A DNA stretch of 64,000 nt, taken from assembly GCA_019455325.1 (NCBI GenBank), contig JACFMQ010000001.1:569071-633070 (forward strand), read 5' to 3'. Of the stretch, positions 1 through 64,000 are shown piece by piece. Positions within the stretch are counted from its first letter, which is position 1, and each line of letters opens with the position of its first letter. A program made the position numbers and the translations under genes. The notes below the pieces were generated by a model, which did not search any database, was not told the origin of the DNA, and was given only the letters and a program-made list of their open reading frames with translations. Source of the DNA: Rhodocyclaceae bacterium. Lineage in GTDB: Bacteria > Pseudomonadota > Gammaproteobacteria > Burkholderiales > Rhodocyclaceae.

Positions 1-1946
1 TAGGGAATGCTCTCGTCGCGCAGCGCCAGATTGGTCTGCTCCAGGCGGAACGCGGCCGCCCCGGCATGGAGCCGCTTGTCGAAATATTCTCCCTTGATGC
101 CCAGTTCGTAGTTTTTGCCGACGACGGGATCGACCGTGCTGCCGCTGGAAGTCAGATTGCTTTGCGGCTTGAAAATGTCGGCATAGCTGGCATAAGCCGA
201 ATGGGCCTTGTCGATGTCGTAGATCAGCCCGGCGTAAGGCGTGACCACCGCGTCCTCCTTCTGCATCCGGACACCGGCATTCTTGTATTCATACCAACTG
301 ACGCGGGTCCCGAGAATCAGCTTGAGCGGATCGGCGAGGTTCAGGCGGGCGACGCCGTACACGCCTCGCTGATCCGTTTTGCTTGGCGTGCCCCATGCCC
401 CCATCAGTGACTTGGCGGGCCGGGAAACGTCTCCGTCGAATTGATAGATGTTGATGGGCGTGACCTGATCCCAGTATCCCCGGGACGTCTCCTTCATTTT
501 CGACCCGTTCATGCCGAAAACCAGTTCGTGGCGCCGCCCCATGAGATTCAACGGGCCGCTGGCATACAGATCGTAGCTGTCCGAAGAAAAATCCCGCTGC
601 ACAAGCTGCTGGTAGAGATTCAGACCATTCCCGGTCGCCACGTTCAAATTACCATACAGGTAACTCGATGCGTTATCGACGTCGGTCTGGTTATGACTGT
701 AACTGGCGCGCAGCAGCCAGTCGGCAGGCAGTTTCTGCTCCAGATTCAGCGTGTAGATCCGGTACTCCTTCTTGATGCCATCGTCTGCTCCGCTGAAGAA
801 GGACGACCGCCGCAAGTGAAGTTCGCTGCCGTCAGGGGCCGTCGGTACGCCAAGGTAATTGTTGCCATCGTTCTGTTGCCAATGGATGCTGGCACCCACG
901 GTCGTCGTCGGCGTCAGGTCAGCATCGACGACGCCATAGAATCCCTTCTTGTCGTCGTAAACGTGATTCACGAACGAATCGCTTTCGTCCCACAGCACGA
1001 CTGCGCGGCCGCGAATCTTTCCGGAGCCGATCAAAGCCCCCGAAACGTCTCCGACAAGACGTTTCTTGTCCCAGGAGCCCAATTGCGCTTCGACGTGCGC
1101 CTGGAAGCTTTCGGTCGGACGTTTGCGGATCAGATTGACGGTCCCCCCCGGCTCACCCGCACCGCTCAAAAGACCGGCAGCCCCCTGCAGAATCTCGACG
1201 CGATCGAGGAATGCGCTGTCCGGCGATGGATTGCGATTGCCCTCGCCGATCCCGATCGGATTCATCATTCCGTCGTACTGGGTCTGAAGCGCAAAACTCC
1301 GGCTGTAATAGAGGTTTCCATCGGCGCCTCTCTGGCTGAGCACGACCCCGCTGATGCTTTCCAGCACGCTATCCACGCTGGTCAACCCGAAATCATCCAT
1401 CTTCTGCCGCGTCACCACCGTCACCGTCTGCGGCGTCTCCCGCGGCGACAGCGCCAGCTTGGTCGCCGTCGTCGTCACCCGCGTGGTGTAGGAACCGCTG
1501 CCCTCGGTGGTGCCGCTGCGCTCAGCGGCCGCAGTCACCTTCACCGTGCCCAGCGTCGCTTCCCCCTGCGCCGGCTGTGGCAGCCGGCGCAGCCGCCAGC
1601 CGCCGCCGTTGCCCGGCAGGGCGTCCAGCCCGGTGCCTTCGAGCAGCCGGTCCAGCCCCTGCTGAATGCCGTAGCTGCCTTGCAGCCCCTGGGTGCGCAG
1701 GCCGGTCGTCAGCGATTCCTCGAAGGAGAGCGTGATGCCGGCCTTGGCGGCGTAGGCGTGCAGCGCCGCCGACAGCGGCCCGGCGGGAATGCGGTGTTCG
1801 ACGGCGACGCTCTGCGCCAGGACGGGCTGGGAACCGATCGCCAGCCCGGCGCCGGCCAGGGTCATCAGGGCGAGACGGACGGCGAAGGCGGCGGGCGCGA
1901 GGCGCCTGGGGCCGCGCTGCCGGGTGGAACGGCGCTGCTGGGTCAT
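1..1946 (-). CDS. TonB-dependent ferric-siderophore receptor (FecA/FpvA type), 3' end outside window
   Basis: Outer-membrane receptor that would import a ferric siderophore using TonB energy. The minus-strand frame stays open from ATG at 1946 to the window edge, about 648 codons, so the C-terminal part of the barrel is missing. The N-terminus MTQQRRSTRQRG leads into a signal peptide ending near LAGAGLAIGSQPVLAQ. Next comes a secretin/TonB short N-terminal (STN) domain (HRIPAGPLSAALHAYAAKAG), typical of receptors that signal to a FecR anti-sigma factor. Then come a TonB-box/plug region (TPQTVTVVTRQKM) and plug motifs such as LDRVEILQGAAGLLSGAGEP. A GGAAAGG ribosome site precedes the start. The upstream minus-strand fecI and fecR genes fit a surface-signalling cassette. 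The ligand cannot be named. Confidence 0.93.
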   Translation of the reverse strand, partial: MTQQRRSTRQRGPRRLAPAAFAVRLALMTLAGAGLAIGSQPVLAQSVAVEHRIPAGPLSAALHAYAAKAGITLSFEESLTTGLRTQGLQGSYGIQQGLDRLLEGTGLDALPGNGGGWRLRRLPQPAQGEATLGTVKVTAAAERSGTTEGSGSYTTRVTTTATKLALSPRETPQTVTVVTRQKMDDFGLTSVDSVLESISGVVLSQRGADGNLYYSRSFALQTQYDGMMNPIGIGEGNRNPSPDSAFLDRVEILQGAAGLLSGAGEPGGTVNLIRKRPTESFQAHVEAQLGSWDKKRLVGDVSGALIGSGKIRGRAVVLWDESDSFVNHVYDDKKGFYGVVDADLTPTTTVGASIHWQQNDGNNYLGVPTAPDGSELHLRRSSFFSGADDGIKKEYRIYTLNLEQKLPADWLLRASYSHNQTDVDNASSYLYGNLNVATGNGLNLYQQLVQRDFSSDSYDLYASGPLNLMGRRHELVFGMNGSKMKETSRGYWDQVTPINIYQFDGDVSRPAKSLMGAWGTPSKTDQRGVYGVARLNLADPLKLILGTRVSWYEYKNAGVRMQKEDAVVTPYAGLIYDIDKAHSAYASYADIFKPQSNLTSSGSTVDPVVGKNYELGIKGEYFDKRLHAGAAAFRLEQTNLALRDESIP

Positions 1947-2048
1947 GGAAATACCTTTCCGGTCGCGGTTGATCGAAGTGCTTTCAATCGACACGTCAAC
2001 CGGGAGAGGCAAAAGGTGACACGGGTTGGGAAATTTTCCGGCGGCGCC

Positions 2049-3209
2049 TCATCGGCCGCGCAGCACCTCGGCCAGCATCGGCAATGGAATCGCCTCGATA
2101 TCCTCGGCGAGCCGGTAACGCTCGCTGCCCGGATAGACCACGTAGCGCCGCTCCGGCTTCAGGTCGGCGCAGGCGACATGGAAGCCGCGTTCGAGCCTGG
2201 GCGTCAGGCTGCGCTTGATCTCAACGGCCCACAGGCGCTTGTCCGGCCAAGCGAGCAGCAGATCGATTTCCGCCCCGGCGCTGCTCCGGTAGAAATAGGC
2301 CTGGATGGTGGTGTCGGCGTTGGCCAGCAGGTTCTCGACGACGAAACTCTCCCAACCGGCACCGACCACCGGATGGGCGAGCAGGCTTTCCTTGTCGGGA
2401 ATGTTGAGCAGCGCATGCACGAGCCCGCTGTCGCGGATGAAGACCTTGGGCGACTTGACCAGCCGTTTGCCGAGGTTGGCGTGCCACGGCGGCAGCCGGC
2501 GCACGAGCAGCAGATCGACCAGCAGGCCGAGGTAGCCGCCGGCGGTCTTGACGTCCACGCCGAGGTTGCGCGCGAACTGGGCGGTATTGAGCAGGCCGCC
2601 CTGATGATGCGCCAGCATGGTCCAGAAGCGGCGCAGGGTTTCCGCTGCGATGCGCGGGCCGAACTGGGGGATGTCGCGCTCCAGGTAGCTGCGGATGAAA
2701 TCCTGCCGCCAGCGCAGGCTCTTCGCGTCGTCCGGCGCCAGCAGGCTTTCGGGAAAGCCGCCGCGCAGCCAGAGCTGGTCAAGCGGCCGATCGCCGATTT
2801 CCAGTATCTGGAAGGGCGTCAATTCCAGATAGGCGATGCGCCCCGCCAGGGTTTCGCCGGATTGCTTGAGCAGGTCGAGCGAGGCCGAGCCGAGCAGCAG
2901 GTATTGCCCGGCGCGTCGTCCGGCGCGGCGGGAGCGGTCGATCAGGCCGCGCAGCACCGGGAACAGGCCCGGCGCGCGGTGCACCTCGTCGAGAATGACC
3001 AGTTTGTCGAGATGATCGGCCAAGTAAAGCTCGGGCTGCGCCAGCTTGGCTCGGTCCTGTTCCGACTCCAGGTCGAGGTAGAGCGCATTCCGCCCTTGGG
3101 CGATTTCCAGCGCCAGCGTGGTCTTTCCCGACTGGCGCGGCCCGAGCAGGGCAACGGCCGGCGTGTGGTCGATGGCATCGAGCAGTTGATCGGTCAGGCT
3201 GCGTTTCAT
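2049..3209 (-). CDS. AAA_14 ATPase with C-terminal DUF4143 domain
   Basis: Family of P-loop ATPases of unknown role, often scattered as accessory genes. The 386-residue product has a Walker A motif LLGPRQSGKTT near residue 20, a Walker B-like LVILDEVHRAPG near 70-80, and a sensor-like LLLGSASLDLL. The C-terminal half shows the DUF4143 pattern: LNTAQFARNLGVDVKTAGGYL, a helix-turn-helix-like stretch, then SAGAEIDLLLAWPDKRLWAVEIK, which resembles a nuclease-type D-x-E-x-K core. It sits between fecR and the receptor gene in the same orientation. It has its own AT-rich leader and is not an expected member of an iron cassette, so it is probably a late insertion. Function unknown. Confidence 0.88.
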   Translation of the reverse strand: MKRSLTDQLLDAIDHTPAVALLGPRQSGKTTLALEIAQGRNALYLDLESEQDRAKLAQPELYLADHLDKLVILDEVHRAPGLFPVLRGLIDRSRRAGRRAGQYLLLGSASLDLLKQSGETLAGRIAYLELTPFQILEIGDRPLDQLWLRGGFPESLLAPDDAKSLRWRQDFIRSYLERDIPQFGPRIAAETLRRFWTMLAHHQGGLLNTAQFARNLGVDVKTAGGYLGLLVDLLLVRRLPPWHANLGKRLVKSPKVFIRDSGLVHALLNIPDKESLLAHPVVGAGWESFVVENLLANADTTIQAYFYRSSAGAEIDLLLAWPDKRLWAVEIKRSLTPRLERGFHVACADLKPERRYVVYPGSERYRLAEDIEAIPLPMLAEVLRGR

Positions 3210-3350
3210 GCTTGCAATTATGGAATTTCATTCCCTGATTTACAAGGATGAACCGACCACGACGGCGCCTTGGCGCACCTCCCTCGATAGCCGCCCATCA
3301 GTGCTCGGGGACTCATTCGCGGCAAGTTGAAAATGAACGGCCATGAGGTC

Positions 3351-4316
3351 TCATGGCGCGCCCAGCGTCACCCAGTAACGGCTCCGGTAGGTGATGGACA
3401 CCGGCAGCGTTTCGCGGACCATGGCCAGCGCCGCGTCGGTGTCGTCGGTGCGGAAGACGCCGGAGATGCGCAGGTCGGCCACCGCCGGGTCGCAGCGCAG
3501 CAGGCCGGGGCGGTAGCGGGCGAGTTCGGCGGCGAAGTCGGCCAGGCGCTGGTCGTGGGCGTGGAGCACGCCGTCGGCCCAGCTCTCCGGATTGCGGCCG
3601 GGAAGCGTGGTCGACCGCGGGCTGGCGGCGTCGAACTCGGCGGACTCCCCCGCCTCGACGACAAGGCGGCGTTCGGCGTCGGCGGGCCGCAGTTCGACCT
3701 TGCCCTGGCTGACGCCGACGGCGATGACATCGCCCCGGTCGCGCACGGTGAAGCGGGTGCCGATCGGCACGATGCTGCCGAACCTCGTCCGCACGCTGAA
3801 CGGATGCTCGCGCCAGGCGGCCGCCTGCCCGGTCTCCACGAGGATTTCCCCCCCGTGCAGGAGGATGCGCCGCTCGCGCTCGTCGAAATGCAGGTCGACG
3901 GCGGTGGCGGTGTTGAGCACCAGCCGGCCGCCGTCGGGCAGGCCGATTTCCCGCTTTTCTCCCGTGGCGGTACGGTATTCGGCCGTCCATTCGCGCCACG
4001 GCGCGTGCCGCCAGGCGATCCAGACGCCGGGCGCGGCGCCGAGCAGCACGACCAGCGTCCGCAATACGGCGCGGCGGTTGTTCTCGCGCTGGCGGCCGAG
4101 CACCGGCTTGCCGATGGCCGGCGGCACGGCGCCGAAATGACGGCCCAGGCGCTCGGCCTTCTGCCAGGCCCGCTCGTGGGCCGGGCTCAGGGCCCGCCAC
4201 TGGCGCCAGGCGGTTTCGTCGGCCGCGCTCATTTCGCCGGCATGCAGACGCACCAGCCATTGCGCGGCTTCCTTGACGATCTGCGGCGGCAGTTCGGCGG
4301 GCAGCGCCGCGCTCAC
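3351..4316 (-). CDS. fecR: FecR-family transmembrane anti-sigma regulator
   Basis: Inner-membrane regulator that relays the receptor signal to the FecI-type sigma factor. The 321-residue product has an N-terminal cytoplasmic DUF4880 domain (AAQWLVRLHAGEMSAADETA), which binds the sigma factor. A single membrane segment lies near residues 83-103 (RTLVVLLGAAPGVWIAW). The periplasmic FecR domain follows (GEKREIGLPDGGRLVLNTATAV and PFSVRTRFGSIVPIGTRFTV), with a C-terminal STN-like tail. It follows fecI by about 80 bases and precedes the receptor gene on the same strand. Which iron chelate is sensed is unknown. Confidence 0.93.
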   Translation of the reverse strand: MSAALPAELPPQIVKEAAQWLVRLHAGEMSAADETAWRQWRALSPAHERAWQKAERLGRHFGAVPPAIGKPVLGRQRENNRRAVLRTLVVLLGAAPGVWIAWRHAPWREWTAEYRTATGEKREIGLPDGGRLVLNTATAVDLHFDERERRILLHGGEILVETGQAAAWREHPFSVRTRFGSIVPIGTRFTVRDRGDVIAVGVSQGKVELRPADAERRLVVEAGESAEFDAASPRSTTLPGRNPESWADGVLHAHDQRLADFAAELARYRPGLLRCDPAVADLRISGVFRTDDTDAALAMVRETLPVSITYRSRYWVTLGAP

Positions 4317-4362
4317 TGGACTACCCTCCTGTCGCTGCGCGACATCCTCCCCGAGGGAGGAA

Positions 4363-4397
4363 GAGCGCCCCCTTCGGGCGGCCGGGCGGGGGCGCTC
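4363..4397 (-). other. GC-rich hairpin between fecI and fecR
   Basis: Inverted repeat with perfect 10-base arms, GAGCGCCCCC at 4363-4372 and GGGGGCGCTC at 4388-4397. It overlaps the fecI stop codon. There is no following T-run, so it is more likely an mRNA-stability or polarity element than a complete terminator. Confidence 0.55.
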
Positions 4398-4911
4398 ATG
4401 GCATCAGCGTCAGGCAGCGTTCGAAGGCCTGCGCCATGTGGCGCTTGACCGTGCGCAGCGAGACGCCGAGCCGTTCAGCGATTTCGGCGTAGGTCAGGCC
4501 GTCGACCTGGGAATGCAGGAAGACGGCGCGCACCGTCGGCGGCATGGCGTCGAACAGGCGGTCCAGTTCGTGCAGCGCTTCGAGGATGATCGCTTCGTCC
4601 TCGGGTGACGGCGCGAGGCTTTCGGGCAGCACGGCCAGCGTGTCGAGCCAGGCCTGCTCCAGGTCGAGCCGGCGCCGGCGATTGAGCATCAGGCCCTTGG
4701 CCACCGTCGTCAGGTAGGCGCGCGGTTCGTGCAGCCCGTCGAGCACTTGGCGGGCGAACTGGGCCTTGAGGATGTTCAGGAAAGTGTCGTGCGCCAGATC
4801 GGCCGCGGCATGGCTGTCGCCCAGCCGGCGCTGCAGCCAGCGGTGAAGCCAGCCGGCATGTTCGACGTAAAGCGCTCTGACGGCCTCGCCGCCTGCGTGG
4901 GTCTGATTCAT
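4396..4911 (-). CDS. fecI: FecI-like ECF sigma factor
   Basis: Extracytoplasmic-function sigma factor expected to direct transcription of the neighbouring receptor gene. The 171-residue product starts at MNQTHAGGEAVRALYVEH. It has region 2 (LGDSHAAADLAHDTFLNIL, LTTVAKGLMLNRRRR) and region 4 (LPPTVRAVF-like AMPPTVRAVFLHSQVDGLTYAEIAERLGVS in segments, then RTVKRHMAQAFERC). The frame could begin at 4977. The shorter start is chosen because FecI proteins begin about 10-15 residues before the ALYxEHxGWL motif. It is the first gene of the cassette and has a Fur-box-like site upstream. Confidence 0.92.
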   Translation of the reverse strand: MNQTHAGGEAVRALYVEHAGWLHRWLQRRLGDSHAAADLAHDTFLNILKAQFARQVLDGLHEPRAYLTTVAKGLMLNRRRRLDLEQAWLDTLAVLPESLAPSPEDEAIILEALHELDRLFDAMPPTVRAVFLHSQVDGLTYAEIAERLGVSLRTVKRHMAQAFERCLTLMP

Positions 4912-4985
4912 GGTCTGCGTGCCCGGGATGGTGTTGGTGCATTGCCTGCCGTAACTCGGCAGGCGCACCGCACGCAATATTAACC

Positions 4986-5005
4986 GACAAGAACAATTCT
5001 TATTC
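4986..5005 (-). promoter_or_regulatory. Fur-box-like operator upstream of fecI
   Basis: On the minus strand the site reads GAATAAGAATTGTTCTTGTC. It has the core palindrome AAGAA-TTG-TTCTT and closely follows the GAGAAT-TTCTC pattern of proteobacterial Fur boxes. It lies 75-94 bases before the fecI start, in the only gap between the SHMT gene and fecI. Iron-dependent repression of the cassette is inferred. Confidence 0.65.
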
Positions 5006-5054
5006 AGCTTCTATCGACAACCGAGGCACCGCAACGCATATGCGGCCCGGGAGA

Positions 5055-6320
5055 TCATCGGTACACAGGATGACGGCGACACAGCGCCGTCACCTGCTCC
5101 CGAACCCGGCCCGCAGCCTGTTCGCTGTCGCCGGTTTCCAGGGCGTCCAGCACGTCGCACAGCCATCCGGCCAGCGTCTCGCATTCAGGCACGCCGAACC
5201 CCCGCGTGGTCACGGCCGGCGTGCCGATGCGCAGCCCCGAGGTGACGAAGGGCGAACGGGGGTCGTTGGGCACCGAGTTCTTGTTCGCCGTGATGTGGGC
5301 ACCGCTCAGGGCAGCGTCCGCATCCTTGCCGGTGTACGGTTTGCCGGAGAGGTCGATCAGCATCAGGTGGTTGTCGGTGCCGCCGGACACGATCCGGTAG
5401 CCGCGCTGCAGGAGCACCGCAGCCATGGCGCGGGCGTTGGCCACCACCTGTTTCTGGTAGATCCTGAACGCCGGCGACAGGGCCTCCTTGAAGGCCACCG
5501 CCTTGGCGGCGATCACGTGCATCAGCGGGCCGCCCTGGATGCCGGGGAAAACCGCCGAATCGAGCTTCCTGTAGAAATCCTCGCCCTGCCCCCTGGCCAG
5601 GATGATGCCGCCGCGCGGACCGCGCAGCGTCTTGTGGGTGGTGCTGGTGACGACGTGGGCGTGCGGCAGCGGGTCCGGATACTCGCCGGCCGCCACGAGA
5701 CCGGCGACATGGGCCATGTCCACCCAGAAGACGGCGCCCACCCGGTCGGCGATGGCGCGCATGCGCGCCCAGTCCTTGTGGCGCGAGTAGGCCGAAAAGC
5801 CGCCGATGAGCATCCTGGGGCGGGTTGCCAGCGCGATGCGTTCCATCTCGTCGTAGTCGATCCGTCCGGTCCCGGGGTCGAGGCCGTAGGGCACGATCCT
5901 GTAATGCCGGCCGGAGAAATTGGACGGGTTGCCGTGCGTCAGATGGCCGCCCTGGGCCAGATTCATGCCCATCACGGTGTCGCCAGGATCGGTCAGCGCC
6001 AGGAACACCGCCGCATTGGCCTGGGCGCCGGCGTGGGGCTGCACGTTGGCGTAGTCGCAGCCGAACAGCGCCCTGGCCCGCTCGATCGCCAGGCGCTCGG
6101 CCACGTCCACGTTTTCGCAGCCGCTGTAGTAGCGCCGGCCGGGATAGCCCTCGGCGTATTTGTTGGTGAACACGGAATTCTGGATGGCCATCACCAGCGG
6201 GCTGGCATAGTTCTCGGAGGCGATCAGTTCGGCGTGATCCTCCTGGCGCCGCGCTTCGCTGCGGATGGCTTCGGCCAGTTCGGGATCGAAATCGGCAAGG
6301 GTCAGGGATTCGGGATACAT
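5055..6320 (-). CDS. Serine hydroxymethyltransferase family protein (probable specialised copy)
   Basis: PLP enzyme of the SHMT family, which classically interconverts serine plus tetrahydrofolate and glycine plus methylene-THF. The 421-residue product carries the family signature [19 protein letters not shown] with PLP lysine K230, IASENYAS near 33-40, [12 protein letters not shown] near 95, and [17 protein letters not shown] around 201. It overlaps the upstream aminotransferase gene by 19 bases and is the last gene of the benE-yggS-aminotransferase-SHMT operon. Sequence such as [15 protein letters not shown] suggests a normal active site. The setting under a MocR regulator suggests a catabolic or side-branch role rather than the housekeeping glyA. 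A methylserine or beta-hydroxy amino acid substrate cannot be excluded. Confidence 0.88.
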
Positions 6321-7504
6321 GGTCGTTCACCAGGGTTGGAAGGTTTGAGGAGCGCGGCGAGGCGCGCGACGATGTCGTCGATCTCGGCCTCGTCGCAGAT
6401 CAGCGGGGGCAGGAGGCGAACGGTCGTGTCGCGGGTCACCGTGACGAGCAGGCGCTGTTCGGCCAGCGCCCGCCCGACCAGCGCCCTGCAATCGCGGTTC
6501 AGCTCGATCCCGGCCATCAGGCCCAGACCGCGGATGGCGACCACGTCCGGATACTCGTCGAGCGCCTGGCGCAGCCCGGCGAGCAGGCGATCGCCCAGGA
6601 CGGCGGCCCGCGCGGGCATGTCGTCGCGCGCCATGATGTCCAGCACGGTACACGCCACCCGGCAGGCCAGCGGATTGCCGCCGAAGGTGGAGCCGTGCTG
6701 GCCGGGCGAGAACAGTTCGGCCGCCTGCCCGCGCGCCAGGCAGGCGCCGACGGGAAAGCCGTTGCCGAGCGCCTTCGCCAGGGTCACGACGTCGGGCGCG
6801 ATGCCCGCATGCCGGTGGCCGAACCAGGCGCCGGTGCGGCCCAGGCCGGTCTGGATTTCGTCGAGCATCAGCAGCCAGCCGTGCCGGTCGCACAGGGCGC
6901 GCAGTTCCCTCAGGTAATCGGCGTCGGCGACGCGGATGCCGCCTTCGCCCTGCACCGGCTCGATCAGCACGGCGACGATGTCGGCCGACCGTTCCGCCGC
7001 CCGGCGCACGGCCTCGATGTCGTTGTAGGGCACGCGCAGGAAGCCGGGCAGCAAGGGCTCGAAGCCGCGCTGCTTGGCAGGGTTGCCGGTGGCGGACAGC
7101 GTGGCGATGGTGCGGCCGTGAAACCCGTTTTCCATCACCAGAATCTGCGGTTGCGCCACCCGTTTGCGCTGGCCGTGCAGACGCGCCAGCTTGAGGGCCG
7201 CCTCGTTGGCCTCCGCGCCCGAGTTGCAGAAGAAGGCCCCCTGCATGCCCGCCAGCGCGCACAGGCGTTCGCCCAGCCGCTCCTGCCAGTCGATGCGGAA
7301 GACGTTGGAGGTGTGCAGCAGCATACCGGCCTGCTCGGCGACGACGGCGGCGATCTCCGGATGGGCGTGTCCCAGGCCGGTGACGGCGATGCCGGCGATG
7401 GCGTCCAGATATTCCACGCCCCGCTCGTCCCACAGGCGCGCGCCGCGGCCGCGCACGAAGGAAACGGGCTGGCGGGCATAGGCCTGCATCAGGTGCGAGG
7501 TCAT
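6302..7504 (-). CDS. Class III PLP aminotransferase, acetylornithine aminotransferase-like
   Basis: Transaminase of the ArgD/ornithine/GABA group, 400 residues. Visible motifs are [19 protein letters not shown] near 90-108, [15 protein letters not shown] near 127-141, [15 protein letters not shown] with cofactor Asp near 215, PLP lysine K244 in [14 protein letters not shown], and [15 protein letters not shown]. These match ArgD best, but the neighbours are not arginine-biosynthetic genes, so the substrate is open (acetylornithine, ornithine or another omega-amino acid). Its start overlaps the yggS stop by four bases (ATGA), and its end overlaps SHMT, so translation is probably coupled across the operon. 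Confidence 0.85.
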
Positions 7505-8292
7505 GGCTGTGCCTCGCCGGGCCAGTAGTAGCGATCAGGCAAGGCGCGCACGCCGAAGATGGCCTGCCCGACGCGCACCACGGTGGCGCCTTCCTCGATG
7601 GCGATGTCGAAGTCGCCGGACATGCCCATGGATAGCTCGTCCAGACCGATACCCGCCGGCGCCCCGTCGCGCAGCCGGTCACGCAGGGTGCGCAGCAGCA
7701 CGAAGCACCGGCGCACCCGTTCGACCTCGCCGGAAAACAGCGCCAGCGTCATCAGCCCGCGCACGCGCAGCGCCGGAAACGCCGGCAGCGCCTGCACGAA
7801 GGCCGGCACATTCTCGGGCGGCAGGCCGTATTTGCTGGTTTCGCCGGAGGTATTGACCTGCACGAACACGTCGAGCGCGCGTCCCTCGGCCTGCAGACGG
7901 CGCTCCAGCGCCTCGGCCACGCGCAGGCTGTCGAGCGCGTGAAACTCGTTCGCGAAACGCGCTACCAATCCGGCCTTGTTGGTTTGCAGGTGTCCGATGA
8001 CCGACCAGCGCAGATCGGCGAGGTCCGCCATGGCTTCCCATTTGCCGTGCGCCTCCTGCACCCTGTTCTCGCCGAATTCGCGGCAGCCGGCCGCGTAGGC
8101 GAGACGGATGCGTGCCTCGTCCACGGTCTTGCTCACCGGCAGCAGGCGCACGCCGGCCGGGTCCCGCCCGGCGCGGCGGCAGGCGGCATCGATGCGCGCG
8201 CGCACGGCGGCGAGGTTGCGCCGGAAGTCCTCGACCGTGGCGGCCGGGGGATGGCAGCCGGGCCGGGCCTGGGTATCGGAAAGGGCTCGCAT
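7501..8292 (-). CDS. yggS: YggS/PROSC-family PLP homeostasis protein
   Basis: PLP-binding, non-catalytic protein of the alanine-racemase-like fold that buffers free PLP. The 263-residue product has VRLLPVSKTVDEARI with PLP lysine K55, FGENRVQEAHGKW, WSVIGHLQTNKAGLV, VFVQVNTSGETSKYGL and LSMGMSGDFDIAIEEGATVVRVG, all hallmark YggS motifs. It carries about 25 extra N-terminal residues relative to short family members. The start ATG overlaps the benE stop and the stop overlaps the aminotransferase start. Housekeeping yggS usually sits near pilT or proC. Its place here, between a permease and two PLP enzymes, suggests a dedicated cofactor supply. Confidence 0.93.
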   Translation of the reverse strand: MRALSDTQARPGCHPPAATVEDFRRNLAAVRARIDAACRRAGRDPAGVRLLPVSKTVDEARIRLAYAAGCREFGENRVQEAHGKWEAMADLADLRWSVIGHLQTNKAGLVARFANEFHALDSLRVAEALERRLQAEGRALDVFVQVNTSGETSKYGLPPENVPAFVQALPAFPALRVRGLMTLALFSGEVERVRRCFVLLRTLRDRLRDGAPAGIGLDELSMGMSGDFDIAIEEGATVVRVGQAIFGVRALPDRYYWPGEAQP

Positions 8293-9533
8293 CAGTTCGC
8301 CGCTCCCTTGCCGGCCGCGGCGGGAACCGGCCGCCCCCGCACGCGCTGCGGCCATTGGCCGTTGAGCGCCGCGTAGGCCGCGAGGCCGATCACCAGCCCC
8401 CAGAACGCGCCGCCGATGCCGAACAGCGTGATGTTGGCGGCGGCCGCCAGGAAGGTGATCAGCGAGGCTTCGCGGGCCTTGGCGTCGGCCATGGCGCCGG
8501 CGAGGCTGCCGCCGATGGTGCCGAGCAGCGCCAGCCCCGCCAGCGTGGTGATGAAGGTCGCCGGAAGCGCCATGAAGACGGCGGCGAGCGTCACCCCGAA
8601 GACGCCGACGAGGATGTAGAAGACGCCCGCGGCGATGCCGGCGATCCAGCGCTTGGCGGGATCTTCGTGCGCTTCCCGGCCGGTGCAGATGGCGGCGGTG
8701 ATCGCCGCAACGTTGAACGCATGCGAACCGAAAGGCGCCATCAGCAGGGAGCCGAGCCCGGTGACGGTGACGATGGGGTTGGCGCTGGTCCTGAAACCGT
8801 CGTTGCGCAGCACCAGCATGCCGGGCATGTACTGGCCGGTCAGCGTGATCAGGAACAGCGGCAGCGCCACGCTCAGCAGGGCGTTGAGCGAAAACTCGGG
8901 CGCGGTGAACAGCGGCGCCGCGAGCTTCAGGCTCACTCCCGACAGATCGATGCGGTCCTGGACCAGCAGCACGGCCAGCCCCAGCGCCAGGATGCCGACC
9001 ACGGCATAGCGCGCGGTGAAACGCTTGAGCACCACGTAGGCGACGATCAGCGATCCGGCCAGCAGCGGATCGACGCTCATGCCGCCGAATGCCCGGATGC
9101 CGAACTGCAGGAGGATGCCGGCGAGCAGCCCGGCGGCGACGCCGGGCGGGATCAGCCGGATGACTTTCTCGAACCAGCCCGACAGCCCGAGCGCCACGAA
9201 AGCCGCCGCCGAGATCAGGTAGGCGCCGACCGCCTCGGCGTAGGGCGTGACCGCCAGCGCCGTGACGAGAAAGGCGGCCGCCGGCGTGGACCAGGCGGTG
9301 ATGATCGGCTCGCGGGCGAGCCAGCTCAGGATGATCCCCGTCACCCCCACGCCGATCGAGATCGACCACACCCACGAGGCCGTCAGCTCCGGGCTCAGGC
9401 CGGCCACCCTGGCGGCCTGGAAGACCAGGATGAAGGTGCCGCCGTAGTTGACGATGACCGAGATCAGACCGGCCACGACAGGGTGGGCGAGATCGCTCAA
9501 ACGATAGGACGAGGATGCGGTGGCGGACGACAT
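8292..9533 (-). CDS. benE: BenE-family benzoate/proton symporter-like permease
   Basis: Inner-membrane permease of the BenE family, 413 residues with about 11-12 hydrophobic helices. Family-like segments are LAREPIITAWSTPAAAFL near 72-89, GVAAGLLAGILLQFGIRAF, and MAPFGSHAFNVAAITAAICTG in the second half. Known members import benzoate, but no benzoate-degradation gene is nearby, so the substrate here is unknown. The neighbours suggest an amino or aromatic acid. It is the first gene of the operon and is divergent from the MocR regulator. A GGGAG ribosome site lies 12 bases before the start. Confidence 0.88.
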   Translation of the reverse strand: MSSATASSSYRLSDLAHPVVAGLISVIVNYGGTFILVFQAARVAGLSPELTASWVWSISIGVGVTGIILSWLAREPIITAWSTPAAAFLVTALAVTPYAEAVGAYLISAAAFVALGLSGWFEKVIRLIPPGVAAGLLAGILLQFGIRAFGGMSVDPLLAGSLIVAYVVLKRFTARYAVVGILALGLAVLLVQDRIDLSGVSLKLAAPLFTAPEFSLNALLSVALPLFLITLTGQYMPGMLVLRNDGFRTSANPIVTVTGLGSLLMAPFGSHAFNVAAITAAICTGREAHEDPAKRWIAGIAAGVFYILVGVFGVTLAAVFMALPATFITTLAGLALLGTIGGSLAGAMADAKAREASLITFLAAAANITLFGIGGAFWGLVIGLAAYAALNGQWPQRVRGRPVPAAAGKGAAN

Positions 9534-9597
9534 GGCTTTTTACGGCTCCCTGAAGGCTGAGTGACGGACCTGCTTGAGAAACCGCTTTATAGCCTTA

Positions 9598-9646
9598 AAA
9601 TGGCAGGCGTCTACATGCCATTTCATCCAATCGATACCAGCCATTT
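9598..9646. promoter_or_regulatory. Inverted and direct repeats in the benE/mocR intergenic region (putative MocR operator)
   Basis: AAATGGCA at 9598-9605 and TGCCATTT at 9616-9623 form a perfect 8-base inverted repeat with a 10-base spacer. A third copy of the right arm, AGCCATTT, lies at 9639-9646, 23 bases further on. On the minus strand a TATAAA-like -10 (9583-9590 region) for benE follows at the expected distance from the repeat, which would place a bound regulator over the -35. MocR/PdxR regulators bind such spaced half-sites. Assignment is inferred. Confidence 0.5.
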
Positions 9647-11150
9647 GTACCAGACCCGTCAATTGTTCAAACACGCCCAACTCGAATCCGTCAAAGCCTG
9701 GATCAACGATCCGGCGCATGGCACCTTGCCGCTGCATGCGCGCATCCAGCGCGCCATCCGGCAACTGATCCTCGACGGCGCGCTCGACGTCGGCAGGCCG
9801 CTGCCCGCCTCGCGCGCGCTCGCGAAGTCGCTGGACGTCTCCCGCGACACGGTCGAGTCGGCGTACGGCCAGTTGCACGCAGAAGGCTTCATCGAGCGGC
9901 GCGTGGGCAGCGGCAGCTTCGTCTCGGGGCGGGTGCAAGCCTTGCCGAAGCGCGGCGCCGCGCCGCGCAACGGCGCGCCGCACGAGCCGCTGCGCCTCGG
10001 CCGGCGCGGCGCGGCGATGCACCGGGGCGGCGGCGTGCGCGAATTTTCGGCGCCGCGCCCCTTCGCCCCCGGCGTGCCGGAAACGCGCAGCTTCCCGCTG
10101 CAGACCTGGGAACGCCTGCAGCGGCAGGTGCTGAAGGAGTACGGCAGCCGGGCCCTGGCGCACAGCCCGCCGCAGGGAATGGAAGCCTTGCGCCGGGCCA
10201 TCGCCGATCACGTCAATCTCGAACGCGGAGCGCACGCCAGCCCCGAGCGCGTGCTGATCCTCACCAGCTCGCAGCAGGCCATGACCCTGTGCGCGACGGT
10301 ACTGCTCGATCCCGGCGACCGGATCTTCATCGAGGACCCGATCTACCAGGGCGCACGCAAGGCCTTCGATGCCGCCGGGCTGGAATGCGTGCCCGTCCCT
10401 CTGGACGACCAGGGCATGCAGGTCGAACGCCTGCGCGACTCCCCGCTGCCGGCCGGGGCCGTTTTCCTGACGCCTTCGCACCAGTTTCCGACCGGGGCCA
10501 CGCTGGCCCTGGACCGGCGGCTCGCCGTCATCGAATGGGCGCGGCAGAACCGGACCTGGATCATCGAGGACGACTACGACAGCGAATTCCACTACGCCGG
10601 AAAACCCACCGCCTGCGTGCAGGGACTCGATGCGCACGACCGGACCATCTACATCGGCACCTTCACCAAATCCCTGTTTCCCGGCCTGCGCATCGGCTAC
10701 ATGGTCCTGCCGCCCCGGCTGGTCGAGCCGATGACCGTGGCGCGTACGCTGCTGGACGGCCACAGCGCGCCCATTCCGCAACTGACCCTGGCGCGCTTCA
10801 TGGAAGGCGGGCATTTCGGCGCGCATGTGCGCGCCATGCGCAGCGTCTATGCCGAACGGCGCGACGCGCTGGCCGAACTCGTTCGCCGGCATCTGGCCGA
10901 CTTCGTCGAACCCAAGGTGCCGCTCGGGGGCATGCAGATGCCCTGCCTTTTCGTGCGCGACATGGACGAGCGCGCCGTCATCGACGGCGCACGCCGCGCC
11001 GGCATCGATCTGCTGGGGCTGACGGCGCTGCATGCGTCGGGCGAGCGCCGGCAGGCCGGTTTCCTCATGGGCTTTGCCGCCTATGCGCCGCAGGAACTGG
11101 AAATTGCGGTCGGGAAACTCGCCGGCGTGCTGCGCGCGCTGCGCCGCTGA
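9615..11150 (+). CDS. MocR/PdxR-type transcriptional regulator (GntR HTH plus aminotransferase-like domain)
   Basis: The N-terminal winged helix is GntR-like: LPLHARIQRAIRQLILDGAL, RPLPASRALAKSLDVSRDTV, YGQLHAEGFIERRVGSGSFV. A type I aminotransferase-like effector domain follows, with ILTSSQQAM, WIIEDDYDSEFHYAGKP and the PLP-lysine motif IGTFTKSLFPGLRIGYM. Family members sense PLP-amino acid adducts and usually control the divergent neighbour, here the benE-yggS-aminotransferase-SHMT operon. The start is uncertain. GTG at 9561 and ATG at 9600 or 9615 are in frame. 9615 is chosen because a GCAGG site lies 7 bases upstream and the earlier starts fall within apparent promoter sequence. Confidence 0.88.
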   Translation: MPFHPIDTSHLYQTRQLFKHAQLESVKAWINDPAHGTLPLHARIQRAIRQLILDGALDVGRPLPASRALAKSLDVSRDTVESAYGQLHAEGFIERRVGSGSFVSGRVQALPKRGAAPRNGAPHEPLRLGRRGAAMHRGGGVREFSAPRPFAPGVPETRSFPLQTWERLQRQVLKEYGSRALAHSPPQGMEALRRAIADHVNLERGAHASPERVLILTSSQQAMTLCATVLLDPGDRIFIEDPIYQGARKAFDAAGLECVPVPLDDQGMQVERLRDSPLPAGAVFLTPSHQFPTGATLALDRRLAVIEWARQNRTWIIEDDYDSEFHYAGKPTACVQGLDAHDRTIYIGTFTKSLFPGLRIGYMVLPPRLVEPMTVARTLLDGHSAPIPQLTLARFMEGGHFGAHVRAMRSVYAERRDALAELVRRHLADFVEPKVPLGGMQMPCLFVRDMDERAVIDGARRAGIDLLGLTALHASGERRQAGFLMGFAAYAPQELEIAVGKLAGVLRALRR

Positions 11151-11312
11151 CGTTCCCTTTGCCCGAACCTCGCGCTCGACCACCGAACGAGGTCGATTCC
11201 GGACGAATCCACGAAGCTCTGGCGCCCCGCGGCAACGCCCGCTAAGCTGACTTTCTGCCGGACGCCGACGACGATCCGGCCCCCCGATCCACTCCCTCTT
11301 CAGGAGCCACGC

Positions 11313-12296
11313 ATGTTCAAGGGAATCCTCATCGACAAGGACGACGCCGGCTACCGCGCCGCCGTGCAGGCCATCGACGAAGCCGGCCTGCCGGAAGGCG
11401 ACGTGACGGTCCGCATCGACTGGTCCACGCTCAACTACAAGGACGGGCTGGCGATCACCGGCAAATCGCCGGTCGTGCGCAAGTTCCCGATGGTGCCGGG
11501 CATCGACTTCGCCGGCACCGTCGCCGAAAGCACGCACCCCGGCTGGAAGGCCGGCGACCGGGTCGTGCTCAACGGCTGGGGCGTCGGCGAGACGCACTGG
11601 GGCGGGCTGGCGCAGGTCGCGCGCGTGCGCGGCGACTGGCTGGTGCCGCTGCCCGCCGCCTTCACGCCGCGGCAGGCGATGGCCGTCGGCACCGCCGGCT
11701 ACACGGCCATGCTCTGCGTGCTGGCCCTCGAAAGACACGGCGTGCGGCCGGCCGACGGCGACATCCTGGTCACCGGCGCCAACGGCGGCGTCGGCGGCGT
11801 CGCCATCGCCGTGCTGGCGCAGCTCGGCTACCGCGTCGTCGCCTCCACCGGCCGCCCGGCCGAGGCCGAGCACCTGAAGGCGCTCGGCGCCGCCGAGGTC
11901 ATCGACCGCGCCGAACTCGCCGCGCCCGGCAGGCCGCTCGGCAAGGAACGCTGGGCCGGCGTCGTCGACGCCGTCGGCAGCCACACGCTGGCCAACGCCT
12001 GCGCCGCCACGAAGTACCGCGGCGCCGTCGCCGCCTGCGGCCTGGCGCAGGGCATGGACTTCCCGGCCACCGTCGCGCCGTTCATCCTGCGCAGCCTCAC
12101 CCTCTACGGCATCGACAGCGTGATGGCGCCGCAAAGCGTGCGCCGCGAAGCCTGGACTCGCCTCGCCCGCGACCTCGATCCGGCGAAGCTGGAGGCGATC
12201 ACCGCCGAGATCGGCCTCGACCAGGCCATCGCCGCCGCCGGCGAACTGCTCGCAGGCAAGGTGCGCGGGCGCCTCGTCGTCGACGTCAACCGCTGA
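11313..12296 (+). CDS. acuI: AcuI/YhdH-family NADPH-dependent acrylyl-CoA reductase
   Basis: Zinc-independent medium-chain reductase that converts acryloyl-CoA to propionyl-CoA in well-studied members. The 327-residue product has the YhdH pattern [19 protein letters not shown] near 40-58, [30 protein letters not shown] and the nucleotide-binding [20 protein letters not shown] near 152-171. There are no structural zinc cysteines, as expected for the subfamily. It stands alone between the MocR gene and a glycine-zipper protein. AGGAG lies just before the start. The physiological role may simply be acrylate detoxification. Confidence 0.87.
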
Positions 12297-12397
12297 CGCG
12301 CCGTCGTAACCGGTTGTAAGGCTTTGTTTCCGGCGTCTCCGCGCGGCCGGGCTTCGTGCGTTAATCGGCGCACGCCCCCCACCACGGAGACGCCGCC

Positions 12398-13111
12398 ATG
12401 GAAACCGCCCCCCTGCCGCACAAGACCCACCCGATGATCCTCGTCGCCGCCGCGTCGGTGACCGCGCTCAGCCTGGCCGGCATCGCCGCCGTCGCCGGCT
12501 GGCTGCCGCCGCGCGGCGAAAGCGCGCCGGTCGCCGCGGTACAGGCCGAGGCGCCGGCAGCGCAGACGCCGCCCCCCGTCGCCTCGGCCACGGCGCCGGC
12601 GACGCTGCAGATTCCCGCGGGATCGACGATCACCGTCGAGGCCAAGCCGCCGGCCGCGCGCGCACCGGCCGTCGTCCGGCAAGCCCGTCCGACGCGCGTG
12701 GCGACGACGCAGCCGGCGAACGACAGCGGCATCCGCGTCGAAAACGCGCCCCCGGCGCCGGTGCAGGCGCCGGCGATCTGCCGCGACTGCGGCACCGTCG
12801 AATCGGTGCGCGAACTCGCTGCCAAGGGCGAGGGTTCCGGCCTCGGCGCCATCGCCGGCGGCGTCATCGGCGGCCTGCTCGGCAACCGCGTCGGCGGCGG
12901 CAACGGCAGGAAGGTGATGACCGTGGCCGGCGCCGCCGGCGGCGCCTACGCCGGCCACGAGGTCGAGAAGCGCATGCGCGGCGAGACGCGCTACGAGGTC
13001 ACCGTCCGCCTCGACGACGGCAGCGTGCGCACCTACGTCGAAACGCAGGCGCCGCTGTGGCGCAGCGGCGACCGCGTGCGCATCGACGACGGCCGGCTGC
13101 GCCCGATCTGA
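12398..13111 (+). CDS. Glycine-zipper 2TM domain protein, envelope-associated
   Basis: A 237-residue protein with one N-terminal membrane anchor (MILVAAASVTALSLAGIAAVAGWL, residues about 13-36). A long Pro/Ala-rich periplasmic linker of about 90 residues follows. A conserved CRDCGTVESV motif leads into a glycine-zipper domain (GSGLGAIAGGVIGGLLGNRV and VMTVAGAAGGAYAGHEVEKR), then a beta-rich tail RYEVTVRLDDGSVRTY. This matches the Rick_17kDa/SlyB-like glycine-zipper family. It is not a lipoprotein, because no lipobox is seen. Exact function unknown, probably envelope integrity. Confidence 0.82.
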   Translation: METAPLPHKTHPMILVAAASVTALSLAGIAAVAGWLPPRGESAPVAAVQAEAPAAQTPPPVASATAPATLQIPAGSTITVEAKPPAARAPAVVRQARPTRVATTQPANDSGIRVENAPPAPVQAPAICRDCGTVESVRELAAKGEGSGLGAIAGGVIGGLLGNRVGGGNGRKVMTVAGAAGGAYAGHEVEKRMRGETRYEVTVRLDDGSVRTYVETQAPLWRSGDRVRIDDGRLRPI

Positions 13112-13123
13112 CCACGGGCCAAA

Positions 13124-13147
13124 GGCTGCCGCGGCGCCGCGGCAGCC
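13124..13147. terminator. Perfect 24-base GC palindrome after the glycine-zipper gene
   Basis: GGCTGCC at 13124-13130 mirrors GGCAGCC at 13141-13147 around a GCGGC-GCCGC centre, so the whole 24 bases are self-complementary. A CTTTTTC tract starts seven bases later. It lies 12 bases after the upstream stop codon and could act as a rho-independent terminator for the plus strand, though the T-run is displaced. Confidence 0.55.
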
Positions 13148-13209
13148 CTCGCGCTTTTTCGGGGTGATAAGATTCGGCCTTTCCTTCGACGACCGAACGA
13201 GGCGCCCGC

Positions 13210-14481
13210 ATGAAGCTCGAAACGCTTGCCGTCCACGCCGGCTACAGTCCGGACCCGACCACCAAGGCGGTGGCCGTGCCGATCTACCAGACCACCTCCT
13301 ACGCCTTCGACGACACGCAGCACGGCGCCGACCTGTTCGACCTCAAGGTGCAGGGCAACATCTACACGCGCATCATGAACCCGACGCAGGACGTGCTGGA
13401 AAAGCGCATCGCCGCGCTCGAAGGCGGCATCGCCGGGCTGGCGCTGGCCTCGGGCATGTCGGCCATCACCGCCGCCATCCAGACCATCGCCGAGGCCGGC
13501 GACAACATCGTCTCGGCGTCGACGCTGTACGGCGGCACCTACAACCTGTTCGCGCACACGCTGCCGCAGTACGGCATCGAGGTGCGCTTCGCCGACTACC
13601 GCGACCCGGACGCCTTCGAGAAGCTGATCGACGGCAAGACCAAGGCCGTGTTCTGCGAATCGATCGGCAATCCGCTCGGCAACGTCACCGACATCGCAGG
13701 TCTCGCCGAGATCGCGCACCGCCACGGCGTGCCGCTGATCGTCGACAACACCGTGCCCTCGCCCTACCTGTGCCGGCCGTTCGAGCACGGCGCCGACGTC
13801 GTCGTGCACGCGCTGACCAAGTACCTGGGCGGCCACGGCAACAGCCTCGGGGGCATCGTCGTCGACAGCGGCCGCTTCCCGTGGGCCGAGCACAAGGAGA
13901 AGTTCCGGCGGCTGAACGAGCCGGACGTGTCCTACCACGGCGTCGTCTATACCGAGGCGCTCGGCCCGGCCGCCTACATCGGCCGCGCGCGCGTCGTGCC
14001 GCTGCGCAACATGGGCGCCGCCATCTCGCCGTTCAACGCCTTCCTGATCCTGCAGGGCGTCGAGACGCTGGCCCTGCGCATGGACCGCATCTGCGACAAC
14101 ACCAGCACCATTGCCTGGTTCCTCAAGGACCACCCGAAGGTCTCGTGGGTGAACTACGCCGGCCTGCCCGAGCACAAGGACAACGCGCTCGCCGAGAAGT
14201 ACATGGGCGGCCGCGCCTCGGGCATTCTCAGCTTCGGCGTCAAGGGCGGCGCCACCGCCGGCGCGCGCTTCCAGGACGCGCTCAAGCTGGTGACGCGCCT
14301 GGTGAACATCGGCGACTGCAAGACGCTGGCCTGCCACCCGGCCTCGACCACGCACCGCCAGCTCGCGCCGGAGGAAATGGCCAAGGCCGGCGTGTCGGAA
14401 GACATGATCCGCCTGTCGATCGGCATCGAGCACGTCGAGGATCTGATCACCGATCTCGACCAGGCGCTGAAGGCCGCCTGA
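13210..14481 (+). CDS. metY: O-acetylhomoserine sulfhydrylase (MetY)
   Basis: PLP enzyme of the Cys/Met metabolism family that makes homocysteine from O-acetylhomoserine and sulfide. The 423-residue length is typical of MetY and longer than MetB/MetC. Motifs are [59 protein letters not shown] and the PLP lysine K204 in [14 protein letters not shown]. The C-terminus has [18 protein letters not shown]. It is monocistronic, bounded by a palindrome upstream and a clear terminator downstream. Confidence 0.95.
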
Positions 14482-14502
14482 GCCGCGGCGGGACGCCAGC
14501 GA

Positions 14503-14526
14503 AAAGGGCCGCACCAGCGGCCCTTT
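14503..14526. terminator. Hairpin terminator between metY and the convergent secretin-N gene
   Basis: Perfect 10-base arms AAAGGGCCGC and GCGGCCCTTT with a 4-base loop. T and A tracts flank the arms, so it can serve both convergent genes. Confidence 0.75.
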
Positions 14527-14548
14527 GTCATTTACGGGCCGAAAAACC

Positions 14549-15400
14549 TCAACGGACTTCCTCGACCCGCAGCCAGACGCTGCGGTTCTCGCGCACCTCG
14601 GCGGTGCCGAGCAACAGGTTGGCGCGCTCGCGCTCCGACGCCTGCCGGCCGCTGCCGCCGAGTTCGATCCACTCGCCGAGGCGGCCGCTGACCGTCGTCG
14701 ACAGCCGCAGCGTGTCCGCGCTGCCGTAGGCGCCGCGCGGCGTATCGAAGCGCGGGCTGATCTCCAGCGTGACCGTGTCGCCGACGAGATGCGGCTCGAC
14801 GTCGAAGCCCTGGCCGACGTCGCGGTACACCACCGTCTCGCGCACCGCCGCGCCGCCCGGCCCGACGACGACCTGACGCAAGGACAGCGGCAGCGACCGG
14901 CCGACCTGGATGAAGGCGCGCCCGCCCTCGACGACCTGCACCGTCTGCGTGGCGCCGGCCGTGCGTGCGCTGCGCGAGTCGACGACCTGGCCGCCGATGG
15001 CGCTGCCGTTGCGCCCGATCTCGACGCGGCCGCCGCCCGCGGCCACTCCCGACGGCGGCTGCACGATGCGCACGTCGCCGCTGCCGACGGCGCCGTAGAC
15101 CTCGGCGCCGCCACCGCGGGCGACGGTGTCGCGGTCCTGCGTGACGTGGATGCGCAGCGAGCGCAATGGCGTATCGAGCGCCGCCAGCGCGCGCCGGATT
15201 TCCTCGCGGTTCCTCGCCGAGGCGCGCAGGACGAGCTGGCCGTTCATGCCGGAGAGGACGCCGCCGGCTTCGAGCAGCGGCCGCAGCGCCGGCAGCACCT
15301 GCTCGACCGGGCGGTGGCGCAGCGGGATGATCTCCATCGCCTCCTGGGCGGCGGCGAAGAGCGGCAGCAGAGCGAACAGGAACGGCAGGCAGCGCTTCAT
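14549..15400 (-). CDS. Orphan secretin N-domain (NolW-like) exported protein
   Basis: A 283-residue protein with a signal peptide (MKRCLPFLFALLPLFAAAQEA). It then has a secretin_N/NolW-type fold: MEIIPLRHRPVEQVLPALRP, GGVLSGMNGQLVLRASARNR, EEIRRALAALDTPLRSLRIHV. A Gly-rich central linker is followed by a beta-rich part with FIQVGRSLPLSLRQVVVGPG and VTLEISPRFDTP, which resembles the start of a secretin gate. The membrane-spanning secretin pore is absent, and no other secretion or pilus genes are close. Function unknown. It may be a truncated or free-standing secretin-like envelope protein. Confidence 0.75.
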   Translation of the reverse strand: MKRCLPFLFALLPLFAAAQEAMEIIPLRHRPVEQVLPALRPLLEAGGVLSGMNGQLVLRASARNREEIRRALAALDTPLRSLRIHVTQDRDTVARGGGAEVYGAVGSGDVRIVQPPSGVAAGGGRVEIGRNGSAIGGQVVDSRSARTAGATQTVQVVEGGRAFIQVGRSLPLSLRQVVVGPGGAAVRETVVYRDVGQGFDVEPHLVGDTVTLEISPRFDTPRGAYGSADTLRLSTTVSGRLGEWIELGGSGRQASERERANLLLGTAEVRENRSVWLRVEEVR

Positions 15401-15448
15401 GCGATCTCCGGGGCGGGCGGCGCGAGCGGACGCGCCGGCCTCCGAACC

Positions 15449-16564
15449 TTAGCCGGCCAGGTGCTGCAGGGCAAGATACTCGCGCGAGCGCATCTCGGTC
15501 AGGCGGCTGACCGTGCGGAAGAACTCGCCAGCCTGCACGCCGGCGGTGTAGATCTCGTCCGCCTCGCATTCGGCGGTGGCGATCAGCTTCACCTTGTGGT
15601 CGTAGAAGACGTCGACCAGCCACGTGAACCGGCGCGCCTCGTTGGCCCGCGTCGCGCTCAGCCGCGGAATGCCGGAGACGAGGACGGTGTGGTAGGCCTG
15701 CGCCAGTTCGAGGTAGTCGTTCTGCGAACGCGGGCCGTCGCAGAGCGCGGCGAAGTCGAACCAGATCGCGCCGCGGCCGCGCCGGCGCGTCGGTATCCGC
15801 CGCCCGAGGATGTCGACGGCGCCGCCGGCCTCGCCCGCGTCGCCCTCGATCGCGGCGAAATACTCGGCCATCTTGCGCTCGGCGTCGGCGTCCGCCGGGC
15901 AGTGGTAGATCTCCACCTGTTCGAGCGTGCGCAGCCGGTAGTCGACGCCGGCATCCACCTGCAGCACGTCGAGCCGCTCCTTCATCAGCGCGATGGTCGG
16001 CAGGAAGCGGTCGCGCTGCAGGCCGTTCGGATAGAGCCCGTCCGGCGGATAGTTGGAAGTCATGACGAAGACGACGCCGCGCGCGAACAGCGCATCGAGC
16101 AGGCGGCCGAGGATCATCGCATCGGCAATGTCGGAGACGTGGAACTCGTCGAAGCAGAGCAGGCGCACCTCGCGCGCGATGCCGTCGGCCAGCGCCGCCA
16201 TCGGATCGGCCTCGCCTTTCAGTTCGTCGAGCCGCCGGTGCACCTGGTGCATGAAGGCGTGGAAATGGATGCGGCGCTTGCGCCGGTACGGCACGGCATC
16301 GTAGAAGCAGTCCATCAGGAAGCTCTTGCCGCGGCCGACGCCGCCCCAGAAATAGACGCCGCGCGGCGGCCGCGCGCGCGACAGCATGCGGCGCAGCGTG
16401 CCGCTGCGCGCGGCCTTGAAGGAAAGCAGCTCGCCGTAGAGGCGCTGCAGGCGATCGGCCGCCGCCTGCTGCGCGGCGTCGGCGGCATAGCCGCGGGCGG
16501 CGAGCGTCGCGGCGTAGGCGTCGAGCATCCCGTGCTCGGGTACGTTGAGGGCTCGGTAAGGCAT
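15449..16564 (-). CDS. zapE: ZapE/AFG1-family cell-division ATPase
   Basis: Cytoplasmic ATPase that interacts with the FtsZ ring in known members. From the ATG at 16564 the product is about 371 residues. It has Walker A GVYFWGGVGRGKSFLMDCF, LLCFDEFHVSDIADAMILGRL (Walker B), FVMTSNYPPDGLYPNGLQRDRFLP and a conserved FDFAALCDGPRSQNDYLELA. The open frame extends to a possible start at 16609, but MPYRALNVPEHGM fits the family start better. It is divergent from the small gene at 16686. Confidence 0.93.
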   Translation of the reverse strand: MPYRALNVPEHGMLDAYAATLAARGYAADAAQQAAADRLQRLYGELLSFKAARSGTLRRMLSRARPPRGVYFWGGVGRGKSFLMDCFYDAVPYRRKRRIHFHAFMHQVHRRLDELKGEADPMAALADGIAREVRLLCFDEFHVSDIADAMILGRLLDALFARGVVFVMTSNYPPDGLYPNGLQRDRFLPTIALMKERLDVLQVDAGVDYRLRTLEQVEIYHCPADADAERKMAEYFAAIEGDAGEAGGAVDILGRRIPTRRRGRGAIWFDFAALCDGPRSQNDYLELAQAYHTVLVSGIPRLSATRANEARRFTWLVDVFYDHKVKLIATAECEADEIYTAGVQAGEFFRTVSRLTEMRSREYLALQHLAG

Positions 16565-16685
16565 GTCGGTCTTCGCAGGGAAGGGCGGATTATCGCACGC
16601 AGCGGCCACTACAAGCCTCGCGCGCTTTGTGGCACAGTGTCGCCCGGATCCCCTCCGAAACCTGGCGACACGGCAGACCCCGGCG

Positions 16686-16901
16686 ATGGCGAAAAAGGCG
16701 AAATGGGCGGCGCGCCCCGGCGAACTCGCGCACTACTGGTGCAACAGCGGCAAGCTCGCGCGCGGCGGGCTGAACGTGCGCGTCGTCGCCGAGGCCAGCG
16801 GCGGCTACATGATCGTCGAAGCGGCGCGCAACGACGGCTCGCTGGTGCGCATCACGGTCAAGGCCGCCAGCCTCACCGCGCCGCAGCCCTCCCTCTTCTG
16901 A
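16686..16901 (+). CDS. Small conserved-looking hypothetical protein
   Basis: A 71-residue basic protein (MAKKAKWAARPGELAHYWCN). It has a compact alternating pattern, LNVRVVAEASGGYMIVEAARNDGSLVRITVK in two strands, suggesting a small beta-barrel or KOW-like fold. No family is recognised. A longer in-frame start exists at 16563 but would overlap the zapE start. A ribosome site is not obvious. Confidence 0.55.
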   Translation: MAKKAKWAARPGELAHYWCNSGKLARGGLNVRVVAEASGGYMIVEAARNDGSLVRITVKAASLTAPQPSLF

Positions 16902-17008
16902 ACGGCCGCAGCGGCGCAGCCGGGAAACCGCCGCGGGGCCGGCGAATCGGCTCAGATTGATCCCAAACAGATGTTGAGCGGCCTGCGGGTTCGGCGTGAC
17001 AATGGGCT

Positions 17009-17371
17009 ATGACGCAGAAAGAAGCCGCGACACGCCCCCACAACATGAACATCCCGCGCCTGAGAAGATTCAACCAACTGATCGTCAAGCACGTCGAACG
17101 CTTCGGCAGACGGGACGACTTCAAGATTCTGCTAGAGATCGCCGCGCAGCAGGAAACCGGCGATCCCCTCACCCTGAAGCGGCTCGTTCTCTGCTGCTCG
17201 GTCCCCGAATCGACGCTGAAGCGCCGCCTCTCCCGGCTGGTCAGGGAAGGCTTCGTGCACAAGCGGATGACCGAGGAGGACCATCGCGTGCACTGCTACA
17301 CCGTCGCCGAGCGCACGCTGAAGCAGTTGCGTTCCTTCATCGTGGACATCCGCGCCTTCGACTGGCGCTGA
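17009..17371 (+). CDS. Winged-helix (MarR-like) DNA-binding protein
   Basis: A 120-residue protein with one winged-helix domain: FKILLEIAAQQETGDPLTLKRLVLC, SVPESTLKRRLSRLVREGFVHKRM (recognition helix and wing) and DHRVHCYTVAERTLKQL. This is the arrangement of MarR-type regulators but without their long dimer helices. Two possible starts are 17009 and ATG 17045. A small hypothetical gene follows 11 bases downstream, so the two are probably co-transcribed. The targets are unknown. Confidence 0.72.
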   Translation: MTQKEAATRPHNMNIPRLRRFNQLIVKHVERFGRRDDFKILLEIAAQQETGDPLTLKRLVLCCSVPESTLKRRLSRLVREGFVHKRMTEEDHRVHCYTVAERTLKQLRSFIVDIRAFDWR

Positions 17372-17382
17372 CGCGAACCCCC

Positions 17383-17712
17383 ATGCCCAGCCTACCGGAC
17401 GACATCGCGGCGCGCCTCGGCGCGTGCCGGAGCGCCGCCGAACTGCGCGGCGAGATCGACGCCCTGTGCGCCGAATTCGGCGCCGTCCTCAACGTGACCC
17501 TGCTCTGCGGCGACGACGGCGGCGACCACAAGCTGTGCGTGATCGACCTGGTGCCCGGCGAGGCCGACGTCCAGGCCTGCGCCGCCCGCCTCGGCGGCCG
17601 CATCTTCGGCTTCAGCTCGGTGCTCGTCGAGCTGGCGCTGCATCCCCGGTTCACCTGTCCGCGCGGCCTCAGCCCGAACACGCCGGGCTGCTCCTGCGTC
17701 GCCAAGATCTGA
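17383..17712 (+). CDS. Hypothetical protein with C-terminal cysteine motif
   Basis: A 109-residue protein beginning MPSLPDDIAARLGACRSAAEL. It looks like a mixed alpha/beta domain (VLNVTLLCGDDGGDHKLCVIDL) and ends with CPRGLSPNTPGCSCVAKI, a short cluster of cysteines. I do not recognise a family. It lies directly downstream of the winged-helix gene and ends at a clear terminator, so the pair forms a two-gene unit just before the integrated element. Confidence 0.6.
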   Translation: MPSLPDDIAARLGACRSAAELRGEIDALCAEFGAVLNVTLLCGDDGGDHKLCVIDLVPGEADVQACAARLGGRIFGFSSVLVELALHPRFTCPRGLSPNTPGCSCVAKI

Positions 17713-17725
17713 GGCCGGAAAAGAA

Positions 17726-17753
17726 AAAGCCGCGGCTGGCGAGCGGCGGCTTT
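17726..17753 (+). terminator. Terminator before the integrated element
   Basis: Arms AAAGCCGC (17726-17733) and GCGGCTTT (17746-17753) enclose a 12-base loop. An A-rich tract precedes and TTTC follows. It ends the two-gene unit at 17009-17712. Confidence 0.7.
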
Positions 17754-17763
17754 CGTGCGGTGT

Positions 17764-17822
17764 TGGCGGAGAGGGCGGGATTCGAACCCGCGTTAGGGTA
17801 TTACCCTAAACACGCTTTCCAG
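17764..17822 (-). other. tRNA-Ser 3' remnant, left attachment site (attL) of the element
   Basis: On the minus strand this matches the 3' part of tRNA-Ser(GGA) from the anticodon loop (CTGGAAA) to the CCA end. The variable arm and T-arm can pair (GCGGG with CCCGC). The sequence upstream (CGAGT) does not pair with the GCGTG 3' anticodon-stem strand, and no 5' half follows, so it cannot be a working tRNA. The 14 bases AACACGCTTTCCAG (plus strand, 17809-17822) are shared exactly with the intact gene at 27115-27128 and mark the crossover core. Confidence 0.8.
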
Positions 17823-17896
17823 ACTCGTAGACCATTCACCACGAAGCCCAGTATTTACGGCTGTTTCAGCATGGTAACATACCCTGAAAATGATTT

Positions 17897-17920
17897 TTGG
17901 GCAGAAAACGGTCAGACTTG
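17897..17920 (+). repeat. 24-base terminal direct repeat, left copy
   Basis: Begins TTGGGCAGAAAACGG and ends TCAGACTTG. An identical copy in the same orientation lies at 26982-27005. This copy is 75 bases inside the left crossover core. After excision the two copies would flank the joined att core, as arm-type integrase binding sites do. Confidence 0.75.
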
Positions 17921-17929
17921 GGGAAAGAA

Positions 17930-18970
17930 ATGGCGACAATTCGGCAGCGAGCAAGCGGGTTCTGGCAGGCGATCGTGGAGCGCAAGGGACACCCGATCCA
18001 GTCGCGGACTTTCCCGACCAAGACCGAGGCGAAGGAATGGGCGGCGGAAGTTGAATCCTCGATGCGGCGCGGCGTCTTCCAGAGCATCAGCGACGCCGAG
18101 CGGACGACGCTGCATGATCTGATCGAGGACTTCAAGACCGAGTTCGCACCACATCACTACCGGACACGCGCCGATGAGAAGGAAGCCTGGCGCTTCCAAC
18201 TCGCCCGACTGGATGAGGTGCTGGGCGACTACAGCCTGGCGGCGCTGGATCAGAAGATAGTCGCCGGCTACCGCGACAAGCGGCTCAAGGGCAGCAAAGA
18301 TCGGCCAGCCGTCGCGGAGACGACAGTACGGAAAGAGATCTACATGCTCTCGAAGGTGCTGGACTTCGCGCAGAACGAAAAAAGCATCGTCCTGCCGCGA
18401 GGGAATCCCGTTGATCGCATCCGCAAACCGGCAGAGAGCAAAGGGCGCGAGCGCCGGCTGTCAGCCGACGAATGGCTGGCATTCGAGAAGGAATGCAAGG
18501 CCTCGCGCAATCCGTGGCTATGGCCAGCGGTGCAACTGGCCGTCGAGACGGCGATGCGACAAGGCGAATTGCTCACGCTCACCTGGTCGCAAATCGACCG
18601 GAAAAACCGACTGGCAATGCTGGACGATCCAGAGAAGATCAAGAACGGCGAGCCTCGCGCCGTCCCGCTCTCACCGGCGGCGCTGGCGGTACTTGATGCC
18701 CTGCCGCGCAGTGTGTCGGGCTTGGTACTCCCGGTGCGGCGGATGACGCTCTACAGCGTGTTCAGCGCAGCGTGCGCACGGGCAGGAATCGAGAACCTGA
18801 CATTCCATGACCTGCGCCACGAGGCGCTGTCACGCCTCGCTGAGCGTGGTGACTTCAACGTCCTGGAACTGGCGGCCGTCAGCGGCCACAAGACGCTCCA
18901 GATGCTCAAGCGCTATACGCATCTGCAAGCGACGAAGCTGGCCGACAAGTTGGCGAGAGCGCCGGGATAG
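17930..18970 (+). CDS. int: Tyrosine recombinase/integrase
   Basis: Phage-type integrase that would catalyse insertion at the tRNA-Ser. The 346-residue product has an N-terminal arm-binding-type domain (MATIRQRASGFWQAIVERKG, a DUF3596/AP2-like fold). A core-binding SAM-like domain spans about 60-150. The catalytic domain has R210 (ETAMRQGELLTLTW), H293 and R296 (TFHDLRHEALSRL), H320 (AVSGHKTLQ) and nucleophile Y329 (LKRYTHL). All five key residues are present. The ATG at 17930 is chosen. The frame runs upstream through the 24-base repeat to a TTG at 17897, which is unlikely to be used. It sits next to the att remnant. Confidence 0.94.
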   Translation: MATIRQRASGFWQAIVERKGHPIQSRTFPTKTEAKEWAAEVESSMRRGVFQSISDAERTTLHDLIEDFKTEFAPHHYRTRADEKEAWRFQLARLDEVLGDYSLAALDQKIVAGYRDKRLKGSKDRPAVAETTVRKEIYMLSKVLDFAQNEKSIVLPRGNPVDRIRKPAESKGRERRLSADEWLAFEKECKASRNPWLWPAVQLAVETAMRQGELLTLTWSQIDRKNRLAMLDDPEKIKNGEPRAVPLSPAALAVLDALPRSVSGLVLPVRRMTLYSVFSAACARAGIENLTFHDLRHEALSRLAERGDFNVLELAAVSGHKTLQMLKRYTHLQATKLADKLARAPG

Positions 18971-18978
18971 CGACATGG

Positions 18979-19007
18979 TTGCGAGCTGTAAAACCACGCT
19001 ATACAAT
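18979..19007 (+). promoter_or_regulatory. Putative sigma-70 promoter of higBA
   Basis: TTGCGA at 18979-18984 and TACAAT at 19002-19007 with a 17-base spacer. The higB ATG at 19013 begins five bases after the -10, and no ribosome site is visible, so the transcript may start at or next to the start codon. Confidence 0.55.
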
Positions 19008-19012
19008 GCGCC

Positions 19013-19282
19013 ATGATCAAGAGCTTCCGGCATAAAGGCCTTGAGCGGTTTTTTAAGACAGGCTCGAAGGCCGGGATTCAGGCGCACCACGCCAACCGGC
19101 TACGCATCATGTTGACGCGTTTGGATGCCTCCAGGCGGCCGGAGGACATGGACGCACCCGGCTGGAGGCTGCATCCCCTGAGCAACGGCCATTGGTCGGT
19201 ATGGGTGAATGGAAATTGGCGGTTGACGTTCCAGTTCGACGGAGAGGATGCCGAGCTGGTCGATTATCAGGACTATCACTGA
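19013..19282 (+). CDS. higB: HigB-type toxin (RelE-fold mRNA interferase)
   Basis: Ribosome-dependent mRNase of the HigB/plasmid maintenance killer group, 89 residues. It begins MIKSFRHKGLERFFKTGSKAG and has NRLRIMLTRLDASRRPEDM, WRLHPLSNGHWSVWVNGNWR and LTFQFDGEDAELVDYQDYH, the standard HigB/GraT pattern. It precedes the antitoxin gene by four bases, the reversed toxin-first order of the hig family. It probably stabilises the element in the chromosome. Confidence 0.93.
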   Translation: MIKSFRHKGLERFFKTGSKAGIQAHHANRLRIMLTRLDASRRPEDMDAPGWRLHPLSNGHWSVWVNGNWRLTFQFDGEDAELVDYQDYH

Positions 19283-19286
19283 GGAT

Positions 19287-19577
19287 ATGACGATGACTCG
19301 TATGCACAATCCCGCGCACCCTGGCGAGGTGCTGCGCGAATTCTTGCCGCAGGACATGAGCGTGACCGAGGCCGCGCAACGCTTGGGCATTTCTCGCGTC
19401 ATGCTGTCCCGTGTGCTCAACGGACGTTCCGCGATGTCGGCAGACATGGCGATCCGCATCGGCCTGCTTACGCGCACCAGCCCCGAGTCATGGCTGGCCA
19501 ATCAGATGCAGTGGGACTTGTGGCAGAGCAGCCGCAAGCCCAAGCCCAAGGTTCAGCCGCTGCAGCGCGCGGCTTGA
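19287..19577 (+). CDS. higA: HigA antitoxin, XRE-family HTH
   Basis: A 96-residue antitoxin with a Cro/C1-type helix-turn-helix: HNPAHPGEVLREFLPQDMS, VTEAAQRLGISRVMLSRVLNGRSAMS, ADMAIRIGLLTRTSPESWLANQ. Two close ATGs, 19287 and 19293, follow a GAGG ribosome site. The second has the better spacing. It should bind HigB and repress the higBA promoter. A perfect hairpin at 19581-19602 follows the stop. Confidence 0.92.
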   Translation: MTMTRMHNPAHPGEVLREFLPQDMSVTEAAQRLGISRVMLSRVLNGRSAMSADMAIRIGLLTRTSPESWLANQMQWDLWQSSRKPKPKVQPLQRAA

Positions 19578-19580
19578 TGC

Positions 19581-19602
19581 GCGTTGCCGAAAACGGCAAC
19601 GC
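19581..19602 (+). terminator. Hairpin after higA
   Basis: GCGTTGCCG and CGGCAACGC form perfect 9-base arms with an AAAA loop, starting 4 bases after the higA stop. There is no strong T-run, so termination strength is uncertain. Confidence 0.6.
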
Positions 19603-19612
19603 CATGCCCTAT

Positions 19613-19695
19613 CGTGGTCATTTCTGACCACGCCAAAGCCAAAAACGGCCACGCCTCGCGTCGGCGCATCTGGAACGTGGTCGATATTGACCACG
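19613..19695. repeat. Two CGTGGTC...GACCACG palindromes in a gene-free stretch
   Basis: CGTGGTCA-TTTC-TGACCACG at 19613-19632 and CGTGGTC-(6 bases)-GACCACG at 19676-19695, plus a further half-site TGACCACG near 19708. These lie in the stretch 19603-20091, which shows no supportable gene. Spaced copies of one palindrome suggest a regulator operator or replication iterons of the element. Confidence 0.6.
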
Positions 19696-19984
19696 CGAGG
19701 TCAGCAATGACCACGGCCAGCGCCGTGCCAGGAAGATTTCAAAGTCGGTCGCGTAGGCCGCTCTACCTTGAAGGACGGTGGCCCGGCCCTTGACGCCCTT
19801 GGAACGCCCCAACGCTCACCGGCAGGGGGCAGGAGAAGCAAGCGAAGCGCCGCGCAGCCTGCACCCCTGACGACAGAGGGCGACTCGCTCCCCTTCCCGG
19901 CGGGAAGGGGCGGGGGGGATGGGGTCGACGGACCGGGGCGCGGGCCGTCGTGCCTACGAACGGAACTTGTCCATAGCCCCGAAG

Positions 19985-20040
19985 CCTGGGGAAAACTCGA
20001 CCGCGACCCTACGAGTCGCAAGAGGCGAGTTTTCCCCAGG
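19985..20040. repeat. Long nested inverted repeat downstream of traY
   Basis: CCTGGGGAAAACTCG at 19985-19999 pairs perfectly with CGAGTTTTCCCCAGG at 20026-20040. A second stem, GCGAC with GTCGC, lies in the loop. It lies about 50 bases beyond the stop of traY, which is read leftwards on the minus strand. It could be a terminator for the mobilization operon, or an origin-like cruciform. The rest of 19603-20091 shows only GC-rich sequence without a supported gene. Confidence 0.6.
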
Positions 20041-20091
20041 GGCGCGCGTAGCGCGCCGGGCTGTGGGCAAGTGGTGATGCCCCATAAACCT

Positions 20092-22263
20092 TCACCTGTC
20101 GGGCAACAGGTCGGCGTTCGTGATGCCGTTCGGCTCGCTGGGCTTGCCGCCGGCGGTGGCGCCCCTCGCGCCGCCGCCACCACTACCGGGAAACCCCGAC
20201 CGGACGGCGCTCTGGCCGGCGCCCTGCGCGCCGCGCTCCATACCGCCGACGGTCTTTTCGACCTCACGGATGCCGACGCCGTGCGCACCGGCTTGCGAGC
20301 CGACCCAGCGCATAATATTGTCGGGCACGGTAGATATGAGCGCAAAACAACCATGTACGGCCATCGTCATCATGCCGACATAAAGGGCCGCCCAAGCGAG
20401 GACTGCGACGAGGCCAACACCACCGCTGCCGGTGACACCTGCCACCATGCCCAGGAACATCATGTTGACGAGCGCACCGGCCGGATAGAGGAGCGCCGCG
20501 CACAGGATGAAGCCGATCACCAGAAGGGCAGGCTGGATGACCATCGCAAGGATGAGCATATAGCCCGGCCCGGCTCGGCCGACGAAATCGTCGCCCCCTG
20601 GATGGAGGTGCATCGCCGCCATGAGCGGCGCAGCCATCACGGCTTCGGCCACACTCGCCAGCCAGCGGATGACACCGGCAACCCACCAGATCGTGGGGAC
20701 AGCGGGCAAGTAGACCCCGAGCACCAGGCCCAGACCCCATAGGGCAGTAGATAAAAACTCGACGGTGCCGGAGATGGTCTTGAGTGCTTCGGTCACGCTG
20801 AACACGTTGCCGACGGTCCAATCTGCGGCACGCGAACCGGCAAACCCGGCGATGGCGAACTGCGCCGCCTTGATCGCAGTGCCAATCAACACGGTGTCAT
20901 TTCCAATGACACGTAACTGCTCTACCGGCGACGTGTTCGCGCCGGCGATGCGCGACGTGAGCGCATCGAGGCCGGCCATTGCCGGAACGGACAGAAGCTT
21001 CCACACATCGTCCACGCCGCGCAGATTCTTGGCGTCCTCTACCGACAGATCATAGGCACGGCGAGGCGCTCCGCTGCGGTCGAGCAGGAATTCGTCCGTC
21101 ATGGTGAGGGCATCGTGATAGGTCTGCAGCGTCTCCTTCACCTCCAGATCCTCAATGCGGCTCGGCTTCGACACCGGGACGGTATTGACTCCGCCTTGAA
21201 CGGCATCGTTCAGCCTGGTCATGTGTTGAAGCCAGGTGCCGGCCAGAATCCATCCGCCGGTTTCCGCCTCCTGGAGAAATGATTGTTCGGCGATCTGCGG
21301 CGCGGCATCCACCGCCTGCTTCGCCGCGGCCTGGATAGCCTGTTCGTAGCGGCTGGCGGCACCTTCAAGCGTGCCGGCCGGCGGCTTCTGCCAGGTGGCC
21401 ACGATCTGCTCGGCTACCGGCCGCAGCTCGTCGATCATCGTCTGCACGGCCCGGCTGTGCGCCTGTAGGAGCGGCCGAACGATTTCCAGGTCGCCGGCCG
21501 TCCGCGTGCGCGACATCTTCGACGATGCGAGGCTGGCGCGCTCCTGGTTGGGGTTGTCAGACCATTGGAGCGATCCGCACGCGGCCGCTGACGTGCTGCG
21601 ATCGTTCAGAGACCAGCGGTATTCAGTGATCGCACCGCCGCCCAGCAAATTCACTGTATGGGCCTTGGCCTCGATGCGCTGCGCGCGCGCCTCGCCCTCG
21701 TACTGTTTGTTCATCGCGGCCGCGCAAACCGAGGCCCGGAGGATGCTGGCCGCAAGCGGCCGCGCATCCGGCACGGAGACGCTGCCAAGCGTTCCGGTCT
21801 GGGCGAAGGTGCTGATCGTCGCGCTCCACACTTGTGAAGCAACGCCAACGCCCTGCAGGGCCAGCCACAGGACGGCGACCTGGATCAGACTGAAACCGCT
21901 CGCCAGCGGCAGCAGAAGGGCGGTGCCGCCGACCGTGCGGATTGGCACCCAGATCTCCGACATTTTTTTGCCGAGAAGCACACCGTCATGCGCGGAATCG
22001 ACCGTGCCCTTGACTGTCGTATAGAACACAAACAGCATGGCCAGGAAGAGCACGGCGGTGTTGAATACCGACATCATCGCGCCCAACGTGCTGTTCGGCT
22101 CGCCATCGCCCCCGATGATCGAACCGAAGATCTGGCGCAAGAATTCGACCGAGACATCACCAGCCGGCGGTGTGAATGCGTGCAGGCCGCCGCCGGCGGC
22201 CGGGTCGGCGGCTTGCGCCGCCGATGCTGCTGCGGCGAGGATAAAGGCCAGGATCGGGCGCAT
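20092..22263 (-). CDS. traY: DotA/TraY-family conjugation membrane protein
   Basis: Large inner-membrane component of IncI/Dot-Icm-type secretion channels. In IncI plasmids TraY is also the target of entry exclusion. The 723-residue product has a signal peptide (MRPILAFILAAAASAAQA). The DotA/TraY N-terminal signature follows (PAAGDVSVEFLRQIFGSI, MMSVFNTAVLFLAMLFVFYT, LLGKKMSEIWVPIRTVGGTA). A periplasmic domain of about 300 residues comes next, then a C-terminal helix cluster (TIWWVAGVIRWLASVAEAVM, APLMAAMHLHPGGDDFVG). It ends in a Gly-rich tail. It follows traX by one base. No other IncI-type channel gene is present in the element. Confidence 0.87.
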   Translation of the reverse strand: MRPILAFILAAAASAAQAADPAAGGGLHAFTPPAGDVSVEFLRQIFGSIIGGDGEPNSTLGAMMSVFNTAVLFLAMLFVFYTTVKGTVDSAHDGVLLGKKMSEIWVPIRTVGGTALLLPLASGFSLIQVAVLWLALQGVGVASQVWSATISTFAQTGTLGSVSVPDARPLAASILRASVCAAAMNKQYEGEARAQRIEAKAHTVNLLGGGAITEYRWSLNDRSTSAAACGSLQWSDNPNQERASLASSKMSRTRTAGDLEIVRPLLQAHSRAVQTMIDELRPVAEQIVATWQKPPAGTLEGAASRYEQAIQAAAKQAVDAAPQIAEQSFLQEAETGGWILAGTWLQHMTRLNDAVQGGVNTVPVSKPSRIEDLEVKETLQTYHDALTMTDEFLLDRSGAPRRAYDLSVEDAKNLRGVDDVWKLLSVPAMAGLDALTSRIAGANTSPVEQLRVIGNDTVLIGTAIKAAQFAIAGFAGSRAADWTVGNVFSVTEALKTISGTVEFLSTALWGLGLVLGVYLPAVPTIWWVAGVIRWLASVAEAVMAAPLMAAMHLHPGGDDFVGRAGPGYMLILAMVIQPALLVIGFILCAALLYPAGALVNMMFLGMVAGVTGSGGVGLVAVLAWAALYVGMMTMAVHGCFALISTVPDNIMRWVGSQAGAHGVGIREVEKTVGGMERGAQGAGQSAVRSGFPGSGGGGARGATAGGKPSEPNGITNADLLPDR

Positions 22264-22264
22264 G

Positions 22265-22741
22265 TCACCACCGCCTTCCCAAAGACCAGAACCATGGCCC
22301 GAAGCTGTAGAGTTCGCCGTCGCGAATCTGGCAGGCGCGGAAGCGCCAGGAAAGCGACTTGCAGGAAGCCATAAAGACCGCGCCGAGGCAAAGAATTGCG
22401 TGTGAGAAGGGGGCATCACTCCAGCCCGCGCCGAGCAGCCACAGCAAGGAAAGAAGAGCGGCGCCGAGCCATGAGAACGCACGAACGTTGAAGGCCCGAG
22501 CCTGGTGCACCAGGTGCTCGCTGTCGAGGTCGAGCCGCTCGACAGCCTGCTGAAAAGACTCTCGGCGGTAGTTGCCATCGGCGAGCTTGCGGCGCACATG
22601 ACCGAAGCCGGCGTTGATGTCGCCGCCAATGCGGCCCAGCGTGCGGCCCAGGCTGGTGATGCCAATCGAATACAACCAGGCCCGGCCGAGACCGACGACG
22701 GCACGGCGGGCGATGCCGTGTTTTTTCTGCGTATCATTCAT
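22265..22741 (-). CDS. traX: TraX-like conjugation membrane protein
   Basis: A 158-residue protein with an N-terminal amphipathic region (RRAVVGLGRAWLYSIGITSLGRTLG). Two membrane segments lie around residues 90-125 (FSWLGAALLSLLWLLGAGWS, AILCLGAVFMASCKSL). Size, topology and position directly before traY match the traX-traY order of IncI plasmids, but direct sequence similarity cannot be checked here. A GGAGG site lies six bases before the ATG, and a single base separates its stop from traY. TraX of IncI plasmids has no firm biochemical role. Confidence 0.62.
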   Translation of the reverse strand: MNDTQKKHGIARRAVVGLGRAWLYSIGITSLGRTLGRIGGDINAGFGHVRRKLADGNYRRESFQQAVERLDLDSEHLVHQARAFNVRAFSWLGAALLSLLWLLGAGWSDAPFSHAILCLGAVFMASCKSLSWRFRACQIRDGELYSFGPWFWSLGRRW

Positions 22742-22742
22742 G

Positions 22743-23009
22743 TCAATCCTCCGCTTCGATCAGGTTCTGGAGAAAGAGAAGGGCCGCGTCGCGGCCGAAG
22801 GGCACGGCCGCCGCGTCGCGGTAGGCCTGCGCCAATTTGTCGAGCGCCGGCCCAATGAGCGCTTCGGTTGCGTCGGAATACGCGGCAAAAACATGCGGGC
22901 GTTTTTCCGCGTGAGGGAAACGCGATAAAACGATGCGCTCCGCAATTTCGGCCGTCGCGGCGCTGGTGATGATCTGCTGACTTCCGTTGGGTAGAATTGC
23001 TGCAGCCAT
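22743..23009 (-). CDS. Small hypothetical protein of the mobilization operon
   Basis: An 88-residue protein starting MAAAILPNGSQQIITSAATA after a strong GGAGG site. It is mostly alpha-helical (AEIAERIVLSRFPHAEKRPHV, LDKLAQAYRDAAAVPFGRDAALLFLQNLI). The frame is open further upstream, but the ribosome site decides the start. It lies between the relaxase and traX genes, one base from traX. No family is recognised. Confidence 0.68.
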   Translation of the reverse strand: MAAAILPNGSQQIITSAATAEIAERIVLSRFPHAEKRPHVFAAYSDATEALIGPALDKLAQAYRDAAAVPFGRDAALLFLQNLIEAED

Positions 23010-23042
23010 AGTCAAACCTCCGTTGCAGGTTGATGGTGGTGA

Positions 23043-23076
23043 GGCCGTGCGCTGGGTTGCCGCCCAGCGCACGGCC
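23043..23076. other. Perfect hairpin between relaxase gene and the small protein gene
   Basis: Fourteen-base arms GGCCGTGCGCTGGG and CCCAGCGCACGGCC with a 6-base loop. There is no T-run on the transcribed strand. It may be a processing or partial termination site that lowers downstream traXY expression relative to the relaxase. Confidence 0.6.
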
Positions 23077-23100
23077 GATACAAGCCCCGCGATCACGCGG

Positions 23101-25161
23101 TCAGCGCGGGCGCGGGGCATGGTTAAAATCCTCGGCGCGCTCCCGTGCTTCCTCTTCGTTGTAGCCCGCCGCCAGTGCGGCATGGAAACGACGCTGTCTT
23201 TGCAGAGCCGCTTCCTCCTTCTTGCTCAGGCCGGGCTGGGCAAGACGATCGTCCACCTCGTCCACCTTCTTCTGTGCAGCGATTTCGCTTTGTGCCTGGA
23301 CTTGGCGTGCCTGTGCCTTGAGGGATTCCGCTGCGTCAGCCTCTGCCTGCTGCCTGGCGCGCTCGCCGGCTTCGTCCGCCTCGAATACTGGCGAGATCGC
23401 CAGCTCCTGCCAGCGCTGCAGGGGCTTGAGCTTGCGTGCTTTCCAGGCCTGCGCGAACTCGGTCTCGGGATCGATCCCTTTCTGCATCTGCCGTTGCCAT
23501 TCTTCGATGGTGCCGACGCCGATCCCAATCGGCAGCAAGGATTCTGTTAGCTGCTCACGCTCGCGGCTCCGGCGCTGGGCGTCGGCCAATTGCTGGGCAG
23601 CAACAGGCAGTGCCAGCGCCTTGGCATGCAGCTCATGCCAAACCTGCCAGGCTTTTTCACGCTGCGCCTCGGCGCGCTTGCGCGTCAGCAGGCCGGCGGC
23701 CTTGGCTTTCGTGTCAGCGTCTCGGAAGGCCGTCCGTGCGGCGCGGTACTCAGCGCCGCCATGTTTGGCCGCCAAATCTTTTTCCAGTGTCCTGATGTCG
23801 ACGTCGTCCTTCAGTTCGGCAAGCCGCGCCTGAGCGGCTTTGCGCTCATCCTGGAGCGCCTGGCGGGCGCGTTCCAGGGCGTCACCCCAGCGTCGGGCCG
23901 CCGCCGTCTGTTGGTGGTCTGTTTGGATATCTGGGGTGAGAGACACCGCCCCTCCTGGTCCGAGCATGGTTTTCTCCTTTGCGAGTTGCGCGCGAAGATC
24001 CGGCGACGGTTCGTAGCCGGTGACCTGGAGACCGGCGCGCGCGGCCTGCAGCCAGGCACGCGCCTTGAAGTCGGCGCTACCTGTGAGGTGGATGGTTTTC
24101 CAGCCCTTGGCCTGCGCCAGCGTGATCGCGGCCTGGACCTCGGCGTCGCTGGCCTTCAGGGTCAGCACCTTGTCGCCGGCGTCGACGACGCGACCGCCGT
24201 CGTTTAGGCCAACGATCAGCCTGTCGTCATATCGGGTATCGACGAAGGCGAGCTGCGCGGCCAGCGCGGCGCTGATCTCCTGCTGGTACGCTTTCTGCAA
24301 GATGCGCGCCTTCCAGCGCTGCTTGCCGTCGAGTACGTAGATCGCCCCGCCTGCCGGCTCGGACGCAGCGGAGGTGCGGGCGGCGCGTTGCTCGCGCCGC
24401 TGCTGCTGCTGCGCTTCACGGATGTTCAGGCGCGCGTTGAGAAGCGAGGTGTTCAGGTGATGACGCTCCTGGTTCCAGGTGCCGCGCCAGGTACGCTTGC
24501 CCGCCTGTTCCATGCGGTGCACCTTCCGGCCCAGATGGACGCCGGGGGCATCTTCGATGCCGCGTGCCACGTGGCTGCGATGGTCAATTCGCGCCGAGTG
24601 GCCGGCGGCGGCCAAGTGGCGATTGGCAATGATCTGCCAATTCTGTCTCACGCGAGCAACCCATTCCGGGCCGCGCGCATCGCCGCTCGACTCTTTCCTG
24701 CAACCACCTTTCTCTGGCGACTTGGTGTTGTAACGCTTGAAGAATTGATCAGCGTCGCGCTTAATGGCATCGAGCTGGCGACCGCTGAACATCAGATGCA
24801 CGTGTGGATTTCCGGCCTTGTCGTGGAGGCCCCAGGAATAAGGGTGCTGTCTGCCGCAAATTGAGCGTGTGAGTTCCCGCGCCGCTTTGATCTGCTGCGC
24901 CTGTGTCAACTCGCGGGGAAGAGCGAATTCCACCTCGTGATAGAGCGTGCCATTAGCACGCTCGCGCTCGTCGGCGAGTGCCCAGAATTGGCGCGGATTG
25001 CCGACAGCCCACGCGGGCATGTTTCCACTTTCTGCATGGGCCAACTCACCATCATGGCGCTCGGCAAAACGGCCAAGCCGCATGATGTAATCATGCTTAT
25101 CAACGGACAGCCGATTTTCTGATCGGCTGCCGCGCTTGATGTTGAGGTGGTAGATGCTCAC
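23101..25161 (-). CDS. mobA: MobA/MobL-family relaxase with LPD7 domain (MOBQ)
   Basis: DNA strand transferase that nicks oriT and pilots the strand during transfer. The 686-residue product begins MSIYHLNIKRGSRSENRLS. It has a candidate catalytic Tyr near 25 (KHDYIMRLG), the MobA/MobL motif LYHEVEFALPRELTQAQQ, and a metal-binding set at H113, H120 and H122 (GLHDKAGNPHVHLMFSGR). Residues about 300-390 form an LPD7 domain (AWLQAARAGLQVTGYEPSPD), common in mobile-element polyproteins. Coiled-coil sequence follows to the C-terminus. An RSF1010-like oriT lies about 45 bases upstream of its start. The primase part of RSF1010 MobA is absent. Confidence 0.92.
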   Translation of the reverse strand: MSIYHLNIKRGSRSENRLSVDKHDYIMRLGRFAERHDGELAHAESGNMPAWAVGNPRQFWALADERERANGTLYHEVEFALPRELTQAQQIKAARELTRSICGRQHPYSWGLHDKAGNPHVHLMFSGRQLDAIKRDADQFFKRYNTKSPEKGGCRKESSGDARGPEWVARVRQNWQIIANRHLAAAGHSARIDHRSHVARGIEDAPGVHLGRKVHRMEQAGKRTWRGTWNQERHHLNTSLLNARLNIREAQQQQRREQRAARTSAASEPAGGAIYVLDGKQRWKARILQKAYQQEISAALAAQLAFVDTRYDDRLIVGLNDGGRVVDAGDKVLTLKASDAEVQAAITLAQAKGWKTIHLTGSADFKARAWLQAARAGLQVTGYEPSPDLRAQLAKEKTMLGPGGAVSLTPDIQTDHQQTAAARRWGDALERARQALQDERKAAQARLAELKDDVDIRTLEKDLAAKHGGAEYRAARTAFRDADTKAKAAGLLTRKRAEAQREKAWQVWHELHAKALALPVAAQQLADAQRRSREREQLTESLLPIGIGVGTIEEWQRQMQKGIDPETEFAQAWKARKLKPLQRWQELAISPVFEADEAGERARQQAEADAAESLKAQARQVQAQSEIAAQKKVDEVDDRLAQPGLSKKEEAALQRQRRFHAALAAGYNEEEARERAEDFNHAPRPR

Positions 25162-25172
25162 GTTCCAGCCAG

Positions 25173-25502
25173 TCAGCCCGCGCTAGCGTTGCCCACCGCA
25201 GGTGCGCACTGTTTCTCCGCAGGAGAAACAGGTAAGTGCGCCTCGCTTGGCAGCGAGGGATGGATTTCTGCTGTCGCAATTGCAAAATCGCGGGCAGAAA
25301 GAACCTCGCGGCACTGCTCTACCCACTCCGACGGCTCGATTTTTCCGGCGCGGAACATCGCCTCGATGACGATGCCCCAGCGAATCAAACGGGCGGTGCG
25401 CTGCTTGCGATCGGCGGATTTTTGCTTCGCCTGAATCTCGGCGATGCGGCGCTTGATCTGCGCTTCACGGGCTCGGAGCTTTTCGAGGTCGGCGGCGGTC
25501 AT
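25173..25502 (-). CDS. MobC/TraD-like mobilization accessory protein
   Basis: A 109-residue protein with a basic coiled-coil N-terminus (LEKLRAREAQIKRRIAEIQAK) followed by RLIRWGIVIEAMFRAGKIEPS. This resembles the small accessory proteins of MOBQ systems that open oriT. Its last 25-30 residues (PSEAHLPVSPAEKQCAPAVG) are encoded by the oriT sequence on the opposite strand, so this tail may not be under protein-level constraint. It overlaps the upstream replication-like gene by four bases and ends 12 bases before the relaxase start. Confidence 0.7.
   Translation of the reverse strand: MTAADLEKLRAREAQIKRRIAEIQAKQKSADRKQRTARLIRWGIVIEAMFRAGKIEPSEWVEQCREVLSARDFAIATAEIHPSLPSEAHLPVSPAEKQCAPAVGNASAG
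25209..25243 (+). other. oriT: RSF1010-like oriT (MOBQ nic region)
   Basis: CTGTTTCTCC (25209-25218) and GGAGAAACAG (25222-25231) form a 10-base hairpin with a 3-base loop. GTAAGTGCGCCT follows at 25232-25243. Known RSF1010-family oriTs have the same layout, a GTTTCTC/GAGAAAC stem followed by GTAA(G/A)TGCGCCCT with nicking between G and C. The predicted nick is after 25240. It lies inside the 3' end of the MobC-like gene and just upstream of the relaxase gene. Confidence 0.85.
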
Positions 25503-26290
25503 GCGGTGCTCTCCTGATTGCGCCGCCGGGCGGCGGCGAGGATCGCCGCGCCGCGCTTGACGGCGGCCGGATCGGCTGAGGGGGCGGCATTGAGCTGCGC
25601 GCGGTGTGCTTCGTCGGCGGCAGCGCGGCAGGCGGCGGCGTCGCGGTCGCGTTGCTGGCGGTCGATCTCGCGGGCGACCAGCACCGGCACCGGCGACGTG
25701 GGCTTGCCCTGCGAGTTCGGCTGCGATTTGACAGCGGCCACCGCAGCGGCAATCAGGTCAGACGCGTGCTTGGCCTCGATGTCGGCGGCCTGTGCGTCCT
25801 CGGACGGATACCAGGCTTCGATGCCGTGCGGGGTGCGGTTGGGGTGTTTGCGCTTCTGCTGCTGGGCAGCAGCAGCATCGGCAGTCGGTGTACATGCTGC
25901 TGCACGTCCATGTGCATCGTGTACGTGTGTTATATCGACGCCTTCGCCGTCGCTGGCTGAGCCAGTGCCGGATAGCCCGGTGCTGGATAACCCGGTAGTC
26001 TCCGGGTCCGACTCATCGGTCACGACAAGCCCCCAGACCCAAGTGCCGTCCGGATTCCGACGCCTGTCCTGCGCCAGGTAGCCTACCGTCTCAAGTGCCC
26101 GCCGCGCTGCTTGCCATGCGTCTCTGCCGATCCCAAGTGCGCTTTGGATTTGCGCAGGGTAGTAGTCCCAATCGGCCGGCCTACCCAAGCAGTAGGCCAG
26201 CACCAGCCGCGCCGTGGGAGACAGACGGCGGTCGGTCAAGATGTCGTCGGGGATGGCCGACCAAGCGCGTTTCAGGCGGGTGCGGATCAT
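25499..26290 (-). CDS. Winged-helix replication-initiator-like protein
   Basis: A 263-residue protein whose first 90 residues look like a replication or plasmid winged-helix domain: IPDDILTDRRLSPTARLVLAY, DYYPAQIQSALGIGRDAWQAARRALE (recognition helix), VGYLAQDRRRNPDGTWVWGL. The remainder is low-complexity Ala/Gln/Arg-rich sequence, probably disordered. It overlaps the AlpA-like gene upstream and the MobC-like gene downstream by four bases each. It may allow replication of the excised circle, or act as a regulator. Confidence 0.65.
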   Translation of the reverse strand: MIRTRLKRAWSAIPDDILTDRRLSPTARLVLAYCLGRPADWDYYPAQIQSALGIGRDAWQAARRALETVGYLAQDRRRNPDGTWVWGLVVTDESDPETTGLSSTGLSGTGSASDGEGVDITHVHDAHGRAAACTPTADAAAAQQQKRKHPNRTPHGIEAWYPSEDAQAADIEAKHASDLIAAAVAAVKSQPNSQGKPTSPVPVLVAREIDRQQRDRDAAACRAAADEAHRAQLNAAPSADPAAVKRGAAILAAARRRNQESTA

Positions 26291-26619
26291 GCCGCCTCCG
26301 CAGCGGCGGTGGAGCGTTGCTGTCGCAGTTGATCGAGCTTCGAGGGGCGACCGCGACGGCGGGTTGCAGGTGGCAGCTCTGGCGGGGCTGGCGGCGCTGC
26401 TGATTGTTCTTTGGCTTTGAGCCAGTCAAGCACCGTAGTACGGAGCCAGACGGTCTTGATGCCGAGCTTGATGAACGGCGGCAGCATCCAGGGCCGCCGC
26501 GACACATCGGAACGAATGGTGGACGGCGCAAGATGCAACAGCGCCGCGAGTTCGGTAATGCCGAGGGTTTCGGTGGGCAATCTCGATCTCCGCGCCCTCA
26601 CGCAGTCGCGTGGGGGCAT
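26287..26619 (-). CDS. AlpA/excisionase-like small HTH protein
   Basis: From ATG 26619 about 110 residues, starting MPPRDCVRARRSRLPTETLG. It has a MerR/AlpA-like helix-turn-helix: ITELAALLHLAPSTIRSDVSRRP, then FIKLGIKTVWLRTTVLDWL. A Pro-rich linker and an AT-hook-like RRRGRPSK tail follow. The frame also opens at GTG 26655, but a TTGACC/GATATC promoter-like pair (26634-26663, minus strand) overlaps that start, so 26619 is favoured. It is probably the first gene of the replication-mobilization operon and may serve as the excision factor. Confidence 0.68.
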   Translation of the reverse strand: MPPRDCVRARRSRLPTETLGITELAALLHLAPSTIRSDVSRRPWMLPPFIKLGIKTVWLRTTVLDWLKAKEQSAAPPAPPELPPATRRRGRPSKLDQLRQQRSTAAAEAA

Positions 26620-26655
26620 AGTTGCGGCGTCGAGATATCTCACCACCCCATACAC

Positions 26656-26981
26656 GGGGTCAAGGCTGGGCTGGTGTTTCAGCCAGCGGCCGGCTGGGGC
26701 CGGGTAGATGGGCGGACGACATGTCCTTGAAGGCCTGCCTTCCCGGATCTTGTTTAGGCTCTATCGCCTTGCCGAAGCCAAGCCGGAGGCACCCCTTCCC
26801 CCTTATCTGTGCCGGGCCGCTCGGTTACTAAGCCGGCGGCCAAGAGGGAAGCTATCTACCTATTCTTCTACGACCATGCCAATTGCACACGTGCGCAATG
26901 TAGCAGCCCCGATAGTCTTGTCAAGGATTTTTTTCTGAAGTCTGCCCGCGTTGATGCTCGCGGGTGCAGGTGGCGTCAGGC
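26656..26981. other. Gene-free right end of the element
   Basis: About 330 bases between the AlpA-like gene and the right direct repeat. The first part holds the probable promoter for the minus-strand operon (TTGACC at 26658-26663). The remainder is less GC-rich than the host. No reading frame here has plausible codon use. Confidence 0.55.
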
Positions 26982-27005
26982 TTGGGCAGAAAACGGTCAG
27001 ACTTG
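26982..27005 (+). repeat. 24-base terminal direct repeat, right copy
   Basis: Identical to 17897-17920 and in the same orientation, 110 bases inside the right crossover core. Its 3' part also forms the inverted repeat GGTCAGA-CTTGAA-TCTGACC (26995-27014), so this copy may bind an additional dimeric protein. Confidence 0.75.
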
Positions 27006-27018
27006 AATCTGACCGAAC

Positions 27019-27045
27019 CTGCTAAACGCTGCTAAATCCTGCTAA
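27019..27045 (+). repeat. Triple CTGCTAA direct repeat next to the right att core
   Basis: CTGCTAAA at 27019-27026 and 27029-27036 and CTGCTAA at 27039-27045, with an exact 10-base period (one helical turn). Located between the right 24-base repeat and the tRNA. Phased short repeats beside an att core are typical excisionase or integrase arm binding sites. Confidence 0.65.
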
Positions 27046-27069
27046 CCGTAGCAACGTAAGTCATTGATT

Positions 27070-27160
27070 TGGCGGAGAGGGGGGGATTCGAACCCCCGTC
27101 AGGATATTATCCTGAACACGCTTTCCAGGCGTGCGACTTAAACCACTCATCCACCTCTCC
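27070..27160 (-). tRNA. serX: tRNA-Ser (anticodon GGA), target site of the element
   Basis: The minus strand folds as a class II tRNA. The acceptor stem GGAGAGG pairs with CCTCTCC and is followed by G and an encoded CCA. The anticodon stem CACGC/GCGTG carries loop CTGGAAA with anticodon GGA. A long variable arm (TTCAGGATAATATCCTGA) and a T-arm GGGGGTTCGAATCCCCC are present. Its variable arm and T-stem differ from the remnant at 17764-17822 by paired, compensating changes, so the 3' half was probably supplied by the element. The symbol is provisional. Confidence 0.95.
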
Positions 27161-27224
27161 GGAAGGCGCGCATTCTACCAGAACGCACGGCCGGCACGAA
27201 AATTCTTTGCAGCGGCGCGCCGGT

Positions 27225-27521
27225 TCAGCACGCGAGGCCGTTCGCCGCACAGATCGCCCGGCGGACGTAGGCCAGCGCGATCCACAGCCAGAACAGCAGG
27301 AAGAAGGCGACGAACGGGACATGGCGGTCGATGATCCACCGCGGCACGACGAGGCGTACGATCCGGACCGCCGGTCCGGTGATCACGCGGAACAGCCGAT
27401 AGATGCCGTTCCTCTCGCGCGAGGCGCCGGCGAGAACGTAGAGCAGGCCCTGCCCGAGCAGGAAGAGGCCGGCCACCTCGACCAGGGCGCGCAGCACGCC
27501 GATCAGCGGCAGCCAGTTCAC
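27225..27521 (-). CDS. YggT-like small inner-membrane protein
   Basis: About 98 residues from GTG 27521 (VNWLPLIGVLRALVEVAGLF), with a possible longer start upstream. Two hydrophobic segments flank YRLFRVITGPAVRIVRLVVP, which matches the loop pattern of YggT proteins. The second segment is PFVAFFLLFWLWIALAYV. It is the last gene of the minus-strand run DUF294-exonuclease-symporter-DUF4212. Function unknown. Confidence 0.68.
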   Translation of the reverse strand: MNWLPLIGVLRALVEVAGLFLLGQGLLYVLAGASRERNGIYRLFRVITGPAVRIVRLVVPRWIIDRHVPFVAFFLLFWLWIALAYVRRAICAANGLAC

Positions 27522-27624
27522 CGTGTCACGCCCCCGCAGGTCGCCGGGGTCGGCCCGGCGCACAGAGCACGCAGGGGAGCGCCGCCGACGCGGAAACCGA
27601 CGCATCGCGCATGCACCCGGCCCG

Positions 27625-27891
27625 TCATTCCTCCTCCTCGTCCTGAACCCCGTACTCCCGGTCCAGCCGGTTCATGTAGCGCGCGTAGAACCAGATGATC
27701 GCCACGTAGACGAGCAGCGCCCCCTGCGCGCCCATGTAGAAGCCGAGCGGAAAGCCAAAAATCACCACGGCATTGAGCTCACGGGCATAGAACGAGGCGA
27801 CGAAGGTGACGACGAACCAGATGCACAGCAGCGCCGCCGTCACGGCGAGGTTGCGGTGCCAGTAGGCCAGGCGCTTGCGGGTCGATTCCAT
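27625..27891 (-). CDS. DUF4212 small subunit of a sodium:solute symporter
   Basis: An 88-residue protein with two membrane helices (LAVTAALLCIWFVVTFVASF and FYMGAQGALLVYVAIIWFYA). It has the DUF4212 features YWHRNL at the start and RYMNRLDREYGV at the end, followed by an acidic tail. These proteins accompany VC_2705-type symporters. Here it lies nine bases after the symporter stop, whereas it usually precedes it. It probably assists assembly or activity of the transporter. Confidence 0.88.
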   Translation of the reverse strand: MESTRKRLAYWHRNLAVTAALLCIWFVVTFVASFYARELNAVVIFGFPLGFYMGAQGALLVYVAIIWFYARYMNRLDREYGVQDEEEE

Positions 27892-27900
27892 GCGCGCGCC

Positions 27901-29937
27901 TCAGGAATGCGGGGAGCGCAGGCGCTCGACCAGCGCGCGCACGGGCGGCGGCGGCGGCGGCGTCAGCAGGCTGACGACGATGATGACGGCGAAGCCGACC
28001 GGCACCCCCCAGACGCCGGCCGAGGTCGACTGCACCTCCAGCCACGGCTCCATGCCGATGCCGTGCAGGCCGAGCCAGGGGATGTCGTGGAACTGCACGC
28101 GCACCATGTAGTAGAGCGTCATCGCCAGGCCGGCGACCATGCCGGCGACGGCGCCCTGCTTGTTCGCCCGTTTCCAGAAGATGCCGAGCACCAGCGCCGG
28201 GAAAAAGGCGGCGCCGGCAATCGAAAAGGCCCAGGCGACCATCGACAGGATCGTCGCCGGTTTCTGCGCGGCGAACAGCGCGGCCATCACCGCCACCACC
28301 AGCAGCAGCGACTTCGAGATGACCAGCCGCCACTGCGTCGACGCCTGCGGCCGGATGATCTTGTAATAGACGTCGTGCGAGAGCGCGCCGGTGATCGTCA
28401 GCAGCAGGCCGTCGGCGGTCGACAGCGCGGCCGCCAGCGCGCCGGCGGCGACCAGCCCGGAGACGACGTAGGGCAGCCCGGCGATCTCCGGCGTTGCGAG
28501 CACGATCACGTCCGGGTTGAGCGTCAGCTCGGCGAGCTGCAGCAGGCCGTCGCCGTTGATGTCCTCGATCGACACCAGGCCGAGCTTGCCCCAGGCGGCG
28601 ATCCAGCCCGGCAGGCTGGCGATCTCGCTGTTGACCACGTGCTGGTAGATCTCGTACTTGGCGAAGACGGCGTAGGCCGGCGCCGTCAGGTAGAGGGCGA
28701 GGATGAAGAGCAGCGACCAGACGACCGAGTTGCGCGCCTCGCGCACGCTCGGCGTCGTGTAGTAGCGGACGAGGATGTGCGGCAGCGCGGCGGTGCCGAC
28801 CATCAGGCAGAAGACCAGCGTCAGGAAATTGATGCGCGCCGCGCTGCGCGCTTCCTCGCTGGCGCCGGGGAAGGCGTCGGCATGGTGGTTCGGCGTTGCC
28901 GCCCGTTCGAGCGCCGCCTGCCGCGCCTCGCCCCAGCGTATCCGCGCCTGCTCGGCGTCCGCCGGCAGCTCGCGGCGCTGCCGTTCGAGCGCCAGCACCT
29001 CGCGCATCGGCGCGTTGGCGTCGAGCTTGCGCGCGTTGATCGCCTCCGACAGGCGCTGCTTCTCCTCGACCAGCGACGCCGGCAGGCGCTCGATGCGCTC
29101 GGCGTAGGCGTCGGCGCGCGCCTGGTAGCGCCGGCGCGCCTCCTCCTCGGCCGGCAGATGGAAGATCTCGCTCTCCAGCGCGCGCACCTTTTCCAGCACC
29201 TCGCCATAGACCGCCTGCGGCAGCGGCACCGAGGTCACCTTCATCGACAGCAGCGTCACCGGCGCCATGTAGGCGACGATCAGGATGATGTACTGCGCCA
29301 CCTGCGTCCAGGTCACCGCCCGCATGCCGCCGAGGAAGGAGCAGACGAGGATGCCGGCGAGCCCGAGGAAGACGCCGATCTCGAACTGCAGCCCGACGAA
29401 GCGGCTGGCGATGAGGCCGACGCCGTAGATCTGCGCGACGACGTAGACGAAGGAGGCGAGCACCGTGGCGAAGACGCCGACCAGCCGTGCCGCGTTGCCG
29501 CCGTAGCGCGCGGCGAGGAAGTCGGGAATGGTGTATTGGCCGAACTTGCGCAGGTAGGGCGCGAGCAGCAGCGCCACCAGCACGTAGCCGCCGGTCCAGC
29601 CCATGACGTAGGCCAGCCCCTGGTAGCCGGAGAGGTAGAGCGTGCCGGCGAGCCCGATGAAGGAGGCGGCGCTCATCCAGTCGGCGCCGGTGGCCATGCC
29701 GTTGAACACCGCCGGCACGCGGCGACCGGCGACGTAGTATTCGGAGACGTTGGCGGTGCGGCTGAGGACGCCGATCGCCGCGTAGATCATGATCGTGAAG
29801 AACAGGAAGGCGTAGCCGATCCAGCGCGGCGGCATGCCCTGCCGTTCGAGCAGCGCGAGCGCGGCGATGAGGACGACGAAGCCGCCGGTATAGGCCAGAT
29901 AGTAGCCGCGCAACCGGTCGCCGAGTCGCCTGCCCAT
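27901..29937 (-). CDS. Sodium:solute symporter, VC_2705/ActP-like subfamily
   Basis: Inner-membrane symporter of the SSS family, probably for acetate or a related short-chain acid. The 678-residue product has 13 or so helices. Motifs include YYVAGRRVPAVFNGMATGAD, WMSAASFIGLAGTLYLSGYQG, IPDFLAARYGGNAARL and LAAALSTADGLLLTITGALS. A cytoplasmic insertion of about 130 residues after helix 6 is charged and coiled-coil-like (EEEARRRYQARADAYAERIE), as in the VC_2705 group. It lies between the exonuclease and DUF4212 genes, all on the minus strand. Confidence 0.9.
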   Translation of the reverse strand: MGRRLGDRLRGYYLAYTGGFVVLIAALALLERQGMPPRWIGYAFLFFTIMIYAAIGVLSRTANVSEYYVAGRRVPAVFNGMATGADWMSAASFIGLAGTLYLSGYQGLAYVMGWTGGYVLVALLLAPYLRKFGQYTIPDFLAARYGGNAARLVGVFATVLASFVYVVAQIYGVGLIASRFVGLQFEIGVFLGLAGILVCSFLGGMRAVTWTQVAQYIILIVAYMAPVTLLSMKVTSVPLPQAVYGEVLEKVRALESEIFHLPAEEEARRRYQARADAYAERIERLPASLVEEKQRLSEAINARKLDANAPMREVLALERQRRELPADAEQARIRWGEARQAALERAATPNHHADAFPGASEEARSAARINFLTLVFCLMVGTAALPHILVRYYTTPSVREARNSVVWSLLFILALYLTAPAYAVFAKYEIYQHVVNSEIASLPGWIAAWGKLGLVSIEDINGDGLLQLAELTLNPDVIVLATPEIAGLPYVVSGLVAAGALAAALSTADGLLLTITGALSHDVYYKIIRPQASTQWRLVISKSLLLVVAVMAALFAAQKPATILSMVAWAFSIAGAAFFPALVLGIFWKRANKQGAVAGMVAGLAMTLYYMVRVQFHDIPWLGLHGIGMEPWLEVQSTSAGVWGVPVGFAVIIVVSLLTPPPPPPVRALVERLRSPHS

Positions 29938-29953
29938 GCCCTCCCCTGGTCTC

Positions 29954-30673
29954 CTAGCCGGCCCGGCGCAGCCAGCGCCTGGCTTTTTCCGTGTCGAAGA
30001 AGGACTGCGCCGATTCCTTGCCGGTCGCGGCGCCGCGCGTCAGCGCCACCTGCAGGAGCTGCGCCGTGGCGTAGGCGTCGGCCACCGCGTTGTGGCGCAG
30101 GAAGTTGCCGATGCCGAACTGGCCCAGCCAGTCGTCGAGCTGCGCCTGCGCGTCGATGCGCTCGCGGAACAATTCCGGCAGCACCCAGGCGAGGTCGATC
30201 CAGCGCAGTTCGAGGGCGGTGCCGAGGTGGTCGCGCGCCGCGCGCTCGATCATCGCCTGGTCGAACTCGGCGTGGTAGGCGACCAGCGGCGCCTTGCCGA
30301 CGAAGTCGAGGAAGCGCAGCAGCGCCGCCACCGGTTCGACGCCATCCTGCTGCGCGCTGCCGCCGATGCCGTGGATCAGGATGTTCTCGTGCGAGCTGAC
30401 CTCGTCCTGGCGCAGCACCACCCCGAAGGTGTCGAGCGGATCGATCATGCCACCGCTCACCGCCACCGCGCCGATCGAGATCAGCCGATCCCTGCGCATG
30501 TTCAGCCCGCTCGCCTCGACGTCGACGACGACGTAGCGCGTGCGAAAATGCGGCCGCGCGAAATCCTCGTCCGGCCGCTTGCGCCAGGCCGCCAGCGCCG
30601 CCGCCTGGTCCGCCGGCAGGCTGACCGAGGGCAGGACCGGAGCGCCGCCGAACAGCTTCTTCATCCACTTCAT
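29954..30673 (-). CDS. DEDDh 3'-5' exonuclease (DnaQ-like)
   Basis: Stand-alone exonuclease of the epsilon/RNase T superfamily, 239 residues. The DEDDh motifs are YVVVDVEASGLN (Asp, Glu), VAYHAEFDQAMIERA (Asp) and LRHNAVADAYATAQLL (His, Asp). The substrate, DNA, RNA or a small nucleotide, is not evident. It is four bases from the DUF294 gene upstream and 16 from the symporter downstream, so it is likely co-expressed with both. The same DUF294/exonuclease pairing recurs at 39604-43162. Confidence 0.9.
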   Translation of the reverse strand: MKWMKKLFGGAPVLPSVSLPADQAAALAAWRKRPDEDFARPHFRTRYVVVDVEASGLNMRRDRLISIGAVAVSGGMIDPLDTFGVVLRQDEVSSHENILIHGIGGSAQQDGVEPVAALLRFLDFVGKAPLVAYHAEFDQAMIERAARDHLGTALELRWIDLAWVLPELFRERIDAQAQLDDWLGQFGIGNFLRHNAVADAYATAQLLQVALTRGAATGKESAQSFFDTEKARRWLRRAG

Positions 30674-30677
30674 GGCG

Positions 30678-32588
30678 TCAGACCTGGTAGTCGAGCTTGA
30701 GGCGCTGCTGCAGCTTGCGCGCCTGGCGGAACGACTCCTTGAGGATGCGCCGGTCGAGTTCGTTCAACTGGTCGGGATTGATGAAGTTGTCGCCCGGCCG
30801 GCCGTGCTCGTTCTCGAAGTGCTGGTGCCGCAGGCGCAGGAGCTGGATGAAGTTGAAGCCCTCGACAATCGCCGCCGTCTCGTCGCTGGCCATGCCCATG
30901 CGCTGGCCGGCGAGGCGCAGCCGCTGCACGGTGTTGGTGTTGTAGAGGCCGGTGGCCAGCGCGAAGATGCGCGCGGCGTCGATGAACAGGCGCGCGCCGT
31001 AGACCTTCAGGTCGACGCAGCCCGGGTGTTCGGGGTTGAGGTCGGTGACGAAGTCGCGGATCTTGCCGAGCGGCGGCAGCACCGACAGCGCGTTCGCCGC
31101 CATCATGCGCAGGAAGACGGACTGCGAACCGACCAGCTTGAGCAGCGTCATGCGCAGACGGTCGCCGAGGTGCGTGGCGCCGTAGAGCGCGCGGAAGTCG
31201 AAGAAGATCGAGGCGTTGAGCAGCGCCTGCGGCTCCGGCACGCGCACCCACTTGGCGAACTTCTCCTCCCACGCCTCCAGCGTCAGGCACAGCTCCGGGT
31301 TGCTGGCCATGATGTTGCCCTTGCAGAACGGGAAGCCGACCGCGTCGAGGTCGCGGTTCACGTCCTGCGCGAACTCCAGCAGGCGCAGCTCCAGCTCCTC
31401 GCGGTTCATGATGTCGGGGCAAAGGTAGACGATGCCGTTGTCCTGGTCGGTGCTGAAGGTCTGCTCGTCGCGCCCCTCCGAGCCGAACGACAGCCAGGCC
31501 CACTCGATGCCGTAGAGGTCGTGCACGGCGAGGTTGAGCTGGATGACGCGGCGCGTCACGGTATCGTTCAGCGCCGAGATGAACTGCGTCAACTGCTCGG
31601 CGCCGACGCCCTGCGCGAGCATGTTCAGCGCCAGTTGGCGCACGTCGGCGCCGGCCTGGCGGAGCACCGCGATGTCCTGCGCGCCCTCGATCGCCTGGCG
31701 GATCTGCCGCAGGCCGACGCGCTGCAGCGTGAACAGGTCGCGCTCGGAGACGACGCCCTTCAGCCGCCCCTCGCCGTCCACGACGAGCACGTGGCGCACG
31801 CTGTGCATGGCCATGGCCAGCGCCGCGTCGTAGACGTGCGCGTGCTCGGAGAGCGCGTGCGGGTGCGCCGACATCACCTCCGAAATCGGCCGGTCGAGCG
31901 ACAGGCCGGGCAGCAGGATGCGCTTCAGGGCGTCCGACTGCGTGAAGATGCCGATCGGCCGCTGCTTGTCGTCGACCACCACCATCGAACCGATGTGGCC
32001 CGAGACCATGCTCTCCACCACCTGCCGGATCGGCGCCTCCGGCCCCACGCTGACCGGCGCCTTGGTGACGATCGAGGAGAGCGGCGAACTCATCGACTGC
32101 TGCTCGGCGGCGCGCTGCGCGAACTGCACCTGCAACTGGCGGCGCGACTGGTTGAGCAGCGTCGCGATGTACTGCGTGCAGAAACGGCTGAACTGCTGGC
32201 TCATCTGCATCAACTGCACGAAATCGTCGGCGGTCAACTGATAGCAGAAGGTGTCCTCGATGGCGACGTAGGTGTTGGTCGAGGCGCGGCGCGCCATCAC
32301 CGAGCCGATCGGGAAGCACTCGCCGGTGCCCATGGTCAGCGAGGAATATTCGGTGACGTTGATCTCGCCCGACTGCCGCGCCAGGACCTTGCCGCGCTGG
32401 ATGATGTAGAAGGTGCTGACCGGCCCCATCTCCGGCGTGACGATGTGCGAATCCTTCGGGAAATAGCCGAGCCGCGCGCGTTCCGCCAGAAAGACCAGCG
32501 CCTCGCGCTCCATGCGGTCGAACGGCGAATGGCGGCGCAAGGCGTCGATCGTCGCATCCACCAGCATCCTGGTCGCGTTTGTATTCAT
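30678..32588 (-). CDS. Cyclic-nucleotide-binding/CBS/DUF294 putative nucleotidyltransferase
   Basis: A 636-residue regulatory protein. Residues about 20-140 form a cNMP-binding-like domain (HSPFDRMEREALVFLAERAR, STFYIIQRGKVLARQSGEIN). Two CBS domains follow (IGSMVVVDDKQRPIGIFTQS, VRHVLVVDGEGRLKGVVSER). DUF294 then carries the nucleotidyltransferase motif FGSEGRDEQTFSTDQDNGIV and the DUF294 C-terminal domain. GlnD-like enzymes share this core, so transfer of a nucleotide to a protein, or signal synthesis, is possible but unproven. The start at MNTNATRML follows a GGGGAGG site. A terminator-like hairpin sits just upstream. Confidence 0.9.
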   Translation of the reverse strand: MNTNATRMLVDATIDALRRHSPFDRMEREALVFLAERARLGYFPKDSHIVTPEMGPVSTFYIIQRGKVLARQSGEINVTEYSSLTMGTGECFPIGSVMARRASTNTYVAIEDTFCYQLTADDFVQLMQMSQQFSRFCTQYIATLLNQSRRQLQVQFAQRAAEQQSMSSPLSSIVTKAPVSVGPEAPIRQVVESMVSGHIGSMVVVDDKQRPIGIFTQSDALKRILLPGLSLDRPISEVMSAHPHALSEHAHVYDAALAMAMHSVRHVLVVDGEGRLKGVVSERDLFTLQRVGLRQIRQAIEGAQDIAVLRQAGADVRQLALNMLAQGVGAEQLTQFISALNDTVTRRVIQLNLAVHDLYGIEWAWLSFGSEGRDEQTFSTDQDNGIVYLCPDIMNREELELRLLEFAQDVNRDLDAVGFPFCKGNIMASNPELCLTLEAWEEKFAKWVRVPEPQALLNASIFFDFRALYGATHLGDRLRMTLLKLVGSQSVFLRMMAANALSVLPPLGKIRDFVTDLNPEHPGCVDLKVYGARLFIDAARIFALATGLYNTNTVQRLRLAGQRMGMASDETAAIVEGFNFIQLLRLRHQHFENEHGRPGDNFINPDQLNELDRRILKESFRQARKLQQRLKLDYQV

Positions 32589-32613
32589 TCCCCCTCCCCA
32601 GGGCAACCCGAAC

Positions 32614-32646
32614 AAAAAGGGCCGACGCTGCTTCCAGCGCCGGCCC
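32614..32646 (-). terminator. Terminator after acs, directly before the DUF294 gene
   Basis: On the minus strand arms GGGCCGGCGCTG and CAGCGTCGGCCC, with one mismatch and a GAAG loop, are followed by TTTTTGTT. It lies 147 bases after the acs stop but only 25 bases before the DUF294 start codon, so it may separate the two units or act as an attenuator for the DUF294 operon. Confidence 0.7.
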
Positions 32647-32792
32647 GAACGAAGCGGTCTCTCCTCCGCATCAACCGCTGACGCATCCCCCGACATTCTA
32701 TGTCAGTCGAACGCGTCCCTGTCTCCTCCTCCCGACTTCCGTCGCGGGTCGGTGTGTGCCGGCGGGCGGAGGCCAACCGGCGGTATCTCGCG

Positions 32793-34775
<1,983 letters not shown>

Positions 34776-35042
34776 GTAGCAATCTCCTCTAAAGGGGTTA
34801 ACTGAGCGCTCTGCTCGCGGCACCGGCCGCGGAGCAGGCCGGCGGACGACAGCGCCACAAGCGGAAGGAAGGAGCTCCCTGGGACTCCCGACCTCCGGTG
34901 CCGATGCGAATTAGACCTGTGCAGCCTTACAGGTCGCTTACACCCCGCTCCCCCCGAAAGCCGCACGGCGACACGGTTTTCGCTGCACTGCAACATACGG
35001 ACGATGCTAGAATTCGACCTCTTTTTTCGCGTGCCACGGGCA

Positions 35043-35585
35043 ATGAACCAGATCGTCAAGATTCTCGAAACCACGATTTTCGCCAGCCGCTGGGTGCAGG
35101 CGCCGCTCTATCTCGGCCTGATCCTCGCCCAGGTGGTCTATTGCTACCTGTTCATGGTCGAGCTCTCGCACCTCGTGCATGCCGCCTTCGGCGGCAAGCC
35201 GGTCAGCGAGACCGACGTGATGCTGGTCGTCCTCGGCCTGATCGACGTGGTCATGATCGCCAACCTGCTGATCATGGTCATCGTCGGCGGCTACGAAACC
35301 TTCGTCTCGCGGCTGGATCTGGAAAACCACCCGGACCAGCCGGAATGGCTGTCGCACGTCAATGCCGGCGTGCTCAAGATCAAGCTATCGACGGCGATCA
35401 TCGGCATCTCGTCGATCCACCTGCTGAAAACCTTCATCAACGCCGCCAACATCGCCGAGCACACGATCAAGTGGCAGGTCGTCATCCACCTCGTGTTCCT
35501 CACCTCCGCCGCCGCCATGGCCTGGGTGGACAAGCTGATGAACGACACCCTGCTGCTGCAGCACAAGGCCAGACAACACCACTGA
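35043..35585 (+). CDS. yqhA: YqhA/UPF0114 family inner-membrane protein
   Basis: A 180-residue protein with four membrane helices. Family motifs are [60 protein letters not shown] and [20 protein letters not shown]. The start MNQIVKILE is chosen over an upstream in-frame ATG at 35004. It is divergent from acsA and 27 bases upstream of the fumarase gene, so the two are probably one transcript. Its biochemical role is unknown. Confidence 0.92.
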
Positions 35586-35612
35586 CAACACCACTACGAC
35601 GAGAGAACCATC

Positions 35613-37148
35613 ATGACCGCCATCAAGCAGGAAGACCTGATCCAGTCCATCGCCGACGCTTTCCAGTACATCAGCTACTACCACCCGCTGGATTACATCA
35701 AGGCGCTCGGCGAAGCCTACGAACGCGAGGAAAGCCCGGCGGCCAAGGACGCCATCGCGCAGATCCTGACCAACTCGCGCATGGCCGCCGAGGGCCACCG
35801 GCCGATCTGCCAGGACACGGGCATCGGCGTCGTCTTCATCAAGGTCGGCATGAACGTCACCTGGCCGGACGCGACGATGAGCGTGCAGGAGATGATCAAC
35901 GAAGGCGTCCGCCGCGCCTACATGAACCCGGACAACCCGCTGCGCGCCTCGGTGCTGCTCGACCCGGCCGGCGCCCGCAGGAACTCGAAGGACAACACGC
36001 CGGCCGTCGTGCACTACGAAATCGTGCCGGGCGACCACGTCGAGGTGATCTGCGCCGCCAAGGGCGGCGGCTCGGAGAACAAGACCAAGTTCTACGCGCT
36101 CAACCCGTCCGACTCCGTCGTCGACTGGGTGCTCAAGACCGTGCCGAGCATGGGCGCCGGCTGGTGCCCGCCGGGCATCCTCGGCATCGGCATCGGCGGC
36201 ACGCCGGAAAAGGCCATGCTGCTCGCCAAGGAATCGCTGATGGCGCCGGTCGACATCCAGGACCTGATCGCCAAACAGAAATCCGGCGCCGAACTCTCCC
36301 GCGTCGAACAGTTGCGCCTCGAACTGTACGAGAAGGTGAACGCGCTCGGCATCGGCGCCCAGGGCCTCGGCGGCCTGACCACCGTGCTCGACGTCAAGAT
36401 CATGGACTACCCGACGCACGCCGCCTCGCTGCCGGTGGCGATGATCCCGAACTGCGCCGCCACCCGCCACTGCCACTTCCACCTCGACGGCTCCGGCCCG
36501 GCGAAACTCGACGTGCCGAAGCTCGAAGACTGGCCGGCCGTCACCTGGACGCCGGACCTCAAGTCGGCGACGCGCGTGAACCTCGACACGCTGACCAAGG
36601 AAGAGGTCGCCGCGTGGAAGCCGGGCCAGAAGCTGCTTCTCAACGGCAAGCTGCTCACCGGCCGCGACGCCGCGCACAAGCGCATCACCGACATGCTGGC
36701 GAAGGGCGAAAAGCTGCCGGTGGACTTCACCAACCGCGTCATCTACTACGTCGGCCCGGTCGACCCGGTGCGCGACGAAGTGGTCGGCCCGGCCGGCCCG
36801 ACCACGGCCACGCGCATGGACAAGTTCACGCGCACGATGCTGGAGAAGACCGGCCTGATCTCGATGATCGGCAAGTCCGAGCGCGGCCCGGTCGCCATCG
36901 AGGCGATCAAGGACAACCGGAGCGCCTACCTGATGGCCGTCGGCGGCGCCGCCTACCTGGTGGCGAAGGCCATCAAGTCGGCGAAGATCGTCGGCTTCGC
37001 CGACCTCGGCATGGAAGCGATCTACGAATTCGACGTGCAGGACATGCCGGTGACGGTGGCCGTCGATTCGTCGGGCACCTCGGTGCACGACACCGGCCCG
37101 AAGGAATGGCAGGCGAAGATCGGCAAGATTCCAGTCGCCGTCGCCTGA
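35613..37148 (+). CDS. fumA: Fumarate hydratase class I (iron-sulfur)
   Basis: Oxygen-sensitive 4Fe-4S fumarase of the TCA cycle, 511 residues in a single chain. Features include PICQDTGIGVVFIKVG (cluster Cys), VICAAKGGGSENKTKF, the alpha-domain region with GIGIGGTPEKAMLLAKE, IPNCAATRHCHFHLDG and the C-terminal beta domain (TTATRMDKFTRTMLEKTGLI, MIGKSERGP). GAGAGAACC precedes the ATG. It is followed by a strong terminator. Confidence 0.96.
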   Translation: MTAIKQEDLIQSIADAFQYISYYHPLDYIKALGEAYEREESPAAKDAIAQILTNSRMAAEGHRPICQDTGIGVVFIKVGMNVTWPDATMSVQEMINEGVRRAYMNPDNPLRASVLLDPAGARRNSKDNTPAVVHYEIVPGDHVEVICAAKGGGSENKTKFYALNPSDSVVDWVLKTVPSMGAGWCPPGILGIGIGGTPEKAMLLAKESLMAPVDIQDLIAKQKSGAELSRVEQLRLELYEKVNALGIGAQGLGGLTTVLDVKIMDYPTHAASLPVAMIPNCAATRHCHFHLDGSGPAKLDVPKLEDWPAVTWTPDLKSATRVNLDTLTKEEVAAWKPGQKLLLNGKLLTGRDAAHKRITDMLAKGEKLPVDFTNRVIYYVGPVDPVRDEVVGPAGPTTATRMDKFTRTMLEKTGLISMIGKSERGPVAIEAIKDNRSAYLMAVGGAAYLVAKAIKSAKIVGFADLGMEAIYEFDVQDMPVTVAVDSSGTSVHDTGPKEWQAKIGKIPVAVA

Positions 37149-37166
37149 CGCCCGCGATGCCCACCG

Positions 37167-37194
37167 AAGCCGGCCGGGATTCCTCGGCCGGCTT
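37167..37194 (+). terminator. Terminator after fumA
   Basis: Perfect arms AAGCCGGCCG and CGGCCGGCTT, an 8-base loop, and a run of T in TTTTTTCTTTT on the plus strand. Confidence 0.92.
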
Positions 37195-37205
37195 TTTTCT
37201 TTTGT

Positions 37206-37670
37206 CTATTCACAAATGGATGCGACGTATGGCTTGGCGATGCGGATGTAGTCTTCCGACGAAAGGATGATGGAGGCGTCCAGGCGACCGGCATTGAAGG
37301 CAATCTCGTCATATTGATTCGACAATGCAGGGTCCGCCACGATACGCATGTCCTCTCTTGCTGAAAATGGAGGGATTGCGCCCACCACGCACCCGGTCAT
37401 TTCGACCGTTTGATCGGCCGGCAAGAAGCTTGCGCGCGCAAAGCCGAAAACCGCCGCCACCTTTTTCAGGTTGACCCGCTTGTCTCCAGGAACCACCGCC
37501 ATCGCGTAAAAATCCGCCCCGCGTATCTTGCAGACCATGGCCTTGGCACCTTGCCCGACAGCGGTGCCTCTGACCTGTGCCACACGCGCCGAATTACCTT
37601 CCGGCTCGTGCTCGATGAGCCTGTAATTCGCTCCATTCTGCCGCAGGAGATTGACCACATAATCGAACAT
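37206..37670 (-). CDS. YbaK/ProX-domain aminoacyl-tRNA deacylase-like protein
   Basis: Single-domain editing-like protein of 154 residues. It has YRLIEHEPEGNSARVAQVRG near 19-38, QGAKAMVCKIRG with the catalytic-type lysine, FYAMAVVPGDKRVNLKKVAA and MTGCVVGAIPPFSAREDMRI. Known relatives hydrolyse mischarged tRNAs. The exact specificity (Cys-tRNA-Pro, Ala-tRNA-Pro or other) cannot be read from the sequence. The start is supported by a GGGAG site seven bases upstream. It is divergent from a LysR regulator. Codon use is less GC-biased than in the neighbours. Confidence 0.87.
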   Translation of the reverse strand: MFDYVVNLLRQNGANYRLIEHEPEGNSARVAQVRGTAVGQGAKAMVCKIRGADFYAMAVVPGDKRVNLKKVAAVFGFARASFLPADQTVEMTGCVVGAIPPFSAREDMRIVADPALSNQYDEIAFNAGRLDASIILSSEDYIRIAKPYVASICE

Positions 37671-37782
37671 TCTGCATCTCCCTTGAGTGAGGTTCGGTTC
37701 AGCGTGCGGTGCAACGGGAACCCAGTATGCGACAGATATCCCTATGTGATAATCGCACGGCACGGAACAAGATCCATTCCCC

Positions 37783-38700
37783 ATGGGCACAAATGAAATC
37801 ATAGGCCGGCTCCCGCTCCTGGCGACTTTCGTACGCGTCGCCGAACTCCGAAGCTTCTCGGCGGCAGCGCGTTCACTCGGGCAAACGCCGTCGGCAATCA
37901 GCCGCCAAATGACTCGCCTTGAAGCAGAACTTGGCGTGCGGCTGTTGGTGCGAACGACCCGCAAGCTTCAACTCAGTGAAATCGGGGAGCAGATCTATCG
38001 CGCATGCCAGGGAATGCTTGTAGCAGCCGAGTCCGCGATGGATATTGCCGGCCAGTTCGTCGAGAAACCGCACGGGCTGGTTCGGGTGAGCGCGCCGATG
38101 ACTTTCGGGAAGATCGTGCTCAGTCCGCATGTGACGTCCTTCCTGGAGTTGTATCCGGAGGTCGACGTACAACTGATTCTGACGGATCGGTTTGTCGATC
38201 TGATCGACGATTCGGTCGATCTCGTCGTCCGCATAGATCGAAACCCGCCGCAGCACGTCATCGCAAAACCGCTTACGCCGGTTGAATATGTACTCTGCGC
38301 CTCCCGGGCGTATCTGGACGCAAATGGCACGCCAAAAACCCCCTCGGATCTGACGCGGCACAGCGGCCTCTTCTTCGGAGATCGTCCGTCCGACAACCGC
38401 TGGTCTTTCCGCCGGGGGACGCAGGAGGAAATCGTTCTGGTCCGGGGCAGGTTCATCGTCAACCACAGCGAGGCGATGCTGGAAGCCGTGCTGCAAGGGG
38501 CGGGCATCGGCTTCCTGCCGTACTTCACCGCCAAAGCGTCGTTGGCACGTCAAGAGGTGGTGCAACTGTTCCCCGAGTGGCAGCTGGTCACGCCCTACAG
38601 CGGCACTGCCTGGCTGCTTTACCTGCCAAACAGGCACCTTCCGCCGAAGGTGAGGGTGTTCATAGATCATCTTTGTCGTTCGCTCACCCATCGGAATTAA
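37783..38700 (+). CDS. LysR-family transcriptional regulator
   Basis: A 305-residue regulator. The winged HTH is LPLLATFVRVAELRSFSAAA, RSLGQTPSAISRQMTRLEAE, LGVRLLVRTTRKLQLSEIGE. A periplasmic-binding-like effector domain follows (LVRVSAPMTFGKIVLSPHVT, LVVRIDRNPPQHVIAKPLTP). The domain resembles the CrgA/DsdC-like group with a short linker. LysR proteins often control the divergent gene, here the YbaK-like gene 112 bases away. The inducer is unknown. Base composition again is lower in GC than most of the window. Confidence 0.93.
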   Translation: MGTNEIIGRLPLLATFVRVAELRSFSAAARSLGQTPSAISRQMTRLEAELGVRLLVRTTRKLQLSEIGEQIYRACQGMLVAAESAMDIAGQFVEKPHGLVRVSAPMTFGKIVLSPHVTSFLELYPEVDVQLILTDRFVDLIDDSVDLVVRIDRNPPQHVIAKPLTPVEYVLCASRAYLDANGTPKTPSDLTRHSGLFFGDRPSDNRWSFRRGTQEEIVLVRGRFIVNHSEAMLEAVLQGAGIGFLPYFTAKASLARQEVVQLFPEWQLVTPYSGTAWLLYLPNRHLPPKVRVFIDHLCRSLTHRN

Positions 38701-38790
38701 CCAGGAGTCCAACGGGCGCCGCGCGATCAAGCCGCGCTGCGCCCGTGACCTCCACGTCATGCGTCGCCATATCGCCGCCCTTGACATACC

Positions 38791-39597
38791 ATGTCGGCTT
38801 TTTCTCCCCTCATGATCGGCATCTTCGACAGCGGCCTCGGCGGCCTCTCCGTGCTCGCGGCGATCGCGCGCGCGCTGCCGCGCGCCGACCTCGCCTACCT
38901 CGCCGATACCGCGCACGTGCCCTACGGCAGCAAATCCGACGGATTCATCCGCGGGCGCGTGGCGGCGATCGGCGACCATCTCGCGGCGCGCGGCTGCCGC
39001 ATGCTGGTGGTCGCCTGCAACACGGCGACGGCGGCGGCGGTCGGCGAGCTGCGCGAACGCCACCCGCAGCTTCCAGTGGTCGGCGTCGAGCCGGGCGTCA
39101 AGCCGGCGGCGGCGGCCTCCCGCTCGCGCCGCATCGCCGTGCTGGCGACCGAATCGACGGCGAAGAGCGAGCGCCTGGCGCGGCTGATCGCGGCGCACGC
39201 GCAGGACGTGGCGGTGCACATCGAGCCCTGCCCCGGCTGGGCGACGCGGGTGGAGACGCTGCATGCGGACGACCCCGGATTCAGCGCCGAAGTGGCCGCG
39301 CGCATCGAGCCGCTGCTCGCCGCCGGCGCCGACCGCATCGTGCTCGGCTGCACGCACTACAGCTTCCTGACGCCGATCCTGGCGCCGCTGGTGACGGGGC
39401 GCGCCGAGCTGGTCGACGTCGCCGACGCGGTCGCCCGTCAATGCCTGCGGCTGGCCGGGCCGGCCGCCGGCGGCGACGGACGCCTGCACCTGTACGCCAC
39501 TGCGCAACCCGAACGCCTGCGCGCCGCGCTGCCGGCGCTCGGCCTCGGCTGGCTGGCCGAGCGCGAGCGCGGGCAGCCGGCGCTGGCGCGCATCTAG
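38791..39597 (+). CDS. murI: Glutamate racemase
   Basis: Makes D-glutamate for peptidoglycan. The 268-residue product has IGIFDSGLGGLSVLAAI, the two catalytic cysteines in VVACNTATAAAVGEL and IVLGCTHYSFLTPIL, and LAYLADTAHVPYGSKSD. The alternative start MIGIFDSG at 38812 is also typical. It sits convergent to a DUF294 gene, with a seven-base gap. Confidence 0.95.
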   Translation: MSAFSPLMIGIFDSGLGGLSVLAAIARALPRADLAYLADTAHVPYGSKSDGFIRGRVAAIGDHLAARGCRMLVVACNTATAAAVGELRERHPQLPVVGVEPGVKPAAAASRSRRIAVLATESTAKSERLARLIAAHAQDVAVHIEPCPGWATRVETLHADDPGFSAEVAARIEPLLAAGADRIVLGCTHYSFLTPILAPLVTGRAELVDVADAVARQCLRLAGPAAGGDGRLHLYATAQPERLRAALPALGLGWLAERERGQPALARI

Positions 39598-39603
39598 CGG
39601 CGC

Positions 39604-41061
39604 TCAGGCGCTTCTCAGGAATTCGATCTGCAGCAGTTGCTGCAGATACTTCGCCTGACGCAGGGACTCCTTGAGGATCTGCCGGTCCAGTTCGTTGAGC
39701 CGGTCCGGGTCGACGCGGTTGGCGGCGGCGCGCGAACCGGCGCGCAACTGGTTGGCGAAGCGCAGGCGCTGCACCTGTTCGAGGGCGCCGAGGAAGGCCG
39801 CGGTCTCCTCCGGCCGCCGGTTGAGCAGCGGTCCGACCGCGTGCAGGCGCTCGCCGGTATTGGTGGCGGCGACGCCGTGCGCCAGCGACCAGATGCGCGC
39901 GCCGTCGACGAAGGGGCGGACGCCGTGCAGCTTGAGATCGAGGGTGTGCGGGAACTCCGGGTTGTCGTCGAAGCGGAAGCGCGACAGCCAGTCGAGCGGC
40001 GACCGCCAGACGAGCGTGCCCTCGGCCATCGCGCGCAGGCAGCCGCCGGCTCCCGGCGCGCGCGCCAGCAGCCAGGACTGCAGGTCGACGGCGAGCCATT
40101 CGTCGCCGTAGAGCGGCCGCAGGTCGAAGAAGATGGAGGCGTTGAGCGCGGCGCGCGGCTCGGCGACGCGCAGCCAGCTGCCGAACTTCTCCTTCCATTC
40201 GGCGAGCGACAGGCACAGCTCGGGGTTGCTGGCCATGGTGTTGCCCTTGCACAGCGGAAAGCCGCAGTCGTCGAGCGCCGCGTTCACGTCGCGGGCGAAG
40301 GGCAGGAAGCGCGCGCGCAGCGCCGCCGCCTCGGCCGGCCCGTCGGCGGCGAAGACGAGGCCGTTGTCCTGGTCGGTAGAGAGCGTCTGTTCGAGCCGAC
40401 CTTCGGAGCCGAAGAGCAGCCAGCACCACGGCACGTAGGGCAGATCGTGGCGCGCAGCGACGAGGTCGATGGCCTGCAGCCCGATCAGGTCGTTGAGCGC
40501 GGAGATCTGCCGGCACAGCGCCTCGGCGCCGGTGCCCTCGGCCAGGAGCAGCGCCGAGAACTCGCGCACCTGCGCGGCGACCGCGGCCAGCGCCGCGACG
40601 TCGCGGGCAGCGGCGATGGCCGCGGTCAGTTCGCCGCCGCGCGCGCCCTGCGACGCATAGAGGTCGCGCTGCGCGACGATGCCGCAGAAACGGCCGTCGG
40701 CCTCGACGAGCACGAGGTGGCCGACGTTGCGGCGGATCATCTGCATGCTCGCCTGGTGCACCGTCGCCGCCGCCGGCAGGCGGATGACGCCGCCGGTCAT
40801 CACCGCCGCCACCGGCTGGTCGAGCGGGCCGCCGGCGAGGGTGACGCGCTTGAGCACGTCGCGCAGCGTCAGGATGCCGAGCGGCGCGCCGCTCTCCGGG
40901 TCGACGACGGCGACGGCGTCGGCGGCGTCGAGGCAAGAGAGCGCCGCCCGCAGATCAGCCGACGGCGGCAGCGTCGGCGTCGGCCGCCGCACGGCGCCGC
41001 GTACCGGCGCGTAGGGCGAGAAGCCGCGCAGCGCGCCGCCGTCAGTAGGCGAGCCGGGCAT
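39604..41061 (-). CDS. CBS/DUF294 putative nucleotidyltransferase, paralogue without cNMP domain
   Basis: A 485-residue paralogue of the protein encoded at 30678-32588. It lacks the N-terminal cyclic-nucleotide domain and begins with a short linker and two CBS repeats (AVAVVDPESGAPLGILTLRD, GHLVLVEADGRFCGIVAQRD). The nucleotidyltransferase motif FGSEGRLEQTLSTDQDNGLV and the C-terminal DUF294_C domain are intact (LNELDRQILKESLRQAKYLQ). Its start overlaps the end of the kinase-like/exonuclease gene by 20 bases, so the products are probably made in step. Function is inferred only from the fold. Confidence 0.9.
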   Translation of the reverse strand: MPGSPTDGGALRGFSPYAPVRGAVRRPTPTLPPSADLRAALSCLDAADAVAVVDPESGAPLGILTLRDVLKRVTLAGGPLDQPVAAVMTGGVIRLPAAATVHQASMQMIRRNVGHLVLVEADGRFCGIVAQRDLYASQGARGGELTAAIAAARDVAALAAVAAQVREFSALLLAEGTGAEALCRQISALNDLIGLQAIDLVAARHDLPYVPWCWLLFGSEGRLEQTLSTDQDNGLVFAADGPAEAAALRARFLPFARDVNAALDDCGFPLCKGNTMASNPELCLSLAEWKEKFGSWLRVAEPRAALNASIFFDLRPLYGDEWLAVDLQSWLLARAPGAGGCLRAMAEGTLVWRSPLDWLSRFRFDDNPEFPHTLDLKLHGVRPFVDGARIWSLAHGVAATNTGERLHAVGPLLNRRPEETAAFLGALEQVQRLRFANQLRAGSRAAANRVDPDRLNELDRQILKESLRQAKYLQQLLQIEFLRSA

Positions 41062-43162
41062 AGTAGGTCTTTTCCGCCGCCCGGCGCGCCTCGCCGAAGG
41101 TGCGGATGCCCATGTCGGCGAGCAGCGGCAGCATCTTCAGGAACACCTCGCCGGTGGCGTAGGCGTCGCCCAGCGCCGTGTGGCGGCCGATCACCGAAAC
41201 GCCGAAGCGCTCGGCGATGACTTCCAGCCGGTGCGACTCCTGGTTCGGGTGCAGCACCGCCGAGAGCAGCAGCGTGTCGAGCACCGGCAGGTCGAAGCGG
41301 ATGCCGGTGGCCGCCTCCTTCAACTGCAGGAAGCGCATGTCGAAGGCGGCGTTGTGCGCGACCAGCACGGTGTCGGCGCAGAAGGCGCGGAAGGCCGGCA
41401 GCACGGCACCGATCGCCGGCTGGCCGACGAGCATGTCCGGCGTGATGCCGTGGATCTCGACCGAAGCCCTGGGCAGTGGCCGGCGCGGGTCGACCAACTG
41501 GTCGAAGACCTCGTGCGTGAGCAGCCGGCGGTTGACGATGCGGGTGGCGCCGATCTGGATGATCTCGTCGCCGTTCGAGGGTTCGAGGCCGGTGGTCTCG
41601 GTGTCGAACACGGTATAGGTCAGGTCGGCGAGCGGGCGGTCGTCGAGCACGTGGCTCTTCTCCGACCAACTGAAGAGGTCGAAGTCGTAGAACTCCGGGC
41701 GGCTGCCGCGCGCGCCGCCGGGCGCCGCCGCCTGCGGCCGCCGCGCCTGCGCCAGCGGCAGCAGGAAGCGGAAGTAGGCGCGGTGCGAGGCGCGCTTCCT
41801 CTGGAACCACATCTCGCCGTTGCAGCGCTCCATCACCTCGCGCACCGAGAGCGGCGTCTCCTCGCCGGCGCTGCGCATCGGGTCGAGCTCCCAGCTCATC
41901 ACCGTCTCGGTGCTCATCGCCGTGCCCAGCCAGGCGAGGTCGAGGCAGGCGTGGTCGCCCTCCGCGGAGAGCGCCAGGCGCACCTCGTTCACGCCGTACT
42001 CGTCGCGCAGGCGGCGGCTCAGGTAGCACAGCACCTGCAGGAAGGAGAAGCTGTCCACCTTCATCCACACCGACTCGTCGACCTCCTCGGTCTTCGCCGG
42101 CAAGCCGCAGCGCTCGGCGATGCGCGGCGCGGCGGCGGCGATCAGGTCGGCGCCGCGCATCTCCTCGAGCGGCCAGCGCGCCGTCAGTTCGCGCGCGTAT
42201 TCGCGCGCCGACTCGGCGACGCGCGCCGACAGACCCTCGACCTCGCTGCGGATCACCGCGAGGAAGCGGCCGCGCTCCTCGGCGCCCATGTCCGGGTAGG
42301 CGGAAAGCATCTCGGCGGCGGCGCGGATGTTGCCGAGCGGGCCGCGGCCGCCCTCGGTCAGCGACTGGATCAGCGCGTCGCGCCGGCCCTCGGTCTCGAA
42401 GGCGGCGGTGATGTCGTCGAGCAGCAGCACGAAGCCGCCCATGGCGGCGCCGTCGTCGGCCGCCTCCCCGGCCACCGGCGCCAGGTGCACGCGCAGCAGG
42501 CGGCCGGCGCGGGTGGCGGTGACCAGTTCGCAGGCGGCGGTCTCGCCGGCGCGCAGGCGGCGCCCGACCTGGTCGAGCGCGTGCGCGATCAGGCCGCGCT
42601 CGAAGACGGCGTAGAGCGAGCGGCCGAGGCCGACCGGCTCGCTGCCGGCGCCGGCCGACAGCACCTCGCGCGCGCGCTGGTTGTAGAGCAGGATGCGGCC
42701 GTCGAGGTTGCAGACGACGACGCTCTGCTGCAGCTCGGCCATGAGCGCGGCGAGGCGGTTGCGGTCGGCTTCGAGGCGGGCCTGCGCGCGCGCAATCTCG
42801 GCGGCGACGTCCTCTTCCAGCGCCTGCCGGCGGGCGGCCAGCTCGTTGATGGCCTCGGCCACGGCGGAAAGTTCCGGGCCGCCGACCGGGCGGACGCGGC
42901 GGCCGCTGTCGCCGACGGCGATGCGCGTCTCCTCGGCGAGCTGCATCGGCGCGCGCAGGATGAGATCGGCGAGCGGCCGCAGCGCCGCGAAGGCGCCACC
43001 GCTGGCGAGCAGCCAGATCAGCACGAGCACGGCCGCCGTATCCCTGCCGCTGGCGTCGGCGGTCAGATGCAGCACGGCGACCGTCACCCAGATCAGGCCG
43101 GCGATCGCCAGCGCGCACAGCGCCGCCGCCAGCACCAGCTTGCGGCCGGGTCCGAGGCGCAT
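41042..43162 (-). CDS. Pseudo-histidine-kinase fused to DEDDh exonuclease
   Basis: A 706-residue membrane protein. Two N-terminal helices (residues about 9-60) are followed by a HAMP-like segment, a PAS domain (LMAELQQSVVVCNLDGRILL, YNQRAREVL) and a kinase dimerisation-like region LTEGGRGPLGNIRAAAEMLS. The usual SHELRTPL phospho-acceptor position reads TEGGRGPL, so the histidine is missing. The ATPase-like region is weak. The C-terminal 230 residues are a DnaQ-type exonuclease: YTVFDTETTGLEPSNGDEII, VLVAHNAAFDMRFLQL, RHTALGDAYATGEVFL. It is three bases from the receiver gene and overlaps the DUF294 gene, which suggests one signalling unit. Confidence 0.88.
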   Translation of the reverse strand: MRLGPGRKLVLAAALCALAIAGLIWVTVAVLHLTADASGRDTAAVLVLIWLLASGGAFAALRPLADLILRAPMQLAEETRIAVGDSGRRVRPVGGPELSAVAEAINELAARRQALEEDVAAEIARAQARLEADRNRLAALMAELQQSVVVCNLDGRILLYNQRAREVLSAGAGSEPVGLGRSLYAVFERGLIAHALDQVGRRLRAGETAACELVTATRAGRLLRVHLAPVAGEAADDGAAMGGFVLLLDDITAAFETEGRRDALIQSLTEGGRGPLGNIRAAAEMLSAYPDMGAEERGRFLAVIRSEVEGLSARVAESAREYARELTARWPLEEMRGADLIAAAAPRIAERCGLPAKTEEVDESVWMKVDSFSFLQVLCYLSRRLRDEYGVNEVRLALSAEGDHACLDLAWLGTAMSTETVMSWELDPMRSAGEETPLSVREVMERCNGEMWFQRKRASHRAYFRFLLPLAQARRPQAAAPGGARGSRPEFYDFDLFSWSEKSHVLDDRPLADLTYTVFDTETTGLEPSNGDEIIQIGATRIVNRRLLTHEVFDQLVDPRRPLPRASVEIHGITPDMLVGQPAIGAVLPAFRAFCADTVLVAHNAAFDMRFLQLKEAATGIRFDLPVLDTLLLSAVLHPNQESHRLEVIAERFGVSVIGRHTALGDAYATGEVFLKMLPLLADMGIRTFGEARRAAEKTYYARLAY

Positions 43163-43165
43163 GGC

Positions 43166-43531
43166 TCAGCCCAGCAGTTCGCGGACCTTCTCGACCAGTT
43201 CCCGCGTCGAGAAGGGCTTGGTCATGTAGGCGTCGGCGCCGATGGCCAGCCCCTTGGCGACCTCGGTGTCGCGGCCGCGCGCGGTCAGCATCAGGATGCG
43301 CACGCCGGCGAGCGCGGCGTCGGCGCGTACCTCCTGGCAGATCTCGAAGCCGTTCTTCTTCGGCATCATCACGTCGAGCAGCACCAGATCCGGCTTTTCG
43401 GCGCGGATCTTCGTCAGCGCCTCCTCGCCGTCGGCGGCGACGGAGACGGCGTAGCCCTCGCGCTTCATCAGGAATTCGACGGAGATGACGATGTTCTGCT
43501 CATCGTCGGCGATCAGGATTTTTCTAGTCAT
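43166..43531 (-). CDS. Single-domain (CheY-like) response regulator
   Basis: A 121-residue receiver with acidic pair DD near 9-10 ([18 protein letters not shown]), phospho-acceptor Asp in [17 protein letters not shown] and conserved Lys in [16 protein letters not shown]. There is no DNA-binding output domain. It lies 22 bases after the CrbS-like kinase gene and is its probable partner. In Vibrio and Pseudomonas the corresponding CrbR has a LuxR-type output, so control of acs here must use another route, perhaps the downstream kinase-like/exonuclease protein. Confidence 0.92.
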
Positions 43532-43553
43532 ATTCGTTCCGTGCTGAAAATGC

Positions 43554-46274
<2,721 letters not shown>

Positions 46275-46356
46275 TGCTCAGCCCTCCCGCCGGGCCGACC
46301 CAAGGGAGGGCGGCGCCCCCTCGGGGGGCAGCGGACGAAGTTCGCGTGGGGGCACT

Positions 46357-46575
46357 TCAGTTCCCCCCGCGCTCGTGCCGCTCGCGGCGTTCGACGACCC
46401 AGGCCATCAGCCCGATCAGCGCCGCCCAGACGGCGAAGAGATAGACGAAGACGAGCGGCGCCCCGAACAGCGAGCGGGCGCGGTCGAACACCGCCAGGAC
46501 CGGATAGTTGAAGAGGAAGCAGCCGACCATGAAGACCGCCACCAGCCGCTGCCCGGAAAGGCTGCTGCGCTGCAT
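46357..46575 (-). CDS. Small inner-membrane protein upstream of the CrbS-like kinase
   Basis: A 72-residue protein with two helices ([20 protein letters not shown] and [20 protein letters not shown]) and a charged tail [18 protein letters not shown] precedes the ATG at 46575. Small proteins of this shape often precede transporter-type sensors and may assist them, analogous to DUF4212 with its symporter. No family name is assigned. A GC-rich inverted repeat (GGCGCCCCC...GGGGGGC, 46313-46331) lies between it and the kinase gene. Confidence 0.75.
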
Positions 46576-46674
46576 TCCCGTCTCCTCCTGTTGTTCTGGG
46601 TCTATGCCGGCATTATAGGCGATGCGACGGTATACTCGCGCCGGAGCCGACACCCAGACCCCACGGAAACCGAC

Positions 46675-47502
46675 ATGATCCGCACCGCCGCCGACTGGCA
46701 GAGCCGCCACGCCTACAGCGACATCCGCTACGAATTCGCCGAGGGCATCGCCAAGATCACCATCGCCCGCCCGGAGAAGCGCAACGCCTTCCGCCCGGAA
46801 ACGGTCGAGCAGTTGATCGACGCCTTCCACCGCGCCCACCGCGACAACGCGGTCGGCGCCATCATCCTCGCCGGCGACGGGCCGGACGCCTTCTGCGCCG
46901 GCGGCGACCAGACCGTGCGCGGCGCCGAGGGCTACGTCGACGAAGGCGGCACGCCGCACCTCAACGTGCTCGACCTGCAGATGCAGATCCGCCGCCTGCC
47001 GAAGCCGGTGGTGGCGATGGTCGCCGGCTGGGCGATCGGCGGCGGCCACGTGCTGCACCTCGTCTGCGATCTTTCCATCGCCGCCGACAACGCCCGCTTC
47101 GGCCAGACCGGCCCGCGCGTCGGCTCCTTCGACGCCGGCCTCGGCGCCGGGTTGCTCGCGCGCACGATCGGCATGAAGAAGGCCAAGGAGATCTGGCTGC
47201 TCTGCCGCCAGTACGACGCGCGGCAGGCGCTCGACATGGGGCTGGTGAACGCCGTCGTCCCGCTCGCACGGCTGGAGGAAGAAACCGTGCAGTGGTGCCG
47301 CGAGATGCTGACGCTCTCGCCGATGGCGCTGCGCATGATCAAGGCCGGCTTCAACGCCGACACCGACGGGCTGGCGGGCATCCAGGAGCTGGCCGGCAAC
47401 GCCACCGGCCTCTTCTACCAGACGGCCGAGGGCCAGGAGGGCCGCGACGCCTGGCTGGATCGGCGCGCGCCCGACTTCACCCGCTTCCGCAAGCGGCCGT
47501 AG
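46675..47502 (+). CDS. menB: 1,4-dihydroxy-2-naphthoyl-CoA synthase-like (MenB) enoyl-CoA hydratase family protein
   Basis: Crotonase-fold enzyme of 275 residues with strong MenB features: [80 protein letters not shown] and [17 protein letters not shown]. MenB closes the naphthoate ring in menaquinone synthesis. No other men gene is nearby. A ring-opening BadI-type role (2-ketocyclohexanecarboxyl-CoA hydrolase) is an alternative in this related subgroup. It is divergent from the CrbS block. Confidence 0.83.
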
Positions 47503-47534
47503 CGGCGCCGATCCGGCCAACGCGGGGGAAGCGC

Positions 47535-50048
47535 ATGGAAACGAATCGGCGGGCACAGGGGAAGGTCGTCGTCGACCGGCTGCGCAGGCGCTCGAACTGG
47601 GCGTTCGTGCTGCTGGCCGCGCTCGCCGTCGCCTCCTACGCGATGATCGCCGCCGGCACCGCCGACGAGCGGGCGAGCGCCGCCGAGATCAACCTCGCCG
47701 GCAAGCGCCGCATGCTCTCGCAGCGCATCGGCTTCCTCGCCAGCCAGGCGCTGCACGCGCCGAGCCCGGAGCGGACGGCGCTGCTGCGCGACGGCCTGCA
47801 GCAACTGGAAAGCACGCATCGCACGCTGGTCGAGGGCGATCCGGCGGCCGGCATCCGGCCGCCGCGCTCGGCCCGGCTGCGCACCGCCTACTTCGGCGCC
47901 GGCGGCGTTGACGAGGCGGTCCGCGACTACCTGCGGCTCGGCCGCGCGCTGCTCGACGCGCCGCCGGACAGCGCGCGCTTTAGCGACACGGCGGCCGAGA
48001 TCATGCATCTCGCGCAGGGCGATCTCCTCACCGCCCTCGACGGCATGGTCGGCGAGTACCAGGCGGAAAGCGAGCGCAGCACCGACACCCTGCGCCTGCT
48101 GCAGATCCTGGCGCTGCTGGCGACGCTGCTGCTGCTCGCCTATTCCGCGCGCAGCCTGCTGCGGCCGCTGCTCGCCGAGGTGCGGACGACGCTCGACGAA
48201 CTGGGGGAATCGGAAAGCGCGCTGCAGCGCGCCGGCGAGGAGAACCGGCTGGTGCTGGCGACGGCCGGCGACGGCATCTTCGGCGTGCACCGCGACGGCC
48301 GCATCTCGTTCGTGAACCCGGCGGCGGCGGCCATGCTCGGCGTCGCCGCCGACGACCTGGTCGGCCGGCCGCACCATCCGTACATCCTGCCGGGCGCCGC
48401 CGGCTGCCCGATCTGCCGGCTGTCGACCAACGGCCGGTCGATCCAGTACTGCGACGGCGAGTTCGCCCGCGCCGGCGCCGCGCCCTTCCCGGTCGAGTAC
48501 TCGGTCGCCGTCCGGCCGGACGGCGACGGCGCCGTCGTCTCCTTCCGCGACATCTCCGACCGGCGCCGCGCCGAGCTGACGCTGCAGCGCTTCCAGCAGC
48601 GCCTGGTCGATGCCATCGAGGCGATGGACGACGCCGTCGCGCTGTTCGACGCCGACGACCGGCTGGCGCTCTACAACCTGCGCTTCGCCGAACTCTTCCC
48701 GCTGCCCGGCGACGTCGTCCGCATCGGCATGCCGTTCGCCGACCTGGTCCGCGCGGTGGCGAACAACGCGCTCTACGCGACGCCGCCGGCAGATCTCGAA
48801 CGCTGGATCGACGAGCGCATGGCGGCGCACCGCCTGGCGCAGGGGTCGAGCGAAGTGGCCTTCGCCGGCGACCGCTGGATGCGCGTCACCGAGCGCCACA
48901 CGCGCGAAGGCGGCACGGTGGTGATCTGGTCCGACGTCAGCCACCTGAAGCGGACGCTGCTCGCCGCCGACCACGCCAGCCGGGCCAAGTCGGAATTCCT
49001 GGCGCGCATGAGCCACGAACTGCGCACGCCGCTGAACGCCATCCTCGGCTTCGCGCAGGTGCTCGACAAGGCCGCCGAGGCGCCGCTCGCCGCCGGCCAG
49101 CGGGAGTGCGTGTCGCACATCCTGCAGGGCGGCCGCCACCTGCTCGGCCTGATCAACGAGGTGCTCGACCTGTCGGCGATCGAGGCCGGCCGGCTGGAAG
49201 TGGACATGGCCGAGGTGGCGCTGGCGCCGCTCTTCGGCGAGTGCCTGGCGCTCGTCTCGCCGCAGGCCGCCGACCGCCAGGTCGCCGTCGCCGCCGACAC
49301 CGGCGGCGGCCTCTCGGTGCACGCCGACCGCATCCGCCTGAAGCAGGTGCTGCTCAACCTGCTCTCGAACGGCATCAAGTACAACCGCAGCGGCGGCCGG
49401 CTGACGCTGGCCGTCGCCGACACCGGCAGGACGGTGCGCATCACCGTCGTCGACACCGGCCGCGGCATCCCGCCGGAGCTGGCGGCGCGGGTGTTCCTGC
49501 CTTTCGACCGGCTCGGCGTCGGCAAGGTCGAGGGCACCGGCATCGGGCTCGCCATCACCCGCCGGCTGGTCGAATTGATGGGCGGCCGCATCGATTTCAC
49601 GAGCACGGTCGGCGTCGGCACGACCTTCCACGTCGAACTCGCCAAGGCGGGCGGCAGCGCCCCGGCATCCGTCGCCGCCGACCCGCCGGCCGCAGCGACG
49701 CCGCCGCCGGCCGCGGCCGAGGCGGAAGGCCCGGCGCTCCTCGCCGTCGGCCTGGGCGAGAGCGACGCCGGCCTGATGCGCCTGGTCGCCAGCACGCTGC
49801 GCGGCGTCGCGCTGGTCTTCGCCGACGACGCGGACGCCGCGCGGCGCCTGTTGGCAAAGCGCGCTTTTCAGGCAATCATTGCCGACGAATCCATGCTGTC
49901 GGTCTTTTCCGGCGAAGCGCCGGCGGCACCGCTGGTGGTCCTCGGCGACGGCGAGGCTCCGGCGGACGGAGAAGCCGGCCGCCGCCGGCTGGTGAAGCCG
50001 CTGAAACCGCGCGAGACGGCGCGCCTCTTGAGGGAGATATTGCAATGA
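47535..50048 (+). CDS. PilJ-type sensor histidine kinase with PAS domains and a degenerate receiver
   Basis: An 837-residue membrane kinase. The periplasmic part between helices at about 24-44 and 190-210 contains EINLAGKRRMLSQRIGFLAS, the PilJ/NarX-like N-terminal motif. Two PAS domains follow (DGIFGVHRDGRISFVNPAAA, DAVALFDADDRLALYNLRFA). The kinase core has the H-box LARMSHELRTPLNAILGFAQ, an N-box LLNLLSNGIKYNRSGG and a G-box GTGIGLAITRRLVELMGG. The last 110 residues look like a receiver (AIIADESML, RRLVKPLKPRE) without the usual acidic pair. It overlaps the HD-GYP gene by four bases, so the two form a pair. GGGGGAA precedes the start. Confidence 0.92.
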   Translation: METNRRAQGKVVVDRLRRRSNWAFVLLAALAVASYAMIAAGTADERASAAEINLAGKRRMLSQRIGFLASQALHAPSPERTALLRDGLQQLESTHRTLVEGDPAAGIRPPRSARLRTAYFGAGGVDEAVRDYLRLGRALLDAPPDSARFSDTAAEIMHLAQGDLLTALDGMVGEYQAESERSTDTLRLLQILALLATLLLLAYSARSLLRPLLAEVRTTLDELGESESALQRAGEENRLVLATAGDGIFGVHRDGRISFVNPAAAAMLGVAADDLVGRPHHPYILPGAAGCPICRLSTNGRSIQYCDGEFARAGAAPFPVEYSVAVRPDGDGAVVSFRDISDRRRAELTLQRFQQRLVDAIEAMDDAVALFDADDRLALYNLRFAELFPLPGDVVRIGMPFADLVRAVANNALYATPPADLERWIDERMAAHRLAQGSSEVAFAGDRWMRVTERHTREGGTVVIWSDVSHLKRTLLAADHASRAKSEFLARMSHELRTPLNAILGFAQVLDKAAEAPLAAGQRECVSHILQGGRHLLGLINEVLDLSAIEAGRLEVDMAEVALAPLFGECLALVSPQAADRQVAVAADTGGGLSVHADRIRLKQVLLNLLSNGIKYNRSGGRLTLAVADTGRTVRITVVDTGRGIPPELAARVFLPFDRLGVGKVEGTGIGLAITRRLVELMGGRIDFTSTVGVGTTFHVELAKAGGSAPASVAADPPAAATPPPAAAEAEGPALLAVGLGESDAGLMRLVASTLRGVALVFADDADAARRLLAKRAFQAIIADESMLSVFSGEAPAAPLVVLGDGEAPADGEAGRRRLVKPLKPRETARLLREILQ

Positions 50049-51133
50049 GGGCTCACGGACAACCGCTCCTGCCGCACGCCCGTTTCCAGGAAGCGCGCAT
50101 CCTGGTGGTCGACGACCAGCCGGGCAACGTGCGCCTGCTCGAAGTCTTTCTGACCGAGGCCGGCTACCGGCGCGTCGAGGGCATCACCGACCCGACGCTG
50201 GTGCTCGAATCGCTCGACCGCGAGCCGGCCGACCTGATCCTGCTCGACATGCGCATGCCGGTGCTCGACGGCCTCGGCGTGCTCACGCTCCTGCGCGACG
50301 CGATCCACCACGAGGGCCTGCAGGTCATCGTCCTCACCGCCCAGACCGAGCGCGAGACGCGGCTCGCCGCGCTCGAACGCGGCGCCCGCGACTATCTGGT
50401 GAAGCCCTTCGACAACGAGGAAGTGCTGTTCCGCATCCACAACGCGCTGGAGACCCGCTTCCTCTACCAGGACCGCGAGAACGAGGCGGAGCGCCTGGAA
50501 GCATTGGTCGACGAGCGCACGCAGATGCTCGTCGAGACGCAGTTCGAGCTGGTCCGCTGCCTCGCCCGCGCCGGCGAGTTCCGCGACAACGACACCGGCT
50601 CGCACATCCTGCGCGTCTCGCTCGGCTGCCACATGCTGGCGCAGGCCGCCGGCCTGCCGCGCAAGGAGATCGAGCTGATCCGCTACGCCTCGATGATGCA
50701 CGACATCGGCAAGATCGGCGTCTCCGACCGCGTGCTGCTCAAACCCGCGCGGCTGACGCCGGAAGAGTTCGAGCACATGAAGACGCACTGCGCCGTCGGC
50801 GTCGAGATCCTCGGCGACTACGACGCCGACGTCACGCGCATGGCGCGCGACATCGCGCTCACCCACCACGAGCGCTGGGACGGCACCGGCTATCCGCGCG
50901 GCCTGAAGGGCGAGGAGATTCCGATCACCGGCCGCATCACGGCGATCATCGACGTCTACGACGCGCTGATCTCGACGCGCCCGTACAAGCAGGCGCTGTC
51001 CGTCGACGAGGCGCTGGGCATGATCCGCGACGGCAGCGGCCACCAGTTCGACCCGGCGCTGGTCGATCGCTTCTTCGCCATCCAGGACGAGTTCCAGAAA
51101 CAGATGCAGGCCCTGGCGCACGCCGGCGACTGA
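50045..51133 (+). CDS. Response regulator with HD-GYP c-di-GMP phosphodiesterase domain
   Basis: A 362-residue RpfG-like regulator. The receiver is ARILVVDDQPGNVRLLEVFL, LILLDMRMPVLDGLGVLTLL (phospho-Asp) and ARDYLVKPFDNEEVLFRIHN. A helical linker leads to the HD-GYP domain with MMHDIGKIGVSDRVLLKPAR and ALTHHERWDGTGYPRGLKGE, plus further metal ligands (HMKTHCAVG). All signature residues are present, so c-di-GMP hydrolysis is expected. Its cognate kinase is the overlapping upstream gene. Confidence 0.95.
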   Translation: MRAHGQPLLPHARFQEARILVVDDQPGNVRLLEVFLTEAGYRRVEGITDPTLVLESLDREPADLILLDMRMPVLDGLGVLTLLRDAIHHEGLQVIVLTAQTERETRLAALERGARDYLVKPFDNEEVLFRIHNALETRFLYQDRENEAERLEALVDERTQMLVETQFELVRCLARAGEFRDNDTGSHILRVSLGCHMLAQAAGLPRKEIELIRYASMMHDIGKIGVSDRVLLKPARLTPEEFEHMKTHCAVGVEILGDYDADVTRMARDIALTHHERWDGTGYPRGLKGEEIPITGRITAIIDVYDALISTRPYKQALSVDEALGMIRDGSGHQFDPALVDRFFAIQDEFQKQMQALAHAGD

Positions 51134-51152
51134 AGGCCGCCCGCCGCATCAG

Positions 51153-51169
51153 ATGCAACGTTGTTGCAT
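51153..51169. promoter_or_regulatory. Palindrome upstream of the ZIP-family operon
   Basis: ATGCAAC-GTT-GTTGCAT is a perfect inverted repeat. It is nested in a looser one (GCATCA at 51147 and TGATGC at 51171). It lies 20 bases after the HD-GYP stop and 70 bases before the ZIP start. An ATG...CAT palindrome of this size resembles Fur-family (Zur) operators. Identification is by analogy only. Confidence 0.5.
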
Positions 51170-51238
51170 TTGATGCGGCGTCATGCTTCAATCGCGCCTT
51201 TGCCGAAAGGACCGCGGCCCCGCCGCCGTGCGCATCCG

Positions 51239-52045
51239 ATGCAAGTTCCCCTGCTCAGCCAGATCATCCTCGCCTGCCTGCTCGGCGGCGCGCTCAGCGT
51301 CGCCGCCGCGGCGCTGGTCATGTTCGGGCTGAAAAAGCGCTGGCTGTCGCTCTCGGTCAGCTTCTCGACCGGCCTGCTGCTCGCCATGGCCCTGCTGCAC
51401 CTGCTGCCGGAGGCGCTGGAAAGCGGGCTGACGCCGCACGAGGCGTTCCCGCTGCTGCTCGGCGGCATCCTCGTCTTCTTCGCGCTGGAAAAGTTCGCGC
51501 TGTGGCGGCACGCGCACACCGGCACCGAAGAGGGCGATGCGCACGCCGGCGGCCACGTCTGCGACGACCACCGCCACAGCCACCACCACGACCGCGGGCG
51601 CGACGACGGCCAGACCATGGTCATCCTGATCGGCGACAGCTTCCACAATTTTACCGACGGCCTCTTGATCGCCGCCGCCTTCCTCGCCGACCCGGTGCTC
51701 GGCTGGAGCACGACGCTGGCCATCATCGCGCACGAGGTGCCGCAGGAGGCGAGCGACTTCGCCATCCTGCTCGCCGCCGGCTGGAAGCGCGCGCGCGCGC
51801 TGCTGTGGAACGGGCTCGCCAGCCTCACCGCCGTCGCCGGCGGCGTCATCGGCTACCTGGCGCTCGACCAAGCGCGCGACTGGGTGCCGGTGATCGTCAC
51901 GCTGGCCGCATCGAGCTTCCTCTACATCGCCATCGCCGACCTGATGCCGCGCCTCAAGCGCGAGCACACGGCCATCGGCTGGCACGGCGTGCTGCTCGCC
52001 GCCGGCATCGCCGTCGTCGTCCTCGGCACCGGACATTCGCACTGA
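51239..52045 (+). CDS. ZIP-family metal transporter
   Basis: Inner-membrane divalent metal transporter, 268 residues and about 8 helices. The variable loop is His-rich (HAHTGTEEGDAHAGGHVC followed by DDHRHSHHHDRGRDDG). The ZIP metal-site helices read GDSFHNFTDGLLIAAAFLAD and IIAHEVPQEASDFAILLAAG. The ATG at 51239 is used. An in-frame upstream start at 51161 would overlap the palindrome. It is the first gene of a five-gene run with DUF2796, ABC and DUF3299 genes. Zinc is the likely substrate. Confidence 0.9.
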   Translation: MQVPLLSQIILACLLGGALSVAAAALVMFGLKKRWLSLSVSFSTGLLLAMALLHLLPEALESGLTPHEAFPLLLGGILVFFALEKFALWRHAHTGTEEGDAHAGGHVCDDHRHSHHHDRGRDDGQTMVILIGDSFHNFTDGLLIAAAFLADPVLGWSTTLAIIAHEVPQEASDFAILLAAGWKRARALLWNGLASLTAVAGGVIGYLALDQARDWVPVIVTLAASSFLYIAIADLMPRLKREHTAIGWHGVLLAAGIAVVVLGTGHSH

Positions 52046-52064
52046 CGCAAGGAAGGAGAACGCC

Positions 52065-52559
52065 ATGAAGCAATGCCTGCTCGCCACCGCCCTGCTCGCC
52101 GTCGTCGGCACGGCCCAGGGGCACGTGCACGGCGTCGGCCAGATCGACGTCGTCGTCGACGGCCCCCGCCTGTCGCTGGCGCTCGACATGCCGCTCGACG
52201 CCGCCGTCGGCTTCGAGCGCGCGCCGAAGAACGCCGGCGAAAAGGCCGCGCTGGAAAAGGCGGCGAAGACGCTGAACGACGGCGCCGCGCTGTTCGCGCC
52301 GACGCCGGCCGCCGGCTGCGCGCTGCGATCGGCCGACGTCCGGCTGCCGTTCGCGGACGGCGGCAAGGGCGGCGACGATCATGCCGACATCGAGGCCGTC
52401 TACGTCTTCGAATGCGCCGCGCCGGCCGCGCTGAAGGGCTTCGAGACGAGCCTGTTCAAGCACTTCCGCCGCCTCTACCGCGTCGAGATACAGCGCATCG
52501 GCCCGAACGACCAGGGCGCCGGCCGGCTGACGCCGAAGACGCCGTCGCTCGCCTGGTAG
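52065..52559 (+). CDS. zrgA: DUF2796 (ZrgA-like) periplasmic metal-binding protein
   Basis: A 164-residue exported protein (MKQCLLATALLAVVGTAQGHVHG). A His pair HVHGVGQIDVVVDG lies at the mature N-terminus. The DUF2796 pattern follows, NDGAALFAPTPAAGCAL, DDHADIEAVYVFECAAPAAL and FKHFRRLYRVEIQRIGP. Relatives in Vibrio belong to the zinc-regulated zrg uptake locus, which has the same partner families. It begins 20 bases after the ZIP gene. The symbol is by analogy. Confidence 0.85.
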   Translation: MKQCLLATALLAVVGTAQGHVHGVGQIDVVVDGPRLSLALDMPLDAAVGFERAPKNAGEKAALEKAAKTLNDGAALFAPTPAAGCALRSADVRLPFADGGKGGDDHADIEAVYVFECAAPAALKGFETSLFKHFRRLYRVEIQRIGPNDQGAGRLTPKTPSLAW

Positions 52560-52581
52560 GCGCGCGCAAGAGGCGCCCGCC

Positions 52582-53295
52582 GTGCCCGACGCCGTCCCCG
52601 CCGTTCATCTCGCCGACCTGCTGTTCCGCTGGCCGCGCCAGCCGGCGCCGTGCCTGGACATCGGCGAATTCGTCGTCGCCGCCGGCGAGCGCATCTTCCT
52701 GCACGGCCCGAGCGGCAGCGGCAAGAGCACGCTGCTCGGGCTGATCGGCGGCGTCGCGCTGCCCGAGCGCGGGCGCATCGAAGTGCTCGGCCAAGCGCTC
52801 GCCGCGCTCTCCGGCCGCCGGCGCGATCGCCTGCGCGCCGACCACGTCGGCTTCCTCTTCCAGCAGTTCAACCTGCTGCCCTGGCTCTCGGCCATCGACA
52901 ACGCGCTCTTGCCGACCGTCTTCTCGGCGTTGCGCCGGGCGCGCGCCGGCGCCGAGCGGCCGCCGCGCGCCGAGGCCGAGCGGCTGCTCGCGCGCCTCGA
53001 CCTCGACCCGGCGGACTGGCAGAAGCCGGCGGCGACGCTGTCCATCGGCCAGCAGCAGCGCGTCGCCGCGGCGCGCGCGCTGATCGGCCGGCCGGAGCTG
53101 ATCGTCGCCGACGAACCGACCTCGGCGCTCGACGCCGAACGCCAGCAGCTTTTCGTCGACCTGCTGCTGCAGGAGGCCGCGGCCAACGGTGCCGCGCTCG
53201 TCTTCGTCAGCCACGACCTGCGGCTGGCCGGACACTTCGACCGCACGGTCGAGCTCGCCGCGATCAACCGCGCCGCCGGCGGAGGCGCGGCATGA
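52582..53295 (+). CDS. ABC transporter ATP-binding protein of the metal uptake operon
   Basis: A 237-residue ATPase of the LolD/MacB group. Walker A is FLHGPSGSGKSTLLGLIGG, the Q-loop FLFQQFNLLPWLS, the signature LSIGQQQRVAAARAL (Ile where Gly is usual) and Walker B LIVADEPTSALD with FVSHDLR switch His. Its stop overlaps the permease start by four bases. Partner families indicate a role with the DUF2796 and DUF3299 proteins. Confidence 0.92.
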   Translation: MPDAVPAVHLADLLFRWPRQPAPCLDIGEFVVAAGERIFLHGPSGSGKSTLLGLIGGVALPERGRIEVLGQALAALSGRRRDRLRADHVGFLFQQFNLLPWLSAIDNALLPTVFSALRRARAGAERPPRAEAERLLARLDLDPADWQKPAATLSIGQQQRVAAARALIGRPELIVADEPTSALDAERQQLFVDLLLQEAAANGAALVFVSHDLRLAGHFDRTVELAAINRAAGGGAA

Positions 53296-54566
53296 GGGCC
53301 GTCCTCGTCCTCGCGCTCAAGGGCGCGCTGGCGCGGCGCGGCACGCTCGGGCTGATGCTCGTCTCGATCGCGCTGGCGAGCGCGCTGCTCGTCGCCGTCG
53401 AGCGCATCCGCCACGACGCGCGTACGAGCTTCGTGCAGTCGGTGTCCGGCGTGGATCTCGTCGTCGGCCCGCGCGGCGGCGCCGTGCCGCTGATGCTGCA
53501 CGCCGTGTTCCGCGTCGGCGAGGCGAGCACCGGCATGCGCTGGGAGAGCTACCGGAAGATCGCCGAGCACCCGGCGGTGGACTGGGCGCTGCCGCTGGCG
53601 CTCGGCGATTCGTACCGCGGCTTCGCCGTGCTCGGCACCAGCGCCGACTACTTCGCGCGCTTCCGCTACGGCGACCGGCAGGCGCTGCGGCTCGTCGCCG
53701 GCCGGCCCTTCGCCGGGCTGTTCGAGGCCGTGCTCGGCAGCGAGGTCGCCGGCCGCCTCGGCCATCGTCTCGACGACCGCATCGCGCTGGCGCACGGCAG
53801 CGGCCACATCGAGGGCGCGCTCGCCGGGCCGGGGCACGACGACCGGCCGTTCACCGTCGTCGGCATCCTGGCGCCGACCGGCACGCCGGTGGATCGCAGC
53901 GTGCACGTCAGCCTCGAATCCATCGCCGCGCTGCACGTCGACTGGGTCGGCGGCGCGCCGGTGCCGGGCCTGTCGCTGCCGACCGAGGCACTGACGAAAT
54001 TCGACCTGTCGCCGAAGGAGATCAGCGCCGCGCTGATCGGCCTGAAGCGCCGCGCCGACGCCTTCCGCATGCAGCGCCACGTGAACGAACTGCGCGACGA
54101 GCCGCTGATGGCGGTGCTGCCCGGCGTCGCCCTCGACGAGCTGTGGCGCACGCTCGGCCTGCTCGAACGCACGCTCTTCGCCGTCTCCGCGCTGGTCGTC
54201 GCCGTCGGCCTGGCCGGCCTCGCCGCGACGATGCTCGCCGGGCTCGCCGAGCGCCGCCGCGAACTCGCCGTGCTGCGCGCGCTCGGCGCCGGCCCCGGCG
54301 CGCTGTGCCTGATGCTGCTCGCCGAGGGCCTGTTCGTCACCGCCGCCGGCGCAGTGGCCGGCCTGGCGCTGCTCGCCGCCGGCAGCGCCGTCGCCGCGCC
54401 CTGGCTGCTCGACCAGTTCGGCATCGTGCTCACGCAGCGCCTGCCGACCGCCGACGAACTCCTGCTCGTCGCCGCCGTCGTCGCCACCGGGCTGGCCGCC
54501 AGCCTGATCCCTGCCTGGCGCGCCTGGCGCATGTCGCTCGCCGACGGCCTGACGCCGCGCGCCTGA
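53292..54566 (+). CDS. FtsX/MacB-type ABC permease
   Basis: A 424-residue permease. The N-terminal helix (LGLMLVSIALASALLVAVER) is followed by a periplasmic MacB-like domain of about 240 residues (SGVDLVVGPRGGAVPLMLHA, DRPFTVVGILAPTGTPVDRS). Three C-terminal helices form the FtsX core (AVSALVVAVGLAGLAATML, AERRRELAVLRALGAGPGAL, LLLVAAVVATGLAASLIPAW). Such permeases move or release substrates by mechanotransmission, not by a classic channel. The substrate of this one is not established. Confidence 0.92.
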   Translation: MRAVLVLALKGALARRGTLGLMLVSIALASALLVAVERIRHDARTSFVQSVSGVDLVVGPRGGAVPLMLHAVFRVGEASTGMRWESYRKIAEHPAVDWALPLALGDSYRGFAVLGTSADYFARFRYGDRQALRLVAGRPFAGLFEAVLGSEVAGRLGHRLDDRIALAHGSGHIEGALAGPGHDDRPFTVVGILAPTGTPVDRSVHVSLESIAALHVDWVGGAPVPGLSLPTEALTKFDLSPKEISAALIGLKRRADAFRMQRHVNELRDEPLMAVLPGVALDELWRTLGLLERTLFAVSALVVAVGLAGLAATMLAGLAERRRELAVLRALGAGPGALCLMLLAEGLFVTAAGAVAGLALLAAGSAVAAPWLLDQFGIVLTQRLPTADELLLVAAVVATGLAASLIPAWRAWRMSLADGLTPRA

Positions 54567-54590
54567 ATCGATCCACGAGGAATGAACGCC

Positions 54591-55109
54591 ATGCGCACCC
54601 TGCTCCTGCTCGCCGCCCTGCTGCTCGGCGCACCGCTCCACGCCGCCGACGCCCACCGGGAGATCCCATGGGAAGAACTGGTGCCGAAGGGCTGGAACCC
54701 GGCCAAGGACCTGCAGGCGCTCGACTTCGCCAATCTCCAGGATTCCGACCCGCGCGCCGTCGAGGCCATGGCGAAGATGAAGGCGCTGTGGGACGACGCG
54801 CCGACCGAGCCGGCGCTGGCTGGAAAGAAGGTGCGCCTGCCCGGCTTCGTCATCCCGCTCGAAAGAAAGGGCGAGCAGATCACCGAGTTCCTGCTCGTGC
54901 CCTACTTCGGCGCCTGCATCCACTCACCGCCGCCGCCGGCCAACCAGATCATCCGCGCCGTCTCGGCCAAACCGCTCGGCAAGATGCAGACGATGGACGC
55001 GGTCTGGGTCTCCGGCACGCTCGGCCTGGAGCGCGCCGATACGCCCTGGGGCAAGGCCGGCTACCGCATCACGGTGGACAGGGTGACGCCCTATCGGCCG
55101 CCGAATTGA
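54591..55109 (+). CDS. DUF3299 periplasmic protein, last gene of the metal operon
   Basis: A 172-residue exported protein (MRTLLLLAALLLGAPLHAAD). DUF3299 motifs are REIPWEELVPKGWNPAKDLQ, KVRLPGFVIPLERKGEQITE and FLLVPYFGACIHSPPPPANQ, with a conserved Cys and His, then DAVWVSGTLGLERADTPWG. The start at 54591 is preferred over 54582 because GAGGA is then nine bases upstream. DUF3299 proteins accompany the DUF2796/ABC set in zinc-related loci. Confidence 0.88.
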   Translation: MRTLLLLAALLLGAPLHAADAHREIPWEELVPKGWNPAKDLQALDFANLQDSDPRAVEAMAKMKALWDDAPTEPALAGKKVRLPGFVIPLERKGEQITEFLLVPYFGACIHSPPPPANQIIRAVSAKPLGKMQTMDAVWVSGTLGLERADTPWGKAGYRITVDRVTPYRPPN

Positions 55110-55146
55110 GGGCGGAGAAATCGGCCCGAAGCCTTTTCCCGGAGAC

Positions 55147-55542
55147 TTACTCGATCAGCGCCATACCGCAGAACCTGGCGGCGTTGCGGTCGAAAGTGGC
55201 CGTATGAGCGCACCCGGCTGCATTGGCTGAACGCTCTATCAGGCAATCGGCGAAATCAGCCTGCCCCGTGCGATAGACGCGAAGGGCCTTCCAGACGATA
55301 TCGGCATCCGCCACCACCAGTTCCCTGGTGTGCAGCATCGTTTCCAGAAGCGTGCAAATCTCGTCTCTGGTACTGCCGTAGCACCTGGTCAAAACCCAGG
55401 TCAATTCAACGATCGAAACGACGGGGATGTAACCGGGAGCATCGGCCGTCAGCGACTCGATCAGACGGGTGGCCTTGGGCGATTGCCGGGGATCGTCCTG
55501 CGCCACGTAACGCACGAGGACGTTGGTATCGAGTCCGATCAT
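55147..55542 (-). CDS. vapC: VapC-type PIN-domain toxin
   Basis: A 131-residue ribonuclease toxin. PIN acidic residues lie in MIGLDTNVLVRYVAQDD, SIVELTWVLTRCY, ADFADCLIERSANAAG and HTATFDRNAARF. The start overlaps the antitoxin stop by four bases. The module is convergent to the metal operon, and its GC content is lower than that of the flanks. Confidence 0.93.
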   Translation of the reverse strand: MIGLDTNVLVRYVAQDDPRQSPKATRLIESLTADAPGYIPVVSIVELTWVLTRCYGSTRDEICTLLETMLHTRELVVADADIVWKALRVYRTGQADFADCLIERSANAAGCAHTATFDRNAARFCGMALIE

Positions 55543-55781
55543 CGGGCCCTGGCGCCCTGGGAGGCAATGGCTTCATTCATTGCCTCGACCGTCACCGGCG
55601 CGGCCGGCTTGCGGATCAGGCCCTTCAATGCCGTTACCGGCTGCGTCGCGGCGACGAGTTCGATGCGGCCTGGCGCAACCTGGACGAATTCGATCCGGTC
55701 ACCGGCTTCGACGCCGAGCGCCGCGCGTACCAGGGACGGAATGGTGATCTGCCCTTTACTGGTCAGGGTTGCTGTAGACAT
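55539..55781 (-). CDS. vapB: AbrB/SpoVT-family antitoxin
   Basis: An 80-residue antitoxin with the swapped-hairpin DNA-binding motif TATLTSKGQITIPSLVRAAL, GVEAGDRIEFVQVAPGRIEL. The C-terminal tail (KPAAPVTVEAMNEAIASQGA) should wrap the toxin. It precedes vapC with overlap and follows a perfect palindrome, its likely autoregulatory operator. Confidence 0.92.
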   Translation of the reverse strand: MSTATLTSKGQITIPSLVRAALGVEAGDRIEFVQVAPGRIELVAATQPVTALKGLIRKPAAPVTVEAMNEAIASQGARAR

Positions 55782-55799
55782 GGACTACTCCAAGTATTT

Positions 55800-55821
55800 T
55801 TCCTTACTCTAAGGTAAGGAA
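55800..55821. promoter_or_regulatory. Palindromic operator upstream of vapB
   Basis: TTCCTTAC and GTAAGGAA are perfect 8-base arms around a 6-base centre, 19-40 bases before the vapB start. Position and symmetry fit autoregulation by the AbrB-type antitoxin. Confidence 0.7.
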
Positions 55822-55943
55822 AGAGGGGCAGCAACCCGGGCAGGTAAGGGTTTTTGCAATTGCGCTTGCCGTCGGCATGGAGCGCGCGGCGAAAGGGGCG
55901 CCGCATGTAGAATCGTCCGTTCCGAACCCTCGCGGAGAGGCGC

Positions 55944-57239
55944 ATGGACGCCCTGTGGATTCTCATCCTGCTGATTTTCGTTTCCGGCCTGTTCTCGCTC
56001 GCCGAGATGGCGCTCGCCTCGGCCCGCCCTGCCCGCCTGGCGCAGATGGCGGCCGAGGGCAACGGCGGCGCAGCGGCGGCCATGGCCATCAAGGAGCACC
56101 CCAGCCGCCTGCTCGCCGCGACGCAGACCGGCATCACCGCAGCCGCGCTGCTGATGGGCATCTACGGCGAATCGGCGCTCTCCGCGGCCATCGGCGCGGG
56201 ACTCGCCGCCGTCGCGCCGGCGCTCGCCGAATGGCATGCGAAGATCGCCTTCGCGCTGACCATCGTGCTCGTCACCGCGCTCTCGATCGTGCTCGGCGAG
56301 ATCGTCCCCAAGCGCGTCGCGCTCGCCCACCCGGAGCGCATCGCGGCCATCTGCGCGCCGCTCACCTCGCTGTTCATCCGCCTGCTGTCGCCGGCCATCC
56401 GCTTCCTTTCGTTTGCCGCCGACCGCGTCATCGCCGCGCTGCCGATCAGCGCCGCGCCGTCGGCGACCAGCGTCGAGGACATCCTCGCCTTCGTCGACGA
56501 AGGCGAGCGCGCCGGCGCCATCCCGCCCGAGGAAAGCCATCTCTTCGGCAACGTGCTGCGCTTGGAGGACCGGCGCCTGGCCTCGATCATGACGCCGGTC
56601 GCCGACGTCGCCTGGATCGACCTGCGCGCGCCGCGCGAAGAGAACCTGCGCATGCTGCGCGAGGCGCCGCACTCGCAGCTGCCGATCGCCAACGGCGACC
56701 TGCAGCAGGTGGTCGGCGTCGTCGAGAGCCACGACATCCTCAAGGCGGCGATGGAGGGCGACATCGACTTCGCCTGCATTCCGTCGACGCCGCCGCTGTT
56801 CGTGCCGGCGTCGCTGACGCTGATCGAACTGCTGCGCACCTTCCGCCAGCACCGCTGCACCTTCGCCTTCGTCGTCAGCGAGTTCGGGCTGACCGAGGGC
56901 ATCGTCACCCTCGCCGACCTGATGATGGCCGTGGTCGGCGACATGATGCCGCTCGCCGACGACCCGGACGAGGCGCTGGCCGTGCGCCGCGCCGACGGCT
57001 CCTGGCTGCTCGACGGCCTGCTGCCGCTCGACGAGATGCAGGAGAAGCTCGAACTGCGCGACGTCGTCGAGGCCGCCGGCGGCGGCTACCACACCGTCGG
57101 CGGCTTCGTCCTCGCCGCGCTCGGCCGCATCCCGCGCAAGGCCGAGCGCTTCGCCTGGGGCGACTGGGAGTTCGAGGTCGTCGACGTCGACCGCAACCGC
57201 GTCGACCAGGTCCTCGCCTCGCGCATCGACCGCGGCTGA
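55944..57239 (+). CDS. CNNM/CBS/CorC-domain membrane protein (TlyC/YfjD family)
   Basis: A 431-residue inner-membrane protein. An N-terminal CNNM/DUF21 domain with four hydrophobic segments spans residues 1-190 (LILLIFVSGLFSLAEMALAS, LLAATQTGITAAALLMGIYG, ALSIVLGEIVPKRVALA). A CBS pair follows (ASIMTPVADVAWIDLRAPRE, HRCTFAFVVSEFGLTEGIVT), then a CorC/HlyC C-terminal domain (DGLLPLDEMQEKLELRDVVE, ERFAWGDWEFEVVDVDRNRV). Family members act in magnesium or cobalt efflux. The old hemolysin label is not supported. Confidence 0.93.
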   Translation: MDALWILILLIFVSGLFSLAEMALASARPARLAQMAAEGNGGAAAAMAIKEHPSRLLAATQTGITAAALLMGIYGESALSAAIGAGLAAVAPALAEWHAKIAFALTIVLVTALSIVLGEIVPKRVALAHPERIAAICAPLTSLFIRLLSPAIRFLSFAADRVIAALPISAAPSATSVEDILAFVDEGERAGAIPPEESHLFGNVLRLEDRRLASIMTPVADVAWIDLRAPREENLRMLREAPHSQLPIANGDLQQVVGVVESHDILKAAMEGDIDFACIPSTPPLFVPASLTLIELLRTFRQHRCTFAFVVSEFGLTEGIVTLADLMMAVVGDMMPLADDPDEALAVRRADGSWLLDGLLPLDEMQEKLELRDVVEAAGGGYHTVGGFVLAALGRIPRKAERFAWGDWEFEVVDVDRNRVDQVLASRIDRG

Positions 57240-57573
57240 ACGCCGCCTCCGCATCGCTCGCCGGATGGGAATCCGGAGCGAATCCATCGCAATCGATTAT
57301 GAATCGATGAACGTCGAGGAAGCGCCGTCCGTCGCCGCCTGAGCATGTCAATGCGCGATTTACCGCTCATTTAGACGCGATATCGACGGCGATCACGACA
57401 AATAACGACAAATTGCATTCATGCAATCGCCCGGCGGGCAGGCTGCGGCACCGACGTTTTTCCCTCGTCCGGCGGTTTGTTGCGTTCTTGTGACGGTAGC
57501 GTGGTTTTGTAGACGCTTTCTTCCGTTCCTGCAGCGCGCCGACCGCGGGGACGAGCAAGGGGAGAGGACAAAA
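57240..57573 (+). promoter_or_regulatory. Promoter region of the uptake hydrogenase operon
   Basis: 334 bases without a gene. Visible signals are a 9-base direct repeat ACGACAAAT at 57395-57403 and 57405-57413, a palindrome TTGCAT-TC-ATGCAA at 57413-57426, and repeated AATCGAT near 57291-57308. A GGCAC (57447-57451) resembles half of a sigma-54 -24 element, but the -12 GC is absent, so sigma-54 control is not shown. The repeats may bind a HoxA/HupR-type activator. Confidence 0.5.
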
Positions 57574-58710
57574 ATGACAAGAAGGCCAGCGGCCGACAAG
57601 CCGACGTTCTACGACGTATTCCGCCAGCGCGGCGTCTCGCGCCGCGATTTTCTCGGTTTCTGCGCGCTCACCGCGACCTACCTCGGGCTCGGCCCGGACG
57701 GCATGGGCACCATCGTGCATGCGATGGAGACCAAGCCGCGCATCCCGGTGCTCTGGCTGCACGGCCTCGAATGCACCTGCTGCTCGGAGAGCTTCCTGCG
57801 CTCCGGCCACCCGCTGGCCTCGGACATCATCATGAGCATGATCTCGCTCGACTACGACGACACGATCATGGCCGCCGCCGGCGAACAGGCCGAGGAAATC
57901 CTGCACGACATCGTCCGCGACTACCGCGGCGCCTATCTGCTGGCCGTCGAAGGCAACGTGCCGCTGGCCAACGACGGCATGGCCTGCATCATCGGCGGCC
58001 GGCCGTTCAAGAAGAAGTTCGAGGAAATGGCCCGCCACGCCAAGGCCATCATCTCCTGGGGCACCTGCGCCAGCTCCGGCTGCGTGCAGGCGGCGAAGCC
58101 GAACCCGACCAAGGCGACGCCGATCCACAAGCTGGTCGAGCGCGTGCCGGTGATCAACGTGCCCGGCTGCCCGCCGATCGCCGAGGTGATGACCGGCGTC
58201 ATCAGCTACATCCTGACCTACGACCGCCTGCCCGAGCTCGACCGGCAGCGCCGGCCCAAGCTCTTCTACTCGCAGCGCGTGCACGACAAGTGCGAGCGCC
58301 GCGCCCACTTCGACGCCGGCCAGTTCGTCGAAGCCTGGGACGACGAGGGCGCCAAGCAGGGCTGGTGCCTGTACAAGATGGGCTGCCGCGGCCCGACGAC
58401 CTACAACGCCTGCGCCACCATGGGCTGGAACGAGAACACCAGCAACCCGATCCGCTCCGGCCACGGCTGCATCGGCTGCTCGGAGGAAGGCTTCTTCGAC
58501 CGCGGCCCGTTCTACGAGCGCCTGCCCGACATGCAGCAGTGGGGCATCGAATCGAACGCCGACAAGGTGGCCGCCGTCGGCGCCGCCGCGCTCGGCGGCG
58601 CGGTCGCCGTGCAGCTCGGCGCGACGGCGGTGAAGCACGTGGTCAACGTCGTCCGCCGGAAGACGGCGAAGGACGACGCGGCCGAGAAGAACGAGGAGCC
58701 CCAGGCATGA
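57574..58710 (+). CDS. hupS: Uptake [NiFe]-hydrogenase small subunit, oxygen-tolerant group 1d type
   Basis: Electron-transfer subunit of the membrane-bound H2 oxidase, 378 residues. The Tat signal is [20 protein letters not shown]. The proximal cluster motif LECTCC places extra Cys69 between Cys67 and Cys70, and [10 protein letters not shown] gives Cys165 and extra Cys170. These are the two supernumerary cysteines of the oxygen-tolerant 4Fe-3S type. Medial and distal motifs follow ([38 protein letters not shown]), with a C-terminal membrane anchor near 340. ATG 57574 has GGAGAGG upstream. The open frame begins at 57421 but lacks support. The stop overlaps hupL. Confidence 0.95.
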
Positions 58711-59930
58711 CCCGCAGCACCACGCCCAACGGCTTCACGCTCGACGACGGCGGCCGGCGCATCGCCCTCGACCCGGTGACGCGCATCGAGGGCCACATGC
58801 GCGTCGAGGTGAACATCGACGGCGACAACGTGATCCGCAACGCGGTCTCCATCGGCACCATGTGGCGCGGCCTGGAAATCATCATGAAGGGCCGCGACCC
58901 GCGCGACGCCTGGGCCTTCGTCCAGCGCATCTGCGGCGTGTGCACCGGCGTGCACGCGCTGGCCTCGATCCGCGCGGTGGAAGACGCGCTGGCCATCGAC
59001 ATCCCGGAGAACGCCAACACCATCCGCAACATCATGAACCTGTCGCTGTACGTTCATGACCATCTGGTGCACTTCTACCACCTGCACGCGCTCGACTGGG
59101 TCGACGTGGTGTCGGCGCTGTCGGCCTCGCCCAAGGCCACCTCCGAGCTGCAGCAGTCGATCTCGCGCTGGCCGAATTCCTCGCCCGGCTATTTCAAGGA
59201 CGTGCAGGACCGCGTCAAGAAGCTGGTCGGCTCCGGCCAGCTCGGCCCCTTCCGCAACGGCTACTGGGGCCACGCCGCCTACAAGCTGCCGCCGGAAGCC
59301 AACCTGCTGGCCGTGGCGCACTACATCGAGGCGCTCAACTTCCAGCGCGAGATCGTCAAGATCCAGGCCGTGTTCGGCGGCAAGAACCCGCATCCGATGT
59401 GGATCGTCGGCGGCGTGCCGTCGGCGATCAACATGCACGCCACCGGCTCGTCCGGGGCCTCGGTGAACGTCGAGCGCATGAACCTGGTCGGCGCCATCGC
59501 CCGCAAGTCGCTGACCTTCATCGAGCAGGTCTACGTGCCCGACCTGCTGGCCATCGGTTCCTTCTACCCGGAGTGGTTCAAGAACGGCGGCGGCCTTTCC
59601 AGCAAGAACCTGATCTCCTACGGCGAGTTCCCGACGCGCGCCAACGACGACTCCAACGCCAGCCTGATGCTGCCGCGCGGCGCCATCGTGAACGGCGACC
59701 TGAAGACGCTGCACGAGGTCGACCTGCGCAACCCCTCGCACATCCAGGAGTTCGTGCCGCACTCCTGGTACCGCTACCCGGACGACAAGGCCGGCCGGCA
59801 CCCCTGGGACGGCCTCACCGAACTCGACTTCCGCCTCGGCGCGAAGACGCGGCAGACGCCGGAGCGCATCGAATCCTTCGACGAGAACGAGAAGTACAGC
59901 TACATCAAGGCGCCGCGCTGGAAGGGCTAG
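58707..59930 (+). CDS. hupL: Uptake hydrogenase large subunit, N-terminal part ending at an in-frame TAG
   Basis: 407 residues of the nickel-binding subunit. It starts in the HyaB/HoxG pattern ([20 protein letters not shown]) and has the L1 motif [11 protein letters not shown] with C76 and C79. Sequence continues collinearly to [11 protein letters not shown], where a TAG at 59928-59930 replaces a residue that is a sense codon in homologues (E. coli HyaB reads APRWRGNAMEVGPLAR). The frame resumes immediately downstream. Read as one frame, 58707-60506 would be 599 codons plus stop, the normal length. Without readthrough or complementation this part lacks two of the four nickel cysteines. Confidence 0.9.
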
Positions 59931-59933
59931 GCC

Positions 59934-60506
59934 ATGGAAACCGGCCCGCTGGCGCGCATGGTCATCGCCTACGCCAACGGCAACGGGCGCGTGAAGGAAC
60001 TCGTCGACGGCGCGCTGAAGAAGCTCGACCTGCCGCTCTCCGCCCTCTTCTCGACGCTCGGCCGCACCGCGGCGCGCGGCCTGGAAGCCCTGTGGGCGGC
60101 CGAACGGCTGGTCGAACAGGTGGCCTTCCTGGAGGCGACGATCAAGGGCGGCAACGAGGCCACGGCCAACGCCGAAAAATGGTCGCCGACGACCTGGCCT
60201 TCGACCGCGCGCGGCGTCGGCTACGCCGAGGCGCCGCGCGGCGCGCTCGGCCACTGGATCAGCATCCGCGACCAGAAGCTCGACAACTACCAGTGCGTGG
60301 TGCCGACCACCTGGAACGCCAGTCCGCGCGACGCCCAGGGCAACATCGGCGCCTACGAGGCGGCGCTGCTCGGCGTGCATCTGGCCGACCCGAAGAAGCC
60401 GCTGGAGATCCTGCGCGTCATCCACAGCTTCGACCCGTGCCTGGCCTGCGCCACGCACGTCATCGGCCCGGACGGCGGCGAGCTGACGGTGGCCCGGGTG
60501 CTGTGA
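59934..60506 (+). CDS. hupL: Uptake hydrogenase large subunit, C-terminal part after the TAG
   Basis: 190 residues in the same frame as the upstream part, separated by TAG and one codon. It starts [20 protein letters not shown]. It holds conserved [40 protein letters not shown] and [20 protein letters not shown], and the L2 motif [11 protein letters not shown] with C169, C172 and cleavage-site H175. The C-terminal peptide [15 protein letters not shown] is the part removed by HupD. GGAAGGG lies seven bases before the ATG, so separate initiation is possible, although that sequence also encodes the conserved W-K-G. The stop overlaps hupC. Confidence 0.85.
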
Positions 60507-61207
60507 TGAAGGACTACATCCCCTACCACCAGTTGCCGGAGGGGAACATCCCCGAGCCGGTGACCATCTACGGCCCCGGCGTGCGCCTGTGGCACTGGGT
60601 GAACGCGCTGCTCGTCGTCGTCCTCGGCGTCACCGGCTATTTCATCGGCGTGCCACCGCCCTCGGCGCTCGGCGACACCTCCTCGCTCTACATCATGGGC
60701 TGGATCCGCTTCCTGCATCTGGCCGCCGGCTATCTCTTCGCGCTGCTCGCCGTCGCCCGGCTGTGGCTGACCTTCGTCGAGAAAGGCATCTCGCACCAGC
60801 TCTTCCTGCCGGCCATCTGGCGGGCGGAGTGGTACCGGGGCTTCGTCCGCCAGGTCCAGTGGAACTTCCTGCTGCCGGTGCAGCCGGCCCGCTACGTCGG
60901 CCTCAACCCGCTCGGCAACATCGCCATGCTGCTCTGCTACGTGCTGCCCGGCTTCGTCATCATCGTCACCGGCTTCGCCATGTACGCCGAGGTCACCGGC
61001 CACGACAGTTGGCAGTACATGCTCTTCGGCTGGGTCACGTCGATCTTCGGCAACACCATGGACCTGCACATCGTTCACCGGCTGGCGATGTGGCTGATGG
61101 TCGGCTTCGCCCTCGTGCACATCTACATCGCCGTGCGCGAGGACGTGCTGTCGCGGCAGACCATGATCAGCTCGATGCTCTCCGGCGAGCGGCAGTACCG
61201 GCGATGA
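60506..61207 (+). CDS. hupC: Hydrogenase b-type cytochrome subunit
   Basis: Membrane diheme cytochrome that passes electrons from HupSL to the quinone pool. The 233-residue product has four helices. Heme histidines are likely in [40 protein letters not shown] and [22 protein letters not shown] in parts. [20 protein letters not shown] and the C-terminus [20 protein letters not shown] are family-typical. It overlaps hupL by one base and hupD by four. Confidence 0.94.
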
Positions 61208-61701
61208 ACGCGACCGCCGCCCCCACCGTGCTGCTCGGCATCGGCAACGTCCTCTGGGCCGACGAGGGCTTCGGCCCGCGCGTCGTCGAGCGCATCGCGG
61301 CGCGCGGCGACGTCGACTGGCCCGCCGGCGTCGAGGTCGTCGACGGCGGCACGCAGGGCCTCTACCTGCTGCCGCTGGTGCAGGAGGCGGCGCGCATGAT
61401 CGTCTTCGACGCCGTCGATTTCGGCCGCCCGCCGGGCGAGATGGTGATCCTGCGCGACGGCGAGATTCCCGCCTTCTTCGGCCAGCGCCCGCTCTCCCTG
61501 CACCAGACCGGATTCACCGACGTGCTCGCCGCCGCCGAACTGACCGGCAGGAAGCCGGGCGCCATCACGCTGATCGGCGTCCAGTACGCCGACATCGACA
61601 CCTGGGGCGGCGCGCTCTCGCCCGCCATCGCCGCCGCGCTCGACCCGGCCATCGACGCCGGCCGGCGCGAACTGCACGCCTGGGAGGAGAAAACCGCATG
61701 A
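61204..61701 (+). CDS. hupD: Hydrogenase maturation endopeptidase
   Basis: Nickel-dependent protease that trims the large subunit C-terminus. The 165-residue product has [20 protein letters not shown] (Glu ligand), [15 protein letters not shown] (Asp ligand), [20 protein letters not shown] (His ligand) and [20 protein letters not shown]. It overlaps hupC upstream and the MCP gene downstream by four bases each. An intact protease beside a broken hupL suggests the interruption is recent or tolerated. Confidence 0.94.
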
Positions 61702-63347
61702 ACCGGACCACCAGCCGCTACGAATACGACCGGACCCTGAACCTGCTCGGCAAGATCAGCGTCGCGCTGTTCCACTTCGTCGACAACGTGCGCATGTTCA
61801 AGGTCGGCAACTTCATCACGCTGTTCACCGTGCTCCTGCTCGTCGCCGGCTTCGCCGCCACGGCGCTGACCTTCAAGTCGGTCGCCGACATCGCCGGCGT
61901 CTGGCGCGACTTCGATTCCGGGCTGGCACGCCGCATCGACCTGCTCGGGCATTTCCAGCACCATCTCGGCCACGGCGGCGTCGCCCGCCACTGGGACGAG
62001 GCGCTCGCCGGCGACGCCGCCGCGCGCAGGGCGGTCTCCGCCGCGCTGCTGAAGGTGCGCGAAGGCTTCCCGGCCTTCGTGAACGCCAGCCCGTCGGACG
62101 ACGAGAAAAAGCACCTGGCCACGCTGGAAAGGACCGTCGCCGCCTATGAGGCCGCGCTGGCCGGCGGCAGCCGCGTGCCGGCGGCCGACGAGGAGGCCGC
62201 CAGCGCCGCGCTGGCCGGCATCCGCGACGCGCTGGCCGAGCGCCGCAAGCGCGGCGCCGACGCCGTCGAGGACGCCATCTGGTCGCTGTCGCTGCAGGTC
62301 GGCGGCATCATGTTCGCCACCGGCCTGATCCTCGCCTTCTTCGGCCTGTTCGCCTTCTGGTTCGTCCGCTTCCGCGTGGCGCTGCCGCTCTCGGCGATCA
62401 ATTCGACGATGACCGGGCTTTCCGGCGGCGACACCGGCGTCGACGTCCCATTCACCGCCAAGCGCGACGAGGTCGGCGAGATGGCCCGCGCCGTGCAGAT
62501 CTTCAAGGACAACGCCATCGCCAAGGGAAAGATGGAAGTCCAGAAGCAGCAGGTGACCCGCGACATCCAGGAAACCACCCGGGAGCTGGCGCAACTGACG
62601 GTCACCGCCCGCGGCGCCACCGGCGAGCAGGCTTCGGCCACGTCGAGCATCTCGGCGGCCACCGAAGAGCTGAGCGTGAGCATCGACCACGTCGCCGAGA
62701 ACGCCGAGCGGGCGCTGGACGCGACGCGCGAAACCGTCGACGCGGTGAAGCAGGGCGAAGTCGCGGTCAAGGAGACGATCGCCGTCATGGAGCAGACCGC
62801 CGACCTCGTCGGCCAGGCCCGCGACAAGGTCGAGGAGCTTGCCCGCGAGAGCGACCGCATCCACGAGATCGTCGCCATCATCCAGAGCATCGCCAAGCAG
62901 ACCGACCTGCTGGCGCTCAACGCCTCGATCGAATCGGCGCGCGCCGGCGAGGCCGGCCGCGGCTTCGCCGTGGTCGCCGACGAGGTGCGCAGCCTGGCCG
63001 AGAAGACCAATGCCTCGGCGCTCGACATCGGCAGCATCCTCGAACAGATCCAGCGCCGGATGGGCGACGTCACCAGCGAGGTGGCCAGCGCCTCGGACAA
63101 GGCCGGCGAAAGCGCCGCGCGCTCGCGCACCGTCGGCGACGCGCTGCTGCAGATCGACCGGCGCGCCGGCATGGTCGCCAGCGCCATGGCCGACATCGCC
63201 GACGCCTCCCGCGAGCAGAGCACCGCCGGCCGCGACATCGCGCAGAAGGTGGAGATGGTCGCCACCTCGTCGGAGACGATCAGCACCCAGATCAACCGCA
63301 TCGACGAACTGATGCGACGCCTGAACAAGAGCACGACGAGCATCTGA
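61698..63347 (+). CDS. Methyl-accepting chemotaxis protein inside the hydrogenase operon
   Basis: A 549-residue transducer. A cytoplasmic N-terminal segment of about 35 residues precedes helix 1 ([20 protein letters not shown]). A periplasmic helical domain spans about 60-195 ([20 protein letters not shown]). Helix 2 follows ([20 protein letters not shown]), then HAMP ([40 protein letters not shown]). The signalling hairpin tip is [20 protein letters not shown] followed by [20 protein letters not shown]. No C-terminal CheR-tether pentapeptide is seen. Its ATG overlaps the hupD stop and its stop is 10 bases from the HupU-like gene, so it is co-transcribed with the hydrogenases. Confidence 0.93.
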
Positions 63348-63357
63348 GAACCCGACC

Positions 63358-64000
63358 ATGAACGCACCCGAAAACCGGCCCCGGCCCCTTTCGCTGCTCT
63401 GGCTGCAGTGCGGCGGCTGCGGCGGCGACAGCATGTCGCTGCTCAACGCCGCCTCGCCCGAGCCGCACGAGCTTTTCGCGCAGCTCGGCGCCGAGCTGCT
63501 CTGGCACCCTTCCCTGTCGAACGGCTCGCCCGCGGAGCACGACGCCCTGCTCGAATCGATCGTCGCCGGCGAGCGAGCGCTCGACCTGCTGCTGGTCGAA
63601 GGCGCCATCGTGCACGGCCCGGAGCACACCGGCATGTTCGACACCCGCCGCGGGCGGCCGAAGAAGGATCTCGCCGCCGCGCTCGCCCGCCAGGCCGGGC
63701 ACGTCGTCGCCGTCGGCACCTGCGCCGCCTTCGGCGGCATCGCCGCCGAAGGCGCGCTGCAGGGCAGCGGCCTCCAGTTCACCGGCAAGCGGCCCGGCGG
63801 CCTGCTCGGCGCGGAATTCCGCGGCCGCGCCGGTCTGCCGGTGATCAACCTCGCCGGCTGCCCGGTGCACGAACAGGTCATCACCGGCACGCTGCTCGCG
63901 CTGGCCGCCGGGCAGGCGCCGCTGCTCGACGAGTTCAACCGCCCGCTCGACTGGTTCGGCATGACCGTGCACCAGGGCTGCACGCGCAACGAGTACCACG
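63358..64000 (+). CDS. hupU: HupU/HoxB-like sensory [NiFe]-hydrogenase small subunit, cut by window end
   Basis: The first 214 residues of a group 2-type small subunit. There is no Tat signal, so it is cytoplasmic. It has LSLLWLQCGGCGGDSMSLLN, GAELLWHPSLSNG, VAVGTCAAFGGIAAEGALQG, QFTGKRPGGLLGAEFRGRAG, LPVINLAGCPVHEQVITGTL and VHQGCTRNEYH. These match HupU/HoxB, the H2-sensor family. At the first cluster motif the usual C-x-x-C reads C21-G-G-D24, with an additional C18 before it. It follows the MCP by 10 bases. The large subunit HupV would lie beyond the window. Group 2a or 2c membership is also possible. Confidence 0.88.
   Translation, partial: MNAPENRPRPLSLLWLQCGGCGGDSMSLLNAASPEPHELFAQLGAELLWHPSLSNGSPAEHDALLESIVAGERALDLLLVEGAIVHGPEHTGMFDTRRGRPKKDLAAALARQAGHVVAVGTCAAFGGIAAEGALQGSGLQFTGKRPGGLLGAEFRGRAGLPVINLAGCPVHEQVITGTLLALAAGQAPLLDEFNRPLDWFGMTVHQGCTRNEYH

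Follow-up and report, generated by a model that had tools for sequence, protein, structure and literature searches.

[NiFe] uptake hydrogenases of the Hyd-1/HoxGK type are exported through the Tat pathway and lie on the periplasmic face of the membrane, where cytochrome b anchors them. In the hupSLCD/hoxKGZM operons, such as that for Hydrogenase-1 of Dechloromonas aromatica, the genes for the small subunit, the large subunit, cytochrome b and HupD stand in that order, and in this organism the genes after hupD are, according to PMC2907700, hupF, G, H, I and J. Group 2c [NiFe] hydrogenases are entered in the HydDB table (PMC5037454) as putatively linked to diguanylate cyclases, with their role given as undetermined, perhaps H2 sensing; SFDxCLVCTVH is quoted as their L2 consensus in a passage of PMC4853749. 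The same HydDB table calls [FeFe] group C2 'Chemotactic (putative)', the hydrogenase being proposed to act via chemoreceptors (MCPs). CetA/CetB-type receptors combine a membrane MCP with a separate sensing protein, an FAD-carrying redox partner whose interaction with the MCP has been shown (PMC12442639, PMC13401364). Taxis towards H2 is represented by hydrogenotaxis in the archaeon Methanococcus maripaludis, as cited in part of PMC4266047. Among the literature matches listed, no title or abstract opening connected an operon for a [NiFe] uptake hydrogenase with a chemoreceptor.

The window, by which we mean the whole 64,000-nucleotide stretch analysed, spans positions 569071–633070 of contig C9; the genome measures 4.46 Mb and is assembled in 31 contigs. 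The + strand of the window carries, in order, hupS, hupL, hupC, hupD, an MCP gene and a hydrogenase small subunit gene, which continues past the window edge. The stop of hupD (61204–61701, +) overlaps the MCP gene (61698–63347, +) by 4 bases, and the MCP stop is 10 bases from the small subunit start at 63358, also on the + strand, which confirms the overlapping or closely spaced arrangement on one strand given in the original prediction. Beyond the edge lie genes for a 509-aa large subunit, a 142-aa hydrogenase protease and a PAS-HisKA-HATPase-REC hybrid kinase of 701 aa, followed by those for a single receiver and a GAF/HD-GYP protein. As judged from the ORFs as far as C9:655000, neither a hupT-like gene nor a che gene follows directly downstream. 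A Pfam and NCBIfam scan of nine proteins agreed with the names used here, hupS and hupC being named by likeness or position. Two units meet at this locus: hupSLCD-mcp, and a 2c-like sensory hydrogenase cluster that starts 10 bases later.

The first unit shares the gene order of the hupSLCD/hoxKGZM operons, with the difference that hupD is followed by the MCP gene. The small subunit gene hupS (57574–58710, +) encodes a Tat-type motif, SRRDFLGF; its start is inferred, the ORF opening at 57421. The large subunit gene hupL (58707–60506, +) matches PF00374 over the whole model with one in-frame TAG, which splits the gene at 59928–59930, just before a METGPLAR stretch; in-frame reading resumes at the ATG at 59934. 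In all ten relatives checked hupL was uninterrupted. The enzyme of this strain may have been lost or be inactive, with the MCP left intact; an error in the assembly could also account for the stop. The b-type cytochrome subunit gene hupC (60506–61207, +), named by position and likeness, is also found between hupL and hupD in the relatives, and the product of hupD, the maturation protease of the uptake hydrogenase, matched PF01750 (HycI protease) and scored 156.4 bits with TIGR00140 (cut-off 151.8).

HupL was closest to the Hyd-1/HoxG structures, its best PDB matches being 4c3o, 3ayx, 3uqy and 3rgw, which we take to be O2-tolerant membrane-bound hydrogenases. These matches and the presence of hupC and hupD give a likeness to group 1d uptake hydrogenases, the large subunit being interrupted in this genome. 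Judged by its sequence, the enzyme of the first unit is an uptake hydrogenase of the Hyd-1/HoxG kind, in a rare subclade. The genome has a second uptake hydrogenase on contig C7, Hyb-like by eye, with no MCP alongside within 16 kb. Upstream of hupS, no sigma-54-like site was found beyond chance in 10 loci. A divergent kinase/receiver pair is present upstream of hupS in three relatives (L170, L171 and L172) and is a possible regulator of the operon.

The linkage of the MCP to hupD was examined by searching 395 genomes of the family with residues 1–225 of the MCP, which cover the sensor. The sensor region was found in 10 genomes, and in all 10 the MCP gene directly follows hupD, with hupS-hupL-hupC upstream; in one of these loci (G138) a contig end cuts inside hupS. 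A Gallionella record (L048) likewise has the MCP directly after hupD, and over these 11 loci the distance from the hupD stop to the MCP start ranges from −28 to +6 bases. The hupD-mcp order that was to be surveyed is thus conserved in every sampled family genome with this receptor, as well as in Gallionella. Because it recurs in 10 of 10 family genomes with the sensor region, the adjacency of hupD and mcp is more than chance. For the Gallionellaceae, HyaAB and HupUV are reported in the passages of PMC10734462, and these passages do not mention a hupSLCD-mcp operon. Across the class, the sensor search gave 3 of 369 genomes including our own, the other two being weak; among plasmids it gave 48 records, and the 20 listed align to the HAMP end only.

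A complementary search with the HupD of the window found a match at E 1e-25 in 153 of the 395 family genomes. The HupD of the genome itself and the nine next best (63–82% identity) come from the ten MCP genomes and no others; among the matches listed, the rest reach at most 56% identity. Thirty family HupD loci were fetched, and an MCP was present in those 10, with no MCP match in the other 20, where flanks of up to 1.5 kb were covered and two loci had under 950 bases of room. In the class sample HupD matched in 35 of 369 genomes, with a best identity outside our own of 53%, and no MCP was seen at any of the 29 such loci fetched, two with under 750 bases of room. Of the 22 rows in a HupS tree, the 10 that are MCP-linked (nine family genomes and Gallionella, with the cut L168 and the duplicate L042 omitted) formed one clade with 100/100 support, its stem 1.3 changes per column long; the comparison set of 12 rows is small, and one of its members (L085) was flagged as a long branch. 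The MCP-linked HupS proteins differ from those of the hupSLCD/hoxKGZM operons in being a separate, long-stemmed clade. The distribution of the MCP is narrow, and the linkage may partly reflect shared descent.

The MCP itself, the last gene product of hupSLCD-mcp, has 549 aa and matches MCPsignal (PF00015) with E 3.6e-36. Its layout is an N-terminal tail, TM1 at about residues 39–57, a predicted periplasmic four-helix sensor, TM2 at about 204–222, a HAMP-like region and the MCP signalling domain. The two transmembrane peaks and the PF00015 match above its cut-off are those of a transmembrane MCP, with the HAMP found below its Pfam cut-off (19.5 versus 25 bits). The tail before TM1 is conserved. 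Conservation of the sensor was considered as evidence and rejected: mean all-pairs identity was 0.601 for the hup MCP sensor versus 0.714 for a control MCP, for which a full-length likely orthologue was available in seven of nine genomes (G083 and G183 were dropped), so that the control was on average more conserved in the same seven genomes, with G138 showing the reverse. A GYxGMIHHFKN-type N-terminal helical region is shared by a kinase and an MCP from two other families (L185 and L186) and gives a weak profile match to the sensor.

We consider it fairly probable, from gene order and content, that the MCP is dedicated to the hupSLCD operon and serves H2 taxis or energy taxis through uptake hydrogenase activity. 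Co-expressed with hupSLCD, the MCP would report on H2 or on H2 oxidation, and its output would pass to CheA and so to taxis. CheA-type and flagellin genes in the genome favour this reading, as does the resemblance of the sensor model to the Tar, Tsr, PcaY and NarQ bundles. The TAG in the hupL of this strain, the generic nature of the four-helix match, the lack of a sigma-54-like site beyond chance and a different MCP directly after the 2c-like cluster of one relative (G153) count against it. Two routes can be envisaged. The periplasmic bundle of the MCP might touch periplasm-facing HupSL/HupC to make a bipartite receptor in which the hydrogenase is the sensing partner, for which the two-protein receptor CetA2/CetB2 is a precedent (PMC12442639). 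Alternatively, the MCP might read a redox or quinone change caused by HupSLC, as in the dehydrogenase-dependent energy taxis of Campylobacter (PMC10746189). Since the active side of HupSL and the Tar-like sensor of the MCP are both expected in the periplasm, direct contact would be possible, and the puzzle of a periplasmic sensor set against a cytoplasmic hydrogenase would disappear if the partner is HupSL.

The strongest form of the contact route, in which HupSLC docks on the periplasmic helical bundle, the active hydrogenase is the sensing half and swimming is guided by how fast the bacterium itself oxidises H2, we regard as unlikely. Such a receptor would differ from CetA/CetB in that the proposed partner is a hydrogenase, and from [FeFe] group C2, where the proposed sensor is an unrelated [FeFe] enzyme, in that it would use a [NiFe] uptake enzyme. 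More generally, the MCP gene regularly closes one rare type of uptake hydrogenase operon, which suggests that these bacteria steer by their own use of H2. As the hupSLCD-mcp operon names one receptor and one enzyme, H2-taxis is testable in bacteria that carry it.

The best-surviving alternative is that the MCP senses another periplasmic cue, such as O2, nitrate, redox state or a metal, and shares its expression with the uptake hydrogenase simply to bring H2 oxidisers into zones that suit them. The sensor model favours this reading in being an ordinary four-helix bundle that resembles those of Tar, Tsr, PcaY and NarQ; the match is generic, with no Foldseek match below E 0.001, no PDB match in a sequence search and no Pfam match for the sensor region. 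The absence of a cofactor motif by eye and the weak likeness of the sensor to the domain in the kinase and MCP of other families point the same way. Set against them are the linkage with a single hydrogenase clade in all 10 family genomes and the lack of a second copy of the MCP in its own genome. On balance another cue seems unlikely, and the uptake hydrogenase remains the better candidate for what the MCP reports on.

In the original prediction the small subunit after the MCP was called HupU-like, and H2 binding by this sensory hydrogenase was proposed as a possible input to the receptor. The small subunit gene (63358–64000, + strand, reaching 64320 by offset) encodes 320 aa with Oxidored_q6 and NiFe_hyd_SSU_C domains, and the module continues downstream with the large subunit, protease, PAS hybrid kinase, REC and GAF/HD-GYP genes (L009:9402-15589). 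The large subunit has the L1 motif CGICSTTH, the L2 motif RSFDPCLVCTVH and a tail of 11 residues beyond the last His; adjoining it is a protease gene (P0004, PF01750). By comparison, the CGICSVSQ type of L1, a motif taken from HoxA-linked relatives, is presumably that of group 2b (HupUV/HoxBC). In a table of 112 large-subunit rows from the fetched loci, four pairs being duplicate records, the Q-type L1 (CGICS[VI][SAT]Q) was found in 32 rows. In each of these the last His is the final residue, and 31 of them lack a protease gene within 700 bases; the remaining one (L113) has an uptake HupD nearby. An H-type L1 was found in 76 rows, of which two lack the tail, one is cut and 13 showed no protease; tail and protease are thus usual in these rows, not universal. 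Four of the 112 rows had no L1 match. The H-type L1, the tail and the adjoining protease rule out HupU (group 2b) for the small subunit.

The L2 motif of the MCP-side enzyme follows the group 2c consensus. The cluster includes a c-di-GMP gene and differs from the HydDB table entry (PMC5037454): GAF/HD-GYP takes the place of GGDEF, which is absent from this cluster and found in many relatives, and a PAS hybrid kinase stands between. The best solved relative was chain 7uus, 'Hydrogenase-2, large subunit'. We call the MCP-side enzyme a 2c-like sensory hydrogenase. Most likely, this cytoplasmic enzyme would signal through its own PAS hybrid kinase to the HD-GYP protein as c-di-GMP effector. The genome also encodes a HupUV-type enzyme, far from the MCP on contig C31 (L011:7409-11326), which is a Q-type row without a tail and lies beside a HoxA/HupR-like regulator and hyp-like genes, these neighbours being named by likeness.

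We then considered whether the 2c-like hydrogenase could bind H2 and act on the MCP at its HAMP or signalling region to give H2-taxis. The tight adjacency of MCP and 2c-like cluster favours this, and is found in 2 of the 10 MCP genomes, our own and G183; the conserved tail before TM1 also fits. Elsewhere the placement varies. In Gallionella (L048:8930-10050) a hupE-like gene stands between the MCP and the 2c-like cluster, directly 5′ of the hydrogenase. In Rhodocyclaceae bacterium CTSoil_117 (G003; JAGTRP010000015.1, the record of both L042 and L137) the MCP still directly follows hupD, and the 2c-like cluster lies beyond hupS in divergent orientation. G029 and G231 carry the cluster on another contig than the MCP. 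With at most five candidates scored per genome, a 2c-like small subunit of at least 340 bits was not listed in five of the ten (G083, G138, G326, G330 and G361); G083 is a single contig and 99% complete, the other four genomes are drafts, two of which (G326 and G330) show a weaker match below 340 bits.

The two systems nevertheless tend to occur together, which also speaks for this route. A 2c-like small subunit was found in 5 of the 10 MCP-operon genomes against 34 of the 395 family genomes (p 6.5e-4, or 3.8e-3 without our own genome, relatedness uncorrected), and where the small subunit reaches at least 67% identity, in 8 genomes, 5 hold the MCP operon (p 1.7e-7, with the cut chosen after seeing the data and relatedness uncorrected). 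This enrichment suggests a common lifestyle behind both systems and does not demonstrate a single complex. All 34 family loci with a 2c-like enzyme were fetched, and 31 have no hup MCP nearby. Relatives with the sensory enzyme and no such receptor, which had been named as what would refute the proposal, were therefore largely found, with G153 and Sulfuricella not clean.

In G153, a genome without the hup MCP, a different MCP of 564 aa (L140:13672-15366; the same record as L047) begins 43 bases downstream of the HD-GYP gene in the 2c-like cluster. In Sulfuricella (L049:6800-10000) an MCP with a different N-terminal region is followed by a hupE-like gene and then by the 2c-like hydrogenase. These two loci favour some tie between an MCP and the sensory enzyme in single genomes. 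MCPs as regular companions of 2c-like enzymes were rejected on five loci in which a different MCP precedes the 2c-like gene (L149, L150, L133, L049 and L060); there aldehyde dehydrogenase, transporter, hupE-like or opposite-strand genes intervene and no receptor matches the hup MCP sensor region. G153 speaks against this rejection, and further MCP matches, outside the five-locus comparison, occur in L074, L108 and L080/L151.

The place of the 2c-like cluster after the MCP is occasional, so that the expected order of mcp followed by a sensory small subunit holds in only the two genomes above. Given the divergent cluster of G003, the five genomes where the small subunit was not detected, including G083, and the PAS hybrid kinase that the sensory cluster has of its own, action of the sensory hydrogenase on the MCP is distinctly improbable. 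Because the MCP follows hupD in 10 of 10 genomes while the placement of the 2c-like cluster varies, the MCP looks, as far as gene order can tell, as though it goes with the uptake hydrogenase, and the sensory hydrogenase appears to form a module apart, equipped with signalling genes of its own. What stands of the proposed hydrogenase-MCP module is a hydrogenase-linked MCP unit from which H2-linked taxis can fairly be inferred; the sensory hydrogenase as the input of the MCP is not supported.

That the MCP feeds another CheA pathway (pili, biofilm or c-di-GMP) and not flagellar taxis is very improbable: the six CheA-type matches in the genome, one borderline (five to six loci), and the HD-GYP gene of the neighbouring unit speak for it, and the presence of flagellin genes (four matches) tells indirectly against it. 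Immediately 3′ of that HD-GYP gene lies a ParD/RelE-like toxin-antitoxin pair, named by eye (L009:15691-16286).
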